A stretch of 64,000 nt of DNA from Lachnospiraceae bacterium MA2020 (GTDB lineage: Bacteria > Bacillota > Clostridia > Lachnospirales > Lachnospiraceae), in NCBI GenBank assembly GCA_000746015.1, contig JQKK01000012.1:62001-126000 (forward strand), written 5' to 3'. Below, piece after piece: positions 1 to 64,000 of the stretch; the stretch's first letter is position 1, and every line of letters begins with the position of its first letter. A program made the translations under genes and the position numbers. The notes beneath the pieces are model-generated. The model saw nothing but the letters and a program-made list of their open reading frames with translations. It did not search any database and had not been told where the DNA came from.

Positions 1-1
1 A

Positions 2-184
2 GACATGATATATGTCGGAGACAACCCAAACAAGGATTTTTATGTGAGCAGGACAGCGGGAGTCAGGACAGCACGTATCACACGTGAAAATGGAGTATAC
101 ACGGATGCGCCTTATTACGAGGGCGTTCGTGAAGATTATAGATTGGAGACGCTGGGAGATATAGTTAAATACCTCAGCGATTGA
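2..184 (+). CDS. HAD-superfamily hydrolase, C-terminal fragment
   Basis: Only the last 60 codons lie in the window and the gene begins upstream. The visible end reads as the C-terminal part of a haloacid-dehalogenase fold. A hydrophobic strand leads into VGDNPNKDF, which fits HAD motif IV (G-D-x3-[N/K]-D) that binds Mg2+, and then a short strand (RTAGVRTARI) of the kind seen in phosphatases acting on small phosphorylated metabolites. The stop codon overlaps the possible TTG start of the next glycosyltransferase gene by 4 bases, so it is probably translated with the polysaccharide operon. The substrate cannot be told from this fragment. A sugar-phosphate phosphatase for the surface-polysaccharide pathway is an inference from context only. 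Confidence 0.75.
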   Translation, partial: DMIYVGDNPNKDFYVSRTAGVRTARITRENGVYTDAPYYEGVREDYRLETLGDIVKYLSD

Positions 185-189
185 ACAGT

Positions 190-1380
190 ATGAACGTTCT
201 ATGTTTATTTCAAAAATTTAGCTTTAGTGCATCTACAATTTACCTGGATCTCGTAAATGAGCTATTTGCCAAGGGACATCAGGTATATGTGATAGCCGGC
301 TCGTCAGATACCGGATTGGACTATACAAAGGTCCATGATAATGGCGGGATCAAAACTGCATATGTGGCACTGCCGGATCAGTTTCATACTGACAAGATCA
401 GGAAAGGTCTTATACAGCTTACGATAGGATATAAGATGCTTTCCGTGATCAGAAAATTCTTCTGGAACGAGCATATCGATATAGTGATATATCCGACACC
501 GCCGATAACTCTGGCGCCTATATTGCCAAAGCTTTCCAAGCATTATGGTGCGCTGAACTATCTTATGCTGAAAGATATTTTCCCGCAGAATGCAGTAGAC
601 CTCAAAATGATGGGAGAAAAGGGACTTTTACACAGGTATTTTAGCCGTATGGAGAAAAAGCTCTATGCCGCATCAGATGTGATCGGCTGTATGTCTAATG
701 CGAATATCGAGTATATTAAGCAGAATAACAAGGAAGTTCCGGCAGAAAAACTTGAGCTGTTTCCAAATACTGTAAGGATATTGCAGAAAGTCACTTATGA
801 GAAGACTGAAAAGCCATATGTGACATTTATGTTTGGTGGTAATCTTGGAAAGCCGCAGGCGGTTGACTTCTTGCTTGATGGCATAAAACATCTTGAAGAT
901 TATGATGCAGCAAAATTTGAAATAATAGGAGATGGTACGGAAGCTGATAAAGTGGTTGAGTTCATTGAGAAAAACGAGCTTAAAAATGTCAGATTCACTA
1001 AACAGCTTCCGCGTGATGAATATGAAAAAAGGCTGGCAAAGGCTGATATAGGTCTTGTGATGCTGAGCCCGGATTTTACGATTCCAAACTATCCATCAAG
1101 AATACTGTCATACATGCAGATGAGCAAGCCTATTTTTGCAGTTACAGACAGAGTTACAGATATTCATGCACTCGTAACTTACGAGGCAAGATGTGGTTGG
1201 TGGTGTGCGTCTGATGATGTGGAGTCATTTGCTGAGACGATAAAGAAGATCTGTGACGAAAAAGATAAGCTTACAGAATATGGTGAAAACGGTAGAAAAT
1301 ATCTTGAGGAGAATTTTGCTGTTGCAAGATCTGTTGAGCTTTTGGAAAATGCTTTGAGCAGAGCTAAAGAAAGGAAATGA
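190..1380 (+). CDS. GT4-type glycosyltransferase (CapL/WbuB-like, probable FucNAc transferase)
   Basis: This is a GT-B glycosyltransferase of about 397 residues, cytoplasmic or membrane-peripheral, that would add a sugar from a nucleotide donor to a lipid-linked repeat unit. The N-terminal acceptor domain starts MNVLCLFQKFSFSASTIY. The C-terminal donor domain shows FGGNLGKPQ near residue 215 and a late conserved block around YPSRILSYMQMSKPIFA. Immediately downstream are capE, capF and capG, which make UDP-N-acetyl-L-fucosamine. In staphylococcal and enterobacterial clusters the gene next to this trio encodes the FucNAc transferase (CapL, WbuB), so the same role is inferred here. A TTG at 181 overlaps the upstream stop, but ATG 190 gives the expected family start. 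Neither has a good ribosome binding site. Confidence 0.85.
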   Translation: MNVLCLFQKFSFSASTIYLDLVNELFAKGHQVYVIAGSSDTGLDYTKVHDNGGIKTAYVALPDQFHTDKIRKGLIQLTIGYKMLSVIRKFFWNEHIDIVIYPTPPITLAPILPKLSKHYGALNYLMLKDIFPQNAVDLKMMGEKGLLHRYFSRMEKKLYAASDVIGCMSNANIEYIKQNNKEVPAEKLELFPNTVRILQKVTYEKTEKPYVTFMFGGNLGKPQAVDFLLDGIKHLEDYDAAKFEIIGDGTEADKVVEFIEKNELKNVRFTKQLPRDEYEKRLAKADIGLVMLSPDFTIPNYPSRILSYMQMSKPIFAVTDRVTDIHALVTYEARCGWWCASDDVESFAETIKKICDEKDKLTEYGENGRKYLEENFAVARSVELLENALSRAKERK

Positions 1381-1381
1381 A

Positions 1382-2422
1382 ATGAACGACGAAACAATGT
1401 TTGAGGGAAAAACCCTGATGATAACCGGTGGTACCGGCTCATTTGGAAATGCAGTACTTAGACGTTTTTTAAATACAGGAATCAAAGAAATAAGAATTTT
1501 TTCCAGAGATGAGAAGAAGCAGGACGATATGCGCCATCTCTACAACAACCCAAAGATAAAGTACTTTATCGGTGATGTACGCTATGCTCAGGGGCTTGAA
1601 GATGCTATGCGCGGAGTTGATTATATTTTCCACGCTGCAGCACTTAAGCAGGTTCCTAGCTGCGAGTTCTTCCCGGTTGAGGCTGTGAAGACAAACGTTA
1701 TTGGTACAGACAATGTGCTTACAGCAGCAATTCACGCAGGGGTTAAAAAGGTTATCTGCCTTTCAACAGATAAGGCTGCTTATCCTATCAATGCAATGGG
1801 AACATCTAAGGCAATGATGGAAAAGGTCTTTGTAGCAAAGAGCCGTACAGTAGAGCCGGAAGAGACACTTATCTGCGGTACAAGATACGGTAATGTTATG
1901 TGCTCAAGAGGTTCTGTTATCCCGCTCTTTATAGACCAGATAAAAGAGGGAAAACCTATCACTATCACTGAGCCTAAAATGACGAGATTTATCATGTCAC
2001 TTGAAGAAGCAGTTGAACTTGTTATTTTTGCATTTAATCATGCAAATGCCGGAGATATTATGGTGCAGAAGGCTCCTGCATGTACTATAGAGGTACTTGC
2101 ACAGGCTGTTAAAGAGCTTTTTGGTGTGCCGGACTATGAAACTAAGGTAATAGGTATCCGTCATGGTGAAAAGATGGCTGAGACACTTCTTACATCAGAG
2201 GAGTGCTCAAGGGCAACAGATGAGGGTAATTTCTTCCGTGTGCCTGCAGACAACCGTGATCTAAACTATGACAAGTACTTTGTAGAAGGTATGACTGAAA
2301 GACCTAAGTTTGATACATTTAATTCTGACAATACTGAGATTCTTGATGTGGAGGGAGTAAAGGAAAGACTCTTGAAGCTTCCATATATTCAGGAGCAGTT
2401 ACAGGAGTTTGGACTGGCATGA
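1382..2422 (+). CDS. capE: CapE-type UDP-GlcNAc 4,6-dehydratase/5-epimerase
   Basis: This short-chain dehydrogenase/reductase catalyses the first step from UDP-GlcNAc towards UDP-N-acetyl-L-fucosamine, in the cytoplasm. The Rossmann NAD(P)-binding motif TGGTGSFG is at about residues 15-22 and FHAAALKQVP is the typical CapE/FlaA1 strand. The catalytic region contains STDKAAYPINAMGTSKA, with a methionine where classical SDR enzymes have the YxxxK tyrosine, as is normal for this subfamily. Length (346 aa) fits the soluble single-domain enzymes rather than the large membrane-bound CapD. The start follows an AAGGAA site one base after the previous stop, and the end overlaps capF by 4 bases. PseB is a close relative, but the adjacent capF and capG favour the FucNAc pathway. 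Confidence 0.93.
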   Translation: MNDETMFEGKTLMITGGTGSFGNAVLRRFLNTGIKEIRIFSRDEKKQDDMRHLYNNPKIKYFIGDVRYAQGLEDAMRGVDYIFHAAALKQVPSCEFFPVEAVKTNVIGTDNVLTAAIHAGVKKVICLSTDKAAYPINAMGTSKAMMEKVFVAKSRTVEPEETLICGTRYGNVMCSRGSVIPLFIDQIKEGKPITITEPKMTRFIMSLEEAVELVIFAFNHANAGDIMVQKAPACTIEVLAQAVKELFGVPDYETKVIGIRHGEKMAETLLTSEECSRATDEGNFFRVPADNRDLNYDKYFVEGMTERPKFDTFNSDNTEILDVEGVKERLLKLPYIQEQLQEFGLA

Positions 2423-3543
2423 GTAAGAGAGTACTTATAACCGGAGCAGATGGTTTCATTGGAAAAAACCTGTATTGGAATCTTAAAAATGCAGGATATG
2501 AAGAGATTGACTGCTTCACAAGAAATTCTACAGATGAAGATCTCGATGAATATACTTCAAGATGTGATTTTGTATATCACCTTGCAGGTGTTAATCGTCC
2601 GAAGGATGAATCAGAGTTTATGGAAGGCAACGCAAACCTTACCAGAAAACTCATAGAAAAGCTTGAGGCACATAAACGATATGTGCCGGTACTTTTGAGC
2701 TCATCTACTCAGGCGGGGCTTGATAATCCATACGGAGCATCAAAGCGTGCTGCTGAGCAGGAAGTGTTTGTTTATGGCAAGGAATATGATGTGCCTGTAT
2801 ATGTGTATCGCCTTCCAAACGTGTTTGGTAAGTGGAGCAGACCAAATTATAACAGTGTCGTAGCGACATTTTGCCACAATATTGCGCGTGATCTTCCTAT
2901 TCAGATAAATAATGCTGATACAGAGCTGCATCTTGCCTACATTGATGACGTAGTAGAGCAGTTTATCAGATGCATGGAGAAGAATATAAGGCTGGGAGAC
3001 GGCGAGTTTGTAATCTTCCCGCCTCACAGGATATATGATGTAAAGCTCGGTGAGATCGCGAGACTTATAAAGAGCTTTAAGGAAACGAGGAAAACTATCG
3101 AGGCACCGGATATGAAAGATTGTTTTGCAAAGAAGCTTTACAGTACATATCTTTCTTATCTGCCTGAGGATAAGTTTTCGTATCCTCTTGAGATGCATGA
3201 AGATAACAGAGGATCATTTACAGAGTTTTTACGTACACCGGACCGTGGCCAGGTATCAGTGAATATCAGCCATCCGGGCATTACAAAGGGACAGCACTGG
3301 CATAATTCAAAAAATGAGAAATTCCTTGTAGTAAAAGGCAAGGGGCTCATACAGTTCCGTAAGATGGGTTCGGATGAGATAATTGACTATCATGTGAGCG
3401 GTGAGAAACTGGAAGTGGTTGATATTCCTACCGGATACACCCACAATATCATAAACGAAGGTGATGAGGACATGGTTACTATCATGTGGGCAAATGAAGC
3501 CTTTGATCCTGAGCATCCTGATACGTTTAGAGAGGAAGTTTAA
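2419..3543 (+). CDS. capF: CapF, bifunctional epimerase/reductase of the UDP-L-FucNAc pathway
   Basis: CapF is a two-domain enzyme: it epimerises C3 and reduces C4 of the CapE product. The N-terminal SDR domain (roughly residues 1-245) carries TGADGFIGKNL for NADPH and a YGASKRAAEQ segment with the catalytic Y-x3-K. The C-terminal cupin domain (roughly 265-374) carries GQHWHNSKNEKFLVV, whose histidines and glutamate match the metal-binding cupin motif, followed by a second motif near GYTHNI. The length of 374 residues is normal for CapF. The ATG overlaps the end of capE (ATGA), consistent with translational coupling, and capG starts four bases after its stop. Confidence 0.94.
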   Translation: MSKRVLITGADGFIGKNLYWNLKNAGYEEIDCFTRNSTDEDLDEYTSRCDFVYHLAGVNRPKDESEFMEGNANLTRKLIEKLEAHKRYVPVLLSSSTQAGLDNPYGASKRAAEQEVFVYGKEYDVPVYVYRLPNVFGKWSRPNYNSVVATFCHNIARDLPIQINNADTELHLAYIDDVVEQFIRCMEKNIRLGDGEFVIFPPHRIYDVKLGEIARLIKSFKETRKTIEAPDMKDCFAKKLYSTYLSYLPEDKFSYPLEMHEDNRGSFTEFLRTPDRGQVSVNISHPGITKGQHWHNSKNEKFLVVKGKGLIQFRKMGSDEIIDYHVSGEKLEVVDIPTGYTHNIINEGDEDMVTIMWANEAFDPEHPDTFREEV

Positions 3544-3546
3544 CAG

Positions 3547-4677
3547 ATGGCAGCTAAGTTAAAACTTATGACAGTTCTTGGTACAAGACCGGAGATCATC
3601 CGTCTGAGTGCCGTTATAAAATGCGCAGATAAGTATTTTGACCATATTTTGGTGCATACAGGTCAGAATTATGACTATACCTTAAACGAGGTATTTTTCA
3701 GTGATCTTGGTCTTAGATCTCCTGATTATTATCTTGAAAGCGTTGGTTCAGATCTTGGTGAGACAATGGGAAATATCATAGCAAAGTCCTACAAGCTCAT
3801 GAGTGAGGTGCGTCCGGATGCACTTCTAATACTTGGAGATACAAACTCAGCGCTTTCAGCAATTTCAGCAAAGCGCCTTAAGATACCGATCTTCCATATG
3901 GAAGCGGGAAACAGGTGTTGGGATTGGAATGTATCAGAGATGATCAATCGCAAGATAGTTGATCACATTTCAGATATAAATATGCCATATACAGAGCATT
4001 CAAGAAGATACCTCTTAAATGAGGGTATCGACGGCAAGACAATGTTTGTCACCGGTTCACCTATGAAGGAAGTCCTTTTACAGAACCGTGACAAGATCGA
4101 GAAGTCTGATGTACTTGAGAGACTTTCACTTGAGCCAAAGAAATATATCCTTGTTTCAGCTCACCGCGAGGAAAATATCGACCTTGAGGACAACTTTATG
4201 TCTCTCATGAATGCTATCAATAACATTGCTGAGAAGTACCAGATGCCTGTTATATACTCAACGCATCCACGTTCAATGAAGTTTATTGAAAAGCGCGAAT
4301 TTAAGTTCCATCCACTTGTGCAGAACTTAAAGCCTTTTGGATATATGGATTACAATAAGCTTCAGGAAAATGCCTTCTGTGTACTTTCAGACAGTGGTAC
4401 GCTTTCAGAAGAGTCAGCAATGATGCACTTCCCGGGAGTGCTTTTGCGTACATCTACTGAGAGACCTGAGGTTCTTGACAAGGGCACTGTCGTTATCGGC
4501 GGCATCAAGGGTGAAGACGTTGAGCAGGCAGTAGAGCTTGCAGTTGCAATGTTTGAAAATGATGAGCCTGTAGTAGAGGCTGAAGATTATGCTGATGAAA
4601 ACGTATCAGTAAAGGTTGTAAAGCTGATACAGAGTTATACAAAGATTGTCAATGAGACAGTCTGGTTGAAACGTTGA
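3547..4677 (+). CDS. capG: CapG, UDP-N-acetylglucosamine-type 2-epimerase (final UDP-L-FucNAc step)
   Basis: This is a non-hydrolysing UDP-sugar 2-epimerase of the WecB/CapG family, 376 residues. Family motifs are clear: GTRPEIIRLSAVI at the N-terminus, HTGQNYDYTLNEVFF, the conserved HMEAGNR, VSAHREEN and the nucleotide-binding SDSGTLSEE. In the CapE-CapF-CapG route it converts the N-acetyl-L-talosamine intermediate to UDP-N-acetyl-L-fucosamine. WecB (ManNAc formation) is a near relative, so assignment to CapG rests partly on the contiguous capE and capF genes. Its TGA overlaps the ATG of the next glycosyltransferase by one base. Confidence 0.92.
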   Translation: MAAKLKLMTVLGTRPEIIRLSAVIKCADKYFDHILVHTGQNYDYTLNEVFFSDLGLRSPDYYLESVGSDLGETMGNIIAKSYKLMSEVRPDALLILGDTNSALSAISAKRLKIPIFHMEAGNRCWDWNVSEMINRKIVDHISDINMPYTEHSRRYLLNEGIDGKTMFVTGSPMKEVLLQNRDKIEKSDVLERLSLEPKKYILVSAHREENIDLEDNFMSLMNAINNIAEKYQMPVIYSTHPRSMKFIEKREFKFHPLVQNLKPFGYMDYNKLQENAFCVLSDSGTLSEESAMMHFPGVLLRTSTERPEVLDKGTVVIGGIKGEDVEQAVELAVAMFENDEPVVEAEDYADENVSVKVVKLIQSYTKIVNETVWLKR

Positions 4678-5768
4678 TGAAAAAAATAGCAGTTTTGGAT
4701 ATAGCCGCAAGTAAGACCGGAGCATTATCAATACTTCAGGACTTTGCGGCTTTTGTCCGTAAATATGATAAAGAAAATGAATGGTATTTTATAACCGGTG
4801 CAGAAGGCCTGATAGAGCCATCGGAGCATCTTCATGTCCTGCCTCGCCCTGATGTAAAGTCATCAAAGGTAAATCGTCTTAAGTTCGACCACTTTACAGG
4901 CGCGCAGTATCTTTCATCCCTTGGATGTGATGTGGTGTTTTCCATGCAGAATACACTCCCTAAGGGAAAGATAATGGGACGTGACGGAAAAAGTGCAAAA
5001 ACAGCCGTCTATGTGCATCAGCCGCTTGGATATCAGACATGGAAGAAGTTTTCTCCATTTAAAAAGCAAGAGCGCGAATATGCCATGTACCAGTACCTTA
5101 TAGCCCGGGAGATTGACGCGAGTGTCAGACGCGCAGATAAGGTCATCGTACAGACTGAGTGGATGAAGGATGCTGTTGCCAAAAAGACGGGGATAAGTCG
5201 TGATAAGATTGCACAGATACTTCCGGATGTGCCAGAGGTCACAGAGCAGTTTGATCTGTCAAAATGGTCTGCAAAGAAGTTTATTTATCCGGCAGGCATG
5301 ATATTGTATAAAAATCATCAGGTGATAGTTGATGCAGTGAATATACTAAATAAGCATGGTTACACTGATTTTGAAGTCATTTTTACACTAAAGAGAGAGG
5401 AAGCACCATGGATAGAAGGTGAGACTTCATCCAATATCAAGTGGAATGGCTCAATGGAAAGAAACGAGCTTATGAAGCTGTATGCTGAGTCGACGCTGAT
5501 CTTTCCGTCTTACATCGAGACCTATGGCTTTCCGCCTGCCGAGGCGAGAATGGTTGGTACCATGGTCTTGGCTGCAGATATGCCATTTACACATGAAGTA
5601 TTGAGAGGTTACAATAACTGCAGCTTTTTTAACGCATTTTCTGCAACTGAGCTTGCAGAAAAAATGGAAGAAATAATGCTTGGAAATGTTCTGCCTTGCG
5701 TTAAAGAATCAGAAGAAACGACACATGAAAATTCATATGCAAGGATAGTTGCGGAGCTTCTTGCCTGA
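4677..5768 (+). CDS. GT-B glycosyltransferase (GT4 family)
   Basis: This protein of about 363 residues has a GT4 fold. The donor domain (from about residue 195) contains KKFIYPAGMILYKNHQVI, and the late motif FPSYIETYGFPPAEARMVGT includes the conserved E-x7-E-type pair that binds the nucleotide-sugar phosphate. The acceptor half includes VYVHQPLGYQTWKKFSP. It would extend the lipid-linked repeat unit on the cytoplasmic face, but the sugar is not predictable. An in-frame TTG at 4674 lies one codon earlier. ATG 4677, overlapping the capG stop as TGATG, is preferred. A gap of 76 bases with no clear promoter separates it from the polymerase gene. Confidence 0.87.
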   Translation: MKKIAVLDIAASKTGALSILQDFAAFVRKYDKENEWYFITGAEGLIEPSEHLHVLPRPDVKSSKVNRLKFDHFTGAQYLSSLGCDVVFSMQNTLPKGKIMGRDGKSAKTAVYVHQPLGYQTWKKFSPFKKQEREYAMYQYLIAREIDASVRRADKVIVQTEWMKDAVAKKTGISRDKIAQILPDVPEVTEQFDLSKWSAKKFIYPAGMILYKNHQVIVDAVNILNKHGYTDFEVIFTLKREEAPWIEGETSSNIKWNGSMERNELMKLYAESTLIFPSYIETYGFPPAEARMVGTMVLAADMPFTHEVLRGYNNCSFFNAFSATELAEKMEEIMLGNVLPCVKESEETTHENSYARIVAELLA

Positions 5769-5844
5769 TGCTATCTCTGCGTGTTAAAATTCAATTTGCG
5801 GCTATTGATGGCGATAGAAATAGACAAAATGAGGATTATTTTTA

Positions 5845-7050
5845 ATGTTTGATAGAATTAAAAAATATGAAGTATCAACCTATTATTATCCGATAATGAT
5901 GATTGTTTATACATTAACACTTGTACCCCAAAGTGGTATCAGACCGGGTATTTTTTCTGCGGTGCTTGTAGGTTTTGTTTTGGCAGAAGCTTTATTTGAA
6001 GGAAAGCTTGTGGTAGTCAAAAAAGGTCAGGCAGCAGATGTTATCATGGTTATCTGGCTTGTCTACAATATAGTTTCCGGCATCTGGACTGTAGCTTTCG
6101 GGATACCGTTTTCTGTTTATGCAGGAGAGCTTATAACGACAGCACTTCCTATGAGTTTTTACTTTGCAGGCAGAAGTTTTGATACGAAATTAAAAGAAGA
6201 ATTCTATAGATATTTTATCATGGCAGTTACAGGAGTCGGGATACTGGGTATCATTTTGTATGTTACAGCGCCAAAGTTTTATGTGGATTATCTTTTTGAT
6301 CTTGGCTATATTTCACTTGCCGATACACCGACTATGAGAGTGCGCATGATATCGGTCATTGGCTCTATACAGATGGGATACCTTGCTGTAGCAGCTATGC
6401 TTGCATGCTCGCACTTTATGCTTAAACGTGAAAAAGATGGAAAGCTTTATACGTTTTTATTCTTTTTTAACTGCTTTTTAGCTTTTATGAGCAATCAGCG
6501 TGCGGCTATGGTGGTTGCCATACTTGCCATACTTTATATGAATTATCTCGTGTTTTTCACGTTTGATATACTTCCGAAAAAGTTTTTTATAGCTGAAATG
6601 GGTGTTATAGCGGCAGGGTTTGTTGGACTTTTAGTTGTATTTCATGGAGCATTTATGAAGGTCTACTATAGGCTTGTATCACTTCCGGGAGCTGTAGGAC
6701 AGCGCTCTGACCAGTGGGTAGGTGCTGCTAATAACATGGCAAATAAATGGCTTGGAAACGGACTTGGAGCAAACGGACACAGAGCAGCGGGATTTACAGA
6801 GCATCTTATAGCTGACGGCGGTATTGCAAAGCTTTACTGCGAGATGGGTATCATCGGAGCGTCATTGTTTGCATTTCTGATATTACTTGTGTTTAAGAAA
6901 GGCTCAAAAAATTTGCGTGAATGCGCACCGGAGATGGGAATCGTAGCAATGACACTTCTTGCGTCTATCGGTTCTAACCTCATGTCATTTGCGCTTTCAG
7001 TGCCTATACTTTACTTTGCGATAGGAAGCATAGCGAGGAACGAGAATTGA
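5845..7050 (+). CDS. O-antigen ligase/polymerase-like polytopic membrane protein (Wzy-like)
   Basis: This 401-residue protein consists mainly of hydrophobic helices, about ten to eleven membrane spans, as in the O-antigen polymerase/ligase (Wzy/WaaL) superfamily. A larger soluble loop sits between late helices and includes the family-typical GNGLGANGHRAAGF stretch, where ligases carry residues important for polyprenyl-linked substrates. Wzy polymerises flipped repeat units outside the membrane. It is the only polymerase candidate recognised in the cluster. Polymerase versus ligase cannot be settled by sequence alone; polymerase is favoured because two Wzx flippases are present and the organism appears Gram-positive. 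The TTG start of the next gene overlaps its stop. Confidence 0.85.
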   Translation: MFDRIKKYEVSTYYYPIMMIVYTLTLVPQSGIRPGIFSAVLVGFVLAEALFEGKLVVVKKGQAADVIMVIWLVYNIVSGIWTVAFGIPFSVYAGELITTALPMSFYFAGRSFDTKLKEEFYRYFIMAVTGVGILGIILYVTAPKFYVDYLFDLGYISLADTPTMRVRMISVIGSIQMGYLAVAAMLACSHFMLKREKDGKLYTFLFFFNCFLAFMSNQRAAMVVAILAILYMNYLVFFTFDILPKKFFIAEMGVIAAGFVGLLVVFHGAFMKVYYRLVSLPGAVGQRSDQWVGAANNMANKWLGNGLGANGHRAAGFTEHLIADGGIAKLYCEMGIIGASLFAFLILLVFKKGSKNLRECAPEMGIVAMTLLASIGSNLMSFALSVPILYFAIGSIARNEN

Positions 7051-8123
7051 AGATTTTAGCATTATACCTGCCGCAATATCATTCCTTTCCGGAAAATGAT
7101 AAGTGGTGGGGAGAAGGATATACAGAATGGACGGCAGTAAAGCGAGGCAGACCACTATTTAAGGGGCATCATCAGCCGTCAGTTCCGTTGGACGGATATT
7201 ATGACCTTGTAAAAGAGGGAGAGGAGACATGGAAAAGACAGGCTGAGCTTGCGAAGAAATATGGCGTGTATGGCTTTGCGGTATATCAGTATTGGTTTAA
7301 GGGCAAGATGCTCATGCAGCGCCCGCTTGAGATACTTCTTGAGCATCCTGAGATCGATATAAACTACTGTATAACATGGGCAAATGAGACCTGGACTCGT
7401 ACATGGTACGGGCTTGAAGAAGAAGTGCTTATGAAGCAGGAGTATGGCTCAGAAACTGATTGGGAGAAGCATTTCTTATACTGCCTTAAGTTTTTTAAGG
7501 ACAAGAGGTACATAAAAGTCGATAATAAGCCGCTTTTCAATATTTACAGGACATTTGATATTGAGCGTCTTGAGGATATGATCGCCTACTTTAACAGACG
7601 CGCAAAAGAGGAGGGCTTTGATGGAATTTATTTTGTCGGAGGTAATACAGCCGGGCAGAATGAGACCAGACGTCATCTCCTTGATGCATTTTATGATTTT
7701 GAACCGGGACGTACACTCAAGCACAATTTCAGCAGGCTTTATAAGTATCGATACGAGGCAGCAACGGCAGCAAGGCATATTTTCAACATGATATCACCTC
7801 GCAAGATTCTTGAGAGACGCATACCTATCAGATGGATAGTAGACAATATCACAAGCCGTGATTATGAGGAAAATGAATTTCCGGGACTTATAGCAGAGTG
7901 GGACAATACGCCGAGACGTGACTATAAGGGGCTTGTCTATACAGGAGCGTCACCGGAGATATTTGGCAAGGCTCTCAGAGCATTAAAGGCAAAAGTTGAT
8001 GGCAGGAAGAATGATTTTGTCTATATCAATGCCTGGAATGAGTGGGGCGAAGGCGCGATGCTTGAGCCTACATTTGAGAAAAGGTATTCCTATTTGGAAG
8101 AGATTAAGAAGGTAAATGGTTGA
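7047..8123 (+). CDS. WbsX-family protein (GH99-like domain)
   Basis: The protein (358 aa) opens with the WbsX signature MKILALYLPQYHSFPENDKWWGEG in close to textbook form and retains the internal CITWANETWTRTW and C-terminal FVYINAWNEWGEGAMLEP motifs. WbsX proteins carry a glycoside hydrolase 99-like TIM-barrel domain. They recur in O-antigen and capsule clusters, where they are annotated as glycosyltransferases or glycan-modifying enzymes, and their exact reaction is poorly established. The start is TTG 7047, overlapping the previous stop (TTGA) with GAGGAACGAG just upstream. The next gene again overlaps its stop, so the three are probably coupled. Confidence 0.9.
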   Translation: MKILALYLPQYHSFPENDKWWGEGYTEWTAVKRGRPLFKGHHQPSVPLDGYYDLVKEGEETWKRQAELAKKYGVYGFAVYQYWFKGKMLMQRPLEILLEHPEIDINYCITWANETWTRTWYGLEEEVLMKQEYGSETDWEKHFLYCLKFFKDKRYIKVDNKPLFNIYRTFDIERLEDMIAYFNRRAKEEGFDGIYFVGGNTAGQNETRRHLLDAFYDFEPGRTLKHNFSRLYKYRYEAATAARHIFNMISPRKILERRIPIRWIVDNITSRDYEENEFPGLIAEWDNTPRRDYKGLVYTGASPEIFGKALRALKAKVDGRKNDFVYINAWNEWGEGAMLEPTFEKRYSYLEEIKKVNG

Positions 8124-9079
8124 TGGATTATCCAAAGATATCAGTAATTTCAATTATATATAAGGTTGCACCATATCTTGAAGAGTGTCTTCAGAGCCTT
8201 GTGTCGCAGACTTATCCTAATCTTGAGATCATACTTGTTGTCGGACAGGGCAAAGAGGAGGATGGATGCACTGAGATAGCAGAGAGATATGCAGAAGAGG
8301 ACGAAAGGATCAAGCTTGTAACGTGTACGGCTGCCGGTACGGGAGATGCCCGTAACAGAGGACTTGCGGTTGCTACAGGTGATTTCATAGGCTTTGTCGA
8401 TGGTGATGACTATATCGAAAAAGATATGTATGAAAAGCTTTATTCGCTTATAAGCTTTCACAATGCAGATATCGCAGTATGCGGCAAGTATACCGAGTAT
8501 AATGACAGACAGGTTGCAGATCCACAGCACTCCGTGCAGAACCTTACAGGTGAAGGCGCATGCAGAATGATACTTGAAGGCACCGGATTTTTCTTCCACT
8601 GTTGGGACAAACTTTTCAGAGCGCATATGTTTGAGGGTATCACATTCCCGATAGTAGGTCAGCTCGAGGACAGATTTATCATTGGAAGGATAATGGCAAG
8701 GGCTATAAGTGTTGTTTATGATACTACGCCGCTTTACCATTTCAGGGTGCATGGCGACAGTGTTTCGCATACGCAGGTGAATGCTGAAGAAAATACGAAA
8801 GCTGATGAGATCTTTGCATCTATTGTTGAGAGTAAGTATCCGTCACTTAAGCAGCAGTGCGAGGCTTTCGTGGTATATGATCATATCACGTGCCTGCAGC
8901 ATCTTATCTTAAATGATGAGTTTACTCCGGCAAAGGCAAAAAAGCATATTGAATTTGTCAGACAGCGCAAAAAGTCGCTCGATGAAAATCCATATATAAA
9001 TAGAAACACCAGGATAAAGATCTTCCTTACACTTCACTTTCCTAAGCTTTTGAAGTACGTTACAAGGAAACAGGGTTAA
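8123..9079 (+). CDS. GT2 (GT-A fold) glycosyltransferase
   Basis: This is a family 2 glycosyltransferase of about 318 residues. The N-terminal GT-A domain shows ISVISIIYKVAPYLEECLQSL, then the GTGDARNRGL segment and the metal-binding DGDDYIEKDM, a variant of the DxD motif. A basic C-terminal third probably contacts the membrane or acceptor. Members transfer a sugar, often with inversion, from a UDP- or dTDP-donor to a growing repeat unit. ATG 8123 overlaps the previous stop (TGATG). A TTG codon directly before it is less likely. The specific linkage cannot be inferred. Confidence 0.9.
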   Translation: MDYPKISVISIIYKVAPYLEECLQSLVSQTYPNLEIILVVGQGKEEDGCTEIAERYAEEDERIKLVTCTAAGTGDARNRGLAVATGDFIGFVDGDDYIEKDMYEKLYSLISFHNADIAVCGKYTEYNDRQVADPQHSVQNLTGEGACRMILEGTGFFFHCWDKLFRAHMFEGITFPIVGQLEDRFIIGRIMARAISVVYDTTPLYHFRVHGDSVSHTQVNAEENTKADEIFASIVESKYPSLKQQCEAFVVYDHITCLQHLILNDEFTPAKAKKHIEFVRQRKKSLDENPYINRNTRIKIFLTLHFPKLLKYVTRKQG

Positions 9080-9082
9080 ATT

Positions 9083-10687
9083 ATGAGATCAGATTTATTT
9101 GTAAATAAAAGAATACTTTTTGTATGCCGTGAGACATACTCCAAGCCATTGTGGTTTTTGGCGCGAGAGCTCAAGGATACCAATACTGTCGGCGCATTTT
9201 ATATAATGTCATCTGAGAGTAAATTTAATAAGTGCTATTATAACGAGCATACTATATATGAATTCAGAGAAAAGCTTCCGGATGTTAAGCTTTACGACGT
9301 AAGTGATATATGCGATGAGTTTGTAGCAGGTTTTGAGAGATCAAATGCTCCGCAGGACATGGAGTTTCTTGAAAAAATAGATAGAGAGTACTGTCACTAT
9401 AAAACTCTTGGAATCCAGCTCATGAGCTCTCAGGAAAACACAAGACATTATCACTGGAGAGATTACTGGTCACTGACTACAGATGAGCAGAATATGTATT
9501 GGCTTGAGCTTAATTACAAAAAAATATTCAAGATTCTTGATGATTTTAAGCCTGACGTTATCCTTGATCTTGATAATGCAGAGCTTCAGAGGACGATACT
9601 TACTGAGGTCGCATATAAGAGAAATATACCGTATATGACGGTTGAATATGGTAAATACGGATATTATAAGTATCCAAGCTTTCAGAATGCCTATGGTATC
9701 GATCCTTATGTGAAAAATCTATATGATAAAAAGATGGAGCTTCCGGACAGCGAAATGCAGGAGGCCATTGACTATATCAAAGATTTTAGAGAAAAGTCAA
9801 ATATAATGAACCCTGAGTTTGCAGGCTCTGTGACATCTCAATATACTCCTGACTCATGGATATGGATACTGAGAGTCATGAGAGGCAAGTGGAATTATTT
9901 CTGGGATCAGGACTTTACCGCACATAATCTTCCAATAAAGAAAAAGAGCCATATGCTCTATGCGCGTACTATACCGTATCTCAAGCACTACTGGGATACA
10001 ATGACACGTAAGCGTAAGTTCCTTCAGAAAAATGACTATTTTGAAGATCCTGTAGAGGGCGAAAACTACGTATACATGCCGCTTCACCTTATACCTGAGT
10101 CTACGGTATTTGTTAAGGCATCGTTTTACGTGGATGAGCTCAATCTGATAGAGCAGGTGTCAAAGGCACTGCCGGTTGGCTGGAAGCTTTATGTCAAAGA
10201 GCATCAGGCTATGCTTGGAGAGAGAGATCCTGAATTTTATAGAAAGGCTGCAGAAATCGCAAATGTACGAGTCGTGCAGGTCAATTATTATAAAGATCCT
10301 AAGCCATGGCTTGTTAAAGCAAAGGGTGTTGTGACGATCGCAGGTACAGCGGCATATGAGGCTGCGCTTTTAGGAAAGCGCTCTATAGTATTTAGTGATG
10401 TGCCGTTTTCAATGATCGAGGGTGTTACAAGGATAAGGTCATTTGAGGACCTGCCGGATGCAATCAGAGCCTTTGGAGAGGTAGACAACATGCATTCTGC
10501 AGCTTCTTATATCGAAGCTGTGAAGGAAGCCGGAAATGAAGTGAAGATTTTTGAGCTTATGAACCAGGCAGAAGAGATCTTTGCCGGCAGGAAAAAAGAA
10601 GATGCAGAGTTTGACGCGATGCTTGAGGAGCTTTTGAATTTTTATGAGAAGGGATATCAGCGTTGGCTGAATGGAGAGATCAGATGA
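9083..10687 (+). CDS. Capsule polysaccharide biosynthesis-like glycosyltransferase (KpsS/KpsC-like C-terminal half)
   Basis: The protein has 534 residues. The N-terminal half is not recognised. The C-terminal part (roughly 340-480) resembles the capsule-synthesis superfamily: LPVGWKLYVKEHQAM, then VVTIAGTAAYEAALLGKRSIVF, the G-T-x-x-E-A motif found in KpsS/KpsC and in polysialyl- or CDP-glycerol-type transferases. A transferase role is inferred, possibly using a CMP-activated nonulosonic acid, because the next genes make such a sugar. This assignment is by superfamily resemblance only. The last codons overlap the start of the NeuB-like gene (ATGA). Confidence 0.7.
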   Translation: MRSDLFVNKRILFVCRETYSKPLWFLARELKDTNTVGAFYIMSSESKFNKCYYNEHTIYEFREKLPDVKLYDVSDICDEFVAGFERSNAPQDMEFLEKIDREYCHYKTLGIQLMSSQENTRHYHWRDYWSLTTDEQNMYWLELNYKKIFKILDDFKPDVILDLDNAELQRTILTEVAYKRNIPYMTVEYGKYGYYKYPSFQNAYGIDPYVKNLYDKKMELPDSEMQEAIDYIKDFREKSNIMNPEFAGSVTSQYTPDSWIWILRVMRGKWNYFWDQDFTAHNLPIKKKSHMLYARTIPYLKHYWDTMTRKRKFLQKNDYFEDPVEGENYVYMPLHLIPESTVFVKASFYVDELNLIEQVSKALPVGWKLYVKEHQAMLGERDPEFYRKAAEIANVRVVQVNYYKDPKPWLVKAKGVVTIAGTAAYEAALLGKRSIVFSDVPFSMIEGVTRIRSFEDLPDAIRAFGEVDNMHSAASYIEAVKEAGNEVKIFELMNQAEEIFAGRKKEDAEFDAMLEELLNFYEKGYQRWLNGEIR

Positions 10688-11751
10688 ATACTATAGAGAA
10701 GAGAATGGCTGAGGGCAAGTTTGTCCTCATAGCTGAGATTGGTGTAAATTATTACGATATAGCTGCAAAGATGGGCATTTCAAATATGGAAGCAGCTAAG
10801 CTCATGATCAAAGAGGCAAAAGAAAGCGGTATCCATGCTGTAAAGTTTCAGACATATAAGGCGGGTACGCTTGCTGCAAAGGCATCACCTTCATACTGGG
10901 ATACTACTGAGGAGCCTACTACATCACAGTTTGAGCTTTTCCAGAAATTTGATTCATTTGGAGAGGCAGAGTACAGGGAGCTTGCAGAGTATTCAGAGAG
11001 CCTTGGAATCGAATTCCTTTCTACAGCATTTGATTTTGAGTCAGCAGATTACCTTGACAGCATGATGAATGTCTATAAGATCTCATCATCGGACCTTTCA
11101 AATCTGCCATTTATCGAGTATCAGGCAAAGAAGAATAAGCCTATCCTTCTTTCTATCGGTGCATCAAACTTAGATGAGATCAGACGCGCAGTAGATACTA
11201 TCCGCAAGGTAAATGATAAAAAGATAACACTTCTTCACTGCGTACTTGAATATCCTACACCACTTGAGCATGCAAATCTTGCAAAGATAGCATCCTTAAA
11301 GGCAGAATTTCCGGACTGCTATATAGGATACTCTGACCATACAAAGCCAACTGAGGAGTGTGATGTAGCAAAGCTTGCCTATGTGCTCGGCGCGCAGGTT
11401 ATAGAGAAGCATTTTACACTGGATAAAACCTTAAAGGGAAATGATCATTATCATGCCATGGACCCGATCGACGCAAAGAAGATACTTGCCGCAATCGACA
11501 GGATGGACATGCTTAAAGGTGATGCAGAGCTTAAGTGCCTTGACACAGAAAGCGCTGCAAGAAGCAATGCAAGACGATCTATCGTTGCTAACGGCGATAT
11601 ACCGGCAGGTACAGTGATCACTGAAAAGATGCTCACATTTAAGAGACCGGGGACAGGAATCTCACCGTCTGAGATCGATAAAGTTATCGGACGTGAGGCT
11701 GCCGTAACAATTGAGGATGATACAATTCTCAGCATGGATATGATCAAATAA
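10684..11751 (+). CDS. NeuB-family nonulosonic acid synthase
   Basis: This enzyme condenses phosphoenolpyruvate with a ManNAc-type six-carbon sugar to give a nine-carbon nonulosonic acid (sialic, legionaminic or pseudaminic). The N-terminal TIM barrel shows IAEIGVNY, AVKFQTYKAGTLA and the conserved EKHFTLDKTLKGNDHYHAMDP-type metal and substrate region. The C-terminal SAF/antifreeze-like domain (about 285-355) contains RRSIVANGDIPAGTVI and RPGTGISP. The reading frame stays open upstream to 10663, but ATG 10684 overlaps the preceding stop as ATGA and gives the family-typical N-terminus. Which nonulosonic acid is made cannot be fixed from the sequence; the downstream CMP-transferase/PseG fusion supports the pathway. 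Confidence 0.9.
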   Translation: MNTIEKRMAEGKFVLIAEIGVNYYDIAAKMGISNMEAAKLMIKEAKESGIHAVKFQTYKAGTLAAKASPSYWDTTEEPTTSQFELFQKFDSFGEAEYRELAEYSESLGIEFLSTAFDFESADYLDSMMNVYKISSSDLSNLPFIEYQAKKNKPILLSIGASNLDEIRRAVDTIRKVNDKKITLLHCVLEYPTPLEHANLAKIASLKAEFPDCYIGYSDHTKPTEECDVAKLAYVLGAQVIEKHFTLDKTLKGNDHYHAMDPIDAKKILAAIDRMDMLKGDAELKCLDTESAARSNARRSIVANGDIPAGTVITEKMLTFKRPGTGISPSEIDKVIGREAAVTIEDDTILSMDMIK

Positions 11752-11752
11752 T

Positions 11753-13177
11753 ATGGGAAATACTGATTCAAAAGACAAGACAGCCGTGAAATCCGGCTTT
11801 TGGTATGTGATCTCCAATGTGCTCATAAGAGCCGTGGGAATCATTACAGCGCCTATATATACAAGACTTCTGACAACTGCTGAGACAGGCTACGCCAATG
11901 ATTTTAACAACTGTGTAGCACTTCTCAGTGTTGTTGTTGGATTATGCCTCATATATTCAGTCGGAAGAGCAAAGATAGACTTTGAGGACAGATTTGATGA
12001 ATATATGTCTTCAGTTCAGTCGCTATCCGGTATTTTTGGACTGACTATATTGATAGCCATGTTTATATTTTGCCCGGCAGAGGGTATCTTAAAGTATGAC
12101 AGGCTGTTTTTGATGATATTGTTTGCGTACCTTGCACTGTATCCGTCGATCGACTATATGCAGTATAAGTTCCGCTTTGAGTACCGATACAAAGAAAATA
12201 TTGCTATTTCCGTTATCATCACCTTAGCCACGCTTATTATCACAGTTGCATTGCTTCTTTTGTTTCCACACAACAGAGGCTTTGTAAAGATCATAGGTAC
12301 AGTGGTGCCAAGCTCTTTGGTCGCAATCTGGTGCTGCAGCAATATATTGCTTAAGGGAAAGACATTTTACAATAAAGAGTACTGGCTATATGCTTTGCGC
12401 ATAGGTCTTCCTATGATACCTCATGGGCTTTCTATGATACTTCTTGCACGTATTGATACTTCGATGGTCAGAAATATCTGCGGTCTTTCGGATACAGGTC
12501 TTTACACACAAGGATATACGATCGGAACGCTCCTTATGTTTGTTACAAATGCAGTGGCACAGGCATGGCTTCCGTGGTTCAATGAAAAGCTGCATTCTGA
12601 TGACTATAAGGCAATCAGGGATAAAAACCGCTTTATGATGTTTGCAGGATGTGTTATTACATTGATGTTTATCGCTGCAGCGCCTGAGGCAGTAAAAATA
12701 CTGTTTGCCAGGCCATATTGGGAAGCTATGTATGTAGTTCCTCCTGTAGCATTAGGTACACTTTGTCAGTATTTTTACACAAACTATGTAAATGCAGAGC
12801 TTTATTACAAAAAAACATCGCTGATCGCTGTAAACTCAGTAATTGCGGCAATCGTTGATATAGGCTTAAATGCGTATTTTATACCAAGGTACGGTTATAT
12901 TGCAGCGGCATATACTACATTGGCAGGTTATTTCGTACTGATGGTGCTTCATTTTGTATGTACAAGGTTCATACTTGGACTTAAGCTGTATAATGATCTA
13001 TTGTATTTTGTCATGCTGGCGGTCACTTCATTCATCGGTATAGCTTATCTTGGATGCTATGATAACTGGCTTTTGAGATATGCTGTCTCAATAGTCGCTT
13101 TTGGCGCTTTGGCAATATGGAGAAGACATGATATAATCAATATCGTTGAGTATATCAAAAGAAGAAAGACTGGTTGA
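11753..13177 (+). CDS. Wzx-type oligosaccharide flippase (MOP superfamily), first copy
   Basis: The protein (474 aa) has the twelve to fourteen hydrophobic helices of the multidrug/oligosaccharidyl-lipid/polysaccharide exporter superfamily. The N-terminal stretch GFWYVISNVLIRAVGIITAPIY is typical of the polysaccharide biosynthesis branch. It would flip the undecaprenyl-linked repeat unit across the membrane for polymerisation. A second flippase lies at 20404. The gene starts two bases after the NeuB-like stop. Its stop is followed at once by the start region of the NeuA-PseG fusion. Confidence 0.9.
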   Translation: MGNTDSKDKTAVKSGFWYVISNVLIRAVGIITAPIYTRLLTTAETGYANDFNNCVALLSVVVGLCLIYSVGRAKIDFEDRFDEYMSSVQSLSGIFGLTILIAMFIFCPAEGILKYDRLFLMILFAYLALYPSIDYMQYKFRFEYRYKENIAISVIITLATLIITVALLLLFPHNRGFVKIIGTVVPSSLVAIWCCSNILLKGKTFYNKEYWLYALRIGLPMIPHGLSMILLARIDTSMVRNICGLSDTGLYTQGYTIGTLLMFVTNAVAQAWLPWFNEKLHSDDYKAIRDKNRFMMFAGCVITLMFIAAAPEAVKILFARPYWEAMYVVPPVALGTLCQYFYTNYVNAELYYKKTSLIAVNSVIAAIVDIGLNAYFIPRYGYIAAAYTTLAGYFVLMVLHFVCTRFILGLKLYNDLLYFVMLAVTSFIGIAYLGCYDNWLLRYAVSIVAFGALAIWRRHDIINIVEYIKRRKTG

Positions 13178-13183
13178 TTGGTT

Positions 13184-14818
13184 ATGAATATATTGGTTGT
13201 AATACCTGCACGCGGAGGCTCAAAGAGGATACCGCGAAAGAATGTAAGGCTTATGTGCGGACGTCCGCTTATCATGTATTCGGTAGAAAATGCGCTTAAG
13301 CTCCGTGAAAAATACGATGTTGATGTAGTTGTCTCTACTGATGATGACGAGCTTGCCATGATAGTATCTGACAGCGAGGCAGAGGTCGTAAGGCGCGGAG
13401 AGGAGCTTTCAGCTGACAATATCACACTTGATCCTGTTATCTATGATGCTGCATGCCAGATGGAGAAGCGTCATGACAAGAGCTATGATATTGTCATAAC
13501 TATGCAGGCAACTTCACCGACACTCAGAAGCGAAACACTCGAAAATGCTGTGGAGTACTTCATAGAGGGTGACTACGATACTGTTATAAGTGTTGTAAAT
13601 AAGCCTCATCTTTCATGGACAAAAAAGGATGGAAAGATTGTCAAAAACTATGACAAGCGCCTTAATTCGCAGGAGCTTCCGGCAAACTATCTTGAGACCG
13701 GAGCATTCCTTATGGCAAAGAGAGGCGTGATAAGTGCTTCTACCCGTATAGGAGAGAAGATATCTGTATTTGAGACTTCACCTCAGGAGGCTGTTGATAT
13801 AGATACTGATGAGGACTGGCTCAATGCAGAAGCAATCCTTGGCCGTAAGAAGATCCTCTTTAGGACTATCGGGCAGAGAAAGCTTGGAATGGGGCATATT
13901 TACAGATGCCTTTCCATTGCATATAAGCTTGTAGGACATGAGCTTCTTTTTGTAACTGATGAAAAGAGCGAGATGGGTATTGAGAAGCTTAAGGAGTCAT
14001 TTTTTCCGTATAAGGTTATCACAGATTATGAGGATTACGAGTCTATCCTTGCAACCTATGCTCCTGATATAGTAGTAAATGACGTGCTTGATACGACTGA
14101 AGATATGGTGCTGCTTGAGCGTAAGTATGCAAAGCGTATCGTTAATTTTGAAGATATGGGAAAGGGAGCTCCGCTGGCAGATGTAGTGATAAATGCACTG
14201 TACGAAAATCAGCCGGCCAAGCCGTTTAATGTGAGAGAGGGCTCTGACTATTACTTCATAAGGGATGAGTTTTTGGAGCAGAAGCCAAAGGCATTCAGTG
14301 AAGAGTGTAAGAATATCATGATAATTTTTGGTGGAGCAGATCCGCTTGATCTTACAGGAAAGCTCTACAATGTATGCCAGAAACTTCATGATAAGATGCC
14401 AGAGTGCGAGTTCCATTTTATAACCGGTTTTGCATATCTTGGCAAAGACAAGGTAAATGACATACCGGAGAAAAATATATTTATACATAAAGATGTAAAG
14501 AGAGTTTCTGCCTATATGAAGAACGCTGACCTTGCGATAACTTCTCAGGGCAGGACAATATTTGAGCTGGCAAGCATGGGAGTTCCGGCTATAGTCATGG
14601 CACAGAATGACCGTGAGGCACAGCACGTTTTTGCAGGCATTCACAACGGATTTATAAATCTGGGACTTGGAAAGAATATTGATGAAGAGTCAATAATGAA
14701 GTCGGTACAGTGGCTTGCAGATACACCTAATGTAAGGCGTGAGATGCGTGATGCGGAATTGTCTCATGAGTTTGCAAAGGGACAACAGAGGGTAATTGAT
14801 CTGATCTTGGATAAATGA
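13184..14818 (+). CDS. Fusion: CMP-nonulosonate cytidylyltransferase (NeuA/PseF-like) + PseG-like glycosyl hydrolase domain
   Basis: Two domains are fused in about 544 residues. Residues 1-215 form a NeuA/PseF-like CMP-sugar synthetase with ILVVIPARGGSKRIPRKNVR, the CTP-binding signature, and the ATSPTLRS and ETGAFL motifs. Residues from about 225 to the end form a PseG-like GT-B domain, with the family start IGQRKLGMGHIYRCL and a late ITSQGRTIFELASMGVP. PseG removes UDP from a UDP-2,4-diacetamido sugar in pseudaminic acid synthesis, and the transferase activates the finished acid with CMP. Together with the NeuB-like gene this outlines a nonulosonate branch. ATG 13184 is chosen; TTG 13178 directly follows the previous stop and is an alternative. 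Neither has a strong binding site. Confidence 0.88.
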   Translation: MNILVVIPARGGSKRIPRKNVRLMCGRPLIMYSVENALKLREKYDVDVVVSTDDDELAMIVSDSEAEVVRRGEELSADNITLDPVIYDAACQMEKRHDKSYDIVITMQATSPTLRSETLENAVEYFIEGDYDTVISVVNKPHLSWTKKDGKIVKNYDKRLNSQELPANYLETGAFLMAKRGVISASTRIGEKISVFETSPQEAVDIDTDEDWLNAEAILGRKKILFRTIGQRKLGMGHIYRCLSIAYKLVGHELLFVTDEKSEMGIEKLKESFFPYKVITDYEDYESILATYAPDIVVNDVLDTTEDMVLLERKYAKRIVNFEDMGKGAPLADVVINALYENQPAKPFNVREGSDYYFIRDEFLEQKPKAFSEECKNIMIIFGGADPLDLTGKLYNVCQKLHDKMPECEFHFITGFAYLGKDKVNDIPEKNIFIHKDVKRVSAYMKNADLAITSQGRTIFELASMGVPAIVMAQNDREAQHVFAGIHNGFINLGLGKNIDEESIMKSVQWLADTPNVRREMRDAELSHEFAKGQQRVIDLILDK

Positions 14819-14827
14819 GGAAATGTG

Positions 14828-16027
14828 ATGGAGCGGGTTCTTTTCATCAATACAATATGCGGCACCGGTTCAACGGGAAGGCTTGTGACGGGCCTGATGG
14901 ATACGCTTGCCAGGCATGATGTTGAGTCAAAATGTGCGTACGGAAGGTGGAGTGCGCCGGAGAAGTATGATACATATCGAATAGGCAATAATGTTGACGT
15001 GATAGTTCATGGCGTGCTGAGCCGTATTACAGACAGGCATGCATTGTATTCTACCGGGGCTACAAAGCGACTGATAAAAGAAATCGAGAAATATGATCCT
15101 GATGTGATCCATCTTCACAACGTGCATGGATATTATGTAGATATCCGCCCGCTTTTTAAGTACTTAAAGAGCTCCGGGAAGCGCATAATATGGACGCTGC
15201 ATGATTGTTGGAGCTTTACAGGGCACTGCTCACACTATGAGTATTGCGGGTGTGACAAGTGGAAAAGCGCCTGCATGAATTGTCCTGAGAAGGGACAGTA
15301 TCCAAAGTCATTTGTATTTGATGGCTCAAAGAAAAATTATGAGATAAAAAAAGAGCTCTTTACCGGTTTTGAGGATATGACCATAGTAACCCCTTCAAAA
15401 TGGCTTAAAGATCAGGTTTCAGAGTCATTTTTGAAAGATTACAGAACAGAAGTAGTTCCGACAGGTATAAATCTTTCAAAATTTAAGCCGCGTGAGTCAG
15501 AATTAAGGGAAAAATATGATATAGGCGATAAAAAGCTGATACTTGGAGTTGCCAATCCGTGGAGAGAGCGTAAGGGGTATAACGAGTTTATAAAGCTTGC
15601 ATCAGAGCTTGACGATGACTATCATATCGTAATGGTAGGACTTAGGGATAAGCAGATGAAAGGTCTGCCAAAGAACATAACAGCACTTGGCAAGACTGAC
15701 AGCATTGAGCAGATGGCTCAGTGGTACACTGCAGCTGATGTTTACTTAAATCTTACGATGGAAGATACTTTCCCGACTACTAATATAGAAGCTATGGCAT
15801 GTGGGACACCTGTTATCACATACAGAGCCGGAGGAAGTCCTGAGGCACTTACACAGAGGACCGGTATAGTGGTGGATCGAGGAGACATAGATGGCGTTAT
15901 AGGCGCTGTTACAAAAATATGTGAGCGCAATAAAGAGCGCACACAGCAGTTTTGCCTGTCGCAGGCAAAAGAGTATGCAGCGGGTAAGAGATTTGAAGAG
16001 TACATGACAAAGGTTTATGGATTGTAA
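14828..16027 (+). CDS. GT4 glycosyltransferase with cysteine-rich insert (WcaC-like)
   Basis: This GT-B glycosyltransferase of about 399 residues carries a cysteine-rich block, HDCWSFTGHCSHYEYCGC followed by CMNCP, characteristic of the WcaC/colanic-acid-type subset of GT4 enzymes and probably structural or metal-binding. The donor domain shows LILGVANPWRERKGYNEF and the late MEDTFPTTNIEAMACGTPVI, including the E-x7-E-type nucleotide-sugar site. ATG 14828 is preferred because TGAGGA at 14816-14821 lies about seven bases upstream; GTG 14825 is adjacent. The acceptor and sugar are unknown. Confidence 0.9.
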   Translation: MERVLFINTICGTGSTGRLVTGLMDTLARHDVESKCAYGRWSAPEKYDTYRIGNNVDVIVHGVLSRITDRHALYSTGATKRLIKEIEKYDPDVIHLHNVHGYYVDIRPLFKYLKSSGKRIIWTLHDCWSFTGHCSHYEYCGCDKWKSACMNCPEKGQYPKSFVFDGSKKNYEIKKELFTGFEDMTIVTPSKWLKDQVSESFLKDYRTEVVPTGINLSKFKPRESELREKYDIGDKKLILGVANPWRERKGYNEFIKLASELDDDYHIVMVGLRDKQMKGLPKNITALGKTDSIEQMAQWYTAADVYLNLTMEDTFPTTNIEAMACGTPVITYRAGGSPEALTQRTGIVVDRGDIDGVIGAVTKICERNKERTQQFCLSQAKEYAAGKRFEEYMTKVYGL

Positions 16028-16046
16028 CAGCTAACGAGAATATATT

Positions 16047-17384
16047 ATGAAAAAATTTTGCACCAGATTCAAAAACAGTATATTGATGATACTTGCCGCC
16101 TGCCTTTATGTAGGTGGCTTTATCGCGTTATTTGGCTTTTTGGGAATTGACCACAGGCAGGTGAGAGTTCTCTCGAGGACTTCAGTTATAATGTCGCTTG
16201 CATATTTCACACTTACTTATCTTTTGATGAAAGTCTATGGTGGATATGAGGTTGGAAGGAAGCATCGATATCAGGTCAGACTTTCACTGGCACTGATGCT
16301 GTTTTTTACGGATATAGCAGTATACATGGTATTCCTTATAATGAATACCAATGATGCAAACAATCGTGTGTTTCAGATAGTCTCTCTTGAGTGGCTTTTG
16401 GCAGCGTTTGTAGTGCAGCAGGTACTTGTGTTTATATGGGTACGTATCGGAGATATGTTTTATAAGTGGGTAGTTCCGCCTCGTAAGACGCTTGTAGTAG
16501 TCCATGATCTTGATTCTAAGGATAATGTTGAACGGGTTATAAGGTCGTGTGGAGCAAGGTTTGTCATTTCAGAGGTGATAAGCTATAAGGATGAGGATAT
16601 AAAGGCAAAGATCCGTCATGCGGATTCGGTATTCTTTTATGATATCCCGGCTGAGCCAAAGCATACACTTATTGAGTACTGCTACAAACACCTGACAAGT
16701 GTGTACTGCAATCCGGATATCCCGGATATACTCACTATGAGCTCTGATGAGATAATGTTTGGAGATCTGCCATTTCTTGCAAAAGAGTTTGGCGGCATGA
16801 CAATGGAGCAGAGGATAGTCAAGCGCCTCATGGATATCTTTGTATCTGCGGTATGCCTTATAATCTCAAGTCCGCTTTTGCTGATCGCAGCTATCATGAT
16901 AAAGCTTGATGATGGCGGCCCGGTATTTTTTAAGCAGCGTAGAGCGACTATCAGGGGCAGAGTCTTTGAGATATATAAGTTTAGGACCATGAAGGTAAAT
17001 GTGGAAAATAAGTCTGTCTCAAAGGATGATGACAGGATAACAAAGGCCGGAAAGTTCTTAAGAAAATACCGACTTGATGAGCTTCCACAGCTTATAAATA
17101 TCATACATGGCGATATGTGCCTTGTGGGACCTCGTCCGGAAATGATCGAAAACGTAAATGAGTACGAAAGAGAGCTGCCGGAATTCAGGTACCGTCTCAG
17201 GATGAAGGCAGGACTTACAGGTCTCGCCCAGGTAGTCGGCAGATACAATACTTCTTCAAGGGATAAGCTTGTGCTTGATCTTATGTATATTGAAAACTTT
17301 AGTATCTTACTTGATATCAAGCTTTTACTGCAGACGTTTCTTGTGCTGTTTAAGGCGGAAGACTCAACAGAAGGATTTAACTGA
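16047..17384 (+). CDS. Polyprenyl glycosylphosphotransferase (initiating sugar transferase)
   Basis: This 445-residue enzyme probably starts repeat-unit assembly by moving a sugar-1-phosphate onto undecaprenyl phosphate. Four N-terminal membrane helices (about residues 10-140) and a central Rossmann-like domain precede the catalytic bacterial sugar transferase domain (about 255-440). That domain opens with KRLMDIFVSAVCLIISSPLL, followed by GPVFFKQRRATIRGRVFEIYKFRTM, RKYRLDELPQLINIIHGDMCLVGPRPE and GLTGLAQV. These match the PssA/WbaP signature nearly in full. The final ATGA overlap couples it to the next GT2. Its mid-cluster position is slightly unusual, since initiating transferases often come first. 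Confidence 0.94.
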   Translation: MKKFCTRFKNSILMILAACLYVGGFIALFGFLGIDHRQVRVLSRTSVIMSLAYFTLTYLLMKVYGGYEVGRKHRYQVRLSLALMLFFTDIAVYMVFLIMNTNDANNRVFQIVSLEWLLAAFVVQQVLVFIWVRIGDMFYKWVVPPRKTLVVVHDLDSKDNVERVIRSCGARFVISEVISYKDEDIKAKIRHADSVFFYDIPAEPKHTLIEYCYKHLTSVYCNPDIPDILTMSSDEIMFGDLPFLAKEFGGMTMEQRIVKRLMDIFVSAVCLIISSPLLLIAAIMIKLDDGGPVFFKQRRATIRGRVFEIYKFRTMKVNVENKSVSKDDDRITKAGKFLRKYRLDELPQLINIIHGDMCLVGPRPEMIENVNEYERELPEFRYRLRMKAGLTGLAQVVGRYNTSSRDKLVLDLMYIENFSILLDIKLLLQTFLVLFKAEDSTEGFN

Positions 17385-18124
17385 TGCTTATAAGTGTGAT
17401 CACGGTCTGTTTCAATGCTGAAGCAACGATAGCCAGGACAATCGAGTCAGTATTGGCGCAGACCTATGAAAAAATCGAATATATAATTATTGATGGAGCA
17501 AGCCGAGATAATACAGTAAAGATCGCTGAAAGCTATAGGGATGCGCTTGAGGCAAGAGGCTTTTCCTATAGGATTTATTCAGAGCCTGATAAGGGAATCT
17601 ATGATGCGATGAATAAAGGAATCTCCAAAGCTACGGGAGAGCTTGTCGGAATAATTAATGCAGACGACTGGTATGAAGCTGATGCATGTGATGAAATGGC
17701 AAAGAAATATGCAGGTGAGCCATTTGATCTCTGCTTTGCAGATATCAGGATGCATATGAATGGCGGTAAGACATTTATAAAGAAGGCAAAGCTTAGAGAC
17801 TACGTCACAAGCCGCGACTGGAACCATCCAACCCAGTTTGTCAGGCGAGAGGTATATGATAAATACCGCTTCAGATGCCGGAATATCAGCGATGATATGG
17901 AGCTATACTTTAGGATAAGGAAGGCAGGCTACAGGATAGCAGTCATCCATAAAACGCTGGCGAACTTTCAGATGGGTGGAGTTTCAAGCAGGATCCCTAT
18001 TACAGAAGTAATAGAGCGTATAAACCGTCGTTATGAAATCTATCGTGAGAATGGATATTCGTGCGGGTATATTTTCGAATGTGTTGGATTTGAACTTATA
18101 AAATATATAGCATCAAAGTTTTGA
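17384..18124 (+). CDS. GT2 glycosyltransferase (WcaA-like)
   Basis: This compact GT-A glycosyltransferase has 246 residues. It opens ISVITVCFNAEATIARTIES, with IIIDGASRDNT, EPDKGIYDAMNKGI and the metal-binding INADDWY motif. This is the arrangement of short WcaA/PGL-type family 2 enzymes often found directly downstream of an initiating transferase, where they tend to add the second sugar of the repeat. That role is inferred from position. The start overlaps the upstream stop (CTGATG). Confidence 0.9.
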   Translation: MLISVITVCFNAEATIARTIESVLAQTYEKIEYIIIDGASRDNTVKIAESYRDALEARGFSYRIYSEPDKGIYDAMNKGISKATGELVGIINADDWYEADACDEMAKKYAGEPFDLCFADIRMHMNGGKTFIKKAKLRDYVTSRDWNHPTQFVRREVYDKYRFRCRNISDDMELYFRIRKAGYRIAVIHKTLANFQMGGVSSRIPITEVIERINRRYEIYRENGYSCGYIFECVGFELIKYIASKF

Positions 18125-18131
18125 GGGCATT

Positions 18132-19298
18132 ATGACACTTACATTTTTTTCTAATTATTTTAATCATCATCAGGAAGCATTGTGTAACGAGTTTTATAAG
18201 CTTCTTGGAGACGGCTTTACTTTTGTAGAGACAGAGGAAATAGAGGAGTTTCGCTCTAAAATGGGCTGGGGCAAGGAAGCTATACCGCCTTACGTACTTA
18301 AGTCTCATGTATCAGAAGAAAATCTGAAAAAAGCATACGAGCTTGGCGAAAACAGTGATGTGGTCATAATGGGCACAGCACCGGAAGATATGATAGAGAA
18401 AAGGCTTGAGGCAAATAAGCTTACTTTCAGATATTCTGAAAGACCGCTCAAAGAGGGAAGGGTAAAAGTCCTTATCCCGCGTCTTGCCAAAAAGTTTTAT
18501 CATAATCACTATAGAAACCGCGATAAAAATCTTTATCTTCTTGCGGCAAGTGCATATTGTTCATCAGACTACAAGTTTATGGGATCTTATATAAATAAGT
18601 GTCTTAAATTTGGATATTTTCCTAAAGCAGAGTCAAAGTCTTTTGAAGAACTCTCAAAGCTGAAGGATAGAAACACGCCTATGAGGGTACTTTGGGCAGG
18701 AAGATTTTTGAAGCTTAAAAGGGCAGATCTTCTTTTATATGCAGCCAAGAAATGTATGGATGATGGCTTGAAGTTTACTCTTGAGCTCGTCGGTGCGGGT
18801 GAGGAAGAAAAGCATTTAAAGAAGCTTGTAAAGGAGCTTGGTCTCAGTGACAGGACGAGCTTTAAAGGCTTTTTGTCTCCTGAAGAGACAAGACGTGAAA
18901 TGGAAAAAGCTGATATATATGTCATGACGAGTAATTTCCTTGAAGGATGGGGCTCTGTTATATATGAAGGACTTTCCTCAGGATGTGCAGTCATCGCAAG
19001 TCATGCGGCAGGAGCTACTCCGTTTCTTGTAAAGCAGGGCAAGACAGGTTTCGTATTCAAGAGTGGAAGTGATGAGAGTCTTTATGACAAGCTTGCTATC
19101 CTTTTGAGAAACAGAGAGCTTGTAAGAGAAATGGGACATGCTGCCTATGATAATATGCAGAAGTATTGGAATCCTCATGTTGCCGCTTCAAGGATAGTAG
19201 AAATGTCAGAAGCAATGCTTGAGGGCAGAGAAGTAACTTATGAGCATGGACCGCTTTCACCATGCAAGTATATATATAATAACTGGTATAAAGAATGA
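18132..19298 (+). CDS. GT4 glycosyltransferase
   Basis: This GT-B glycosyltransferase has 388 residues. The acceptor half starts TLTFFSNYFNHHQEALCNEF. The donor half contains VLWAGRFLKLKRADLL, FKGFLSPEETRREM and SNFLEGWGSVIYEGLSSGCAVI, the last being the E-x7-E block of family 4 with small changes. It would act on the cytoplasmic face on the lipid-linked intermediate. It starts eight bases after the GT2 gene and its last four bases overlap the following GT4 gene. Donor and linkage cannot be predicted. Confidence 0.9.
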   Translation: MTLTFFSNYFNHHQEALCNEFYKLLGDGFTFVETEEIEEFRSKMGWGKEAIPPYVLKSHVSEENLKKAYELGENSDVVIMGTAPEDMIEKRLEANKLTFRYSERPLKEGRVKVLIPRLAKKFYHNHYRNRDKNLYLLAASAYCSSDYKFMGSYINKCLKFGYFPKAESKSFEELSKLKDRNTPMRVLWAGRFLKLKRADLLLYAAKKCMDDGLKFTLELVGAGEEEKHLKKLVKELGLSDRTSFKGFLSPEETRREMEKADIYVMTSNFLEGWGSVIYEGLSSGCAVIASHAAGATPFLVKQGKTGFVFKSGSDESLYDKLAILLRNRELVREMGHAAYDNMQKYWNPHVAASRIVEMSEAMLEGREVTYEHGPLSPCKYIYNNWYKE

Positions 19299-20404
19299 AA
19301 AAGATAATTTACCTAATGGAATATCCGATCGATCTTCCGGGAGGAGCCCAGCTGTCTACAAAGAGTATCTGTGATGCTCTTGTAGACCATCCAGAGGCAG
19401 GCTATGAGCCAGTAGTCATATGCCCCGAGCTTCTTACGACAAGTGAGTCGGATTATTCTTTTAAAATAAGAACTTATAAAATGGGAGAGAAAAGGGCAGT
19501 CAATCTTTTTTACAGAATTGAAGCCTTCAAACGCATAATAAGTGAAGAAAAGCCGGATCTCATACACATAGAGATGTCGGAGTCGCTTATAACATATGGA
19601 TTTATAAGAGGATATTTTCCTAAGATCAAGTATGTGTATACTGACAGAGGCATGTACTATGGATACCGCACAAGATCAAAGATATTTATGATGCCTGTGC
19701 TTAAAAGAGCTTCAGCACTTGTGACCACTACAGCACGTAATAAAAAGCTGTGGGAGGACAATACTTCTCTCAGACCGGTGATCACTATACCCAATACTAT
19801 AAGCGAGTCATTTGCAAACTTTGACAGCTCAAAACGTAAGAAGGAGGGGCCTTTTACGATCGGATTTGCAGGTCGTATCTGTATAGAGAAGGACTGGCCA
19901 TTTGTTCCTGTGCTTGTAAAGGCTCTGCACGATGCAGGGATCGACTTTAACGTGAAGCTTGTACTCTCACTTTTTGAAAAAGGAGATGATGAGCAGGCTG
20001 AAAAGCTCAAAAAAGATATTTCGGATATCATAGGAGCCGACAGACTTGAGTATTATCAGGATCTTTCACAGGATGAAATGAGTGATTTTTACTATAGTCT
20101 TGATCTGTTTGCAATGACATCGAGTTTTGAATCATTTGGAAAGGCCGCTGTAGAAGCCATGAGTCGTGGATGCAGTGTTATAGCGACAGATGTAGGCGGC
20201 TTAAGTGAAGTTGTTGGCAAGGATGAAAATATCTATACAAAAGATACTCTGAAAAAGGCTGTTAATTATGTCAAGAGTATCCAAAAGAGTTCAGACAAGC
20301 TTGAGCGTGACCAGAAGTACTTTCTTGAAAGATACAGAGATAATTTTACTCAGAGAGCTTATCTTGATAAACATCTTGAACTCTATGGAAGGGTGCTCGG
20401 ATAA
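19295..20404 (+). CDS. GT4 glycosyltransferase
   Basis: This is a second consecutive GT-B enzyme, 369 residues. The glycine-rich acceptor loop is visible in MEYPIDLPGGAQLST, the donor domain starts IGFAGRICIEKDWPFVPV, and the nucleotide-sugar motif is TSSFESFGKAAVEAMSRGCSVIATDVGG, with the two expected glutamates. Overlaps at both ends (ATGA with the upstream gene, TAATG with the downstream flippase) indicate one transcript and coupled translation. The exact sugar is unknown. Confidence 0.91.
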   Translation: MKKIIYLMEYPIDLPGGAQLSTKSICDALVDHPEAGYEPVVICPELLTTSESDYSFKIRTYKMGEKRAVNLFYRIEAFKRIISEEKPDLIHIEMSESLITYGFIRGYFPKIKYVYTDRGMYYGYRTRSKIFMMPVLKRASALVTTTARNKKLWEDNTSLRPVITIPNTISESFANFDSSKRKKEGPFTIGFAGRICIEKDWPFVPVLVKALHDAGIDFNVKLVLSLFEKGDDEQAEKLKKDISDIIGADRLEYYQDLSQDEMSDFYYSLDLFAMTSSFESFGKAAVEAMSRGCSVIATDVGGLSEVVGKDENIYTKDTLKKAVNYVKSIQKSSDKLERDQKYFLERYRDNFTQRAYLDKHLELYGRVLG

Positions 20405-21852
20405 TGAAGAAAAAATCTGTTTTTGGAAGTTTTTTAAGCTATTTTTATGGCAATTTCATAGTTTTGCTCATGGGATTTATCCAGACACCGATCGTTACAA
20501 GAATTATGTCTGAGGATGAGTATGGCAAAAGGGGACTCTTTGAAATGGTTGTATCGATCATTTATATTTTTGCTATACTTGGAATGGATCAGACATATAT
20601 AAGATACTATTACAAGAAAGATATCGATAGGCCCCATCTCATGAAACAGTGCCTTGCTCCTGCGCTTGCCATAGTATGTGTTATCATAACGTTTTATGTA
20701 ATATTTAGCGGGGAAGCAAATAACTATCTTTTTGAGCGGCAGGGATTTGACATTATAGCCTTAGTAGTGTCATATACGATAATCTCTGTCTTTGAAAGAT
20801 TTTTATTTCTTGATGTCAGGATGCAGCAGAATGGTGTGCTATATTCAAACATAAACATAATTCAGAAAGTCCTGAATATTGCATTTATACTTATAGCATG
20901 GAAATTTTTAGGGGATGACTTCAGGGTTGCTCTCTATGCAATGGTACTTTCATGGGGCGCTACTACCTTCTATCTTGCCGTCAGATATATTCTGCAGCTT
21001 AGGAAAAATTCTGCAGCGCAGAAGAATACTGTCAGATATCCTCAAAAAGAACTGGTAAAATATGGTCTTCCATTTATTTTAGTGCTTTTGATGGAGTGGC
21101 TCTTATCTTCGTGTGATAAGCTTGCATTAAGACACTGGTCGAGCTTTTCAGAGCTGGGTATATACTCTGCAGCCATGAATATAATGGCATTGCTTATCAC
21201 ATTTAAAAATACTTTTGTAGCCTTCTGGTCTCCGGTTGCGATGGAAAAGTATGAAAATGAGGATAGTGAAGAAAGTAAGGCATTTTTTAGAAATGTTTTT
21301 GACCTGACAAGATTTTTGTGTGTACTTGCAGCAGTAGGACTTATACTTTTCAGGCAGGTTATCGTACTGCTTTTGGGAAGCAAATACAGAGGTGCGGACA
21401 AAATCATACCATTCCTTACGTTGATGCCTATTTTTGCAATGATGTTTGAAATAACTGTGCAGGGAATTAAGTTCGTAAAGAAAAATAAGCTTTTGAATAT
21501 AGCCTCTGCCTGCGCAATAGTCTTTAATATAGCAGGTAATGCTATTTTAGTTCCAAAGTTTGCAGGAGCAGGAGCAGCGCTGACAACAGGAATATCATAT
21601 ATCGTCTACTTCGCTATGGGAACATTTCTCTCAGAGCGTTCATGGAAGGTTGGGTATGATCTGGCAAGGACAGCCTATGCTGCTGCAGCGCTCGGCATCG
21701 TTGCAGCCATAGCAACATTTAATGGAAATATTATGATCACAACGGCTGCAGGAATTATATGTATCATAGTCACCTGCTTTGTTGAGATCAAAAGCATCAG
21801 ATATGCCTGCATATATGGTGCTCAGATAGTTCAAAAATTAAAAGGAAGATAA
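20404..21852 (+). CDS. Wzx-type oligosaccharide flippase, second copy
   Basis: The protein (482 aa) is another MOP-superfamily polysaccharide flippase. It opens with FGSFLSYFYGNFIVLLMGFIQTPI, the typical first helix, followed by about a dozen more hydrophobic helices and the mid-protein GLPFILVLLMEWLLSSCDKLAL. Its sequence differs clearly from the first copy at 11753, so it is not a recent duplication. A second flippase suggests either two glycans or a composite locus built from two clusters, split near the initiating transferase. Start and stop overlap neighbouring genes by one base each. Confidence 0.9.
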   Translation: MKKKSVFGSFLSYFYGNFIVLLMGFIQTPIVTRIMSEDEYGKRGLFEMVVSIIYIFAILGMDQTYIRYYYKKDIDRPHLMKQCLAPALAIVCVIITFYVIFSGEANNYLFERQGFDIIALVVSYTIISVFERFLFLDVRMQQNGVLYSNINIIQKVLNIAFILIAWKFLGDDFRVALYAMVLSWGATTFYLAVRYILQLRKNSAAQKNTVRYPQKELVKYGLPFILVLLMEWLLSSCDKLALRHWSSFSELGIYSAAMNIMALLITFKNTFVAFWSPVAMEKYENEDSEESKAFFRNVFDLTRFLCVLAAVGLILFRQVIVLLLGSKYRGADKIIPFLTLMPIFAMMFEITVQGIKFVKKNKLLNIASACAIVFNIAGNAILVPKFAGAGAALTTGISYIVYFAMGTFLSERSWKVGYDLARTAYAAAALGIVAAIATFNGNIMITTAAGIICIIVTCFVEIKSIRYACIYGAQIVQKLKGR

Positions 21853-22580
21853 TGAAGAATAGTTTTAAGGATGATTTATACATAATAGTAGCTATAGCAG
21901 CGCTTTTGGTAAGTGCTTATAATCTTTGGATAAACCACGATTACAAAGATGAGGCATTTGAATACAGGACCAATGATACACAGGCAATGTATAGTGAGGA
22001 TTATTATGAAAATGGACAGTATCCGGATCTTTTTTTGCGTGTACTTGTAAGGGATAAACATGTTGTGCTTGCGCATGAGCCGAAGTCTTACTCAGAATAT
22101 GCCTCTTACGGTCATGATGATGATGAAGGTAATCCTTTCTCATCAGAATACTTTAAGGAAAACAATTTTACATACTGGTTTATGTGTTTTGCAGATTCCT
22201 ATGAGTACGACAGCTCACTTCTGACAGGCGATGCTGTATCAGAAAACATGGTTCCGCATAAGGCAGATTTCAAGGATTTTGGAATAGCAAATGATATGCT
22301 CAGATATTCATTTCCTATGAATCATGAGCATGTTCAGGAAGCTACATATTTTTGGTATTCGTGGTATTATCATGCATTTGCCGAAAAAGTACAGCATAGA
22401 AAAAATCCTAAAAAGAGATATGACCTTTTTCCAAATGTATATATAAAGACTGATGACATTAAGGATGCGGACACTTTAGTTGCACTTATTGCGACGAATG
22501 AAGATCTGTATCTGATGAGTCAGAAGTCATATAATGAATACTTGGGAGGCAAAAATGACAGAGATAAGGGAGATAATTAA
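21852..22580 (+). CDS. Unrecognised membrane-anchored protein
   Basis: I do not recognise this 242-residue protein. Residues 8-26 form one hydrophobic segment (LYIIVAIAALLVSAYNLWI), best read as an uncleaved signal anchor, leaving an extracytoplasmic domain rich in aromatic and acidic residues. That domain has clusters such as YSWYYHAF and a hydrophilic tail. No catalytic motif is evident. It is wedged between the second flippase and a polytopic protein and overlaps the latter by 26 bases, so a joint role in glycan export, modification or anchoring is plausible but unproven. Confidence 0.75.
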   Translation: MKNSFKDDLYIIVAIAALLVSAYNLWINHDYKDEAFEYRTNDTQAMYSEDYYENGQYPDLFLRVLVRDKHVVLAHEPKSYSEYASYGHDDDEGNPFSSEYFKENNFTYWFMCFADSYEYDSSLLTGDAVSENMVPHKADFKDFGIANDMLRYSFPMNHEHVQEATYFWYSWYYHAFAEKVQHRKNPKKRYDLFPNVYIKTDDIKDADTLVALIATNEDLYLMSQKSYNEYLGGKNDRDKGDN

Positions 22581-24042
22581 ATATCTGTCGGCTGATTATT
22601 TTATAAAGCAGTTTTTGACGATTCTTGCTTTAAGCGCATATGGGTTTGCACTGTTTGTGTTTGCGAGGGGAAAATTGAGCTGGAAGTGGAGATATATACT
22701 CAGTTTTCCGCTCGGGCTTGCTGCTTTTGTAGTAGCAGGATTACTTGTACTTATATTTGGGATTCCGTTTAAGGGGTTGACTATCGTACTGATGATGATC
22801 TTGATATTGTTGGCGGCAGGGGTAGCCGGTGCAAAGGGAGATCATCATTTGTTTGACGGCTTTGATGCAAAGATATGTGTATTGTGGATCGTAGCTAGTG
22901 CGGTGCTCGCACTTCTGGCAGTATCAGGTAAGATCTCACTTGCACTTACAAATGATTCTGTTTATTATTACTCAACCTATCCGAAGATACTCGTATATCA
23001 GGGCGGTTATGCAGAATCGTTTGATACGTATCTTACGGATGTGGGACAGGCGAGTGCGGTCATCAATTGTCTGCCGTTTTTATTTGGCTTTGATACTACA
23101 TTTGGTATCCAGCATTTTTTGAATTTTTCATTCATCATAAGTTTTGCTATTCTGATTTTTGAAAAAGAGAAAGATGCAGGCGCTGACATAAAGAAGGCGG
23201 CAGTACTTACGGCAGCTTTTACGTTGTTTTTTGTAACTTCGACACCTTTTATGGTAGTCTCAAAATGGGTGTTATCAAATGTTTACTTTATGGAATATGC
23301 TTTCTGGCTGTTTGTTTTCTTAGGGAAAATGTCAGAGGAGGAGTTTTCACTCGATGCAGCGGTCATGTTCTTTATGATGTTTGCAGCTTTGGCAATGCTC
23401 CGTATGGAGGGAGGTATTATTTCCCTTCTTATTGTTTTTGCAGCATCAGCTTTTAAGTATTCATCAAAGAGAATAACTGCAAATTTTCTATTGCCTGTAT
23501 TTTTAATGGAAGCAGGGTATTATATAAGGCTGTTTTCACTTGGAGTAGATCCGCTGTACAGTTTTCTTGACTGGAAGAAAGCCGTACTGATGGTGGGCAT
23601 GATAGTGGCAGCTGCAATATATATGCTCTGTATAAGAGATCGTGTGTTACCTCTGCTTACAGCTCATATAAAGATCGTCATGATAATGGCCCTTCTTATA
23701 GGCAATGCGGGATTGCTGGTAATAAACAGAGCAAGGTATATAAACAATCTATATGCTTTTTATCAAAATCTGCGTCAGGGGAATGGATGGGGAATATTTG
23801 GAATATTTATTGTTATCGCTAGTTTATGGATATTCGCGGATATCATTAAAAACAGATTGGATATTACTTATGAAGACACCTTTCTTGCAGCCTTTGTACT
23901 GGCTATAGTTGCAGTGTGTTGGGCAAGAGGTGGCATGCTTGTTGTAAGGACAAGTGATTCCGGAAACAGAGTGTTGCTGGAAATAGTACCGTTTGTAGTA
24001 TGGGTACTGCATGATAAGATTCAGAGAATTATAAATAAGTAA
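22555..24042 (+). CDS. Unrecognised polytopic membrane protein (about 495 aa)
   Basis: This protein has about a dozen hydrophobic helices and no motif that I can assign confidently. A periplasmic-type loop after the third or fourth helix (YYYSTYPKILVYQGGYAESF) recalls GT-C-like membrane glycosyltransferases or large polysaccharide polymerases, but the characteristic acidic catalytic residues cannot be pinned down. It may be a second polymerase or a modifying enzyme. ATG 22555 is chosen because GGGAGG at 22544-22549 is five bases upstream; ATG 22534 lies deeper inside the preceding gene without a site. It is the last gene before a strong terminator. Confidence 0.75.
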   Translation: MTEIREIIKYLSADYFIKQFLTILALSAYGFALFVFARGKLSWKWRYILSFPLGLAAFVVAGLLVLIFGIPFKGLTIVLMMILILLAAGVAGAKGDHHLFDGFDAKICVLWIVASAVLALLAVSGKISLALTNDSVYYYSTYPKILVYQGGYAESFDTYLTDVGQASAVINCLPFLFGFDTTFGIQHFLNFSFIISFAILIFEKEKDAGADIKKAAVLTAAFTLFFVTSTPFMVVSKWVLSNVYFMEYAFWLFVFLGKMSEEEFSLDAAVMFFMMFAALAMLRMEGGIISLLIVFAASAFKYSSKRITANFLLPVFLMEAGYYIRLFSLGVDPLYSFLDWKKAVLMVGMIVAAAIYMLCIRDRVLPLLTAHIKIVMIMALLIGNAGLLVINRARYINNLYAFYQNLRQGNGWGIFGIFIVIASLWIFADIIKNRLDITYEDTFLAAFVLAIVAVCWARGGMLVVRTSDSGNRVLLEIVPFVVWVLHDKIQRIINK

Positions 24043-24046
24043 AAAG

Positions 24047-24093
24047 AAAGTCGGAGAACGTCGCGTGTTTAGATCGTCCTCCGACTTTTTTAC
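24047..24093. terminator. Bidirectional Rho-independent terminator
   Basis: The ten-base stem AAAGTCGGAG (24047-24056) pairs perfectly with CTCCGACTTT (24079-24088), with three further inner pairs (ACG/CGT). A run of T follows on the + strand and a T-rich tail (CTTTCTTTTT) follows on the - strand. It lies between the convergent ends of the polysaccharide operon and araA, so it probably stops both transcripts. Confidence 0.9.
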
Positions 24094-24099
24094 ATTTTT

Positions 24100-24120
24100 A
24101 GAAATTAGAAATTAGAAATT
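24100..24120 (+). repeat. Triplicated 7-bp direct repeat
   Basis: AGAAATT occurs three times in tandem between the terminator and the end of araA. No function is evident. It may be slippage-generated. Confidence 0.7.
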
Positions 24121-24137
24121 GGAAGTAAGAGTATTGT

Positions 24138-25577
24138 TTATTTCATGAAAAACTTCTGAAGGTCTGCTTCAGTAGTATCTTCACCGATAGTGATAAGCTC
24201 TGTGCCTGTAAGACGTGCAAACATTGCAATGTCATCGCGTGTAAGTACATTTGATACTACAGAGTGATGAGCGCCGCCTGCATAGCACCATGCAGCTGTT
24301 CCGATACGGAAGTTTGGCTTATGTCTGTACATGATACGAGCAACAGGAAGCTTAGGCATAGGTGCAGGCTGTTTTACAAGCTCGATATCAGCGCATATGA
24401 TCCTGAAGTGATCACCCATGTCGACCATTGTTACCTGGATAGCATCGCCGGTAACACCGTCAAATACGAGACGTGCAGGATCTTCCTTGCCGCCGATTCC
24501 GAGAGGATGTACCTGAATCTCTGGTTTGCTTGCTGCAAATGTAACAGGTACTTCAAGCATGTGTGAAGCAAGCTCAAGCTCCTGACCTTCTGTAAGGTCA
24601 TATGTATAGTCCTCTATAAAGCCTGTAGCGCCCTTGCGAGCCTCAGCCATCTTCATAAGTACAGCAGAGAACGCTGCAATCTTGTAGTCTCCCTCAGGGC
24701 CAAATCCGATGCCTCTGCCCATGAGATTCTGAGCAGCAATTCCAGGGAGCTGCTTCATATTGTGAAGATCCTGGAATGTATCTGTAAATGCACCGATCCT
24801 CTCTTTTGCAAGGAACTTATCAAAAGCAACTTCATACCGGGCCTGCTCGCGGACAGATGCGATGTTGTCAGTAGCCATAGTATATTTGCTTTCGTATTCT
24901 GCCATCTTTTTGTCTACTTCTTCGTCAGTTACCTTGTCGATGATATCAACAAGATCACCAATGCCGTAGTAGTTTACTTCCCAGCCGTATCTGATCTGGC
25001 TTTCTACTCTGTCACCGTCAGTAACAGCAACATCTCTCATGTTGTTTCCGAAAGCAGCAACTCTGAGCTTTTTAGAAAAAGCGATAGCTTTTGCAACTTC
25101 AGCAAAACGACGGATACCGTCAATGAAGTAATCATGCTTATAGTAGCCTGCAACAACCTCATGAGGGATACCAAGACGAGCGAGTATAAATCCATATTCT
25201 CTGTCGCCGTGTGCAGCCTGGTTGAGGTTCATGAAGTCCATATCGATAGAATCGTAAGGAAGCTTTTCATTAGCCTGTGTGTGAAGGTGGAGAAGTGGCT
25301 TACGAAGCTCCTGAAGACCTTTGATCCACATCTTGGCTGGTGAGAAAGTGTGCATCCATGTGATAACACCTACGCACTCATCATCAAAGTTGGCTTTTTT
25401 GCAGTCAGCTATACAGATGTCAGATGTCTCAACAGTTGGAAGCTGCTCGATCTCGATCACACCATCAAGCTTTTCATTGAGGAATTTTACCATTTCCTCG
25501 ACATCACGGTATACCTGTTTAAGGCATTCTTCACCATAAAGATCCTGGCTTCCTGTGATAAAATACAGTTTACTCAT
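24138..25577 (-). CDS. araA: L-arabinose isomerase
   Basis: AraA converts L-arabinose to L-ribulose, the first cytoplasmic step of arabinose use, with Mn2+ as cofactor. The 479-residue length is close to the roughly 500 of characterised enzymes. The N-terminus KLYFITGSQDLYGEECLKQV and the segments VITWMHTFSPAKMWI, GFGPEGDYKIAAFSAVLMKMAE and the late WCYAGGAHHSV region are all highly family-specific. The site GGAGGG lies nine bases upstream of the start. It follows araR by 23 bases on the same strand, so the two are probably co-transcribed. No araB, araD or transporter gene is nearby, so the rest of the pathway must be elsewhere. Confidence 0.96.
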   Translation of the reverse strand: MSKLYFITGSQDLYGEECLKQVYRDVEEMVKFLNEKLDGVIEIEQLPTVETSDICIADCKKANFDDECVGVITWMHTFSPAKMWIKGLQELRKPLLHLHTQANEKLPYDSIDMDFMNLNQAAHGDREYGFILARLGIPHEVVAGYYKHDYFIDGIRRFAEVAKAIAFSKKLRVAAFGNNMRDVAVTDGDRVESQIRYGWEVNYYGIGDLVDIIDKVTDEEVDKKMAEYESKYTMATDNIASVREQARYEVAFDKFLAKERIGAFTDTFQDLHNMKQLPGIAAQNLMGRGIGFGPEGDYKIAAFSAVLMKMAEARKGATGFIEDYTYDLTEGQELELASHMLEVPVTFAASKPEIQVHPLGIGGKEDPARLVFDGVTGDAIQVTMVDMGDHFRIICADIELVKQPAPMPKLPVARIMYRHKPNFRIGTAAWCYAGGAHHSVVSNVLTRDDIAMFARLTGTELITIGEDTTEADLQKFFMK

Positions 25578-25600
25578 TACTTTGTACCCTCCATTAATGT

Positions 25601-26713
25601 TTAATGTATATCCTTTATAGAATTACCGCTGACGATAGAAACGGGGAAGCGGTATGAATAATTTGACTCTCTCCAGTTTGGATCATCCATCATGCGCAGA
25701 AGATTTCTGGCTGCGCGTTTACCAAGCTCGAATTTGGGGTGATCTGCAGAGCAGAGACTGATTGCAGAAGTCTCTGTAAGTGAAGCGTTGTCAAAAGAGA
25801 CTATCGACAGATCATCCGGAACCTTTATACCGTTATTTTCAAATGCAGTTGTGAGCTGGGCAGCTATCTCGTCATTGTATGTCATGATAGCGCTGCATCC
25901 GTTAAAGCGACGCATGAGGCTCACAATACCTTTTCTTGAAAACAGTGTATCCATATCTCTTGTGGAGTACCATTGTATACGGTCGTCATCAATACGCATG
26001 CCATGGTCAGCCATGCACTGTATGAAGCCTTTATAGCGCTCCATGCCCTGCATGTCGTCATACTTGAATACAGCTCCGATATCCTTATGTCCGTTATCGA
26101 GCAGAAGCTCGGTAAGAGAATAGCTGCATTTGCAGTCCTGCATTTCCACACTGTCAAATTTGATGTTTGAATAATGGTTATGAATAAATATGATAGGTAT
26201 GTTTTTCTTAGCCAAAGCATCATACATTGCAATGTTTGGATTTGGAAAAGCAGAGCGGGTTCCTTCGACGATCAGGCCTATAGCATTTGAATTGAGAAAT
26301 CTTTCAAGGAAAACAGCTTCATCATTTATGCGGTTTTTTGTAACAGCAACATCGATACCAATATTCTGCTCCTTCATAACAGACTCAATACCTGCATAAA
26401 TCTGCGGGAACATATAGTCTGCAAAATAGGAGAGGATAAGTCCGATATGTGGTACATCATTATTGCCTGTACCTATGCGGAAAGATACATAAGTTCCGCT
26501 TCCTCGTACTTTTGATATCAATCCTTCATGCTCAAGTTCATCAAGTGCAGTACGTACAGTCTGTCTTGAATAGTTAAACTTACGCTGAAGCATATGCTCT
26601 GATGGAAGCTTTTCTCCATAACGCATAACGCCGCTCAAGATCAAAGTTCTTGCCCAGTTATAGAGCTTTACATATTTTAAGTTTTCATTTTTACCATTTC
26701 TGTTCTCACTCAT
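25601..26713 (-). CDS. araR: AraR-type transcriptional repressor (GntR DNA-binding domain + LacI-type sensor)
   Basis: This 370-residue regulator combines an N-terminal GntR winged helix (about residues 12-75; GEKLPSEHMLQRKFNYSRQT then GLISKVRGSGTYV) with a periplasmic-binding-protein-like effector domain of the LacI/GalR type (about 90-365). That chimeric build is diagnostic of AraR, which releases its operators when bound to L-arabinose. It is the first gene of an araR-araA unit, so it probably represses its own promoter. An inverted repeat related to AraR half-sites lies just upstream of the start codon. Another sugar effector cannot be excluded, but the araA neighbour supports arabinose. 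Confidence 0.9.
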   Translation of the reverse strand: MSENRNGKNENLKYVKLYNWARTLILSGVMRYGEKLPSEHMLQRKFNYSRQTVRTALDELEHEGLISKVRGSGTYVSFRIGTGNNDVPHIGLILSYFADYMFPQIYAGIESVMKEQNIGIDVAVTKNRINDEAVFLERFLNSNAIGLIVEGTRSAFPNPNIAMYDALAKKNIPIIFIHNHYSNIKFDSVEMQDCKCSYSLTELLLDNGHKDIGAVFKYDDMQGMERYKGFIQCMADHGMRIDDDRIQWYSTRDMDTLFSRKGIVSLMRRFNGCSAIMTYNDEIAAQLTTAFENNGIKVPDDLSIVSFDNASLTETSAISLCSADHPKFELGKRAARNLLRMMDDPNWRESNYSYRFPVSIVSGNSIKDIH

Positions 26714-26729
26714 GTTACTAGTTTAAATC

Positions 26730-26749
26730 CTTGTAACTTTTAATACAAG
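26730..26749 (-). promoter_or_regulatory. Candidate AraR operator (inverted repeat)
   Basis: CTTGTA-N8-TACAAG is a perfect two-arm inverted repeat 17 bases upstream of the araR start. The arms resemble the TTGTAC half-sites of Bacillus AraR boxes, though the spacing is wider than in the classical 16-base site. A further GTACAA half-site occurs at 26813-26818. Autoregulation is an inference. Confidence 0.45.
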
Positions 26750-26864
26750 ATTTACAGACAAAATTTGATATAAAGTTGTATTGAAAATAATAAGTTGTGG
26801 GTACTGAATAATGTACAAAAATAGAAGTCTGGATTTGTTAGAAAAGACGAATATAGAACGAAAT

Positions 26865-26892
26865 AAAGGTCGTGCCTGATGGCACGACCTTT
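26865..26892 (-). terminator. Rho-independent terminator after the cold-shock gene
   Basis: A perfect 12-base stem (AAAGGTCGTGCC with its complement) closes a four-base loop. On the - strand it is followed by TTTATTT. It lies about 90 bases after the csp stop codon and upstream of araR, so it should separate the two units. Confidence 0.85.
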
Positions 26893-26984
26893 ACTAATCT
26901 CAGCTTACAACTTGCTTATCATAATAAAAAACAATATATGTTATATATTACAAAAGGCACACTCTGTTTCTGATTGATTAAAAA

Positions 26985-27185
26985 TTATGACAACTTAACA
27001 ACGTTAGTTGCCTGAGGTCCCTTTTCGCCGTTTACAACGTCGAACTCAACCTTCTGGCCTTCGTCGAGAGACTTGAATCCCTCTGTAACGATTCCTGAGT
27101 AGTGTACGAATACATCGCTACCCTGCTCGTCAGAAATAAAGCCATAACCCTTCTGATTGTTGAACCACTTAACTGTACCTTTCAT
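26985..27185 (-). CDS. csp: Cold-shock domain protein (CspA family)
   Basis: This is a 66-residue single OB-fold RNA/DNA-binding protein that melts mRNA secondary structure and acts as an RNA chaperone or antiterminator. RNP1 is present as KGYGFI (about residues 13-18) and RNP2 as VFVHYSGI (about 26-33), with the N-terminal GTVKWFN hallmark. Length and composition are normal for CspA/CspC proteins. It is a monocistronic gene with its own promoter (27252-27280), a GGAGG site and a terminator. The 5' leader of about 60 bases is shorter than that of E. coli cspA. Confidence 0.97.
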
Positions 27186-27251
27186 TATATGATACCTCCA
27201 AGATAAATAAAATAAAAATAGATACGTTGTTTATAGCAAACAACATAGAGT

Positions 27252-27280
27252 ATAGTACCACAAATGTATTTAAAATTCAA
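27252..27280 (-). promoter_or_regulatory. Sigma-A promoter of the cold-shock gene
   Basis: On the - strand, TTGAAT and TACTAT are separated by 17 bases. Transcription would start about 60 bases before the csp start codon. It lies back to back with the promoter of the LytM-like gene. Confidence 0.65.
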
Positions 27281-27389
27281 CATGAAAAACTGTACTATTT
27301 TAACTATTTTATCGATTTAGTGTAGAAAAGCACTATGACAACAGATTAAAATACATCAAGAAAAGGTGTATCCAAGGTATAAAAGATTA

Positions 27390-27418
27390 TTGAAAAATAG
27401 CGGGTTTTGTGCTATATT
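27390..27418 (+). promoter_or_regulatory. Sigma-A promoter of the LytM-like gene
   Basis: TTGAAA (27390-27395) and TATATT (27413-27418) are separated by exactly 17 bases. The predicted start near 27425 leaves a leader of about 30 bases carrying GGAGGG at 27443-27448. Confidence 0.75.
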
Positions 27419-27455
27419 ACGTTAATTAGGGAAAGTAATTTTGGAGGGAAAAAGT

Positions 27456-28166
27456 GTGGCTGATGAGAAAAAGAGACCATTAAAGTATACAATACTTGTG
27501 ATTCCAAATAATGGAGGTAAGGTCAAGGAAATCAGATTATCATTCGATTTCATCATAATACTTACGGTTATGTGTATAGGTATGCTGCTTTGCGGCATAG
27601 GTTATCTGACAAGCCATGCGGCGGAGCTTGAGAGTGACAGACTTCAGGTATTTGCATGGAAGTCAAGATACGAAGTCACAGAGAGCGCAAACGCTATACT
27701 GCTTGCGGAAAATGAGAGTCTTCAAAGCGAGATAGATAAGCTTAAAAGCCAGATGGATATGAAAGATTATCTTGAGCAGCAGACTACATCTGCAGAAGCT
27801 ACCAAGTATATGCCTTCGGGACTTCCTGTTGGAGGACAGGTTTCTGTTCCGTCTGCTTATTCAAGCGACATAGAGGGCATTACTTTTACGGTCGGATATG
27901 GCGCTAAGATTGTTGCGACAGGTAATGGCAAGGTCATATCAGTCAAGACAGACAGTAAGTATGGATATATCGTCACCATAGACCATGGTAATGATTATGT
28001 ATCATATTACTGCTATAAGGCACAGCCTTTTGTAAGTGAAGGTGATGAGGTCACACGAGGACAGTCGATATATCTCGTAGGCGAGGATGAGCCACAGCTG
28101 ACCTATAAGATCACATATCAGGGCAACCCGGTAGACCCTAATGCTGTAATGGATGCAGCAGGATGA
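27456..28166 (+). CDS. Membrane-anchored LytM/M23-like protein, zinc ligands lost
   Basis: The protein has about 236 residues. A single hydrophobic segment (about 27-48, FIIILTVMCIGMLLCGIGYL) anchors it, followed by a coiled-coil stretch (about 55-110) and a C-terminal duplicated-hybrid/LytM-type domain (about 125-232). The fold is recognisable in GYGAKIVATGNGKVIS, YGYIVTIDHGNDYVSYY and FVSEGDEVTRGQSIYLVG. The catalytic H-x3-D and H-x-H positions are occupied by other residues (PQLTYKI stands where HLHFE is expected). It is therefore probably an inactive amidase activator or scaffold, as with EnvC and NlpD. GTG 27456 lies seven bases after GGAGGG; an upstream in-frame TTG 27441 overlaps that site and is rejected. 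Confidence 0.82.
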   Translation: MADEKKRPLKYTILVIPNNGGKVKEIRLSFDFIIILTVMCIGMLLCGIGYLTSHAAELESDRLQVFAWKSRYEVTESANAILLAENESLQSEIDKLKSQMDMKDYLEQQTTSAEATKYMPSGLPVGGQVSVPSAYSSDIEGITFTVGYGAKIVATGNGKVISVKTDSKYGYIVTIDHGNDYVSYYCYKAQPFVSEGDEVTRGQSIYLVGEDEPQLTYKITYQGNPVDPNAVMDAAG

Positions 28167-28236
28167 TCAGATAGAGTAAATGTCAGATTAATATGCCGTT
28201 TACTGTATCATAAATAAGTGAAAGGAATAAAAAACG

Positions 28237-29613
28237 ATGGAGTTAAAGAATTCATGGCTGTCATATACTGCAGCTCAGAAGAAAGAACTTGAGAAAGTCT
28301 GCTCAGGTTACAGAAATTTCCTTGATGAAGGAAAGACTGAGAGAGAGTGCGTTGATTTTGCAGTTGCTGCAGCTGAGAAGGCAGGATATAAGAATCTTGC
28401 CGATATAATCAAGAAGGGCACAAAGCTTAAGAGCGGAGATAAGGTTTACAGCAGCTACATGGGCAAGACTATCGCTCTTTTCAATATCGGAAGTGAGCCT
28501 ATAGAGTCTGGCTTAAATATCCTTGGAGCACATATTGACTCCCCAAGAATGGATGTTAAGCAGAATCCACTCTATGAGGATAATGAGCTCGTATATCTTG
28601 ATACACACTACTATGGTGGTATCAAGAAGTATCAGTGGGTTACAGTTCCGCTCGCTATCCACGGTGTTGTTGTAAAGACAGATGGTACTACGATCGACGT
28701 AAATATTGGTGAAGAAGAGGATGATCCGGTATTTTGCGTGACAGATCTTCTCATCCACCTTGCTGCAGATCAGATGGAGAAGAAGGGTGCAAAGGTCGTT
28801 GAGGGTGAAAACCTCGATGTTCTCTTTGGAAGCATGCCTATAAAGACAAAAGAAAAAGAGGCTGTAAAGGCTGGCATCCTTGAGCTTCTCAAAGAAAAGT
28901 ATGACATGGAAGAAAGAGATTTTGAGTCTGCGGAGCTCGAAGTCGTACCGGCAGGCAAGTCAAGAGAAGCAGGACTTGATCGCTCTATGATAATCGGCTA
29001 CGGTCAGGATGACAGAGTATGCGCTTATACTTCACTTCTTGCTTTCCTTGATGTCAAGAAGGTAAAGAGGACAGGTGTATGCCTTCTAGTTGATAAGGAG
29101 GAGATCGGAAGCGTTGGCGCAACAGGTATGCAGTCACATGTTTTCGAAAATGCTCTTGCAGAAGTTATGAATGCTATGGGCGCATATAATGAGCTTTCAC
29201 TTAGAAGGACTCTGGCTAATTCCAAGATGCTTTCAAGTGACGTAAGTGCTGCTTATGATCCACTTTATGCATCACAGTTTGACAAGAAAAATGCTGCTTT
29301 CTTTGGTAAGGGAATCGTATTTAATAAATACACAGGTGCAAGAGGAAAGTCTGGCTCAAATGATGCAAATGCAGAGTATTTTGCACTTGTTCGTTCTATC
29401 ATGGAGTCAAATAATGTTGCATACCAGACTGCAGAGCTTGGAAAGGTAGATGCCGGCGGCGGCGGAACAATTGCATATATTATGTCGTTATATGGCATGG
29501 ATGTTATTGACAGTGGTATGGCAGTGCTCTCGATGCATGCTCCATGGGAAGTAACAAGTAAATCTGATATCTATGAAGGTTACAAGGCATATAAGGCGTT
29601 TATCGAGAATTGA
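28237..29613 (+). CDS. M18-family aminopeptidase
   Basis: This is a cytoplasmic dinuclear-zinc aminopeptidase of 458 residues that removes N-terminal, often acidic or neutral, residues from peptides. Metal- and catalysis-linked segments are visible: LGAHIDSPRMDVKQNP (first metal histidine and aspartate), LLVDKEEIGSVGATGMQ (catalytic glutamate pair), SSDVSAAYDP, and the late SMHAPWEVTSKSDIY with the final histidine ligand. The length matches M18 enzymes from clostridia. It stands alone, with GAAAGGA before the start and a terminator after it. No special regulation is evident. Confidence 0.94.
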   Translation: MELKNSWLSYTAAQKKELEKVCSGYRNFLDEGKTERECVDFAVAAAEKAGYKNLADIIKKGTKLKSGDKVYSSYMGKTIALFNIGSEPIESGLNILGAHIDSPRMDVKQNPLYEDNELVYLDTHYYGGIKKYQWVTVPLAIHGVVVKTDGTTIDVNIGEEEDDPVFCVTDLLIHLAADQMEKKGAKVVEGENLDVLFGSMPIKTKEKEAVKAGILELLKEKYDMEERDFESAELEVVPAGKSREAGLDRSMIIGYGQDDRVCAYTSLLAFLDVKKVKRTGVCLLVDKEEIGSVGATGMQSHVFENALAEVMNAMGAYNELSLRRTLANSKMLSSDVSAAYDPLYASQFDKKNAAFFGKGIVFNKYTGARGKSGSNDANAEYFALVRSIMESNNVAYQTAELGKVDAGGGGTIAYIMSLYGMDVIDSGMAVLSMHAPWEVTSKSDIYEGYKAYKAFIEN

Positions 29614-29654
29614 TGCTTGTACGTCTTTACTTTAAAACTTCACTGTGATAAACT

Positions 29655-29694
29655 AATGCTGTGCAAACGTTTTATTTTTGCACGGCATTTTTGC
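29655..29694 (+). terminator. Rho-independent terminator after the aminopeptidase
   Basis: AATGCTGTGCAAA pairs with TTTGCACGGCATT, with one G-T wobble, around a nine-base loop. A T-run follows. It lies 40 bases after the aminopeptidase stop. Confidence 0.82.
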
Positions 29695-29739
29695 GTGTTT
29701 TTTGATTATATTTTTTATGATATTTAGGAGGTTTTTGAA

Positions 29740-30027
29740 TTGAATAAAAAATTACATACTGAAGCTGTAGATACATTATTTGACGCTGTTTTAAGCCTTA
29801 AATCAAGAGAAGAATGCTATACATTTTTTGAGGATCTTGCAACTGTAAATGAGATTCTTTCTCTTTCACAGAGATTTGAAGTTGCAGGAATGCTTAGAGA
29901 GCACAAGACATATCTGGAAATTGCGCAGAAGACAGGAGCGTCTACTGCAACAATCAGCCGCGTAAATCGTTCGCTTAATTACGGAAACGACGGCTATGAA
30001 ATGGTATTTGACAGAATAGGTAAATAA
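29740..30027 (+). CDS. YerC/YecD-family TrpR-like DNA-binding protein
   Basis: This 95-residue all-helical protein belongs to the TrpR-related YerC/YecD family common in Firmicutes. The helix-turn-helix is visible at about residues 55-80: HKTYLEIAQKTGASTATISRVNR. It lacks any visible enzymatic part. The target genes are not established for this family. The start is TTG 29740, eight bases after AGGAGG, and the stop abuts the stop of the oppositely oriented DUF1836 gene without a spacer. Confidence 0.92.
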   Translation: MNKKLHTEAVDTLFDAVLSLKSREECYTFFEDLATVNEILSLSQRFEVAGMLREHKTYLEIAQKTGASTATISRVNRSLNYGNDGYEMVFDRIGK

Positions 30028-30642
30028 TCATTTCTTTTTCCGTTTTAGGCTGTCATCTTCAGGCATGAGATCGATAAGCTTTTCAATCATAAGCTTTTTT
30101 ACATAAGCATCGAAACTGAGGCTGCAGATAAAAGCAAAGAGGTATAAAAAATCTCTGTCCTTTTCATCTGCACCTTTGCAGGTTTCGAGAGCCTCGTCCG
30201 CTTTTTCTTCTATAAATTTCTTTAAGTCTTTTACCTGTTTCAGTGACTGTTCAAACATCTCATCATATATATCAGAGAGTCTGAGACCATCATGTTTGTT
30301 GAAGTATTTATCTGTGATAGGTCCTAGTAATTTTTTGATGTCTGAAATAGAGAGAAAGTTTTTAAAATAGTAAATGAATATGAGCATTAAGATATGGTCT
30401 TTGCCGTATTTTTTACGCACCGGAGGTGGTAAAAGATCATTTTTAGCATAATTATTGACCATGGTCTTTGTCATGATCTTGTCATCACTGTAGCGACGGG
30501 TATTATCGAGATTGCGTTCCATGAAAGTTGTCAGCTGATCCATATATAGGTCTATATTTGGGATATCATCAGACTTGATGTAATCCATGCGGTCGATGCT
30601 CGCAAGTATACTGTCTATAAGATTGTCTCTGTCAAATGTCAT
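30028..30642 (-). CDS. DUF1836-domain protein
   Basis: This 204-residue protein of unknown function matches the DUF1836 pattern: an N-terminal MerR-like segment (MTKTMVNNYAKNDLLPPPVRKKYGKDHI) followed by a helical region (LMLIFIYYFKNFLSISDIKKLLGP). The helix-turn-helix character suggests DNA binding, but no target is known. A basic KKKK tail is visible. It faces the signalling block divergently; 124 bases separate it from the EAL gene. Its stop directly abuts that of the YerC-like gene, so any terminator would have to lie within coding sequence. Confidence 0.88.
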   Translation of the reverse strand: MTFDRDNLIDSILASIDRMDYIKSDDIPNIDLYMDQLTTFMERNLDNTRRYSDDKIMTKTMVNNYAKNDLLPPPVRKKYGKDHILMLIFIYYFKNFLSISDIKKLLGPITDKYFNKHDGLRLSDIYDEMFEQSLKQVKDLKKFIEEKADEALETCKGADEKDRDFLYLFAFICSLSFDAYVKKLMIEKLIDLMPEDDSLKRKKK

Positions 30643-30711
30643 AAGATTACACTCACTTTCAACAACTAATTGATCTTCAAAGGTGTTTCACTTGCTTATT
30701 CTATCATGTTT

Positions 30712-30720
30712 TATGATATA
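30712..30720 (+). promoter_or_regulatory. Extended -10 promoter of the c-di-GMP block
   Basis: TGATATAAT is a perfect extended -10 element (TGnTATAAT). A convincing -35 element is not seen at the usual spacing. It lies 46 bases before the start of the EAL gene. Confidence 0.6.
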
Positions 30721-30766
30721 ATGTCACTATTACAGAGGGGAAGATTTTTAAGGGGTATGAAATGCG

Positions 30767-32146
30767 ATGAATTTATTAGGGATTGTTAAAGAATATAGCA
30801 GTCTGATCCTTGCTATTGGCATAGTCGGTTATTTTATATACTCAAGACACAAAATGCAGGTCAGAGAAAAAGATATCCTGCGTACCCGTGAGCTTCAGAC
30901 GGGACTCTTAAACGAAAGAGCGTTTATCGATGCTCTTAATTCACTTACACAAAAACAACAGTTAAAAAAATATGCGCTTGTTTATTTTGATATAGTCAGA
31001 TTTGGGCTTATCAATGAACGATATGGCATGGATATAGGCAATATCATCCTAAAGGAATATGCAAGATGGCTTGAAAAAATAGCAGATAAGGATGAGATAC
31101 TGTCAAGGCAGACAGGAGACAGATTTATTGCAGCTGTAAAAAAAGAACATCTTGGCGGGTTTCTTCAGGAAATAAAATCACACGAATTTGATATAGAGTA
31201 TGAAAAAAGAAATTATCGTATAAATGTGAGTACCAGATCGGGCGTATATAGTGTAGATAAAGATATCCCCGGAGAGGAGATCATATCAATAGCCCATGCC
31301 GCTCTGCATTATGGCAAAACAGTTAAAAAGAAAGACGTTACCTTTATGACAGAAACACTGTCAATGGAGATAAAGGAACAAAAAAGACTTGAAAATGACA
31401 TCCCTCTTGCAATGGCTAATGAAGAGTTTAAGGTTTATTATCAGCCCAAGGTAGATATTACAAACATGAGGCTTTGTGGAGCAGAAGCTCTTGTTAGATG
31501 GCATAAGGGAGATCAGGTCATAAGCCCAGGAAAGTTTATACCGCTGCTTGAGCAAAATGACCTTATGTGCGATATGGATTTTTATATGCTGCGGCATTTA
31601 TGTGCAGATCTTTCAAAATGGATAGTAAAGGGAATTGTTCCTCCGACAGTATCTATCAACTTTTCCCGCAGGAATTTTTCTAATGAAAATGCTGCCGATG
31701 CTATTGATGAGATAGTAAGGGAATATCATGTACCAAAGAAAATGATCGAAATAGAGATCACTGAGACGATAGATGAATTTCCTATAAGTGTTTTGAAGGC
31801 GTTTGTAGACAGGCTTCATAGGCTTGGATACAAGGTTGCGGTAGATGATTTTGGTTCCGGAAGTTCATCGCTCAGTTTACTCCGGGAAGTGACATTTGAC
31901 ACTCTTAAGATAGACAAAGGATTTGTAGACAGGGCATATGCTAAGGATCTTACTATATTAAGCTATATTATTAAGATGGCGAAGGCTCTGAATGTAGATG
32001 TATTAGCAGAAGGTGTAGAGAGAAAAGAACAGCTTGATACACTTAAAAGTCTTGGTTGTGAAGTGATACAGGGATATTATTTTGACAAGCCTCTGACAAA
32101 ATTGGAATTTGAGGAGAGGATAATCATAGGGGGATACAAAAAATGA
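30767..32146 (+). CDS. Membrane-anchored c-di-GMP phosphodiesterase (degenerate GGDEF + EAL)
   Basis: The protein has 459 residues with one N-terminal helix (about 8-23). A GGDEF-fold domain (about 35-180) has the signature degraded to TGDRF, so cyclase activity is unlikely. The EAL domain (about 200-455) is intact: EALVRW, SINFS, EITET, VDDFGSG, LKIDK, AEGVE and QGYYF are all present, as expected for an active enzyme that linearises cyclic di-GMP. The degenerate GGDEF half may serve as a GTP-binding or dimerisation module, as known for similar tandem proteins. Its last four bases overlap the HD-GYP gene, so two phosphodiesterases of different families are probably coupled. Confidence 0.92.
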   Translation: MNLLGIVKEYSSLILAIGIVGYFIYSRHKMQVREKDILRTRELQTGLLNERAFIDALNSLTQKQQLKKYALVYFDIVRFGLINERYGMDIGNIILKEYARWLEKIADKDEILSRQTGDRFIAAVKKEHLGGFLQEIKSHEFDIEYEKRNYRINVSTRSGVYSVDKDIPGEEIISIAHAALHYGKTVKKKDVTFMTETLSMEIKEQKRLENDIPLAMANEEFKVYYQPKVDITNMRLCGAEALVRWHKGDQVISPGKFIPLLEQNDLMCDMDFYMLRHLCADLSKWIVKGIVPPTVSINFSRRNFSNENAADAIDEIVREYHVPKKMIEIEITETIDEFPISVLKAFVDRLHRLGYKVAVDDFGSGSSSLSLLREVTFDTLKIDKGFVDRAYAKDLTILSYIIKMAKALNVDVLAEGVERKEQLDTLKSLGCEVIQGYYFDKPLTKLEFEERIIIGGYKK

Positions 32147-33486
32147 ACAAGCTGAAGGCTGTAAAGGGTGTTATAAAGAAGCTGTTAGTGATACTGTTTA
32201 TCATTCTTGGAGTATTGCTGATCAGCTTCGTTATCCATATCCATGAGATAAATCTTGAAAATTCCATGCTTAGGGAGATCGACCAGGAGTCTACGGCAAC
32301 GGATGTCATGATCGATATACATCCAAGAGGACAGGTTACTGATAAGTGGGAAAAGGATAATGCGTTCCCTAATAAGATAATCTATGCAAGGATATACGAA
32401 GCAACGGTCAATAACAACTCTGATGGTCTTATGCTGGACTGGAGCATAAGGCTCAATATAACGGAAGACTGTTTTTTGAATAATGCCTGGTGCGGTACAG
32501 TGGAAGTGCATCAGCTTATAAATGGTACGGAAAATGTCCAGACTATAGATCTTAGAAACTATGATGAAAAAGATATAGAGCTTGTGCATTATGTGGCAGG
32601 TCAGGATCTTTTGATACCTCTGTCAAGTGGAGACTATATAGTATATCATTCGGATGGCACAGGTGTTTCGGGAGAATCACCTCTTGGAAACAGCAAAAAC
32701 AGCTCCGGACAGGCAAATGTCGGACTTATAATGTACTCTGAAAGCGGGGATGTGGATTTCTCAGATTTTAAGCTTGATTATTATATCAAAAAATCTTATC
32801 TTTCCGGCGATGATGGATTTGCTTTTACCGTATTATTTGCTGCATGGCTGTTATTGTTTATGTTTTCACTTGTAGTATCTGCATTGGTACTGCATTTCGA
32901 GGGAAGACTTTACAGCAGGAATCGTCTTGTAGAAGAATCATTCAGGTTGTGTGCGGCTATCGCAGATATGAAGGATCCATATATTAAAAACCATTCGCAC
33001 AGGACTGCGAAGTATGCAAAAATGATAGCGGAGCAGATGGGCATGGCAAAGGATGATTGTGAAAATGTATATTATGTAGCAATGCTTCATGACATAGGCA
33101 ATTATTTTGTAGCAGAGCAGATATTGAGAAAGAGCGGAAGTCTTTCAAGGGAAGAGTTTGAAGCAATAAAGAATCACACCAGAAAAGGAGCAGAGATGCT
33201 TGAGGATATGGAATCTTTGCCTCATGTGGTTGAGGGAGCCCTTTATCATCATGAGCGCTATGATGGAAACGGATATCCTACAGGAATAAAAGGTGATGAG
33301 ATCCCACTTATAGCTAGGATAATATCTGTAGCAGATGCTTTTGATGCTATGAATTCAGACAGAGCTTATAGAAACCGCCTTCAGTCAGAAAGCATAAAAA
33401 GGGAGCTTAGAGATAATAGTGGCTCACAGTTTGATCCTGTGATCGTGGGAGTTTTTATGGAGATCATTGATAAGATTCAATTTTAA
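32143..33486 (+). CDS. HD-GYP-domain c-di-GMP phosphodiesterase with extracellular sensor domain
   Basis: The protein has 447 residues. A helix at about residues 12-33 and a second at about 228-252 bracket an extracytoplasmic domain of about 190 residues (N-terminal sensor, no family recognised). The C-terminal HD-GYP domain (about 265-445) retains its residues: HSHRTAKYAKMIAEQMG, MLHDIGNYFV, IKNHTRKGAEM, and HHERYDGNGYP followed by ADAFDAMNSDRAYR. It probably hydrolyses cyclic di-GMP in response to an outside signal. The start overlaps the EAL gene (ATGA). One change from the common HDIGK (lysine to asparagine) is noted. Confidence 0.92.
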   Translation: MNKLKAVKGVIKKLLVILFIILGVLLISFVIHIHEINLENSMLREIDQESTATDVMIDIHPRGQVTDKWEKDNAFPNKIIYARIYEATVNNNSDGLMLDWSIRLNITEDCFLNNAWCGTVEVHQLINGTENVQTIDLRNYDEKDIELVHYVAGQDLLIPLSSGDYIVYHSDGTGVSGESPLGNSKNSSGQANVGLIMYSESGDVDFSDFKLDYYIKKSYLSGDDGFAFTVLFAAWLLLFMFSLVVSALVLHFEGRLYSRNRLVEESFRLCAAIADMKDPYIKNHSHRTAKYAKMIAEQMGMAKDDCENVYYVAMLHDIGNYFVAEQILRKSGSLSREEFEAIKNHTRKGAEMLEDMESLPHVVEGALYHHERYDGNGYPTGIKGDEIPLIARIISVADAFDAMNSDRAYRNRLQSESIKRELRDNSGSQFDPVIVGVFMEIIDKIQF

Positions 33487-33512
33487 TTTAAGCAGGTATC
33501 AGATATATAATC

Positions 33513-36500
33513 ATGAAAACTTTGAGAAAAAATACAATTCTTTTTTTATTAGCAATATTTTTGAATATATTGGGGATATTTATTACATGGAAAGTAAATG
33601 TTCCTGCCTTTTTTAATATCCTGGGTACTGTGATGGCCTCATATATTATCGGTCCGATATTAGGGAGTGTTGTTGCTGTATGCAGCAGTGGTATTTGCTA
33701 CGCTTTTTTAAGAAATGGCCTGTTCTATATGATCTCTGATGTGGCAACGGCTGTATTTATCGGGGTAGCGGCACGAAGAACTAAATTTTTTGAAAACGTG
33801 AGCAGCTTTATAATCATAACGACATCAGCATCTTTTGTGCGAGGTGCATTTATGATGCTCGTTAATGGTATTTTTATGGACGGAATGACACCACTTGAGT
33901 TTCCAAATGCTGTCATAACAGAACTGAATGGTGTTTTAAGGACAGAAATGATAAGCGATTTTGTTGCAGCATTATTTATATCGTTTTTGGATCTTCTGAT
34001 GGCAAATACCATAATGTACATCTATATCAATATAGCTAAGTTTATAAAGAAAAAGAAAAGGGCAAAGGAACTTAAAAAGGCTTTGGGAGGTAAGATCTCA
34101 TTAGGCATTTTGGCAGTTGCATTTTTGATCCCACTCACCTATGTTCAAAAGGCTGAGGCTGCATCATCTATCAACTTTGTAGAAAGAGTGTATGGCGCTG
34201 ATAATGGACTTACCGGTGGATGTGCAAATGATATCGATCAGACTGATGACGGCTCGATGTGGATCGCAACATATGGTGGATTATATCGTTTTAACGGATC
34301 TAAATTTGAACTTGTTACTCACATAGATGCTGTCAGAAGCGTGCAGTCTCTTTTTAAGGATGACAGGGGACGCCTTTGGATAGGCACTAATGGAAATGGG
34401 CTTACTATCGCAAATGGTGCATTAGATCATTTGACAGTCAATGTAAAAACAGGCCTTCCATCAGATACTATAAACGATATTATACAGGATACAAATGGAC
34501 TTTATTATATAGCTACAGACAATGGTCTGGTCACAGCTAACTATGATGGAAAAACATTTAAGATCGTAAATGTGCTCAAAACGGCCGGCAAAATATCAAA
34601 GCTTGTGGCCGATGATCATAATAAGGTAGTGGCAGTAAATTCTGAAGGTAAGATGTGGCTTCTTTCAGAAGGACTGGTAGTAAATGATCTTACTCCAAAA
34701 GATCACGAGGTGAGGGTTGCAAGATTTTCACCCGGTGGAGTTCTGTTTTCCGGTACGAATAAGGGCAGGATAGATAAATACTCTATTGAAAACAACAAGT
34801 TTTCTTATATTGGATCTGTGAAGACGGAAGATTTTAAAAAGATAAACGACATTTATTTTGATACCTCAAATACTATATATATCGCTGCTGAGAATGGTAT
34901 AGGGTACATTGCGGATGACTGGAGTGTTAATGTCATTGAGAGCGGAAGATTTAACAATTCAGTGGAAGCGATATTTAAGGACTATCAGGGAAATATATGG
35001 TTTGCATCATCCAGATGCGGATTGCTGACACTGAGTAAGTCAGTATTTAAGGATCTTTTTAGACTATGTAATGAAAAACCCGAAGTAGTAAATGTAGTCA
35101 GAGAATGGAATGGCATGTATTATGCAGGCACAGACAGCGGTCTTGTGATACTTAACGTTACAAGCGGGCGCAGTGTAAACAGTGATATTACAAAGTTTTT
35201 TGATTCTGACAGAATAAGAACGATGGAAAAACTTAAATCGGGCAATCTTCTTATTGCAGGCTACAATAACGGACTTATTGAATTGAAAAAAGATGGAAGC
35301 TTTTCAAGATATATGGCTAAGGAATCGCCTGAGTTTAATGAAAAATCGATAAGAGTCGTAAAACAATTATCGGATGGCTCGATCGTTGTTTCATATAATG
35401 AAGGACTTGCCTTCTTAAAAGATCATAAGGTTGTTAAGAGCCTTTACCTCGGAAGGGAGCTTAAGCAGTCAAGGATCTTAAATATACTTGAAATGTCTGA
35501 TGGTCTTTTACTTGCAGGAACGGATGGCGATGGTGTATTAAAGATACAAAATGGTGAAGTCAGAGGGTATATTTCAAAAGAATACGGACTTAGCAGCGGT
35601 GTTGTATTGCGTATCGTAAAGAATAAAAAAGGTACGGGGACATTTATACTCACAGGCAGCGGACTTTGTTTTTTGGATGAAAATTTTAAGATAAGAGAAT
35701 TAAAAGGTATTCCTTATTTTAACAATTATGATCTTTATATGGATGACAGTGATACTCTGTTTGTTTTAGGTGGAGCAGGTATCTATGTAGTTAATTATGA
35801 AGATTATATATCTTCAGACGGAGATCTTAAGTATAAACTGCTGGACGTAAAGGAAGGCCTGCCGGGAAGTCTTACAAGTAATTCGTGGAATTGCGAAGAT
35901 GGTAAGGGTAATCTTTATCTTGCCGGTAATAATGGTGTCTATGTACTAAATATAAATAACTATCAGTCTGAGGTTAAGGATTACCGTTCTGAGCTTTCAA
36001 GCATAAAGATAAATGATGAAGAGCGGGTTGTATTTACTGATGATACTATTGTTCTGCCAAAGGGAACCAATAGCCTTGAGTTAAATATATGTATCAATAA
36101 CTTCACTATGACTGATCCGTATGTAAGATATTACATGTCAGAGGTTGATAACAACAAGACGACGATACACCAAAGTGAGCTCGAAGCGATAAATTACGGC
36201 TCAATCCCATACGGTTTACATGAGTTCCATATTGAACTGTTAAATGAATATGGAAGGACTGTTTCGGATAAGGTCTATCATTTTCAGAAAGAAATGGAAA
36301 CGCATGAGACATTTAAGTTTAGAGTATACTTCTACTTTATGCTTGCGCTGGTCATGTCGTTTTCAATAGTTTCGATCGTACTTGTAAGTGTTGCTTCGAT
36401 GACAAAGAGACAGAAAGGCGAGCATGACAAGGTTGTAGCAAGACTTGAAAGAGAAAAGGCTCAGGCATTTGAAAGAGCACTGCGCTCAGAGGAAGATGCA

Positions 36501-38327
36501 AACAAGGCAAAATCAGTATTTTTAGCATCTATGTCGCATGAGATCAGGACGCCTATAAATGCCATCATAGGAATGGATACCATGATATTGAGAGAAGCGC
36601 GTCAGGAAAGCATAAAAAAATACGCGCGTGATATTCATGGAGCAAGTAAAAATCTGCTTTCATTAATCAACGATATTCTTGATTTCTCAAAAATAGAGTC
36701 GGGCAAATTTGAGCTTGTTTTGGGAGAATACAGCCTTGGATCCGTTGTAAATGATCTTGTAAATATGGTAAAGCCAAGAGCTGAAAGCAAGAAGCTTGAT
36801 TTCATAGTTGATGTAAATCCGGATATTCCGGACAGGCTCTACGGTGATGAGGTAAGAGTTACACAGATTATTTTGAATATTTTAAATAATGCTGTGAAAT
36901 ATACAGAAAAAGGCTCTGTCAGATTAGTGCTTAATTATGAAAGAGTTGACGGAGATAATATTTTATTAAAGGTAAATGTTATAGATACCGGTATAGGTAT
37001 CAAAAAGGAGGACATGGAAAACCTGTTCTCGCCATATAAGAGAGTAGATGAGCAGAGAAATAAAAAGATCGAAGGAACGGGACTGGGACTGAGTATAACC
37101 AAAGACCTGCTCGACAAGATGGGCAGTAAGCTTGAAGTGTCGAGTGTATACGGTGAAGGCTCAGATTTTTCCTTCGCAGTACTGCAGCCGGTAAGATCTG
37201 CCGAAAAGATAGGTGATTATAAGTCAAAACGTCAGGAAGAAATTGATGAAGCATCGAATATAGAAAAATTCCATGCACCTACTGCAGAAATTCTTATAGT
37301 AGATGATGTGGAAATGAATCTTATCGTTGCCGAAAATCTTCTGAGGAGGACAAAAGTAAATATAGACACATGTCTTAGTGGCAAGAGTGCTGTGGAAATG
37401 GCAATGAATAAACAGTACGATATTATTTTCCTTGACTCTATGATGCCGGATATGAATGGTGAGGAGACAATGGAAAAAATACGCTCAGACTGTGAATTAA
37501 ATGCAGAAACTCCTATGATCGTTCTTACGGCACATGCTGTAAAGGGGGCAAGAGAAGAATACCTTAATATGGGCTATACAAATTATCTGTCAAAACCGCT
37601 TGACGGAGTTAAATTTGAGGCTATGGTACAAAGCTATCTTCCAGACAGCAAGATAATACTTGTTGATGCGGATGGAAATGAAGAAGTCGAAGAGGAAATC
37701 TTTGATGAAGAAACTACAGCCTCTATGATAGAACGGATAGCTGAGTTTGAAGGTATAGAAGCCTATAAGGGAATCGAGCTCGCCGGCGGAGAAGATGTTT
37801 ACGAGGTCATCTGCCGTAATTTCTATGATACTGCAAAGATGCGTATAAGCATGATCAGAGACGCATATGAAAGCAAGGATATAGAAAATTATACAATACA
37901 GGTACATGCCCTTAAGAGCACTGCGAGACTTGTAGGAGCTTATGAATTATCTGAGCGTGCATGGCTTTTGGAAAAGGCAGGCAGAGAGTCGGACATTGAA
38001 ATGATCGAAGCAGAGACTGAAGGCGTATTAAGAGACTATATGAAGCTTTATGATAATTTTGATGCAATCTTTAATGTACCTGTTGAGCAGAAGGATATAT
38101 CGGATAAGCCTTTAATGAATAAAGACGAATTAAATTCAGCTTTGGATGACATTAAAGAACTGCTCGAAGCATTTGACTACGATACAGCAAAAGAGCTCTT
38201 TGATTCTTTAGAAAAATATAGTTTTGAGGATGACTTTAAGGCTGCATATAACAAAATTAAAAGGGAAATGGCTGAGGTAAATATTGATGGTGTTGTCAAG
38301 ATAATTGATGACTATAAAAGGGCCTGA
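33513..38327 (+). CDS. Giant hybrid sensor histidine kinase (membrane domain + propeller + HisKA/HATPase + REC + HPt)
   Basis: In 1604 residues the order is as follows. A polytopic N-terminal region of five or six helices (about 5-185) resembles an ECF-transporter S-component-like bundle. A further hydrophobic segment (about 195-213) ends in AEA. Next is a large extracellular two-component propeller domain with repeats such as DGSMWIATYGGLYRF and RGRLWIGTNGNGLTI (about 215-860), and a Y_Y_Y-type domain (about 870-940). A membrane helix (about 945-967) is followed by HisKA (phospho-acceptor His1009 in SMSHEIRTPINAIIGM), HATPase (GTGLGLSI), a receiver (Asp1308 in IIFLDSMMPD) and HPt (His1465 in HALKSTARL). 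It is a phosphorelay receptor; the ligand is unknown. A separate receiver protein follows 59 bases later. Confidence 0.92.
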   Translation: MKTLRKNTILFLLAIFLNILGIFITWKVNVPAFFNILGTVMASYIIGPILGSVVAVCSSGICYAFLRNGLFYMISDVATAVFIGVAARRTKFFENVSSFIIITTSASFVRGAFMMLVNGIFMDGMTPLEFPNAVITELNGVLRTEMISDFVAALFISFLDLLMANTIMYIYINIAKFIKKKKRAKELKKALGGKISLGILAVAFLIPLTYVQKAEAASSINFVERVYGADNGLTGGCANDIDQTDDGSMWIATYGGLYRFNGSKFELVTHIDAVRSVQSLFKDDRGRLWIGTNGNGLTIANGALDHLTVNVKTGLPSDTINDIIQDTNGLYYIATDNGLVTANYDGKTFKIVNVLKTAGKISKLVADDHNKVVAVNSEGKMWLLSEGLVVNDLTPKDHEVRVARFSPGGVLFSGTNKGRIDKYSIENNKFSYIGSVKTEDFKKINDIYFDTSNTIYIAAENGIGYIADDWSVNVIESGRFNNSVEAIFKDYQGNIWFASSRCGLLTLSKSVFKDLFRLCNEKPEVVNVVREWNGMYYAGTDSGLVILNVTSGRSVNSDITKFFDSDRIRTMEKLKSGNLLIAGYNNGLIELKKDGSFSRYMAKESPEFNEKSIRVVKQLSDGSIVVSYNEGLAFLKDHKVVKSLYLGRELKQSRILNILEMSDGLLLAGTDGDGVLKIQNGEVRGYISKEYGLSSGVVLRIVKNKKGTGTFILTGSGLCFLDENFKIRELKGIPYFNNYDLYMDDSDTLFVLGGAGIYVVNYEDYISSDGDLKYKLLDVKEGLPGSLTSNSWNCEDGKGNLYLAGNNGVYVLNINNYQSEVKDYRSELSSIKINDEERVVFTDDTIVLPKGTNSLELNICINNFTMTDPYVRYYMSEVDNNKTTIHQSELEAINYGSIPYGLHEFHIELLNEYGRTVSDKVYHFQKEMETHETFKFRVYFYFMLALVMSFSIVSIVLVSVASMTKRQKGEHDKVVARLEREKAQAFERALRSEEDANKAKSVFLASMSHEIRTPINAIIGMDTMILREARQESIKKYARDIHGASKNLLSLINDILDFSKIESGKFELVLGEYSLGSVVNDLVNMVKPRAESKKLDFIVDVNPDIPDRLYGDEVRVTQIILNILNNAVKYTEKGSVRLVLNYERVDGDNILLKVNVIDTGIGIKKEDMENLFSPYKRVDEQRNKKIEGTGLGLSITKDLLDKMGSKLEVSSVYGEGSDFSFAVLQPVRSAEKIGDYKSKRQEEIDEASNIEKFHAPTAEILIVDDVEMNLIVAENLLRRTKVNIDTCLSGKSAVEMAMNKQYDIIFLDSMMPDMNGEETMEKIRSDCELNAETPMIVLTAHAVKGAREEYLNMGYTNYLSKPLDGVKFEAMVQSYLPDSKIILVDADGNEEVEEEIFDEETTASMIERIAEFEGIEAYKGIELAGGEDVYEVICRNFYDTAKMRISMIRDAYESKDIENYTIQVHALKSTARLVGAYELSERAWLLEKAGRESDIEMIEAETEGVLRDYMKLYDNFDAIFNVPVEQKDISDKPLMNKDELNSALDDIKELLEAFDYDTAKELFDSLEKYSFEDDFKAAYNKIKREMAEVNIDGVVKIIDDYKRA

Positions 38328-38386
38328 GACCGTTCAAAGCTGCGTGTCAGCGGGATTATAGATATTTTTAGAGGAGCAGCAGGTAA

Positions 38387-39142
38387 ATGGCAGATAAATT
38401 ATTGTTTGTATCAGAAAGTGAATCTTTCCTGTTAAAATCTATGATGAGTAAATTTGAAGAAAACGGGAAAGAAACACTTTTTTCAGAATTGAATATTGAT
38501 AAACTTAAGAGTATTGGAAATGAAGTATGTAAAAATGTATTTCTTTATATAGGCAAAATGGCTGAGGCTGATGAGAACGCTTTGATCTTTTTTAATGACT
38601 TCTGCATGGAAAACCATCTTGAAGTGAACGTATTCGGATACGAGAAAGATATAATGACCTTAAAAGAGACTATCTTTAAGGAAGGGTTTGCAAAAGAGTT
38701 TTATCGTCCTTTGAATGTGCAGGATATCGTTGAGGAAATCTTAAATTATGATGGAGAAGCCGCACTACTAAAGCAGGATCATGTATTGGTAGTAGACGAT
38801 TCCGGAGTCATGCTGACTACGATAAGAGAGTGGCTTAGAGGAAAATACAAGGTGAGCCTTGCAAACTCTGCTCTGAATGCTATTGCTTTACTTAATTCAA
38901 ACAGACAGAAGCCGGATCTCATTCTTCTTGACTATGAAATGCCGGATTGTACCGGTGCTGAATTTTTGGAAAAACTGCGCGCTGATGGTTTTGATATTCC
39001 GGTCATCTTTCTGACAGGACACAATGATCAGGAAACGATAAAAAAGATCATAGGATTAAAGCCAGCAGGATATCTTTTAAAGGCACTTCCAAAAGAAAAA
39101 ATAGTCGGGATGGTAGATTCATTTTTTAAGGTTAAAAGATAA
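38387..39142 (+). CDS. Tandem receiver-domain response regulator without output domain
   Basis: The protein has 251 residues. Residues 1-120 look like a degenerate receiver fold (KLLFVSESESFLLKSMMSKF opening) without the expected acidic pocket. Residues 130-250 are a complete receiver, with VLVVDDSGVML, phospho-acceptor Asp182 in LILLDYEMPD, the threonine in VIFLTG and the lysine in LLKALPKEK. There is no DNA-binding or enzymatic output, so it probably relays phosphate or acts by protein contact. It follows the hybrid kinase in the same direction and probably shares its transcript, so it is a likely partner of that kinase's HPt domain. Confidence 0.88.
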   Translation: MADKLLFVSESESFLLKSMMSKFEENGKETLFSELNIDKLKSIGNEVCKNVFLYIGKMAEADENALIFFNDFCMENHLEVNVFGYEKDIMTLKETIFKEGFAKEFYRPLNVQDIVEEILNYDGEAALLKQDHVLVVDDSGVMLTTIREWLRGKYKVSLANSALNAIALLNSNRQKPDLILLDYEMPDCTGAEFLEKLRADGFDIPVIFLTGHNDQETIKKIIGLKPAGYLLKALPKEKIVGMVDSFFKVKR

Positions 39143-39231
39143 TAAACATAGCGTTTTTTGATGCCTAGAGGTCAAATTTATGTTAGAATAATAGAACTAT
39201 ATACATTTATTTTATTTGTAAGGAAGTTTTT

Positions 39232-41475
39232 ATGAATTTAGACAATGAATTGAACCCGCAGCAGGCGGAAGCTGCAAAAACTATTGATGGACCTGTACTT
39301 ATACTCGCAGGAGCCGGTTCCGGCAAAACGAGGACTCTGATGTATAGGATAGCAAACATGCTTGAAAACGGCATTAATCCATGGAATATCCTTGCGCTTA
39401 CCTTTACAAACAAGGCAGCAAAGGAAATGAAAGACAGAATTGAGGCTATGATACCGGACAGGTCATCAGCACTTTGGATATCTACATTCCATTCTACATG
39501 TCTTAGGATCATGTTTTCTCATGCTGACAAGCTTGGATATACATCAAGTTTTGAGATTGCGGATCAGGCTGATCAGAAGGCTGTAATGCGTGAAGTGTAC
39601 AAAAAGCTTGAGATCAATCCTAAGCAGATACCGGAGAGAAGCGCGGCGCGTGAGATCTCACAGGCAAAGGACAGACTTCAGAGTGTGGACGAGTATGTGA
39701 GAGAAAATATGGGTGATTTCTCTAAAGCTAAGTATGGAGAGATCTACAGAGAGTACCAGGAAAGACTTAAGAGAAACAATTCCATGGACTTTGACGATCT
39801 TATCTTCAATACCGTAAAGCTTTTCAGAGAGTTTCCTGAGATACTTGAGTCATACCAGGAGAAATTTAAGTACATCATGGTCGATGAGTATCAGGATACC
39901 AATACTGCGCAGTTTGAGTTTATCAGACTTCTTGCATCAAAATACAAAAATCTCTGTGTAGTAGGAGATGATGATCAGTCCATATATCGTTTCAGAGGCG
40001 CTGACATCAGGAACATCCTCGACTTTGAGACAAATTATCCGGAAGCTCATGTTATCAAGCTTGAGGAAAATTACCGTTCGACAGGTATTATTCTTGAAGC
40101 TGCTAATGAAGTGATAGCTAACAATACAGAGCGTAAACAAAAGGCACTTTGGACAAAATCTGAAGACGGCGGCAAGATAAGATTCCGTCAGATGGATACA
40201 TCATCGGGTGAAGCAGCTTTTATAGCCGATGATATTCGTAAAAAAGTTGAAGCCGGTGCAAGTTATAAAGATTTTGCAATACTTCTTCGTACTAATATTC
40301 AGAGTAAAGAGTTTGAGGATGCTTTCAGAGTAAGACGTATGGACTATGAGATCGTCAAGGGATTGAGATTCTGGGATACAAAGGTCATAAAGGACATTTC
40401 GGCATATCTTCTGACTGTTGCCGGAGGCTCTAATGACATGCGTACAAACAGGATCGTAAATCTTCCAAAGCGAGGAATCGGTGCATCAAGTCTTGATAAG
40501 GTTGCAGCGTATGCTCTTTCAAACGGGCTTTCATTGTTTGATGCATGCGTTAAGGCAGAAGAAATACCGGGAGTATCCGGAAAGGCTCTTACAGGACTTA
40601 AGGATTTTACATCTACTATACTTGCAATAAGGGAAGCGGCTAAGGATATGAAGCTTTCTGAGGTTGTTGATAAGGTTATAGAAGATGTAGGTTATAACGG
40701 TTACATGCTCATGGAGTCAGACAGCACTGAAAAGTATACCGAGATGCGAGAGTATATCGACAAGCTTAAAGAGGCTCTTGATGAGTATGAGGCAGAGACA
40801 GAAGAGCCTGATCTTATAGATTTCATGCGCCAGAACGGTGTAGAAGGCACTACAATAGATAAGCTTGGTAATCCAGAGTCTGATGACAGGATACGCGTCA
40901 TGACAATGCATAATGCAAAGGGACTTGAGTTTCCGAATGTATATGTAGCAGGTATGGAGCAGGGACTTTTCCCTGGATACGGTGCTGTAACAAGTGAGAA
41001 TCCTACAGATCTGGAGGAAGAGAGACGACTTTGCTATGTTGCAATGACACGTGCAGAGAAGACACTCACACTCACATGTGCACGTCAGAGGATGGTAAAT
41101 GGTGAAAAGAGGTTTTATAAAGTTTCACAGTTTTTAGGTGAAATACCTAACAGCCTCATAGATATGAATGTCCAGCCAAAGAAGGACGAGAGAAAAGAAA
41201 GAGTTATCCCGGTTGCGAGACAGCTTGCTCATGCGGCATTTGCGGCAAAGCCTATGGCATTTTCCGGTGGCTTCCAAAAAGGAAAAGCAGCTATGACAGC
41301 TGCTGCACCAAAGCCTGACTATGAAGTAGGAGACAGAGTTCGCCATTTCAAACTCGGTGAGGGTGTAGTAAAGAGTATAGTCGGAGGCGGCAAAGATTAT
41401 GAGGTTACCATTGAATTTGATAAGTCAGGTACCAAGAAAATGTTTGCCCAGTTTGCAAAATTAAAAAGAGTATAA
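39232..41475 (+). CDS. pcrA: UvrD/PcrA-type ATP-dependent DNA helicase
   Basis: This superfamily 1A 3'-5' helicase of 747 residues is used in nucleotide excision repair and in clearing recombinase or RNA polymerase from DNA. It shows LNPQQAEAA (Q-motif), AGAGSGKTRTL (Walker A, about residue 25), FTNKAAKEMK (Ia), VDEYQDTN (Walker B), GDDDQSIYRFRGAD (III), ENYRST (IV), MTMHNAKGLEFPNVY (V) and EERRLCYVAMTRAEK (VI). The length fits PcrA, and the C-terminal Tudor-like segment DRVRHFKLGEGVVKSI is present. It is monocistronic, with AAGGAAG before the start and a strong terminator directly after. Confidence 0.95.
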   Translation: MNLDNELNPQQAEAAKTIDGPVLILAGAGSGKTRTLMYRIANMLENGINPWNILALTFTNKAAKEMKDRIEAMIPDRSSALWISTFHSTCLRIMFSHADKLGYTSSFEIADQADQKAVMREVYKKLEINPKQIPERSAAREISQAKDRLQSVDEYVRENMGDFSKAKYGEIYREYQERLKRNNSMDFDDLIFNTVKLFREFPEILESYQEKFKYIMVDEYQDTNTAQFEFIRLLASKYKNLCVVGDDDQSIYRFRGADIRNILDFETNYPEAHVIKLEENYRSTGIILEAANEVIANNTERKQKALWTKSEDGGKIRFRQMDTSSGEAAFIADDIRKKVEAGASYKDFAILLRTNIQSKEFEDAFRVRRMDYEIVKGLRFWDTKVIKDISAYLLTVAGGSNDMRTNRIVNLPKRGIGASSLDKVAAYALSNGLSLFDACVKAEEIPGVSGKALTGLKDFTSTILAIREAAKDMKLSEVVDKVIEDVGYNGYMLMESDSTEKYTEMREYIDKLKEALDEYEAETEEPDLIDFMRQNGVEGTTIDKLGNPESDDRIRVMTMHNAKGLEFPNVYVAGMEQGLFPGYGAVTSENPTDLEEERRLCYVAMTRAEKTLTLTCARQRMVNGEKRFYKVSQFLGEIPNSLIDMNVQPKKDERKERVIPVARQLAHAAFAAKPMAFSGGFQKGKAAMTAAAPKPDYEVGDRVRHFKLGEGVVKSIVGGGKDYEVTIEFDKSGTKKMFAQFAKLKRV

Positions 41476-41490
41476 AAAAATAAAATTATA

Positions 41491-41531
41491 AAAAAAAGAG
41501 TCTGTGCAGTTTAATTGCATAGACTCTTTTT
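41491..41531 (+). terminator. Rho-independent terminator after pcrA
   Basis: The stem AAAAAGAGTCTGTGCA pairs with TGCATAGACTCTTTTT, with a mismatched centre, around a seven-base loop, and ends in a T-run. The A-rich left arm would also work on the opposite strand. It separates pcrA from the eCIS operon. Confidence 0.88.
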
Positions 41532-41568
41532 GTATACTGCCTTTTTTGTGACACAATCATATGTACAG

Positions 41569-41577
41569 TGTTATAAT
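41569..41577 (+). promoter_or_regulatory. Extended -10 promoter of the eCIS operon
   Basis: TGTTATAAT (41569-41577) is a perfect extended -10. No canonical -35 is visible at 17 bases. The predicted start is near 41584, with a leader of about 38 bases before the first eCIS gene. No other strong promoter was noticed up to 64000. Confidence 0.55.
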
Positions 41578-41621
41578 TTTTATGGTGTTTAGAGACTTTT
41601 ATTTAATTTTGTGGAAAATTA

Positions 41622-42629
41622 ATGAATGCTACTAATACATATCTAAAAAAGAGAACAGCCTATATGCCTGATAGCGAGCAGTCAGAGGGAAATGACGATA
41701 TCAGGCGGCAAATAGCGGGGGTGACGGGTACTGAAAAGTTTCAGCACCGTGATCCTATTTGGCATCTGGATGAAAGCTTTTGCCAGTCGTTTGATCTGGC
41801 GGGACAGGAACGTGCCAGAGAGTCATCAAATGAAGAAGAAAAGTCCTCGGAAGGAAATGAGAACGAGGAAAATAGGGGAGAAGGGGGATCAGATCAGTAT
41901 AAAGATCCAAAAACAGATTTTACAAGTAAATATGAGCAGCGTATGGATGAGAATGAGCCTCGTTTAGGCAGATTTGCAGAGACAGCATTTAAGAGAGGAC
42001 AGTTATCTTCTGCTGTTGTTGCAGGCACTGGAAAATCCATGTTTTTTTCATGCCTGAACCGTTCTGTAGGTCAGGAAAATGCAAAAAACCGTAAAGAGAG
42101 AAAACTATTCCAAAAGGAGTCTTTGCACAGACTTATCCCGGGAAACGCAGGGGCAAAACTTATCGTAAACAGGGGAGAGGCTGAAAGTGCAGTCGGACTC
42201 GTAGTAGACTCACTTAAAGATGCAAGATGGACACTAAAGTCCATGCAGGATGTTGCAGAAGGCAAGATGGGCGGTGCCGGTGCCGAGACTTACAGGAAAG
42301 AATATCCTTTCCTTACAGATAAAAAAGAACGGGAACTTCTGGAGAACTATAGGGAAAAACTTAAAAATACAGAGTCACCTAAAGAAAAGCAGATCTTAAA
42401 CTCTGCAATAATAAAGCTTGAACATGTAATTGAAAAGAAAGCGCAGATGAAAAAACGCTTTTTAGATCATTTGAGAAAACTACAGTATGATGCACTGACT
42501 GCAGAGCAGATGTTTTTATCGGAAGGTTTCTTAAATGAAGTCGTTAATGAAGAAGAGGCAGAAACTGCTGCAAACGGTGATGATAACAATGATATAGATG
42601 AAGTAGAGAGTCCTGAAGATAATGATTGA
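41622..42629 (+). CDS. Unrecognised hydrophilic protein, first gene of the eCIS operon
   Basis: I do not recognise this 335-residue protein. Residues 1-110 look disordered and strongly acidic (a run of glutamate, serine and asparagine). The middle (about 115-290) appears helical and charged, and the C-terminus ends in another acidic tail (NDIDEVESPEDND). No signal peptide, membrane helix or catalytic motif is seen. It opens the contractile injection operon, 45 bases after the promoter, and its last eight bases overlap the next gene. It is a candidate for a lineage-specific assembly factor or internal cargo, and this is inferred from position only. Confidence 0.8.
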   Translation: MNATNTYLKKRTAYMPDSEQSEGNDDIRRQIAGVTGTEKFQHRDPIWHLDESFCQSFDLAGQERARESSNEEEKSSEGNENEENRGEGGSDQYKDPKTDFTSKYEQRMDENEPRLGRFAETAFKRGQLSSAVVAGTGKSMFFSCLNRSVGQENAKNRKERKLFQKESLHRLIPGNAGAKLIVNRGEAESAVGLVVDSLKDARWTLKSMQDVAEGKMGGAGAETYRKEYPFLTDKKERELLENYREKLKNTESPKEKQILNSAIIKLEHVIEKKAQMKKRFLDHLRKLQYDALTAEQMFLSEGFLNEVVNEEEAETAANGDDNNDIDEVESPEDND

Positions 42630-42954
42630 GGATTTTGAAAAAGAAAGTCAAAATAAGAAAGACACCGGGAAAAAGGAAGAGAGCAGGATAAAGGGAAGAG
42701 TCGAAGGGGAGGCTCTTAGAGATTTCAGCTTGCAGGATATACTCGCAAACCTTGAAAAAGATCCTTCGATCCTTAAATATCTTTCGCCGGATATCGTTTA
42801 TGAAATTTCAAAAAAAATCGGCAATCAGAGATTTGAGACATTTCTTAATGGAGGGGGACCACTTCTTAAAACTAAGGGTCCGGAATTTGATTTTAGGGAG
42901 ACAGGTATAAATGATATTTCAACTGAAACGCCCGAACTCATTGAACTGGGATGA
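42622..42954 (+). CDS. Unrecognised small protein in the eCIS operon
   Basis: This hydrophilic protein of 110 residues begins with a lysine- and glutamate-rich segment. A short helical region (FSLQDILANLEKDPSILKYL) follows, then a glycine-containing loop (NGGGPLL). No family is recognised. The start overlaps the end of the first eCIS gene and its end overlaps the next frame by 44 bases, so the three leading genes are tightly packed and probably co-translated. A role in sheath or tube assembly or cargo handling is possible, but nothing in the sequence proves it. Confidence 0.7.
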   Translation: MIEDFEKESQNKKDTGKKEESRIKGRVEGEALRDFSLQDILANLEKDPSILKYLSPDIVYEISKKIGNQRFETFLNGGGPLLKTKGPEFDFRETGINDISTETPELIELG

Positions 42955-43342
42955 AAATGATGCGGAAAAGGAATTGAAATATCTTTTGAATTATAACTCT
43001 TATGAGTATAAAGGTGAAAGGGGTCACTACAGCCTCAGATTTAGGGATGAAGGTCGAGTATGGACGAGTGAATTTGAGGTTCTGGAGGAGAAAATACTTA
43101 TATGGGGGATATACCCTTTTGAAATCAGTGACATGCAAAAGGGGATGCAATTTTGTAATTCCTCCAACTTACAAACGGTCATGGGAGCTTTTATGATTCA
43201 TAAAGCTCATTTGGCATATCGCACTTCTGCGGATCTTTTTGATGCTTTCAGTTCGTATGAATGTCTGGCGCGTGCTCTTGAATACAACGCCAACGTTATC
43301 ATTCATTTCTGGAGCATGGCGTCAGAAGCATCTGGCAGGTAA
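42911..43342 (+). CDS. Unrecognised 143-residue protein in the eCIS operon (chaperone-like build)
   Basis: This mixed alpha/beta protein has 143 residues. Alternating strands (HYSLRFRDEGRVWTSEFEVLEEKILIWGIYPF) are flanked by helices, a build reminiscent of small secretion chaperones or YbjN-like folds. No named family is recognised. The start lies 44 bases inside the preceding gene, in another frame; GGGAG at 42896-42900 about ten bases upstream supports it. It directly precedes the sheath gene, 39 bases away. Because many eCIS keep cargo adaptors near the structural genes, a chaperone role is conceivable but only an inference. Confidence 0.7.
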   Translation: MIFQLKRPNSLNWDENDAEKELKYLLNYNSYEYKGERGHYSLRFRDEGRVWTSEFEVLEEKILIWGIYPFEISDMQKGMQFCNSSNLQTVMGAFMIHKAHLAYRTSADLFDAFSSYECLARALEYNANVIIHFWSMASEASGR

Positions 43343-43356
43343 CTTGTTTAACTTCA

Positions 43357-43375
43357 GGGAAGGAGGATTGTTCCC
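43357..43375 (+). promoter_or_regulatory. Hairpin presenting the sheath-gene ribosome binding site
   Basis: GGGAA (43357-43361) pairs with TTCCC (43371-43375), leaving GGAGGATTG in the loop. The only strong ribosome binding site before the sheath gene is therefore in a hairpin loop, 15 bases from ATG 43382, longer than the usual spacing. Confidence 0.4.
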
Positions 43376-43381
43376 TCAAAA

Positions 43382-45217
43382 ATGAAGGGAACAGAGAAGA
43401 GAATGGCAGAGTATTTACATCCGGGCGTATATACTGAAGAATACGATTCCGGCCCAGTACCAATGCAGGGTGTAAGCACAAGTACGGCAGGCTTCATTGG
43501 TCTGGCAGAGCGCGGACCGGTCATTGGTGCTCCACAGTTTGTAACCAGCTTTGCTGATTACAAGAGAACCTACGGAGGATACTTGAGCGACACAAAATAC
43601 GGAGATGCAAGATTTCTTCCGTATGCAGTAGAGCAGTTCTTCCTTAATGGCGGTTCAAGGGCGTTCATTATGAGAGTTGCACCTGATGATGCAAAAGCAT
43701 CAACCGGAAGTCTGGGAAGTCTGCAGATCACGGCTGCAAATCCGGGAGAATGGGCTGATCGTGTAGTAGTAACAGCTGTTCCGGCGTCAAAAGCAAGGAC
43801 TCAGGTTTACAGCGCAGATGGCGCAGACCTCACTGTTAAGAGTCCTGATGGATTTAATCCGGGAGATGTTGTTGAGCTTTATGATGGAAAAACAAAAGCT
43901 TATGCAACAGTAAAGAGTGTAATCGATAAAACCGTTACACTTGATGCTCCACCTACGATCGATGTAACCGATAAGGCCATGGTCAGCCAGAAATATATGC
44001 GCACTATGGAAATTACGGTTACTGTAAAACTTGATGATACGGTAGAGACATTTACGGAAGTTAACCTTAATCCGTTCTCAAACAACTATATCGGAGTAAG
44101 GTCTGAGAAATCCGATCTTGTACGCTTTACCGTAAAGACAGAAGGATCCGCTCCGGCAGCTGCTCCTCCAAAAGAGAACAAAGATGCCAAGGATAATAAG
44201 GACGGTAAGGATAAAGATTCTAAGGATGCTAAGCCTCAGCCACAGCCGGCACCGGCAGCAGGAAATGGTCCAAAGACACCATTTTCACAGGTCGGAGGAA
44301 ATGGAGATAGTGTTTCAGTTACACTTTCAGGTGGATCTGAAGGCTCTGTCGGCAATGTTACAGCTGATGTTTATATCGGCGCTGACAATGGCCCTGGTAA
44401 GAGAACCGGACTTCAGGCATTTATCGAAAACAATAATGTATCAATAATGGCCATCCCGGGCGTTACTGATCAGACAGTTCAGTCAACACTCATTGCTTTC
44501 TGTGAGAATAGGGCAAGCTGCTTTGCAGTTCTTGATATCCCTATCGACAAGAAGAAGGTTGATGAGATTGCTACTTTCAGAGATGCTTATGACAGCACAT
44601 ATGCAGCAATCTATCATCCATGGCTTGAGATGCTTGATCCATTATTGAAGCGTACAACATACTTCCCGCCTTCGGGTGCTATGGTTGGAATATATGCAAG
44701 AGTTGACACTGACAGAGGTGTTCATAAGGCTCCTGCAAATGAGACAGTTTCCGGATGCACAGGACTTTCCTGCAATTTCAATGATGCAGAGCAGGATATC
44801 CTTAACCCGATAGGTGTAAACCTTATAAGGGCATTTACGGGCAGAGGAATTCGTGTATGGGGCGCAAGGACATTGAGCTCTAACGGACTTTGGAAGTATA
44901 TCAACGTAAGACGTCTCTTCATCTATGTAGAGCAGTCTATCAAGACAAATACCAACTGGGTTGTATTCGAGCCAAATACCGAGGTACTCTGGACAAGGGT
45001 AATCGGAACTATCGAGTCCTTCCTTGCAACCTGCTGGAGAGATGGAGCTTTAGCCGGCACATCACCTGATCAGGCATTCTTCGTAGAGTGCGGTCCAACG
45101 ACTATGACTCAGGATGACATAGACAACGGACGTCTCATCTGCAACATAGGTATCGCACCTGTTAAACCGGCTGAATTTGTAATCTTCCGCATTACTCAGA
45201 AGACTGCAACAAGCTGA
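43382..45217 (+). CDS. Contractile sheath protein of the eCIS
   Basis: This is the sheath subunit, which polymerises around the inner tube and contracts to drive it forward. The N-terminus EYLHPGVYTEEYDSGPVPMQGVSTSTAGFIG is the classic sheath start of Afp/PVC and T4-like systems. The conserved C-terminal domain includes RGIRVWGARTLSS, YINVRRLFIYVEQSI and ICNIGIAPVKPAEFVIFRI. The length (611 aa) is in the upper sheath range. Residues about 255-300 form a lysine/aspartate- then proline-rich low-complexity insert, probably surface exposed. Only one sheath gene is present, whereas Afp has three. ATG 43382 is used; ATG 43403 gives the family start MAEYLHPGVY and is a good alternative. Confidence 0.95.
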   Translation: MKGTEKRMAEYLHPGVYTEEYDSGPVPMQGVSTSTAGFIGLAERGPVIGAPQFVTSFADYKRTYGGYLSDTKYGDARFLPYAVEQFFLNGGSRAFIMRVAPDDAKASTGSLGSLQITAANPGEWADRVVVTAVPASKARTQVYSADGADLTVKSPDGFNPGDVVELYDGKTKAYATVKSVIDKTVTLDAPPTIDVTDKAMVSQKYMRTMEITVTVKLDDTVETFTEVNLNPFSNNYIGVRSEKSDLVRFTVKTEGSAPAAAPPKENKDAKDNKDGKDKDSKDAKPQPQPAPAAGNGPKTPFSQVGGNGDSVSVTLSGGSEGSVGNVTADVYIGADNGPGKRTGLQAFIENNNVSIMAIPGVTDQTVQSTLIAFCENRASCFAVLDIPIDKKKVDEIATFRDAYDSTYAAIYHPWLEMLDPLLKRTTYFPPSGAMVGIYARVDTDRGVHKAPANETVSGCTGLSCNFNDAEQDILNPIGVNLIRAFTGRGIRVWGARTLSSNGLWKYINVRRLFIYVEQSIKTNTNWVVFEPNTEVLWTRVIGTIESFLATCWRDGALAGTSPDQAFFVECGPTTMTQDDIDNGRLICNIGIAPVKPAEFVIFRITQKTATS

Positions 45218-45269
45218 TGATCAAAACAGGAACAGGTTGAAATTTATATAGGAAGTGAGGGATTAATAA

Positions 45270-45761
45270 ATGGCTATTGGTTACCCATATAGAGTCTTTC
45301 GGTACGTCGTTGCAATAGACGGAATCAGCCGTGCTGGATTTTCGGAGGTTTCCGGAATGAATTTGTCAACTGCCGTAGTCGAGTATCGTGAAGGCGATGA
45401 TTTAAGAAATACACCGAGAAAATTACCGGGACTTACGACCTTTGGTAATGTTACTCTCCGTTGGGGCGTTTCTGATGATGTTGAGTTCATGGAGTGGATC
45501 CATTCTGTTTCACCTGACAATCAGGCAGGACCGACAGGACTTGTTCGCCATGACATAACTATCACACTTATCAATGATGCAGGTCAGACAACAGGTCCTG
45601 CATGGACACTCATCAACTGCTGGCCGGTAAGCTACACTATTCCGGATCTTTCAGGTCTCGGAGGTGAAGTTGCCATTCAGTCGATCGAGATCTGCCACGA
45701 AGGTATCTGGACAACGACCGGAGCATCACCTGGACCAGCTGGAACACCGTCACCGATCTAA
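45270..45761 (+). CDS. eCIS inner tube protein, paralogue 1 (gp19-like)
   Basis: This 163-residue protein has the phage T4 gp19/Afp1-like tube fold. It starts AIGYPYRVFRYVVAIDGISRAGFSEVSGM and carries the typical GDDLRNTPRKLPGLTTFGNVTLRWG and the late WTLINCWPVSYTIPDLSGLGGEVAIQSIEI. It should form the stacked hexameric rings inside the sheath. It is 52 bases after the sheath gene, behind GTGAGG, which matches the normal sheath-tube order. A large hairpin follows it. Two further tube-like genes lie at 46425 and 46909. This one, next to the sheath, is the best candidate for the main tube subunit. Confidence 0.94.
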   Translation: MAIGYPYRVFRYVVAIDGISRAGFSEVSGMNLSTAVVEYREGDDLRNTPRKLPGLTTFGNVTLRWGVSDDVEFMEWIHSVSPDNQAGPTGLVRHDITITLINDAGQTTGPAWTLINCWPVSYTIPDLSGLGGEVAIQSIEICHEGIWTTTGASPGPAGTPSPI

Positions 45762-45768
45762 TATGACA

Positions 45769-45829
45769 GGGTCAAAAGTCTTTACCCACGGCAAGCTTGC
45801 TTGCTAGTGGGTAACAGACTTTATGACCC
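45769..45829 (+). other. Long intercistronic hairpin after sheath and tube genes
   Basis: The 61-base segment folds on itself with about 26 pairs. GGGTCA (45769-45774) pairs with TGACCC (45824-45829), AAAGTCT with AGACTTT, TTACCCAC with GTGGGTAA, and GCAAG with CTTGC at the tip. Only small bulges interrupt it. No T-run follows, so it is not a standard terminator. It probably sets an mRNA 3' end or protects the sheath-tube part of the transcript. Confidence 0.7.
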
Positions 45830-45865
45830 GCGTAAATAACGAGAAAATAAAAAGGGAGAGTAATC

Positions 45866-46234
45866 ATGCAGACAGAATTTGAGTTTACCTTACCGAAGGG
45901 GTATGTGGATTCATCGGGGGAAGTTCACAAACATGGGAAGATGAGACTCGCTACGGCAGCAGATGAGATACTGCCGCTCAGGGATCCGCGGGTTCAGTCG
46001 AACTCGTCCTATCTCACAATTATTCTATTATCAAGGGTGATAACACAGCTGGGAACACTGCCTGTAATTACAAATCAGGTAATAGAGCAGCTTTTCACCA
46101 TGGACTTGGCATATCTTCAGGATTTTTACCAGAGAATTAATATGAGTGACATGCCTTCATATACTGTGACTTGTCCGGAATGCGGCAAACAGCATGAGGT
46201 GCCGCTGGATTTTTTATTGAGTCAGGGCTTGTAA
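45866..46234 (+). CDS. Small eCIS tail-assembly protein, zero-frame product
   Basis: This protein has 122 residues, behind a GGGAG site. It opens TEFEFTLPKGYVDSSGEVHKHGKMR and continues with a helical region (SYLTIILLSRVITQLG). A C-terminal CPECGKQHEV element is one half of a possible zinc knuckle, with only two cysteines. Proteins of this type sit between tube genes in many contractile injection loci and are presumed assembly factors. Position and size parallel the tail-assembly chaperones of phages, which lie between the tube and tape-measure genes. Near its end the gene contains the heptamer T TTT TTA in the correct phase, so a longer product with the following frame is predicted. Confidence 0.85.
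   Translation: MQTEFEFTLPKGYVDSSGEVHKHGKMRLATAADEILPLRDPRVQSNSSYLTIILLSRVITQLGTLPVITNQVIEQLFTMDLAYLQDFYQRINMSDMPSYTVTCPECGKQHEVPLDFLLSQGL
46210..46216 (+). promoter_or_regulatory. Candidate programmed -1 ribosomal frameshift site
   Basis: The heptamer T TTT TTA fits X XXY YYZ exactly in the zero-frame phase (GAT TTT TTA). A -1 slip moves translation into the frame 46216-46410, six codons before the zero-frame stop. A modest downstream stem (GAGTC 46219-46223 with GGCTC 46250-46254, and GGG with CCC inside) could stimulate slippage. This is inferred and untested. Confidence 0.65.
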
Positions 46235-46410
46235 GCTATCCCCAGGACAGGCTCTATAAAGAAATGGCGTTTCTTGCTTACTATCTGCACTGGTCCCAGG
46301 ATGAACTCATGAACATGGATCACAGGGAAAGAAGACGCTGGTGCAGCGAGATATCTGCGATAAACAAGAAACTCAGTGGAGATGAAAACAAGAAATTTGA
46401 GTTTAAATAA
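46216..46410 (+). CDS. DUF6760-like extension, predicted -1 frameshift product
   Basis: This frame of 64 codons has the features of the short DUF6760 proteins found in contractile injection loci: SYPQDRLYKEMAFLAYYLHW followed by MDHRERRRWCSEISAINKK. The conserved part begins before its first ATG (46264), and no ATG, GTG or TTG exists upstream of it in this frame after the preceding stop, so an independent start is hard to find. A -1 shift at 46210-46216 enters it exactly and would give a fusion of 117 + 64 residues. If instead it starts at ATG 46264, about the first 16 residues, including the YPxDRLYKE block, would be lost. The next tube gene starts 15 bases after its stop. Confidence 0.75.
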   Translation: MESGLVSYPQDRLYKEMAFLAYYLHWSQDELMNMDHRERRRWCSEISAINKKLSGDENKKFEFK

Positions 46411-46424
46411 AACGGAATATTTAT

Positions 46425-46907
46425 ATGGATAATGTAAAACTATATAAATCTTTCCGCTTTCTGGTTTCCATGAGCGGAGAAGGTTATACGAAAGACGGGG
46501 AGGCCGTTCCGATGGACGCTGCTTTTTCTGAGTGTTCGGGAATAAGGGTCGTAAGCCATGTGCTGAAAATGCGGAGTGGAGCTGACGAAAGAGGCGTGCA
46601 GGGTATAATCCCGGCGACTGTAGAGTACAGTAATCTGACTCTGACCAGAGGAGCGACTAAAAGTCATAAGTTTCTTGAATGGGTGTTTGCGTGTCTTCCA
46701 ACGTTTGAGGCCGGTCCGTCAAAGCCAGTAAGGAAGACGATACATATCACGGTTTTGGATGATCAGCAGAAACCCGGATTAGTATGGGCTCTTTACGGCG
46801 CTTATCCCGTTTCATATTCACTCGGGAATATGAATGCAATGGGAAATACAACCCTTTTGGAGTCTATCGAATTTGCATACAGCGGACTTGGAAGGTCAGA
46901 GGTCTGA
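46425..46907 (+). CDS. eCIS inner tube protein, paralogue 2
   Basis: This 160-residue protein has the gp19-like tube fold. It starts KLYKSFRFLVSMSGEG and contains FSECSGIRVVSHVLKMRSG, VEYSNLTLTRGATKSHKFLEW and VWALYGAYPVSYSLGNMNAMG. It differs markedly from the first tube protein and probably forms a specialised ring, such as the tube base or the junction with the spike, as the minor tube paralogues of Afp and PVC do. Assignment to a position is an inference. The next tube-like gene starts two bases after its stop. Confidence 0.9.
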   Translation: MDNVKLYKSFRFLVSMSGEGYTKDGEAVPMDAAFSECSGIRVVSHVLKMRSGADERGVQGIIPATVEYSNLTLTRGATKSHKFLEWVFACLPTFEAGPSKPVRKTIHITVLDDQQKPGLVWALYGAYPVSYSLGNMNAMGNTTLLESIEFAYSGLGRSEV

Positions 46908-46908
46908 T

Positions 46909-47346
46909 ATGAAGGATCAGCAGGATATAACTAAATATGTTTCGGGAGCATATTTTGAAGTAAAAATAGGGGATATAAGCGGGCTCAGCGGCAGGTTTAC
47001 TTCGGTCACAGGGCTTGGTATGGCACTTCAATATGAGACATATTTTGAGGGGGGAAGTATGTCGCCACATTTTCTCGTGGGAAACGCAGTACCGCAGCAA
47101 CTTGTGCTGGAGCAGGGGACAGTAACTGAGTCGGACGGCTTTTCGAAGTGGATAAAAGAGGTTAACAGCGGTGTAAGCATTCCGACGAGCGGAGATATAA
47201 TTTTGAAAGATGCCGCGGGGAATAAGATGAGGAGCTGGCATATTAATGATGCTGTACTGGTAAGCTATACGGGTCCTGAATTAAACAGCAACCAGCCACA
47301 GGTTGCCGTTAGCAGGGTAGTATTGATGTATGGAGGATGTACATGA
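46909..47346 (+). CDS. eCIS inner tube protein, paralogue 3
   Basis: This third tube-like protein has 145 residues. It includes YFEVKIGDISGLSGRFTSVTGLGMALQYETYFEGG, then QQLVLEQGTVTESDGFSKW and MRSWHINDAVLVSYTGPELN. Together these outline the strands of the gp19 fold. The frame extends upstream to ATG 46834, inside the preceding gene, but ATG 46909, one base after that gene's stop and behind AGAGG, gives the right N-terminus. The last few bases overlap the large repeat protein. A role as a tube-initiating ring at the baseplate is plausible by analogy with Afp5, and is an inference. Confidence 0.88.
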   Translation: MKDQQDITKYVSGAYFEVKIGDISGLSGRFTSVTGLGMALQYETYFEGGSMSPHFLVGNAVPQQLVLEQGTVTESDGFSKWIKEVNSGVSIPTSGDIILKDAAGNKMRSWHINDAVLVSYTGPELNSNQPQVAVSRVVLMYGGCT

Positions 47347-50300
47347 GGGATGATGGTTCTATTGCTTTGACAAAATTAAATATGTCTGTAATAGATTCAT
47401 CCGCAATTATTTCCTCGGAGGCATTACTTTGCGCAAGTTTTGCCCAGGGGATAATAGATAAGACAAAAGAGAATACACCTTTTTTTGCATTTTCAGATCT
47501 GGAATTCCTTGAAGAAGACGAAGGAAAGCCGGAGAAAAATAATGCAGAAAAACAGGTAAATCTCAACTATGATCTGACTTTTGAAATGGTGATAGCGCAT
47601 CTCGAGGCGCTGGAGAGACAGAGCGCAGCGGCGAATGCATCTGAAAGAAAGATCTTAAGGGAGACAATTGAGAGAGAAAGGAGACTTCTTGGAGGTAGTC
47701 TCAGGATACTTGAGAAAAATTCAAGATATTCCAATTCGAGTGTCGTACGGAGATATCTTGAGAAACTTGCAGCAAGACAGCTTAGGGAAATAAGGGACAG
47801 AGAAAAGAGTTTAAGTGCGAGATCGGAAAATACTTCGGTAGAAACCAAAGAATTAAAACTGGTTCATAAATATAAGAGTAATTCTTTAGAAGAGCTGATT
47901 AAAAACGAAGAAAAGATCAGGACGCTTACAAATAAACTTACAGACAGGATAGAGCGACAATCAGAAAATAATGTATTAAGAGAAATATTAGGGGATATAA
48001 GCGAAGACTATAATATAAATGTTCTTTCACCGGAAAAAAGAAAAAGCATTGCAGATGTTTTTAAGTCAGCAGGTATAAATACCGGGAATTTTTTTGGCAG
48101 AGAAAATGGAAGTAGTGCGTACAGCTTTGGAGAACTTGAAAATCTGGTTCAGATCCGGGAAAGTGACGAGCTTGCAAAGTCAACAAAAAGAGCAATTGAC
48201 AGTCAGATGAGAGAAATCAGGAGCCTTAAAGAGATTTTGAGCTCCGTTGATATAAATACACCTTTACATGTGAATTACAACAGATCGGCTAAAAATTCAT
48301 ATACATATAACGGAAAGCCGGCTGATAGTTCATATTCACATAATGGAAAGTCGGCTGATAGTTCATATTCATATAATGGAAAGTCGGCTGATAGTTCATA
48401 TTCATATAATGGAAGGTCAGCTGATAGTTCATATTCACATAATGGAAGGTCAGCTGATAGTTCATATTCACATAATGGAAAGTTGGCTGATAGTTCATAT
48501 TCATATGATGGAAGGTCAGCTGATAGTTCATATTCACATAATGGAAAGTCAGCAAAAAGTCCAGTTAATGGAGGCCCTGCTAAGGGAACATACTTTAGAA
48601 ATGGCAGAGAAGGTAAGATATTTGTATATAACAATCTGAGAAATGTACTTGAACCGATAAGCAGGGAAATACTGATAAATTCTATAATCAGTGGAAAGAG
48701 CGGCATCGGAAGCAGCACGAATATAACAGGATCTGACAGGGTCAGCACCACTGTTTTAAGAGAGATATTACCTGAGGCCGGGACAAGGCTGATAGATGAG
48801 ATCAAGAAACAGTACAGTCAGACAGGAATGACTTTTTCTCCGGTAGAGATGGAAGATTTAACAGTCAGTCATGAGATGGAGGAAAAAGTTAAAGAGGCTG
48901 CAGCACTTTCAAAAAAGCAGATAAGAGAAGTACGCGAGCTTAAGAAAATTCTTGCCGATGCTGAAATGAAAAGTCCTTTTGCAAAAGAGAATGAAAAGGA
49001 TAGTAAACAGGATAGTAAAAAGGCTGAAGAGCGCGAAAAAAGTGAGACTGACAGGAAATCGAGATTAAAGAATTCAAAAGCAGATCTTACGGAATCAAAT
49101 ATCTCGGAGATAGTATCAAAAGAGGCTGCTAACAGAATTGACAGAGCAATTGATAAAAATATCACCGAAAAGACAAGGGAATTTGTCAGATATAGGGATA
49201 TCAGGAGCAGCATTGAGAAAAGTCTGGAAGATAACAGATCAGTAAGTAATAGCCTAAGTTCTCTTACACGGGAAATTGCAGTTAGAAATCTCATGAAGGG
49301 AAAGGATAAGGATGACTTAAGGAATATTACAAAACTGGTTCACAGCTACTATCCGTGGAATGATACAGAGGCGACAGGTGATATAAGGGAAAAATATACC
49401 TACAGAAAAATGGGATATCAGCCTCCGAAACTGGAGGATATCATTATTTCGGATGGTAAGGAAAGCGATAAAGAAAAACTCAGGCAGCAAGCTGAAATTG
49501 GGGCAAAAAAAGAGCGTGAGATCAGAGAATTAAAAGCGACTCTTGCGGCAAGGACTAATGAAGAAGATAGAAAGTCTGAGGCAGAAAAGAGAAAGGAAAA
49601 AGAAGAGAAAAGAAGGGAAAAAAGAGAAGAAGATATAAGGCGTTCTATTGAGATAAACGAAAAGATAAGAAACGCTTTATCGCCAATAATCAGGGAAATA
49701 ACTACGATCAGGCTTATGAAAGGAAATCCTTATAACGGATCAAACAATCTCTCAAAGCTTGTAATGTCAGCACTTCCGGGGACGGAGACAGGTACCATAG
49801 ATGCGATCAGAGAAAGATACGAGAGCTCTGTGATGGGTTTCAGGCCGGAAAAACTGGAAGATCTCCTGATAGAGAAGAAGGATGGAAAAGAGTACGGCAG
49901 GCTTAAAAGCGAGCTTAAAAAAATAGAAAATATCAAACTACCGGAGGCAAGGCGTGAAAGAGAAAAGGCCGAGCTGAGAAGGGTAGTAGGAAGAAAAAAA
50001 GAAAATATCGAAGGGAAAAACTATCCTCCGATCAATATTGAATATGGAACTGCCTATCCGGATCTTTTGAAAAACGCTGTCAAGGAGCAGGTGGATCTGA
50101 GACTTACAGGGCTTGAAAATGAAATAAATGAGATGGCTCCGAGAAATGCAGGACTTGAGAGAGAGAAAAATGAAATGACATTGAGCGGTGTGAACAGGAT
50201 AAAGCCGGTCAGCAGATCATTGAGTACTTCAGAAAAATTCATTAGGGGTGAAGTCGATGAAACTGTTGTGGAAGATAATCTCAAGCCTAAAGAGAAGACA

Positions 50301-50498
50301 TGGGTAAATCCTATGTTTTCACCATACAGGATGGATAATCTCCAGTTTAAGGAGAAAAATAAAGAAGAGGAAAAGAAGGAGTCAGAGAAAAGCAGGGGAA
50401 ATCTTTCTGACGCAGAGATAAGACGTACGGCAGACAAAGTTTTTAAGCTTGTGGAAGAACGTATTAAGAAGGAAAGACGCAGAATAGGAAGGATATGA
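47343..50498 (+). CDS. Large repeat-rich, highly charged protein in the tape-measure position of the eCIS
   Basis: I do not recognise this protein of 1052 residues. It is very rich in lysine, arginine and glutamate and appears mostly alpha-helical. Residues 323-399 hold seven perfect-length 11-residue repeats (NGKSADSSYSH type). Four degenerate domains of about 100 residues are visible. Three share a helical segment near residues 430, 640 and 785 (MKG or SGK-type loop) followed by MGxxPxKLED-type and REIRELK-type blocks, and an earlier related region ends MREIRSLKEIL. No membrane helix is seen. Position between the tube and LysM genes matches the phage tape measure; cargo is another option. 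ATG 47343 is chosen, six bases after GGAGG; ATG 47337 abuts the site. Confidence 0.85.
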   Translation: MRDDGSIALTKLNMSVIDSSAIISSEALLCASFAQGIIDKTKENTPFFAFSDLEFLEEDEGKPEKNNAEKQVNLNYDLTFEMVIAHLEALERQSAAANASERKILRETIERERRLLGGSLRILEKNSRYSNSSVVRRYLEKLAARQLREIRDREKSLSARSENTSVETKELKLVHKYKSNSLEELIKNEEKIRTLTNKLTDRIERQSENNVLREILGDISEDYNINVLSPEKRKSIADVFKSAGINTGNFFGRENGSSAYSFGELENLVQIRESDELAKSTKRAIDSQMREIRSLKEILSSVDINTPLHVNYNRSAKNSYTYNGKPADSSYSHNGKSADSSYSYNGKSADSSYSYNGRSADSSYSHNGRSADSSYSHNGKLADSSYSYDGRSADSSYSHNGKSAKSPVNGGPAKGTYFRNGREGKIFVYNNLRNVLEPISREILINSIISGKSGIGSSTNITGSDRVSTTVLREILPEAGTRLIDEIKKQYSQTGMTFSPVEMEDLTVSHEMEEKVKEAAALSKKQIREVRELKKILADAEMKSPFAKENEKDSKQDSKKAEEREKSETDRKSRLKNSKADLTESNISEIVSKEAANRIDRAIDKNITEKTREFVRYRDIRSSIEKSLEDNRSVSNSLSSLTREIAVRNLMKGKDKDDLRNITKLVHSYYPWNDTEATGDIREKYTYRKMGYQPPKLEDIIISDGKESDKEKLRQQAEIGAKKEREIRELKATLAARTNEEDRKSEAEKRKEKEEKRREKREEDIRRSIEINEKIRNALSPIIREITTIRLMKGNPYNGSNNLSKLVMSALPGTETGTIDAIRERYESSVMGFRPEKLEDLLIEKKDGKEYGRLKSELKKIENIKLPEARREREKAELRRVVGRKKENIEGKNYPPINIEYGTAYPDLLKNAVKEQVDLRLTGLENEINEMAPRNAGLEREKNEMTLSGVNRIKPVSRSLSTSEKFIRGEVDETVVEDNLKPKEKTWVNPMFSPYRMDNLQFKEKNKEEEKKESEKSRGNLSDAEIRRTADKVFKLVEERIKKERRRIGRI
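48309..48539 (+). repeat. Seven tandem 33-bp coding repeats
   Basis: Seven units of 33 bases (48309-48539, exactly 231 bases) encode NGKSADSSYSH-type 11-residue repeats inside the 1052-residue protein. Degenerate half-units flank both sides. Most differences are single bases (CAC or CAT, AAG or AGG), indicating recent expansion. All six frames remain open across the array, which explains overlapping false reading frames. Confidence 0.95.
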
Positions 50499-50502
50499 GT
50501 TT

Positions 50503-51228
50503 ATGTATGCGGGTGATGGAAATAATAATTCAAATCTTCCTTTGAAGAAAATGAAAATAACCAACATGATAACGAAGGAGTCTTTCTATGTACTATACAA
50601 TCCTACGACTTACAGTGTTGGAAAAGTATCGGACTTTGCAGTACAGCCTGCCTTTGACTCGGAGTCTCCGGGAATACAGTTTTCACATGGCAGTACAGAG
50701 ACATTGTCGATGCAGCTTTTTTTCGATACTTTCAATACAGGTGTAATGAATGCACCGTCTGTAGCGGATGGAGTGCAGCTGGAGGCTACAAAAAGACTCA
50801 ATGCTTTAGCAAAATTTCTTGATGTCAGGAAATTTACGGACAAGGTCTATAAGCTTATGAATATAGAGCCGAGCGTGCACATACCGCCAATGATAAAGGT
50901 AGAATGGTCGAGCCTGCAGTTTGAAGGAGTAATGAAAAGCTGCAATGTGAACTTTACGAAATTTACAGACCTTGGTATCCCGGTGAGAGCTGTAATGGAT
51001 GTGGTCATCTTCCGATTTAGCAAGATGGATGTAAAGGTAAAGACCAATCCGTTTGGTTCACCTGATACCGCGAAATACAAAACAGTCGAGGAAGGGGAGT
51101 CACTGTGGAAGTATTCGGCAGAGGAATATGGAGATCCCGACAGATGGAGGGAGATTGCCAATACTAACCGTCTTTCTAATCCACGACTCTTACAGTCGGG
51201 AAAGACAATTCAGATACCTGCTTTGTAG
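50503..51228 (+). CDS. LysM-domain tube-baseplate adaptor (Afp7/PVC7-like)
   Basis: This 241-residue protein has an N-terminal contractile-injection tube/adaptor domain (about 10-180), recognised by ESFYVLYNPTTYSVGK and GSTETLSMQLFFDTFN. A C-terminal LysM motif follows (about 190-241: EGESLWKYSAEEYGDPDRWREIA then GKTIQIP). Afp7 and its relatives, like phage T4 gp53 and similar LysM baseplate proteins, clamp the tube to the spike hub. It lies immediately before the two-part spike, as in Afp and PVC. The start codon follows AGGATATGAGTTT, with a weak site. Confidence 0.92.
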   Translation: MYAGDGNNNSNLPLKKMKITNMITKESFYVLYNPTTYSVGKVSDFAVQPAFDSESPGIQFSHGSTETLSMQLFFDTFNTGVMNAPSVADGVQLEATKRLNALAKFLDVRKFTDKVYKLMNIEPSVHIPPMIKVEWSSLQFEGVMKSCNVNFTKFTDLGIPVRAVMDVVIFRFSKMDVKVKTNPFGSPDTAKYKTVEEGESLWKYSAEEYGDPDRWREIANTNRLSNPRLLQSGKTIQIPAL

Positions 51229-51241
51229 GAGAGGTGAGTAA

Positions 51242-52363
51242 ATGGGAGGATTTGATAAAAGCGGGAAATATGATGTGAGCAGTCTCGAAAAAAAATATGA
51301 CTCTTACCTTGCACCTGCAGCTGAAATAAAGGTGGGGTCCTTCAAAATCGATGGAATGAAGATCCCAATAGTCTACATAAAGATACAGCAGACGGTTAGA
51401 AACCGTGCAGGCACAGCAGAATTTGCGGTAAACGGTCTTTATGACTATGAAAAAAGAGAATGGTCAGAGGGACTGCTGAAAAAAATAGATGTAGGAATGA
51501 AGGTGACTATCAGCTTAGGATATGTGAAGTCAAAAAAAGAAGTTTTTTTTGGATATGTTGACTCCTATACAGTGTCCTATACATCAAGCCAACAGCCTCA
51601 GATAGTAGTCACAGCACTTGATGGAATGGGAATCCTCATGAGCGGAGGAGCGAGAGTTGATTTCGGAAAAAAGAAAACTACCGAAATAGTAAAGGAACTC
51701 TTAGGTGAATGCGTGAGTGCAGGATTTGTAAATAAGATCACGGTCGATACTCTTCCGGAATTCAAGACGCAGCTGATGAAGGAAACAAGCTGCAGCAATT
51801 ATGACTTTTTAAGCCAGATAGCGGAAATGAGTTTCATGAACTTCTGTGTGATAAATGGAGACATGCTGTTTACAAATCTTATGAAAAATACGTCGCCAAT
51901 TATAGAGCTCACACTTGGAAGAGAGCTTTTGGAATATTCAAGAACCGTTTCGGTAACTAAAAATTCTGTAGGTTCTGTGACAGTTATCAGCAATGGAACA
52001 CCGGATAAAAAAGAGGTTCGGGGCAAAGCTGATAAGCCCGGAAGTTTTGGAGATTCAGGCAAGACCGCAGCAGAGAAAGTAAAGGGACTAAACAAGACAG
52101 AAAGACATATAAGGATGAATTTTCTGCAGTCGGAAAAAGAATGTAAAGATATGGCACAGAATATCCTTGACTACATGAATTTAGGTTTTTCAGGAGGCAT
52201 TGGCAAATCAGTAGGTCTTCCTGAGATAATTCCGGGAAGATTTATAAAATTAAAGGGAATAGATGATAAGTCAGACGGAAGTTATTTTATCAGTGAAGTA
52301 ACACAGACACTTTCGGAGGACGGATATACTACCGAATTTGAACTAAGCGGATTAAGGGGATAA
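51242..52363 (+). CDS. Spike hub protein, gp27/late control D-like (VgrG N-terminal half)
   Basis: This 373-residue protein corresponds to the gp27-like half of Afp8/VgrG, which forms the trimeric hub on which tube and spike meet. Recognisable features are KIQQTVRNRAGTAEFAV, GMKVTISLGYVKSKKEVFFGYVD and the duplicated beta-barrel region through TALDGMGILMSGG. A late GLPEIIPGRFIKLKGID segment belongs to the second barrel. The gp5-like half is a separate gene beginning four bases after the stop, so the spike is split here. The site GAGAGGTGAG precedes the start. Confidence 0.9.
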   Translation: MGGFDKSGKYDVSSLEKKYDSYLAPAAEIKVGSFKIDGMKIPIVYIKIQQTVRNRAGTAEFAVNGLYDYEKREWSEGLLKKIDVGMKVTISLGYVKSKKEVFFGYVDSYTVSYTSSQQPQIVVTALDGMGILMSGGARVDFGKKKTTEIVKELLGECVSAGFVNKITVDTLPEFKTQLMKETSCSNYDFLSQIAEMSFMNFCVINGDMLFTNLMKNTSPIIELTLGRELLEYSRTVSVTKNSVGSVTVISNGTPDKKEVRGKADKPGSFGDSGKTAAEKVKGLNKTERHIRMNFLQSEKECKDMAQNILDYMNLGFSGGIGKSVGLPEIIPGRFIKLKGIDDKSDGSYFISEVTQTLSEDGYTTEFELSGLRG

Positions 52364-52366
52364 GGG

Positions 52367-53155
52367 ATGCCTTTCGATTTCTATGATGAAGGCTTGAGTC
52401 AGTTTGATGATATAGAACGGCGCTCGAAACGGTATGGCCTCACACTGGCAAAAGTCACAAATATAAAAGATCCGGAAAACAGAAACAGGGTTTTGTGTAA
52501 GCCCATCACAGGTGAAAATGAAAAGAGCATTCTTGAAACCGAGTGGGCAGATGTTATACAGCCTATATCAGGAAAAAATGCGGGAACATTTCTTCTGCCG
52601 TCGGTCGATGACATTGTTCTCATAGCTTATCTGGACGGTGATCCTCATTGCCCTTATGTGGTTGGCGGTGTATGGGATAAGACGAGCACAGCGCCATATA
52701 CAATGAAGGATGGAAAGAATAACGATTACAGTTTCAAAACTCCGACCGGTTCGGAAATTCATTTTAAGGATGAAAAAGACAAGCAGTCGATAACGGTCAA
52801 TACACCTAAAGGCACAAGTCTGGCTTTAGATGACGAGAAAGAAACTGTAACTGTAACTGATAAAAATAAAAAGAACAGTCTGACCATAAAGATAAAAGAC
52901 GGATCTATAGAGATAAAAGCCGAAAAGAAACTTTCAATAGCGGCGGGTGATACGTCGCTTATCCTGGAGTCAGGAGGAAAGGCAACTCTTAAGGCAAAAG
53001 GAGCCGTAAGTATAGATGGAAGTGATATAAAAGGAACTGCAAAGAGCGGACTGCAGCTTAAAGGCTCAACCGCAAAAGTCGAGGCGACAGGTAAACTTAC
53101 ACTCAAAGGTACTACAGCTGACCTGAAAGGACCTGCCGGAGTAAATATCAATTAG
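52367..53155 (+). CDS. Spike needle protein, gp5/baseplate V-like (VgrG C-terminal half)
   Basis: This 262-residue protein starts with an OB-fold (about 20-115; GLTLAKVTNIKDPENRNRVL then DIVLIAYLDGDPHCPYVVGG). This OB-fold is followed by a repetitive beta-helix-like needle (about 125-262), visible as strand-turn units rich in threonine, lysine and glycine such as LSIAAGDTSLILESGGKATL. It lacks the lysozyme domain of T4 gp5, as expected for eCIS and type VI spikes. It would trimerise under the hub gene to make the membrane-puncturing tip. A PAAR cap would normally follow but none is seen nearby. Confidence 0.92.
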   Translation: MPFDFYDEGLSQFDDIERRSKRYGLTLAKVTNIKDPENRNRVLCKPITGENEKSILETEWADVIQPISGKNAGTFLLPSVDDIVLIAYLDGDPHCPYVVGGVWDKTSTAPYTMKDGKNNDYSFKTPTGSEIHFKDEKDKQSITVNTPKGTSLALDDEKETVTVTDKNKKNSLTIKIKDGSIEIKAEKKLSIAAGDTSLILESGGKATLKAKGAVSIDGSDIKGTAKSGLQLKGSTAKVEATGKLTLKGTTADLKGPAGVNIN

Positions 53156-53173
53156 TGGTATCGGGGGAATAAT

Positions 53174-53575
53174 ATGCAAAATGCAAAGGGTTTTTTAGGC
53201 AGTGGATGGAAATTTCCGATACAGCTTGATCCGAGAACCGGAAAGATCGCAACCTCATCACTTGAAGAAAATATAGAAGAATCGATCGGCATAATCCTTT
53301 CAACTTACAGGGGAGAGAGAGTTATGCGGCCGGAATTTGGCAGCAATGTGGCTGACTATATTTTTTCACCGGTCAATTATACCGAAAAAGAAACTATTGC
53401 CTATGAGTTGAATAACCAGCTTCTCATAGATGAGCCGAGGATAAAGGACATAGAGGTCGAGTGCTCTGACAGTGGAATTGACGGACGGCTGGATATAACT
53501 GTCAGCTATACAGTAAGAACTACCAATAACCGTTACAATAAAGTTTATCCGTTTTATAAGGATAATGAAGGCTGA
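53174..53575 (+). CDS. Baseplate wedge protein gp25-like (Afp9-like)
   Basis: This compact protein of 133 residues has the gp25/Afp9 family features: FLGSGWKFPIQLDPRTGKI at the start, then ENIEESIGIILSTYRGERVMRPEFGS, which includes the E-P/Y-x-x-R-P-E-F-G block used to connect sheath and baseplate wedge. The usual beta-strand ending (VSYTVRTTNNRYNKVYPFY) is present. It follows the spike behind a GGGGGA site, as in T4, Afp and type VI systems (TssE). It is essential for sheath initiation in related machines. Confidence 0.95.
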   Translation: MQNAKGFLGSGWKFPIQLDPRTGKIATSSLEENIEESIGIILSTYRGERVMRPEFGSNVADYIFSPVNYTEKETIAYELNNQLLIDEPRIKDIEVECSDSGIDGRLDITVSYTVRTTNNRYNKVYPFYKDNEG

Positions 53576-53600
53576 AAAAGGCATTCTTTGAGGGATACAG

Positions 53601-56528
53601 ATGAACTATTTTTCTTTGGTAAAAAGAAATAAAGAAGAAATAATGAAAACAGTGGAGGAACTGGCAAAGTCTTATGTTCCGCTCTGGCGCTTTGAGCCGG
53701 GAGACAGAAATGATCCCGGTGCAGCACTTGTGGAAATTTTTGCAGAGATGTTTGAAGGAACGATAGACCGCCTTAATGAAGCCCCCGAGCGTTTTTATTG
53801 TGAATATCTGAATATCCTTGGTGTTGAAGATGCGAGACCGGTAGCAGCAGAGGGCCTTGTACAGTTTAATGTGGCAGGAGCTGTGACTGATACTGTAAGA
53901 GTTCCGGAGAGGTCGCTGGTCTATATCCCGGACGAAGATGAAAACATCGTTTATGAGACGAGTCAGCCTATTGATGCTTATTACAATGAAATTAAAGCTG
54001 CTTATTATCTTAATTCTATAGAAAACAGGATCGAAAAGCTTGATTTTAATGAAAGCGAAAATTTTTTTACAAAAGGTGATCATGAGAACCTTCAAAAACA
54101 TTGTTTCAGCATAACTCAGAATGAGATCTTTGCTCTTAAGGGTAAGGCAGAATTCAGACTGACTCTCAGAGCAGAAACAGATCATATCAGAAATGAGGTT
54201 CTGAGCTGCCTGTCAGATAGAGAGCATGCAAGGTGGTTTTACAGGACGGAAGATGGAGAAAAACTGATCGATGAAATAAGCATCGGGCTTGGAACTCTCC
54301 AAATGACGAAAAATGCAGAGGATGAGATCATAGCTGATGAAAACGGCAATTACAGCCTGCATTGTGATCTGACCGGAAACTGGGAAGATTTCCATCTGGA
54401 GGGTCTGACAGTCGGAGGTAATTCACTTAAAGGACTGCATGCAGATGAACTTTTTAATGGCGAATTTCCGATAATGATGGGAAAAGGCGGTTACTGTTTC
54501 GGACGGATACCTGCACCACTCGAGGAGTTTTACATTAAAAGCGATGCAGCTTTCAATAAAAAGGGTGCGGAAGTAAATATTCTGTTTGATCTTGATATAG
54601 TGACCTATACAACTTTTGATGATACGACTCCGCAGTACACCTACGGTGAAAACATCATTGATAAGAATGCAGCTGTGGCAGTCAGGGCGGAAGATGTATA
54701 TATAAATGAGGTCGTATGGGAATACTACAACGGGATAGGTTGGAATTATATAGAGGCAAAGGGAACTGTAAATCCGTTTTCAGGTCAGAATGATGGAGCT
54801 CTGGCAGTACGATTTACGATTCCGGAAGACATAGAACCGACAGAAGTAAATGCAGAAGAAGGTTTTTATATAAGGGCGAGAGTAGTCAGTCTTGAAAATG
54901 GCTTTAGCTCGAGACCGAGATGGCTGCTCCCATTTGTTCGAAATGTGACAATTGACTGGAATTACAGCGAAGACAGAATACCTCAGCGCTTTGAGATGAG
55001 CAATAATGCCAAGACGGATATCGTTGAGGGATGGGACGGAAGATCATCAGTGAGACTAGATGTTTTTTCATCACTGGAGTCTGTATGTCCGTCAGTTTAT
55101 CTCTGCTTTGAAAGACCGCTTAAGGGACTTCCGTTCTCAATGATGTTTGTAATGGAGAATAACAGCGTACTTTTAGAGCAGGCCAGGTATGAGATCTGGA
55201 CAGGCAAACGTTTTGAAACAGTTCATGTAATAGATGATACGAATAATCTTTCACATTCAGGTCCTGTATATTGTTATTTTAATATTCCTTCCGAGGAAGG
55301 AGAGTTTTTTGGTCAGAGCGGATACTGGATGAAGATAAGTGCCGGACACAGGCCGGTTAAAAATGAAAGGTTATGCCCAAAAGTTGAAAAGATATTATTT
55401 AACGTGAGCAAAATTGAACAGTGCCGGCATGCAGAGGAAGAAATCTTTTCAAATGATGAATATGAAAAGAATAAAAAGATCACTCTCCTGAATAAGCCGA
55501 TACTGCAAATATGTGTCTGGGTCAATGAGACAGACAGGATAAAGGCGGAAGATGTTGCGAGGATAAAGCGAGAATATCCCCACAGGATAAGGGAAATAGA
55601 AAGAGATGATGGTGGAGTTGACTACTGGCTCAGATGGCATCAGGTCAGGAAAAACGACATTATTGAAAATAATAGCCGTGTCTATTGGCTTGATCCTTAT
55701 AATGGGGAGATTACTTTCGGGGACGGTATCTACGGAATGATACTTCCCGAAGGATTTGAAAACGTCATGGTTGAATATGTTTATGGTGGCGGAACGAGCG
55801 GAAATGCTGAACGTGGAGTCTTAAAGGAATTCCTTATACCGATTCCGAGGATAGAGTCGCTTACTAATATTACGGCACTGACAGGTGGAATGGGCAAGGG
55901 AAACAGAAATCGCCTTTTAAGATACGGCAAATACAGGGTACGTCATCACAACAGAGCCGTGTCCATAGACGATTTTGACAATCTGGTATATGAGAATTTT
56001 GGAAATATCGCGCATGTAAAGAGTTTTGATGGTCTTGACGCAGAGGGAAAGAAGGCAGCAGGACACGTTACAGTCGTTATAAATGGAATGCTTGAGGGCA
56101 ATGAACGGACAGAAAAGGAACTCTGTTCAAAGGTCAAACATTTCCTTGAAAAAAACTGTGACTGTACGCTGGCGGGCTCAGGACTTTTGGAAGTAAGGAC
56201 AGCTATTAAGATAGAAATAGTTGCTGACGTCTCAGTGGCCATTATTAATCCTGATAAGGCTGCGGAAACGCAGGAGAAGGTCAAGGAAACTATCAGGAAA
56301 CTAATCGATGAGAAATGGAGAGCCCGTGAGATCGGCGACCAGATAAGAATCAATGAGGTTTACAAGGCATTAAAAGCTGTCAGAAATATACGGAGCATAA
56401 GAAAGATCATCTTTGAAGGCAGATGGTATGAAAACGGGAAAAGAATGCTTGCTCCCGTAGAGACAAATTCTCAGTTCCCTTATGCAACCGTAAAATCAGG
56501 TGAACACAAAGTAAACATCGAGTTATAG
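53601..56528 (+). CDS. Baseplate J/gp6-like wedge protein, large (Afp11-like)
   Basis: This 975-residue baseplate wedge resembles Afp11/PVC11. The N-terminal part contains RFEPGDRNDPGAALVEIFAEMFEGTIDRLNEAP, typical of eCIS baseplate J proteins. The conserved core sits near residues 690-860: YNGEITFGDGIYGMILPEGF, VEYVYGGGTSGNAERG and the basic RHHNRAVSIDDFDNLV that begins the last domain. The middle section is family-specific. It would form the wedge ring around the hub with the next gene product. The start follows GAGGGA by six bases. Confidence 0.93.
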   Translation: MNYFSLVKRNKEEIMKTVEELAKSYVPLWRFEPGDRNDPGAALVEIFAEMFEGTIDRLNEAPERFYCEYLNILGVEDARPVAAEGLVQFNVAGAVTDTVRVPERSLVYIPDEDENIVYETSQPIDAYYNEIKAAYYLNSIENRIEKLDFNESENFFTKGDHENLQKHCFSITQNEIFALKGKAEFRLTLRAETDHIRNEVLSCLSDREHARWFYRTEDGEKLIDEISIGLGTLQMTKNAEDEIIADENGNYSLHCDLTGNWEDFHLEGLTVGGNSLKGLHADELFNGEFPIMMGKGGYCFGRIPAPLEEFYIKSDAAFNKKGAEVNILFDLDIVTYTTFDDTTPQYTYGENIIDKNAAVAVRAEDVYINEVVWEYYNGIGWNYIEAKGTVNPFSGQNDGALAVRFTIPEDIEPTEVNAEEGFYIRARVVSLENGFSSRPRWLLPFVRNVTIDWNYSEDRIPQRFEMSNNAKTDIVEGWDGRSSVRLDVFSSLESVCPSVYLCFERPLKGLPFSMMFVMENNSVLLEQARYEIWTGKRFETVHVIDDTNNLSHSGPVYCYFNIPSEEGEFFGQSGYWMKISAGHRPVKNERLCPKVEKILFNVSKIEQCRHAEEEIFSNDEYEKNKKITLLNKPILQICVWVNETDRIKAEDVARIKREYPHRIREIERDDGGVDYWLRWHQVRKNDIIENNSRVYWLDPYNGEITFGDGIYGMILPEGFENVMVEYVYGGGTSGNAERGVLKEFLIPIPRIESLTNITALTGGMGKGNRNRLLRYGKYRVRHHNRAVSIDDFDNLVYENFGNIAHVKSFDGLDAEGKKAAGHVTVVINGMLEGNERTEKELCSKVKHFLEKNCDCTLAGSGLLEVRTAIKIEIVADVSVAIINPDKAAETQEKVKETIRKLIDEKWRAREIGDQIRINEVYKALKAVRNIRSIRKIIFEGRWYENGKRMLAPVETNSQFPYATVKSGEHKVNIEL

Positions 56529-56541
56529 GCACGAGGTTGGT

Positions 56542-58575
56542 ATGATTCAGGCGAAAAATCTTGATAATCAGAATTTCACAGATATCACAGAGAGTGCGGT
56601 TTCACGGATACCCAATTATTCTGATAACTGGACGAATTTTAATCTCTCAGACCCGGGAATCACGCTGATAGACCTATTTGCGTGGTATAAAGAAATGGAG
56701 CAGTATGCGATCAATTATTACAGTGATGCGATCGCAGAGAGGCTTCTCGGTCTTATCGGGTTAAAAAGGGAGCATTCGAGGGCTGCTGAGTGCCTTATTC
56801 ATATTGACGAGAAGAATTCGCGTTTCCGTCCTAAGTATTCAAAACTCATTACCAATGAGGGGATAATTTTTGAAACTGATGAGGAAATACCTGAAAGAAT
56901 TCCCAAGATCAAAGAAATACTGATAGGAGAAAACGGAAACGAAACGAGTGTCAGTGGTATTTTGATGGAAGGTGTTGACATACACCCATTTGGAGAAATC
57001 GGGAAACGCTCTTCAAAACTTATATTAGTTTTTGAAGATATCAATTCTGATACGGTGACAGTTACTTTCGACATATTGGATCATGGCGGAAGAAAACGAA
57101 ATGAAAAAGATGAGCTCAGTGAGGCTCCGAGGATTATAGAATGGCGCTGGGAAGGAAGTGAAGAGGATTGTGTAGTATGGGATGAAACCAATTCGCTTTC
57201 CAAAAGCGGCAGGATAAGGTTTAAGGTACAGGGAAAAAGGCTTGTCGGAAACCTCATCGATGCAGGATGTGAAGAAGAGGTCATAATAAGTCAGATCGTT
57301 TGCGGAGATTTCAAAGCAAAACAGAAGAAAACGATTGCAAAGACTGAATATAGGAAGATTGAGAGGAAGGGAAGGATAAGGATAGATCTGGCAGACTATT
57401 CAATTCCTGACTATGCTGTCAGTTTATTCATAAGGACAAAAAAGGGCTGGGAGCAGCTGCCATACGAGCCAGAGTATTCGGAGGATATGACCGTCAGGAG
57501 TGTTACTGCAGATACATCAAAGGCAGCAGAGGATGAGGAGGATAATCTAAAGATCGTCTATGCCGATGCACTTATCTATGAAGACCTTTTCTTTGACTCG
57601 ACGGGAATGCCGGGGCAGGAGATACAGCTTACCTTAAACCACAAGATGCCTCTGGAGACAAAATTCATACTGACAGCTGATACCCTGATGCCGGATGGCA
57701 GCATATCCGAAGAAGAATGGGTAGAGGTTACGGATTTTTATTCTGCTGATGAAAGATCAAGAGTTTTTATATATGACTACGAAAATGAAAAGATAATTTT
57801 CGGTGACGGACAAAAAGGTGCGATAGTTCCGAGAGGAGAAAAAGCAATCTTTATTTCCGGGATGGAAATTTCAGAGTGTTCGGGCGGCAACATACCGCGT
57901 AATGCAGGTCTTAAATTTGTTGATGACGAGATGGAAGTTGAAAACACAGAGGCGTATTTTGGCAGGCACAGAGAAAGAATTAAGGAAATGATGATGCGCT
58001 GCCGCAACAGGATAAGCAGCTCGAAGAAGTGTGTTACGATTGCGGATTATGAGAGGGCAGCTTATGAAACGCCGGGACTGAGAGTTGCGAGAGCAAGGGC
58101 AGTCACGGGATTTGACAGGCAGGAGCCTACGAGAGTCAGCCGTTATCCGGTGGTAACAGTTGTCGTCATACCCGAGTCTGATCGGGAAAAACCACAGCCG
58201 GACGAAAGATTTCTTAGGGCAGTCAGGAGAAATCTGGAGGATAGGAGAATTATTGGAACTCTTGTCAGGGTAAGCGGACCGGTCTATATACCAATAGACA
58301 TTAGGATAGAGGCAATGACCTCCGGAAAAGTAACGGATGAAGAGGTCAGAGGAAAGATAGGACAGGCGCTCGCGCTTGGATTTCAGAGATTGATAGGAGA
58401 TCCGATTTTTGAAGGAGATATAGAGGCAGCTGTTTCAGAAATTCCGGATATTATGAGTGTTACAAGACTTGAGATCTCGACAAGTTCACCGGAATGTTAT
58501 AAAGATGCATACGGATATATGGAAATACCTAAAGATGGTATACCGTTTCTTAGAAAATTAAGATTTAGAGGATAA
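56542..58575 (+). CDS. Baseplate J-like wedge protein (Afp12-like)
   Basis: The second baseplate wedge has 677 residues. Its N-terminus (PNYSDNWTNFNLSDPGITLIDLFAWYKEMEQY) matches the start of Afp12-type proteins. The later part has the baseplate J signature IIFGDGQKGAIVPRGE and a GGNIPRNAG turn, then the CVTIADYERAAYETPGLRVARARA domain. Together with the upstream protein it probably makes a heterodimeric wedge, as in Afp and PVC particles. It starts 13 bases after the previous stop, behind GAGG. Confidence 0.93.
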   Translation: MIQAKNLDNQNFTDITESAVSRIPNYSDNWTNFNLSDPGITLIDLFAWYKEMEQYAINYYSDAIAERLLGLIGLKREHSRAAECLIHIDEKNSRFRPKYSKLITNEGIIFETDEEIPERIPKIKEILIGENGNETSVSGILMEGVDIHPFGEIGKRSSKLILVFEDINSDTVTVTFDILDHGGRKRNEKDELSEAPRIIEWRWEGSEEDCVVWDETNSLSKSGRIRFKVQGKRLVGNLIDAGCEEEVIISQIVCGDFKAKQKKTIAKTEYRKIERKGRIRIDLADYSIPDYAVSLFIRTKKGWEQLPYEPEYSEDMTVRSVTADTSKAAEDEEDNLKIVYADALIYEDLFFDSTGMPGQEIQLTLNHKMPLETKFILTADTLMPDGSISEEEWVEVTDFYSADERSRVFIYDYENEKIIFGDGQKGAIVPRGEKAIFISGMEISECSGGNIPRNAGLKFVDDEMEVENTEAYFGRHRERIKEMMMRCRNRISSSKKCVTIADYERAAYETPGLRVARARAVTGFDRQEPTRVSRYPVVTVVVIPESDREKPQPDERFLRAVRRNLEDRRIIGTLVRVSGPVYIPIDIRIEAMTSGKVTDEEVRGKIGQALALGFQRLIGDPIFEGDIEAAVSEIPDIMSVTRLEISTSSPECYKDAYGYMEIPKDGIPFLRKLRFRG

Positions 58576-58579
58576 GCGG

Positions 58580-59689
58580 ATGGGCAAGAGTCAGAAAAAA
58601 TTGAACTATATGAGAGCAGAAGACTGGCTCCTGTGTAAAAGGCGGGGCTTTATTCAGGACGGAGACAGTCTTAAGCTGGACCTTGAAAATACAAGAAGTG
58701 CCTTTCTGATCTTGCCGGTAATTGACAGCGGTGAGCATGGTTTCTTTTGGGATAGGATAGTACTTAGTGGTTCTTTTCCGGAAGATGCTGCTGTGACCAT
58801 ATATGCAAAGGCGTGGGATGGAAACGATCCGGTAGACGTACTTGAAAAGTTTGAAATGCCTCAAACGGACGAGAAGATAAGGAAAAAACTCTATGATCTT
58901 ACAGGTCAGCCCAAAGCAAGATTTTCAGATGCTCTTTTATACATCGAAGGCCAGAAACTGTTTCTTGCTTTTGAGTTTTCGGCCGGCGGCCGAGATGCGC
59001 CGGAGCTTACAGGGATATCACTTACTGTAGGCGGAGATCATATGACAGATTACCTGCCTCCGATATACAGGCGTGATGATTTCACAAAACGCTTTCTGTC
59101 TATATTTAACAGTATGTTTCTTGATCTTGAAAGCCTGATAGATGATATTCCAAAGCTTTTTGATACAGATAGTGATAATCCCGAGATAATAAGAATGCTT
59201 TCATCATGGCTTGCAATCTCCGGTTCATATTATAGAGACGATGAGCTAAAAGAGTGGAATAAGACAGCGTTTGCTGATTATGAAAATCTGTACACAAAAA
59301 AAGGTATCGAGAGAAGTATAAAGAGAATGACGGGAAAGGATGCTCTCGTGATCGAGCACTTTGAAGTCGATCCTCATTCGGCATTAAACAATGACTCAAA
59401 ACTGTATGAAAGACTTTACGGGGATGATCCGTTTACGTTTTTTGTTCTTCTTCCGGAGGATACTTTTAGGGACAGGGAAGAAAAAGAGGTATTCCTGAAT
59501 AATCTAAATAGTGTGATACCAGCCGGAAGAAAGATGGAACTGATCATATTGAAACAGGGAATACAGCTTGACTGGCATTCCTATCTGGGAGTTAATTCCG
59601 TGATAGGTGATTACACGAAAGTTAAAATAGGTGATAATACAGCACTGCAGTTTGACACTGTGATCGGAGGAGACGAAGCTGATGGCTAA
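58580..59689 (+). CDS. Tail protein I-like baseplate protein (P2 gpI family)
   Basis: This 369-residue protein has an N-terminal beta-rich region that I do not recognise (about 1-150). It is followed by the P2 gpI/tail protein I domain: DYLPPIYRRDDFTKRFLSIFNSMFLDLE and MLSSWLAISGSYYRDD, then the helical YTKKGIERSIKRMTGKDALV. In phage P2 this protein contributes to the baseplate edge and fibre attachment; a similar role is likely here. Its last eight bases overlap the next gene, suggesting coupled translation and a physical link. Confidence 0.88.
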   Translation: MGKSQKKLNYMRAEDWLLCKRRGFIQDGDSLKLDLENTRSAFLILPVIDSGEHGFFWDRIVLSGSFPEDAAVTIYAKAWDGNDPVDVLEKFEMPQTDEKIRKKLYDLTGQPKARFSDALLYIEGQKLFLAFEFSAGGRDAPELTGISLTVGGDHMTDYLPPIYRRDDFTKRFLSIFNSMFLDLESLIDDIPKLFDTDSDNPEIIRMLSSWLAISGSYYRDDELKEWNKTAFADYENLYTKKGIERSIKRMTGKDALVIEHFEVDPHSALNNDSKLYERLYGDDPFTFFVLLPEDTFRDREEKEVFLNNLNSVIPAGRKMELIILKQGIQLDWHSYLGVNSVIGDYTKVKIGDNTALQFDTVIGGDEADG

Positions 59690-61448
59690 TGATTTTTTTC
59701 CAGTAGAGAGGAATAGATATTTTTACGGCAAGCTGTTGACAGTCAAGGATTTTGAGGCAGAGCAAAATTACAACCGCAATAAACACAGATTTACAAACAT
59801 TGCAATTAACGGTGCGGGCGTAGTATACGGTCTGGGAGTAACGGCTAATGATGATACGACTCTTCTGATCGAGAGCGGATTTGCGATAGATTATGAAGGA
59901 CAGGAAATAGTCATAGAAGAGGCTCTTATAAGAAAACTCCCAATGATCGATGGCTATGAGAAAATTGGAGACTCGACTGATGCATGGTTGGCAGTCGCTT
60001 ATGAGGAAAAGCCTACAAACCCGGTAAATGCTGTAAATACCGGAACAAGCGGAAATAGTGAATACAATATGACCCGCGAAGGCTATAGACTTTTCTTAAG
60101 TGCTGAGAAACCGGACTTTAAGGAAATACTTGAAAGTAATGGATATAAAAATGTTAATACAATCTATTCGGATAAGAAACTTTCTATAGTCATGGCGGTT
60201 GATGATATCGTCGTTGCCGGCACTGATCTGAATATTCATTTTCTGATCGTAAAGGACTATGATACACCTCCGATAAATTTCGTGCTTTCCGGTGAAAGTG
60301 AATTTACGGAGAGCGGAGTTGTCGAGCTGGTTTATTCGCAGGCATCAAATGAGAAAAGACAGTGCATGATAGTGGATGTTCCGACACATATTAACGGTGT
60401 GACCGAGTATATAGGTCAGCTTTTCAGCAGGAATGTCGAGCTGAGCATAGAGATAGGCTCAAGAAATTACAAGAATTATATAAAAATTCCGGCTGAAGTA
60501 AATGCAACGGCCTCAGAGAGAGACGCCGAAGATCTGAGGAGAAAGAGAGATAATCTTGCAGTTCATTTAAGAGAAAAGAATGTTCCGATATATCTTGCGA
60601 AGATAGAGCTTATACATTCGACGGCAAGCATGTTTATCAATACGATAACTGACCTGCCTTTTGAGCAGAGAGTAAGGCGTAATGCGTTTGGTTCTTTCAA
60701 AAACGGCGGACTTGTAAATGTTGAGACAAAGGTCAGAAGGATAGAGTACTGGCAGAAACCTGATGTAAAGTCTTCATTTAATCCTAAGAGCGGAAAGCTT
60801 TCATTTGATTTCGGTATTCCTGTACCCGAACAGTATGATTATTCAGTCTGTCACGGTGTAGTAGACCTCGAAATGCCGGGAGGAATAAAAGTTAATTCGA
60901 GATTTTATTCGGATGAAATTCCTCATGGACTTGGTGCCGGAACAGTTGATGTTAGACTTTCAATAGAATTTATGACACCGAATAATGGCAAGGCGGTCCT
61001 CTTTGGAAATAAGGAAGTTTTCAAATCAAAGAATTCGGGGATCAATCCGCCATGGGCTGAGACCGCAGTGGTAGTTTTCCCAGAAAAAGGAACAATGAAG
61101 ATAGGTGTATGGCTCCATGATACTGTGGACGGAAACAGGATCAGAGTACACTATTTTGCACAGAAACCGGAAAGAGACACTGACAGGATCTACGACAGAT
61201 CAAAGCCAGTAGTAAGGATACTTCCTGAGGTCACAAGACTTTCGGCAGGTGATAAGTTACATTTCAGAGCAATTGTAGAAGGATGCGATGACAAGAATGT
61301 AACATTCAGAGTCGAGGAAGAAGGCGGCGGAGTTATCGATGCAAACGGAGTATATCAGGCACCGGAACAGACCGGAACCTATGAGATCATTGCTGCATCG
61401 ACAGCCGATCCGGATGTTACCGCAAGTGCATATGTTATAGTGGAGTAA
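59682..61448 (+). CDS. Large eCIS protein with Ig-like C-terminal domain (candidate fibre or surface protein)
   Basis: The protein has 588 residues. The N-terminal block RNRYFYGKLLTVKDFEAEQNYNRNKHRF, followed by GAGVVYGLGV, is a recurrent eCIS family of unknown role found next to baseplate genes. A long beta-rich middle follows. The C-terminal 90 residues form a bacterial Ig-like (BIG2-type) domain with LSAGDKLHFRAIVEGC and GVIDANGVYQAPEQTGTYEIIA. Such domains often mediate contact with surfaces or other proteins, so a fibre or receptor-binding role is plausible but unproven. It shares eight bases with the tail protein I gene. Confidence 0.82.
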   Translation: MANDFFPVERNRYFYGKLLTVKDFEAEQNYNRNKHRFTNIAINGAGVVYGLGVTANDDTTLLIESGFAIDYEGQEIVIEEALIRKLPMIDGYEKIGDSTDAWLAVAYEEKPTNPVNAVNTGTSGNSEYNMTREGYRLFLSAEKPDFKEILESNGYKNVNTIYSDKKLSIVMAVDDIVVAGTDLNIHFLIVKDYDTPPINFVLSGESEFTESGVVELVYSQASNEKRQCMIVDVPTHINGVTEYIGQLFSRNVELSIEIGSRNYKNYIKIPAEVNATASERDAEDLRRKRDNLAVHLREKNVPIYLAKIELIHSTASMFINTITDLPFEQRVRRNAFGSFKNGGLVNVETKVRRIEYWQKPDVKSSFNPKSGKLSFDFGIPVPEQYDYSVCHGVVDLEMPGGIKVNSRFYSDEIPHGLGAGTVDVRLSIEFMTPNNGKAVLFGNKEVFKSKNSGINPPWAETAVVVFPEKGTMKIGVWLHDTVDGNRIRVHYFAQKPERDTDRIYDRSKPVVRILPEVTRLSAGDKLHFRAIVEGCDDKNVTFRVEEEGGGVIDANGVYQAPEQTGTYEIIAASTADPDVTASAYVIVE

Positions 61449-61451
61449 CTT

Positions 61452-62186
61452 ATGGAAGATATAATTCGGGAAAAATATAAAATAGAATATACGATAAAAG
61501 AGATCCCGGATTATATAGCCTACAGGGCTGTTGACATCGGGGACAGAGAAAAGAAGACATATCTTCTGAACGTATATGCGGGAGCAAACGTAAAAAAATA
61601 TGTAAAGACCTTTCATAATCTGAAAAACTGCGCGGAATACAAAGAAATCTTTGTAGAAAATGGAAGACTTGCAGCAGTATTTGATTATAAGACAGGTGAA
61701 GACATAAATACTGTTTTCAAAAAAAAGGCAGATCTGAAAACAGCTTACAGATTAAAATCGGTGGAGCAGCTTTTGAATATCGGACTCATAGCGGAGTCAT
61801 TTCCAGATGACATAAAATGCAGAGTCATAGATCATGGGAACTTTCATATAAAACAGTCGTCGGAAAAAATCGAGCTTAATTATCTGATAGATCCCGATAT
61901 CTACAATGAGGACTATGTAGCTATCCTGATCAGCGAGATAAGAAAAATGCTTCCGAAGACATTTACGGAGCCTATTGCGGAGAGGGAATTCTTCCTTCAG
62001 CTAAAGCGGAGACCTGTGAAAGATGGAATAGAGCTTTATGCAAGGTGGAAGAAGGATGTGCCGGGTATCCGTAAAGAATATGAAAAGATCAGCTCCATGC
62101 CTTTGATAGAAAAAATATTCAGTATAGTTATTAAGAATATTAAATGGTTCTTCAGGGAAAGATTTTCAAGAAGGGATAAAAGATGA
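61452..62186 (+). CDS. Unrecognised 244-residue eCIS-linked protein (kinase-like resemblance only)
   Basis: I do not recognise this protein with confidence. The N-terminal half (about 10-110) reads like a protein-kinase N-lobe and hinge: YRAVDIGDREKKTYLLNVY and later LAAVFDYKTGEDINTVF. The segment near residues 120-160 (NFHIKQSSEKIELNYLIDP) resembles a C-lobe without HRD or DFG residues, so it would be an inactive pseudokinase at best. The C-terminus (about 215-244) is a short hydrophobic/basic helix (IFSIVIKNIKWFFRERFSRR) that could be membrane-peripheral. Its last four bases overlap the membrane protein that follows. Confidence 0.65.
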   Translation: MEDIIREKYKIEYTIKEIPDYIAYRAVDIGDREKKTYLLNVYAGANVKKYVKTFHNLKNCAEYKEIFVENGRLAAVFDYKTGEDINTVFKKKADLKTAYRLKSVEQLLNIGLIAESFPDDIKCRVIDHGNFHIKQSSEKIELNYLIDPDIYNEDYVAILISEIRKMLPKTFTEPIAEREFFLQLKRRPVKDGIELYARWKKDVPGIRKEYEKISSMPLIEKIFSIVIKNIKWFFRERFSRRDKR

Positions 62187-64000
62187 GAATATTGCTCAGA
62201 AAAATAGGTCTATATCTCCTGATATTGATCATTCTGAATTTTTTTACGCTAAGCTTCGCTAATGGTTATATGTTTTCGTTTTTCCTTGAGGCTTTCGGAA
62301 AACGGGAGATTTATCTTGAATGTATGTCTTCGGGCGGAGGATATAAAGACGTTATAGAAATAGTGAGCAATGGTATAGACGACAGAGATGAAGAATGGTG
62401 TCTGGCAAGAATAGATGCGAATAATCAGTTTCTTTTTTCAGTGGCACTTCGTGACCTCGGAATAAAAGATGTTAATGGTTTTGAGGCAATGCATACTTCT
62501 GCTGCCGGCGATATATATCTGTCAGTTATAAATTCAAATGAAACCAATACTCTCTATGTGGTAAAGAACGGCAGAGAAGAGGCAAAGAGGATATTTTCAA
62601 CATCTGCTAACAGCGGTGAAAAGATAGTATCTATTGCTGAAAAAAATCAGGAGTGTTCATTCCTTGTAAAGAGCAAAGAAAAGATAAAAGCCTATAAGAT
62701 CAACCTTGAGGCAAAGAATGCCATTCATATTGCTGACTTTGACAGGACGACATTTGCTCCGGGTGATGATATATTTTTCGTACTGCCTGATGGCAGCACA
62801 ATGAGAAGGGTAGGTAAAGAGCTATACTATTCAGATAAGCTTTTTGTAAAAACAGGCGAGAACAGTAATGTTACAAATGTATGGGAGGCTGACAGAGGAG
62901 CTCTGTATCTTGATGTATCAGACGGATCGATATGGGCAAAATTTCTCGGGAATTCCAACCCTTCAAAATATGAAAGTGTTATGAAAGGTGCACCAGGGAT
63001 CACTCATATTGAGGTTGACTTAAAAGGTGATATATGGGTAATTGACGACAATGAGGAACTCCTGCATTACTATGGAAATACTTTTGAGAGACTTACAGAC
63101 AAGGTTGTAAGACCAAAACATATTTCCATCATAATTTCAGTAGCATTTGAACTTTTGTTGATGCTGATAACACTTTTGATCTGGTATACCATAGCAGAAA
63201 CCCTGAAGATGCATTATTCACTTGTTATAAGGTGGGGCGTCTTTATGGTGGTTGCATTCACGATCATTTATAAAGTCACATGCTATCAGCTTTACTATGT
63301 AACGGAGACATCTTTTGCTGAAGCTGTTTTTGAATATCTTAATCTTACGAATTATGCTAATCCTACCACGAAAGAATTGAGGAAAATAAGGTCGGATTTT
63401 AACAGGATAGAGTTTGAAAGAGATGAAAACAACTCTATCTGTTATGAGGACGATGGCGGTAAGCAGCTTATAGAAACACTGGAATATGGCAGTGACTATG
63501 TTAAGAGCGTAAAAGAGGCTTTTGAACATGACGGAGTATATAACAGTTATTATTTCCGAAATGGAAAGAACTATTATATTTCTGCATTAAAAACAAGTAA
63601 TAATAAGGTACGCATAATATCGGTAAGGGAGTATATTGATTCCTCTGATGCAATGGCTATTTACCGGCATTTCACCAGGATCTTCCTGTCTTTGATGATT
63701 TTGCTTTGGATAGCCTCGGTCGTAGTTCTTTCACGGATTGCAATGAGGACAATTAATATCAGTCGAAGAACCCGGGGGCTCATGTATGAAACTGAGCCGA
63801 TAAACGATAATGAAGGAGATGAGATAAGCTCTATCCATGATGCACTTAATTCTGTGGGAGTTGAAATTCGTGAGGCAATGCATGAACTTGATGAACACAG
63901 GAAATGCTATGAGAAATTTATGCCGAAGAATGTGGTAGAACTCCTTGGTGTGAAGGAGGCATTTGAGATAAACCGAAAGAGCTGTTCTAAACACAGGCTC
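62183..64000 (+). CDS. Membrane sensor with class III nucleotide cyclase start (partial, runs off window)
   Basis: There are 606 open codons with no stop, continuing past 64000. A first helix at about residues 8-32 is followed by an extracytoplasmic domain with propeller-like strands (about 33-312). Two helices follow (about 313-340 and 352-373), then a second extracytoplasmic domain (about 375-485). A helix at about 492-520 leads into a HAMP-like linker, and finally FMPKNVVELLGV, which fits the usual lead-in to class III adenylate/guanylate cyclase domains. The cyclase catalytic residues are outside the window, so activity cannot be judged. The start overlaps the preceding stop (ATGA), making it probably part of the eCIS operon. 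Confidence 0.8.
   Translation, partial: MRILLRKIGLYLLILIILNFFTLSFANGYMFSFFLEAFGKREIYLECMSSGGGYKDVIEIVSNGIDDRDEEWCLARIDANNQFLFSVALRDLGIKDVNGFEAMHTSAAGDIYLSVINSNETNTLYVVKNGREEAKRIFSTSANSGEKIVSIAEKNQECSFLVKSKEKIKAYKINLEAKNAIHIADFDRTTFAPGDDIFFVLPDGSTMRRVGKELYYSDKLFVKTGENSNVTNVWEADRGALYLDVSDGSIWAKFLGNSNPSKYESVMKGAPGITHIEVDLKGDIWVIDDNEELLHYYGNTFERLTDKVVRPKHISIIISVAFELLLMLITLLIWYTIAETLKMHYSLVIRWGVFMVVAFTIIYKVTCYQLYYVTETSFAEAVFEYLNLTNYANPTTKELRKIRSDFNRIEFERDENNSICYEDDGGKQLIETLEYGSDYVKSVKEAFEHDGVYNSYYFRNGKNYYISALKTSNNKVRIISVREYIDSSDAMAIYRHFTRIFLSLMILLWIASVVVLSRIAMRTINISRRTRGLMYETEPINDNEGDEISSIHDALNSVGVEIREAMHELDEHRKCYEKFMPKNVVELLGVKEAFEINRKSCSKHRL

Follow-up and report, generated by a model that had tools for sequence, protein, structure and literature searches.

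A predicted -1 frameshift linking a tail-assembly chaperone to DUF6760 in contractile injection systems of bacteria and archaea

The window analysed in this study was a stretch of 64,000 nucleotides from Lachnospiraceae bacterium MA2020 (contig JQKK01000012.1, positions 62,001 to 126,000 of the forward strand). A profile scan of the window cluster identified a sheath, three gp19-type tubes, a CIS_tube/LysM protein, a Phage_base_V spike, gp25 and baseplate J, together with a hub protein whose best match was YQBQ-like (2.4e-6). A Pvc16_N protein, a PAAR/DUF4280 protein and an AAA ATPase are encoded on the same contig, just outside the window. By gene content (sheath, tube, LysM/CIS tube, spike, gp25, baseplate J, Pvc16, PAAR and AAA ATPase together) the cluster is an extracellular contractile injection system (eCIS), a machine resembling a syringe that stems from a virus tail. 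Phage head or packaging genes were not seen among the 29 context ORFs scanned (9, 10 and 10), several of which had no match. A 1019-aa MORN-repeat protein is encoded immediately ahead of the Pvc16-like gene, just outside the window (L157:724-3780).

The coordinates of the features discussed below are given in Table 1. The tail-assembly-chaperone (TAC) gene is preceded by a tube gene and followed by two more, after which comes a 1053-aa protein unmatched in Pfam. An earlier note on this DNA had placed a tape-measure-like gene right after DUF6760; this proved wrong, since tube genes 2 and 3 come between. As listed, the ORF of tube gene 3 shares 74 nt with tube gene 2 (46834-46907), and its real start is probably at MKDQQ. 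Within the candidate tape measure, positions 48285-48550 hold a 33-bp unit (SADSSYS(H/Y)NG(K/R), 90% matches) repeated eight times in tandem, possibly a length-variable region.

Table 1. Features at and around the predicted slip site (window coordinates)
Feature	Coordinates	Strand	Evidence
Tail sheath gene	43382..45217	+	Phage_sheath_1 1.5e-22
Tube gene 1, gp19 type	45270..45761	+	Pfam 1.2e-38
Zero-frame TAC gene, 122 aa, CPECG knuckle at C-terminus	45866..46234	+	ORF; phrog_508
SD-like element GAGGTG, 8 nt ahead of heptamer, possible stimulator	46196..46201	+	sequence
Slippery heptamer T TTT TTA, -1 phase	46210..46216	+	sequence; comparison across loci
-1 frame extension, 64 codons + stop, DUF6760, P2 E'-like half	46216..46410	+	translation; Pfam; hhalign
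Predicted stem-loop, 46224-46231 pairing with 46248-46255, 8 bp, 7-nt spacer past heptamer	46224..46255	+	pair counts
Tube gene 2, gp19 type	46425..46907	+	Pfam 1.2e-26
Tube gene 3, gp19 type; true start probably nearer 46909	46834..47346	+	Pfam 1.8e-20
1053-aa charged protein, candidate tape measure by position	47337..50498	+	no Pfam match

The zero frame of the TAC gene reads GAT TTT TTA (D F L117) at 46208-46216, and the heptamer lies in the exact phase for tandem -1 slippage. After a slip the reading would continue as ATT GAG TCA GGG..., translated IESGLVSYPQDRLYKE..., and the -1 frame after the site reads IESGLVSYPQDRLYKEMAFLAYYLHW... in the window. This frame is open from 46198, contains no ATG, GTG or TTG ahead of the conserved YPQD codon at 46237, and extends for 64 codons to 46407, with its stop at 46408-46410. 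Its product was identified as DUF6760 (PF20546) with a Pfam E-value of 2.7e-16 and 59.8 bits against a gathering cut-off of 27. The predicted fusion would be of 117 + 64 = 181 residues and the unslipped form of 122. On all these points the earlier reading of the locus held.

DUF6760 was searched for in several draws of genomes. It was present in 27 of 61 genomes of relatives (own genome included), in 9 of 348 taken from the phylum, in 10 of 149 from the phylum of an actinobacterial record and in 6 of 148 from the phylum of a Methanosarcinales record. Two further draws gave 2 of 148 and 1 of 149, and another gave 6 of 249, five of the six being the same places as matches of the 348-genome draw. 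The scan of genome contigs yielded 69 DUF6760 loci; tblastn against plasmids matched 35 records, 17 of which were retrieved. From a total of 149 loci, one without upstream sequence (L044) and 18 duplicates were removed, leaving 130, and L095 and L144 were excluded as misanchored, leaving 128 for analysis. The zero-frame stop of L136 was set by hand. Close relatives are over-represented in this set, which clustering corrects only partly. Among the plasmid records, the PGAP annotation of DUF6760 in Nostoc (L127:2992-3162) and the start annotated inside the conserved domain in Rhodococcus (L132:1516-1659) look doubtful; no DUF6760 gene is listed around 1501-1638 of the Brasilonema locus (L134), where the gene table is incomplete.

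Slip sites were searched for in the final 48 nt of the zero-frame ORF. A -1-phase heptamer was found in 117 of the 128 distinct loci and in the other two phases in 7 and 3 (116, 7 and 3 of 130 loci before the two exclusions and the one stop correction); most relatives thus keep a heptamer in the same phase, which the earlier note had proposed to check in other eCIS loci. Canonical motifs alone (X XXY YYZ) gave 85, 6 and 1 for the three phases, and 725 other ORFs of the same loci, used as a control, scored 2.3, 2.9 and 3.0%, the first figure being that of the -1 phase. The first sites of the 117 loci were 85 canonical heptamers (T TTT TTG, 29; A AAT TTT, 27; T TTT TTA, 25; G GGA AAT, 2; G GGA AAC, 1; G GGT TTT, 1) and 32 G-rich ones (GGGGGAA, 22; GGGGGAG, 6; GGGGGGA, 3; GGGGGGC, 1), the latter having joined the motif set post hoc, after the data had been seen, and their count being no independent test. 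GGGGGAA has been reported independently: in the available part of the source, it accounts for all of the approximately 1000 'fivetwo' motifs found by PRFect in SEA-PHAGES data, mostly in tail assembly chaperones that were annotated and not experimentally tested (PMC10885494). The codon ahead of GGG ends in G in 32/32 G-rich loci, though it encodes seven different amino acids. Loci were also grouped into clusters at 70% DUF6760 identity and recoded synonymously, keeping the amino acids and using each locus's own codon usage. An in-phase site was observed in 30.8 of 36 clusters, against 3.7 (sd 1.8) expected; for canonical motifs alone, the values were 11.4 observed and 1.5 (sd 1.1) expected.

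The type of heptamer differs between lineages. T TTT TTA/G is found in the window, in 4 of the 25 same-genus relatives with a match and in Cohnella, and A AAT TTT in the remaining 21 of these relatives. G GGA AAC/T occurs in Haloferax and in two loci from the phylum of the Methanosarcinales record, and G GGG GAA in two other loci from that phylum. G GGG GAA, GAG or GGA is carried by loci of Paenibacillus, Nostoc, Brasilonema, Kovacikia and Pseudanabaena, and also of Rhodococcus, Streptomyces, Paraburkholderia, Rhizobium and Treponema. A single slip phase is kept with different encoded residues (GAT TTT TTR, NTA AAT TTT, NNG GGG GAR, TCG GGA AAT), which argues for selection acting on the nucleotides. 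In three archaeal loci (L128, L145 and L146) the C-terminal part of the chaperone is lengthened, from zinc knuckle to slip site, by long insertions of low complexity, and despite these G GGA AAY is still in phase at the end.

In one clade of 27 loci, of the Flavonifractor type, the zero-frame stop lies 113-155 nt ahead of DUF6760. These loci had been read as depending on a start codon alone (start at codon -3, apparently no heptamer), a reading that was rejected on upstream inspection: TTTTTTG was present 144-168 nt upstream of the anchor in 24 of the 29 Flavonifractor-type loci checked, and the linker that came after it stayed open in the -1 frame. A canonical heptamer was found near the zero-frame stop in 22 of the 27 long-linker loci. 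In the other five (L042, L047, L051, L062 and L063) GAT TTT CTN replaces GAT TTT TTG with the -1-frame linker retained; these heptamer-less loci count against a frameshift. Variation across the 27 loci was scored by -1-frame codon position. The first 18 codons past the zero stop gave 0.29/0.24/0.50, which is coding-like, and the remaining linker 0.36/0.38/0.37, which carries no codon-position signal (whole linker, 0.34/0.33/0.42; DUF6760, 0.06/0.05/0.28). A start codon was found in the first 60 nt of the linker in only 2 of the 22 heptamer-bearing loci. The codon-position signal just past the zero stop suggests that at least the beginning of the long linker is read in the -1 frame, well upstream of the start at codon -3.

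The presence of start codons bears on whether DUF6760 could instead be translated on its own, ribosomes reinitiating at the zero-frame stop or close to it with a 4-nt overlap and using ATA, ATT or GTA where there is no ATG, GTG or TTG. We regard this as an unlikely account of the window, which has none of the three codons ahead of the domain. No ATG, GTG or TTG lies between site and domain in over half of the site-bearing loci (64/117), namely 44 of 63 class I short, 2 of 22 class I long-linker and 18 of 32 G-rich loci. In the remaining 53 of the 117 a site and such a codon are both present, and initiation may contribute. Counted over the stretch from 75 nt before the zero stop, 51 loci had a site and no start, 66 a site and a start, 10 a start and no site, and one neither. 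Relatives with their own start and no heptamer, which the earlier note had named as evidence against a frameshift, were looked for and make up only a minority, 10 of the 11 site-less loci. Almost every site-less locus thus carries a start, in keeping with reinitiation as the alternative, and some lineages probably do reinitiate. A Tumebacillus locus (L084, 4618-5186) has DUF6760 with neither a heptamer of the set nor ATG, GTG or TTG before the domain, and counts against the frameshift reading.

Reinitiation is also favoured by GTGA overlaps in several Streptomyces plasmid and other actinobacterial loci, by an ATGA overlap in Haloferax, and by annotation of DUF6760 from an overlap codon reading CTG in S. 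cadmiisoli and, by PGAP, from an overlap start in Nostoc where the sequence is ATA; the GGGGGA of G-rich loci could in addition serve as a Shine-Dalgarno sequence. Against it, initiation leaves unexplained why the canonical heptamer keeps a constant phase as its type switches between lineages, the long-linker -1 frame is constrained far upstream of the available start, and in Paenibacillus the would-be start positions read TTA or CTA. Joining of the frames by transcriptional slippage on the run of six T in the window, rather than by ribosomal slippage, is very improbable and was put aside: the equivalent loci carry A AAT TTT, G GGA AAT or G GGG GAA at this place, which are not long homopolymer runs, and six T are short for polymerase slippage. 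That the DUF6760 frame has decayed or goes unused, the heptamer being a by-product of conserved D-F-L residues, which GAT TTT TTA does encode, is scarcely credible, given that DUF6760 is strongly conserved with third codon positions changing most in the long-linker clade, that the sites are rarely recreated by synonymous recoding, and that A AAT TTT loci encode N-F.

Two elements flanking the site might stimulate a -1 frameshift. In class I loci, SD-like 5-mers are concentrated at positions -15 to -10 relative to the site. The class I codons leaned towards GAG (51/60, 33.4 expected) and GTG (37/58, 13.8 expected), in a test whose codon usage came from short loci and which is inflated by relatedness. 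The few G-rich loci that could be scored lean the same way (GAG 6/7, 3.3 expected; GTG 6/8, 1.9 expected), and the SD-related codon bias is therefore not specific to class I. Downstream, a stem with a 5-7 nt spacer was examined over 10 columns in 24 T-type loci: 80% of cells were paired, compared with 27-50% for slid versions, and both sides changed in six of the pairs, a number that 0/500 shuffles reached. RNAalifold alone retained only four pairs. The downstream fold of the window itself was not more stable than its shuffles (z 0.05 and 0.69; 60-nt score 0.05). Mean z-scores of the downstream 60 nt were -1.06 for class I (sem 0.30, 12 clusters; control stretch, -0.13) and -2.18 for the G-rich class (sem 0.46, 21 clusters; control stretch, -0.03). 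As stimulators, the SD-like element and the downstream stem are only suggestive.

Frameshifting by -1 in tail-assembly-chaperone genes is textbook knowledge in phages, and both halves of the eCIS gene were compared with phage families. The zero-frame protein belongs to a TAC family, phrog_508 ('tail assembly chaperone'), matched by the window protein at E 7.1e-8 over residues 6-91 and by 25/25 zero-frame homologues scanned (best 2.1e-10). Phage_TAC_7 was matched by 2 of the 25 (best 5.6e-5, 23.5 bits against a cut-off of 25) and, in Pfam, not by the window protein; other Pfam matches of the zero-frame proteins were weak (Gp41_Mu, 8/25, best 0.038; T4_baseplate, 4/25, best 0.018), besides zinc-ribbon models. 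Members of the DUF6760 set matched Phage_P2_GpE (5/25, best E 0.0083), phrog_10636 (16/25, best 9.7e-6; window 0.069), phrog_18729 (13/25) and phrog_1756 (3/25). P2 E' itself matches PF06528, phrog_1756 and phrog_10636, the last two in common with the DUF6760 set, and P2 E matches Phage_TAC_7 and phrog_103. The curated Pfam cut-offs for the P2 E/E' family (PF10109 and PF06528) were missed, and by Pfam the relationship appears to be distant rather than one of membership. Alignment of DUF6760 with six P2-like E' proteins by hhalign gave a probability of 86, an E-value of 5.1e-6 and a score of 30.5, against a best score of 16.4 in 200 column shuffles. BLASTP of the window DUF6760 against P2 E' was not significant (E 3.9), the chaperone profile gave no alignment with P2 E (probability 0.1), and neither protein found a relative by tblastn at E 0.1 in 50,697 phage records; the link to P2 therefore rests on profiles. 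Solved structures gave no relevant match for the chaperone or the DUF6760 alignment.

The P2 record annotates E+E' as a -1 frameshift, at a site reading GGT TTT TTG, and the same site scan found T TTT TTN in phase in five of six P2-like phages. P2 shares with the eCIS loci the order of tube, chaperone and short -1-frame partner, the slip site T TTT TTG, and an E' protein to which DUF6760 aligns over 30 columns through an HW...(M/L)...E...W pattern. It differs in that P2 E belongs to phrog_103, whereas the eCIS chaperone belongs to phrog_508, carries a CPxCG knuckle and, in the window, lacks a Pfam TAC_7 match; P2 is also a phage and the eCIS a domesticated injection system. T4-like phages likewise have a tail assembly chaperone of a contractile tail, and Vladimirov, Gautam and Davidson are said to have reported in 2022 that their TAC genes use a mechanism other than frameshifting. 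In the part of the source available, lambda gpG/gpGT is described as a chaperone extended at a low level in the -1 frame, the extension connecting the tape measure with the tube (PMC5009743). The eCIS loci resemble it in having a chaperone with a predicted -1 extension, and three archaeal ones carry G GGA AAY; no lambda family was among their Pfam and PHROGs matches. With the actinophage TAC genes, as far as these are described in the accessible part of PMC10885494, the actinobacterial, cyanobacterial, Paenibacillus-type and archaeal eCIS loci share the heptamer GGGGGAA and its phase. Unlike in the actinophages, the motif also precedes an overlap start in several eCIS loci and may act as an SD there too.

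The phrog_508 match and the alignment of DUF6760 with P2 E' make the locus, very probably, an eCIS counterpart of the phage TAC cassette (G/GT, E/E') made by a -1 frameshift. Most ribosomes would stop at the end of the zero-frame ORF and give a 122-residue chaperone (G/E-like); a minority would move back by one base at T TTT TTA and give a 181-residue protein with DUF6760 at its C-terminus (T/E'-like). If lambda gpG/gpGT is a guide, the tape measure would be coated by the short form, and the fusion would bring in tube subunits. Slippage itself, its rate and the role in assembly are what we infer. The programmed -1 frameshift put forward in the earlier note stands as a prediction very well supported by comparison, given that the phase of the heptamer is kept, that its type varies by lineage and that the two halves resemble the phage cassette. 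We also lean, with more reserve, towards the wider view that nearly all DUF6760-bearing contractile injection systems, bacterial and archaeal, build a frameshifted two-form chaperone, the site having been kept or reinvented (T TTT TTR, A AAT TTT, G GGA AAY, G GGG GAR) during divergence and overlap-start reinitiation being the main fallback.

The earlier note knew of no description of this mechanism for an eCIS, and none was found by searches of the open-licence literature on eCIS and contractile injection systems or on DUF6760. A frameshift in an eCIS chaperone is absent from the accessible portions of PMC10885494, PMC5009743, PMC3711429, PMC8718954, PMC9022992, PMC12210884, PMC13277306 and PMC11126660, and from those of PMC13195805, PMC13222765, PMC8528098, PMC10269795, PMC10966104, PMC3925092 and PMC11495950. 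Phages are known to use the mechanism; for injection systems with DUF6760, in bacteria and archaea and with several slip motifs, it appears not to have been described in the literature searched. If the prediction is true, DUF6760 would gain a function where none had been assigned, that of the tube-recruiting half of a chaperone, and public eCIS gene lists would lack or misannotate it, as in the plasmid records of Nostoc, Rhodococcus and Brasilonema. On the wider view, tube assembly in the machines would be governed by the ratio of short to long chaperone, as it is in phage tails. If the prediction is true, these domesticated machines would also have kept the ratio control of the phage, which bears on how their tubes are assembled and their length is set.
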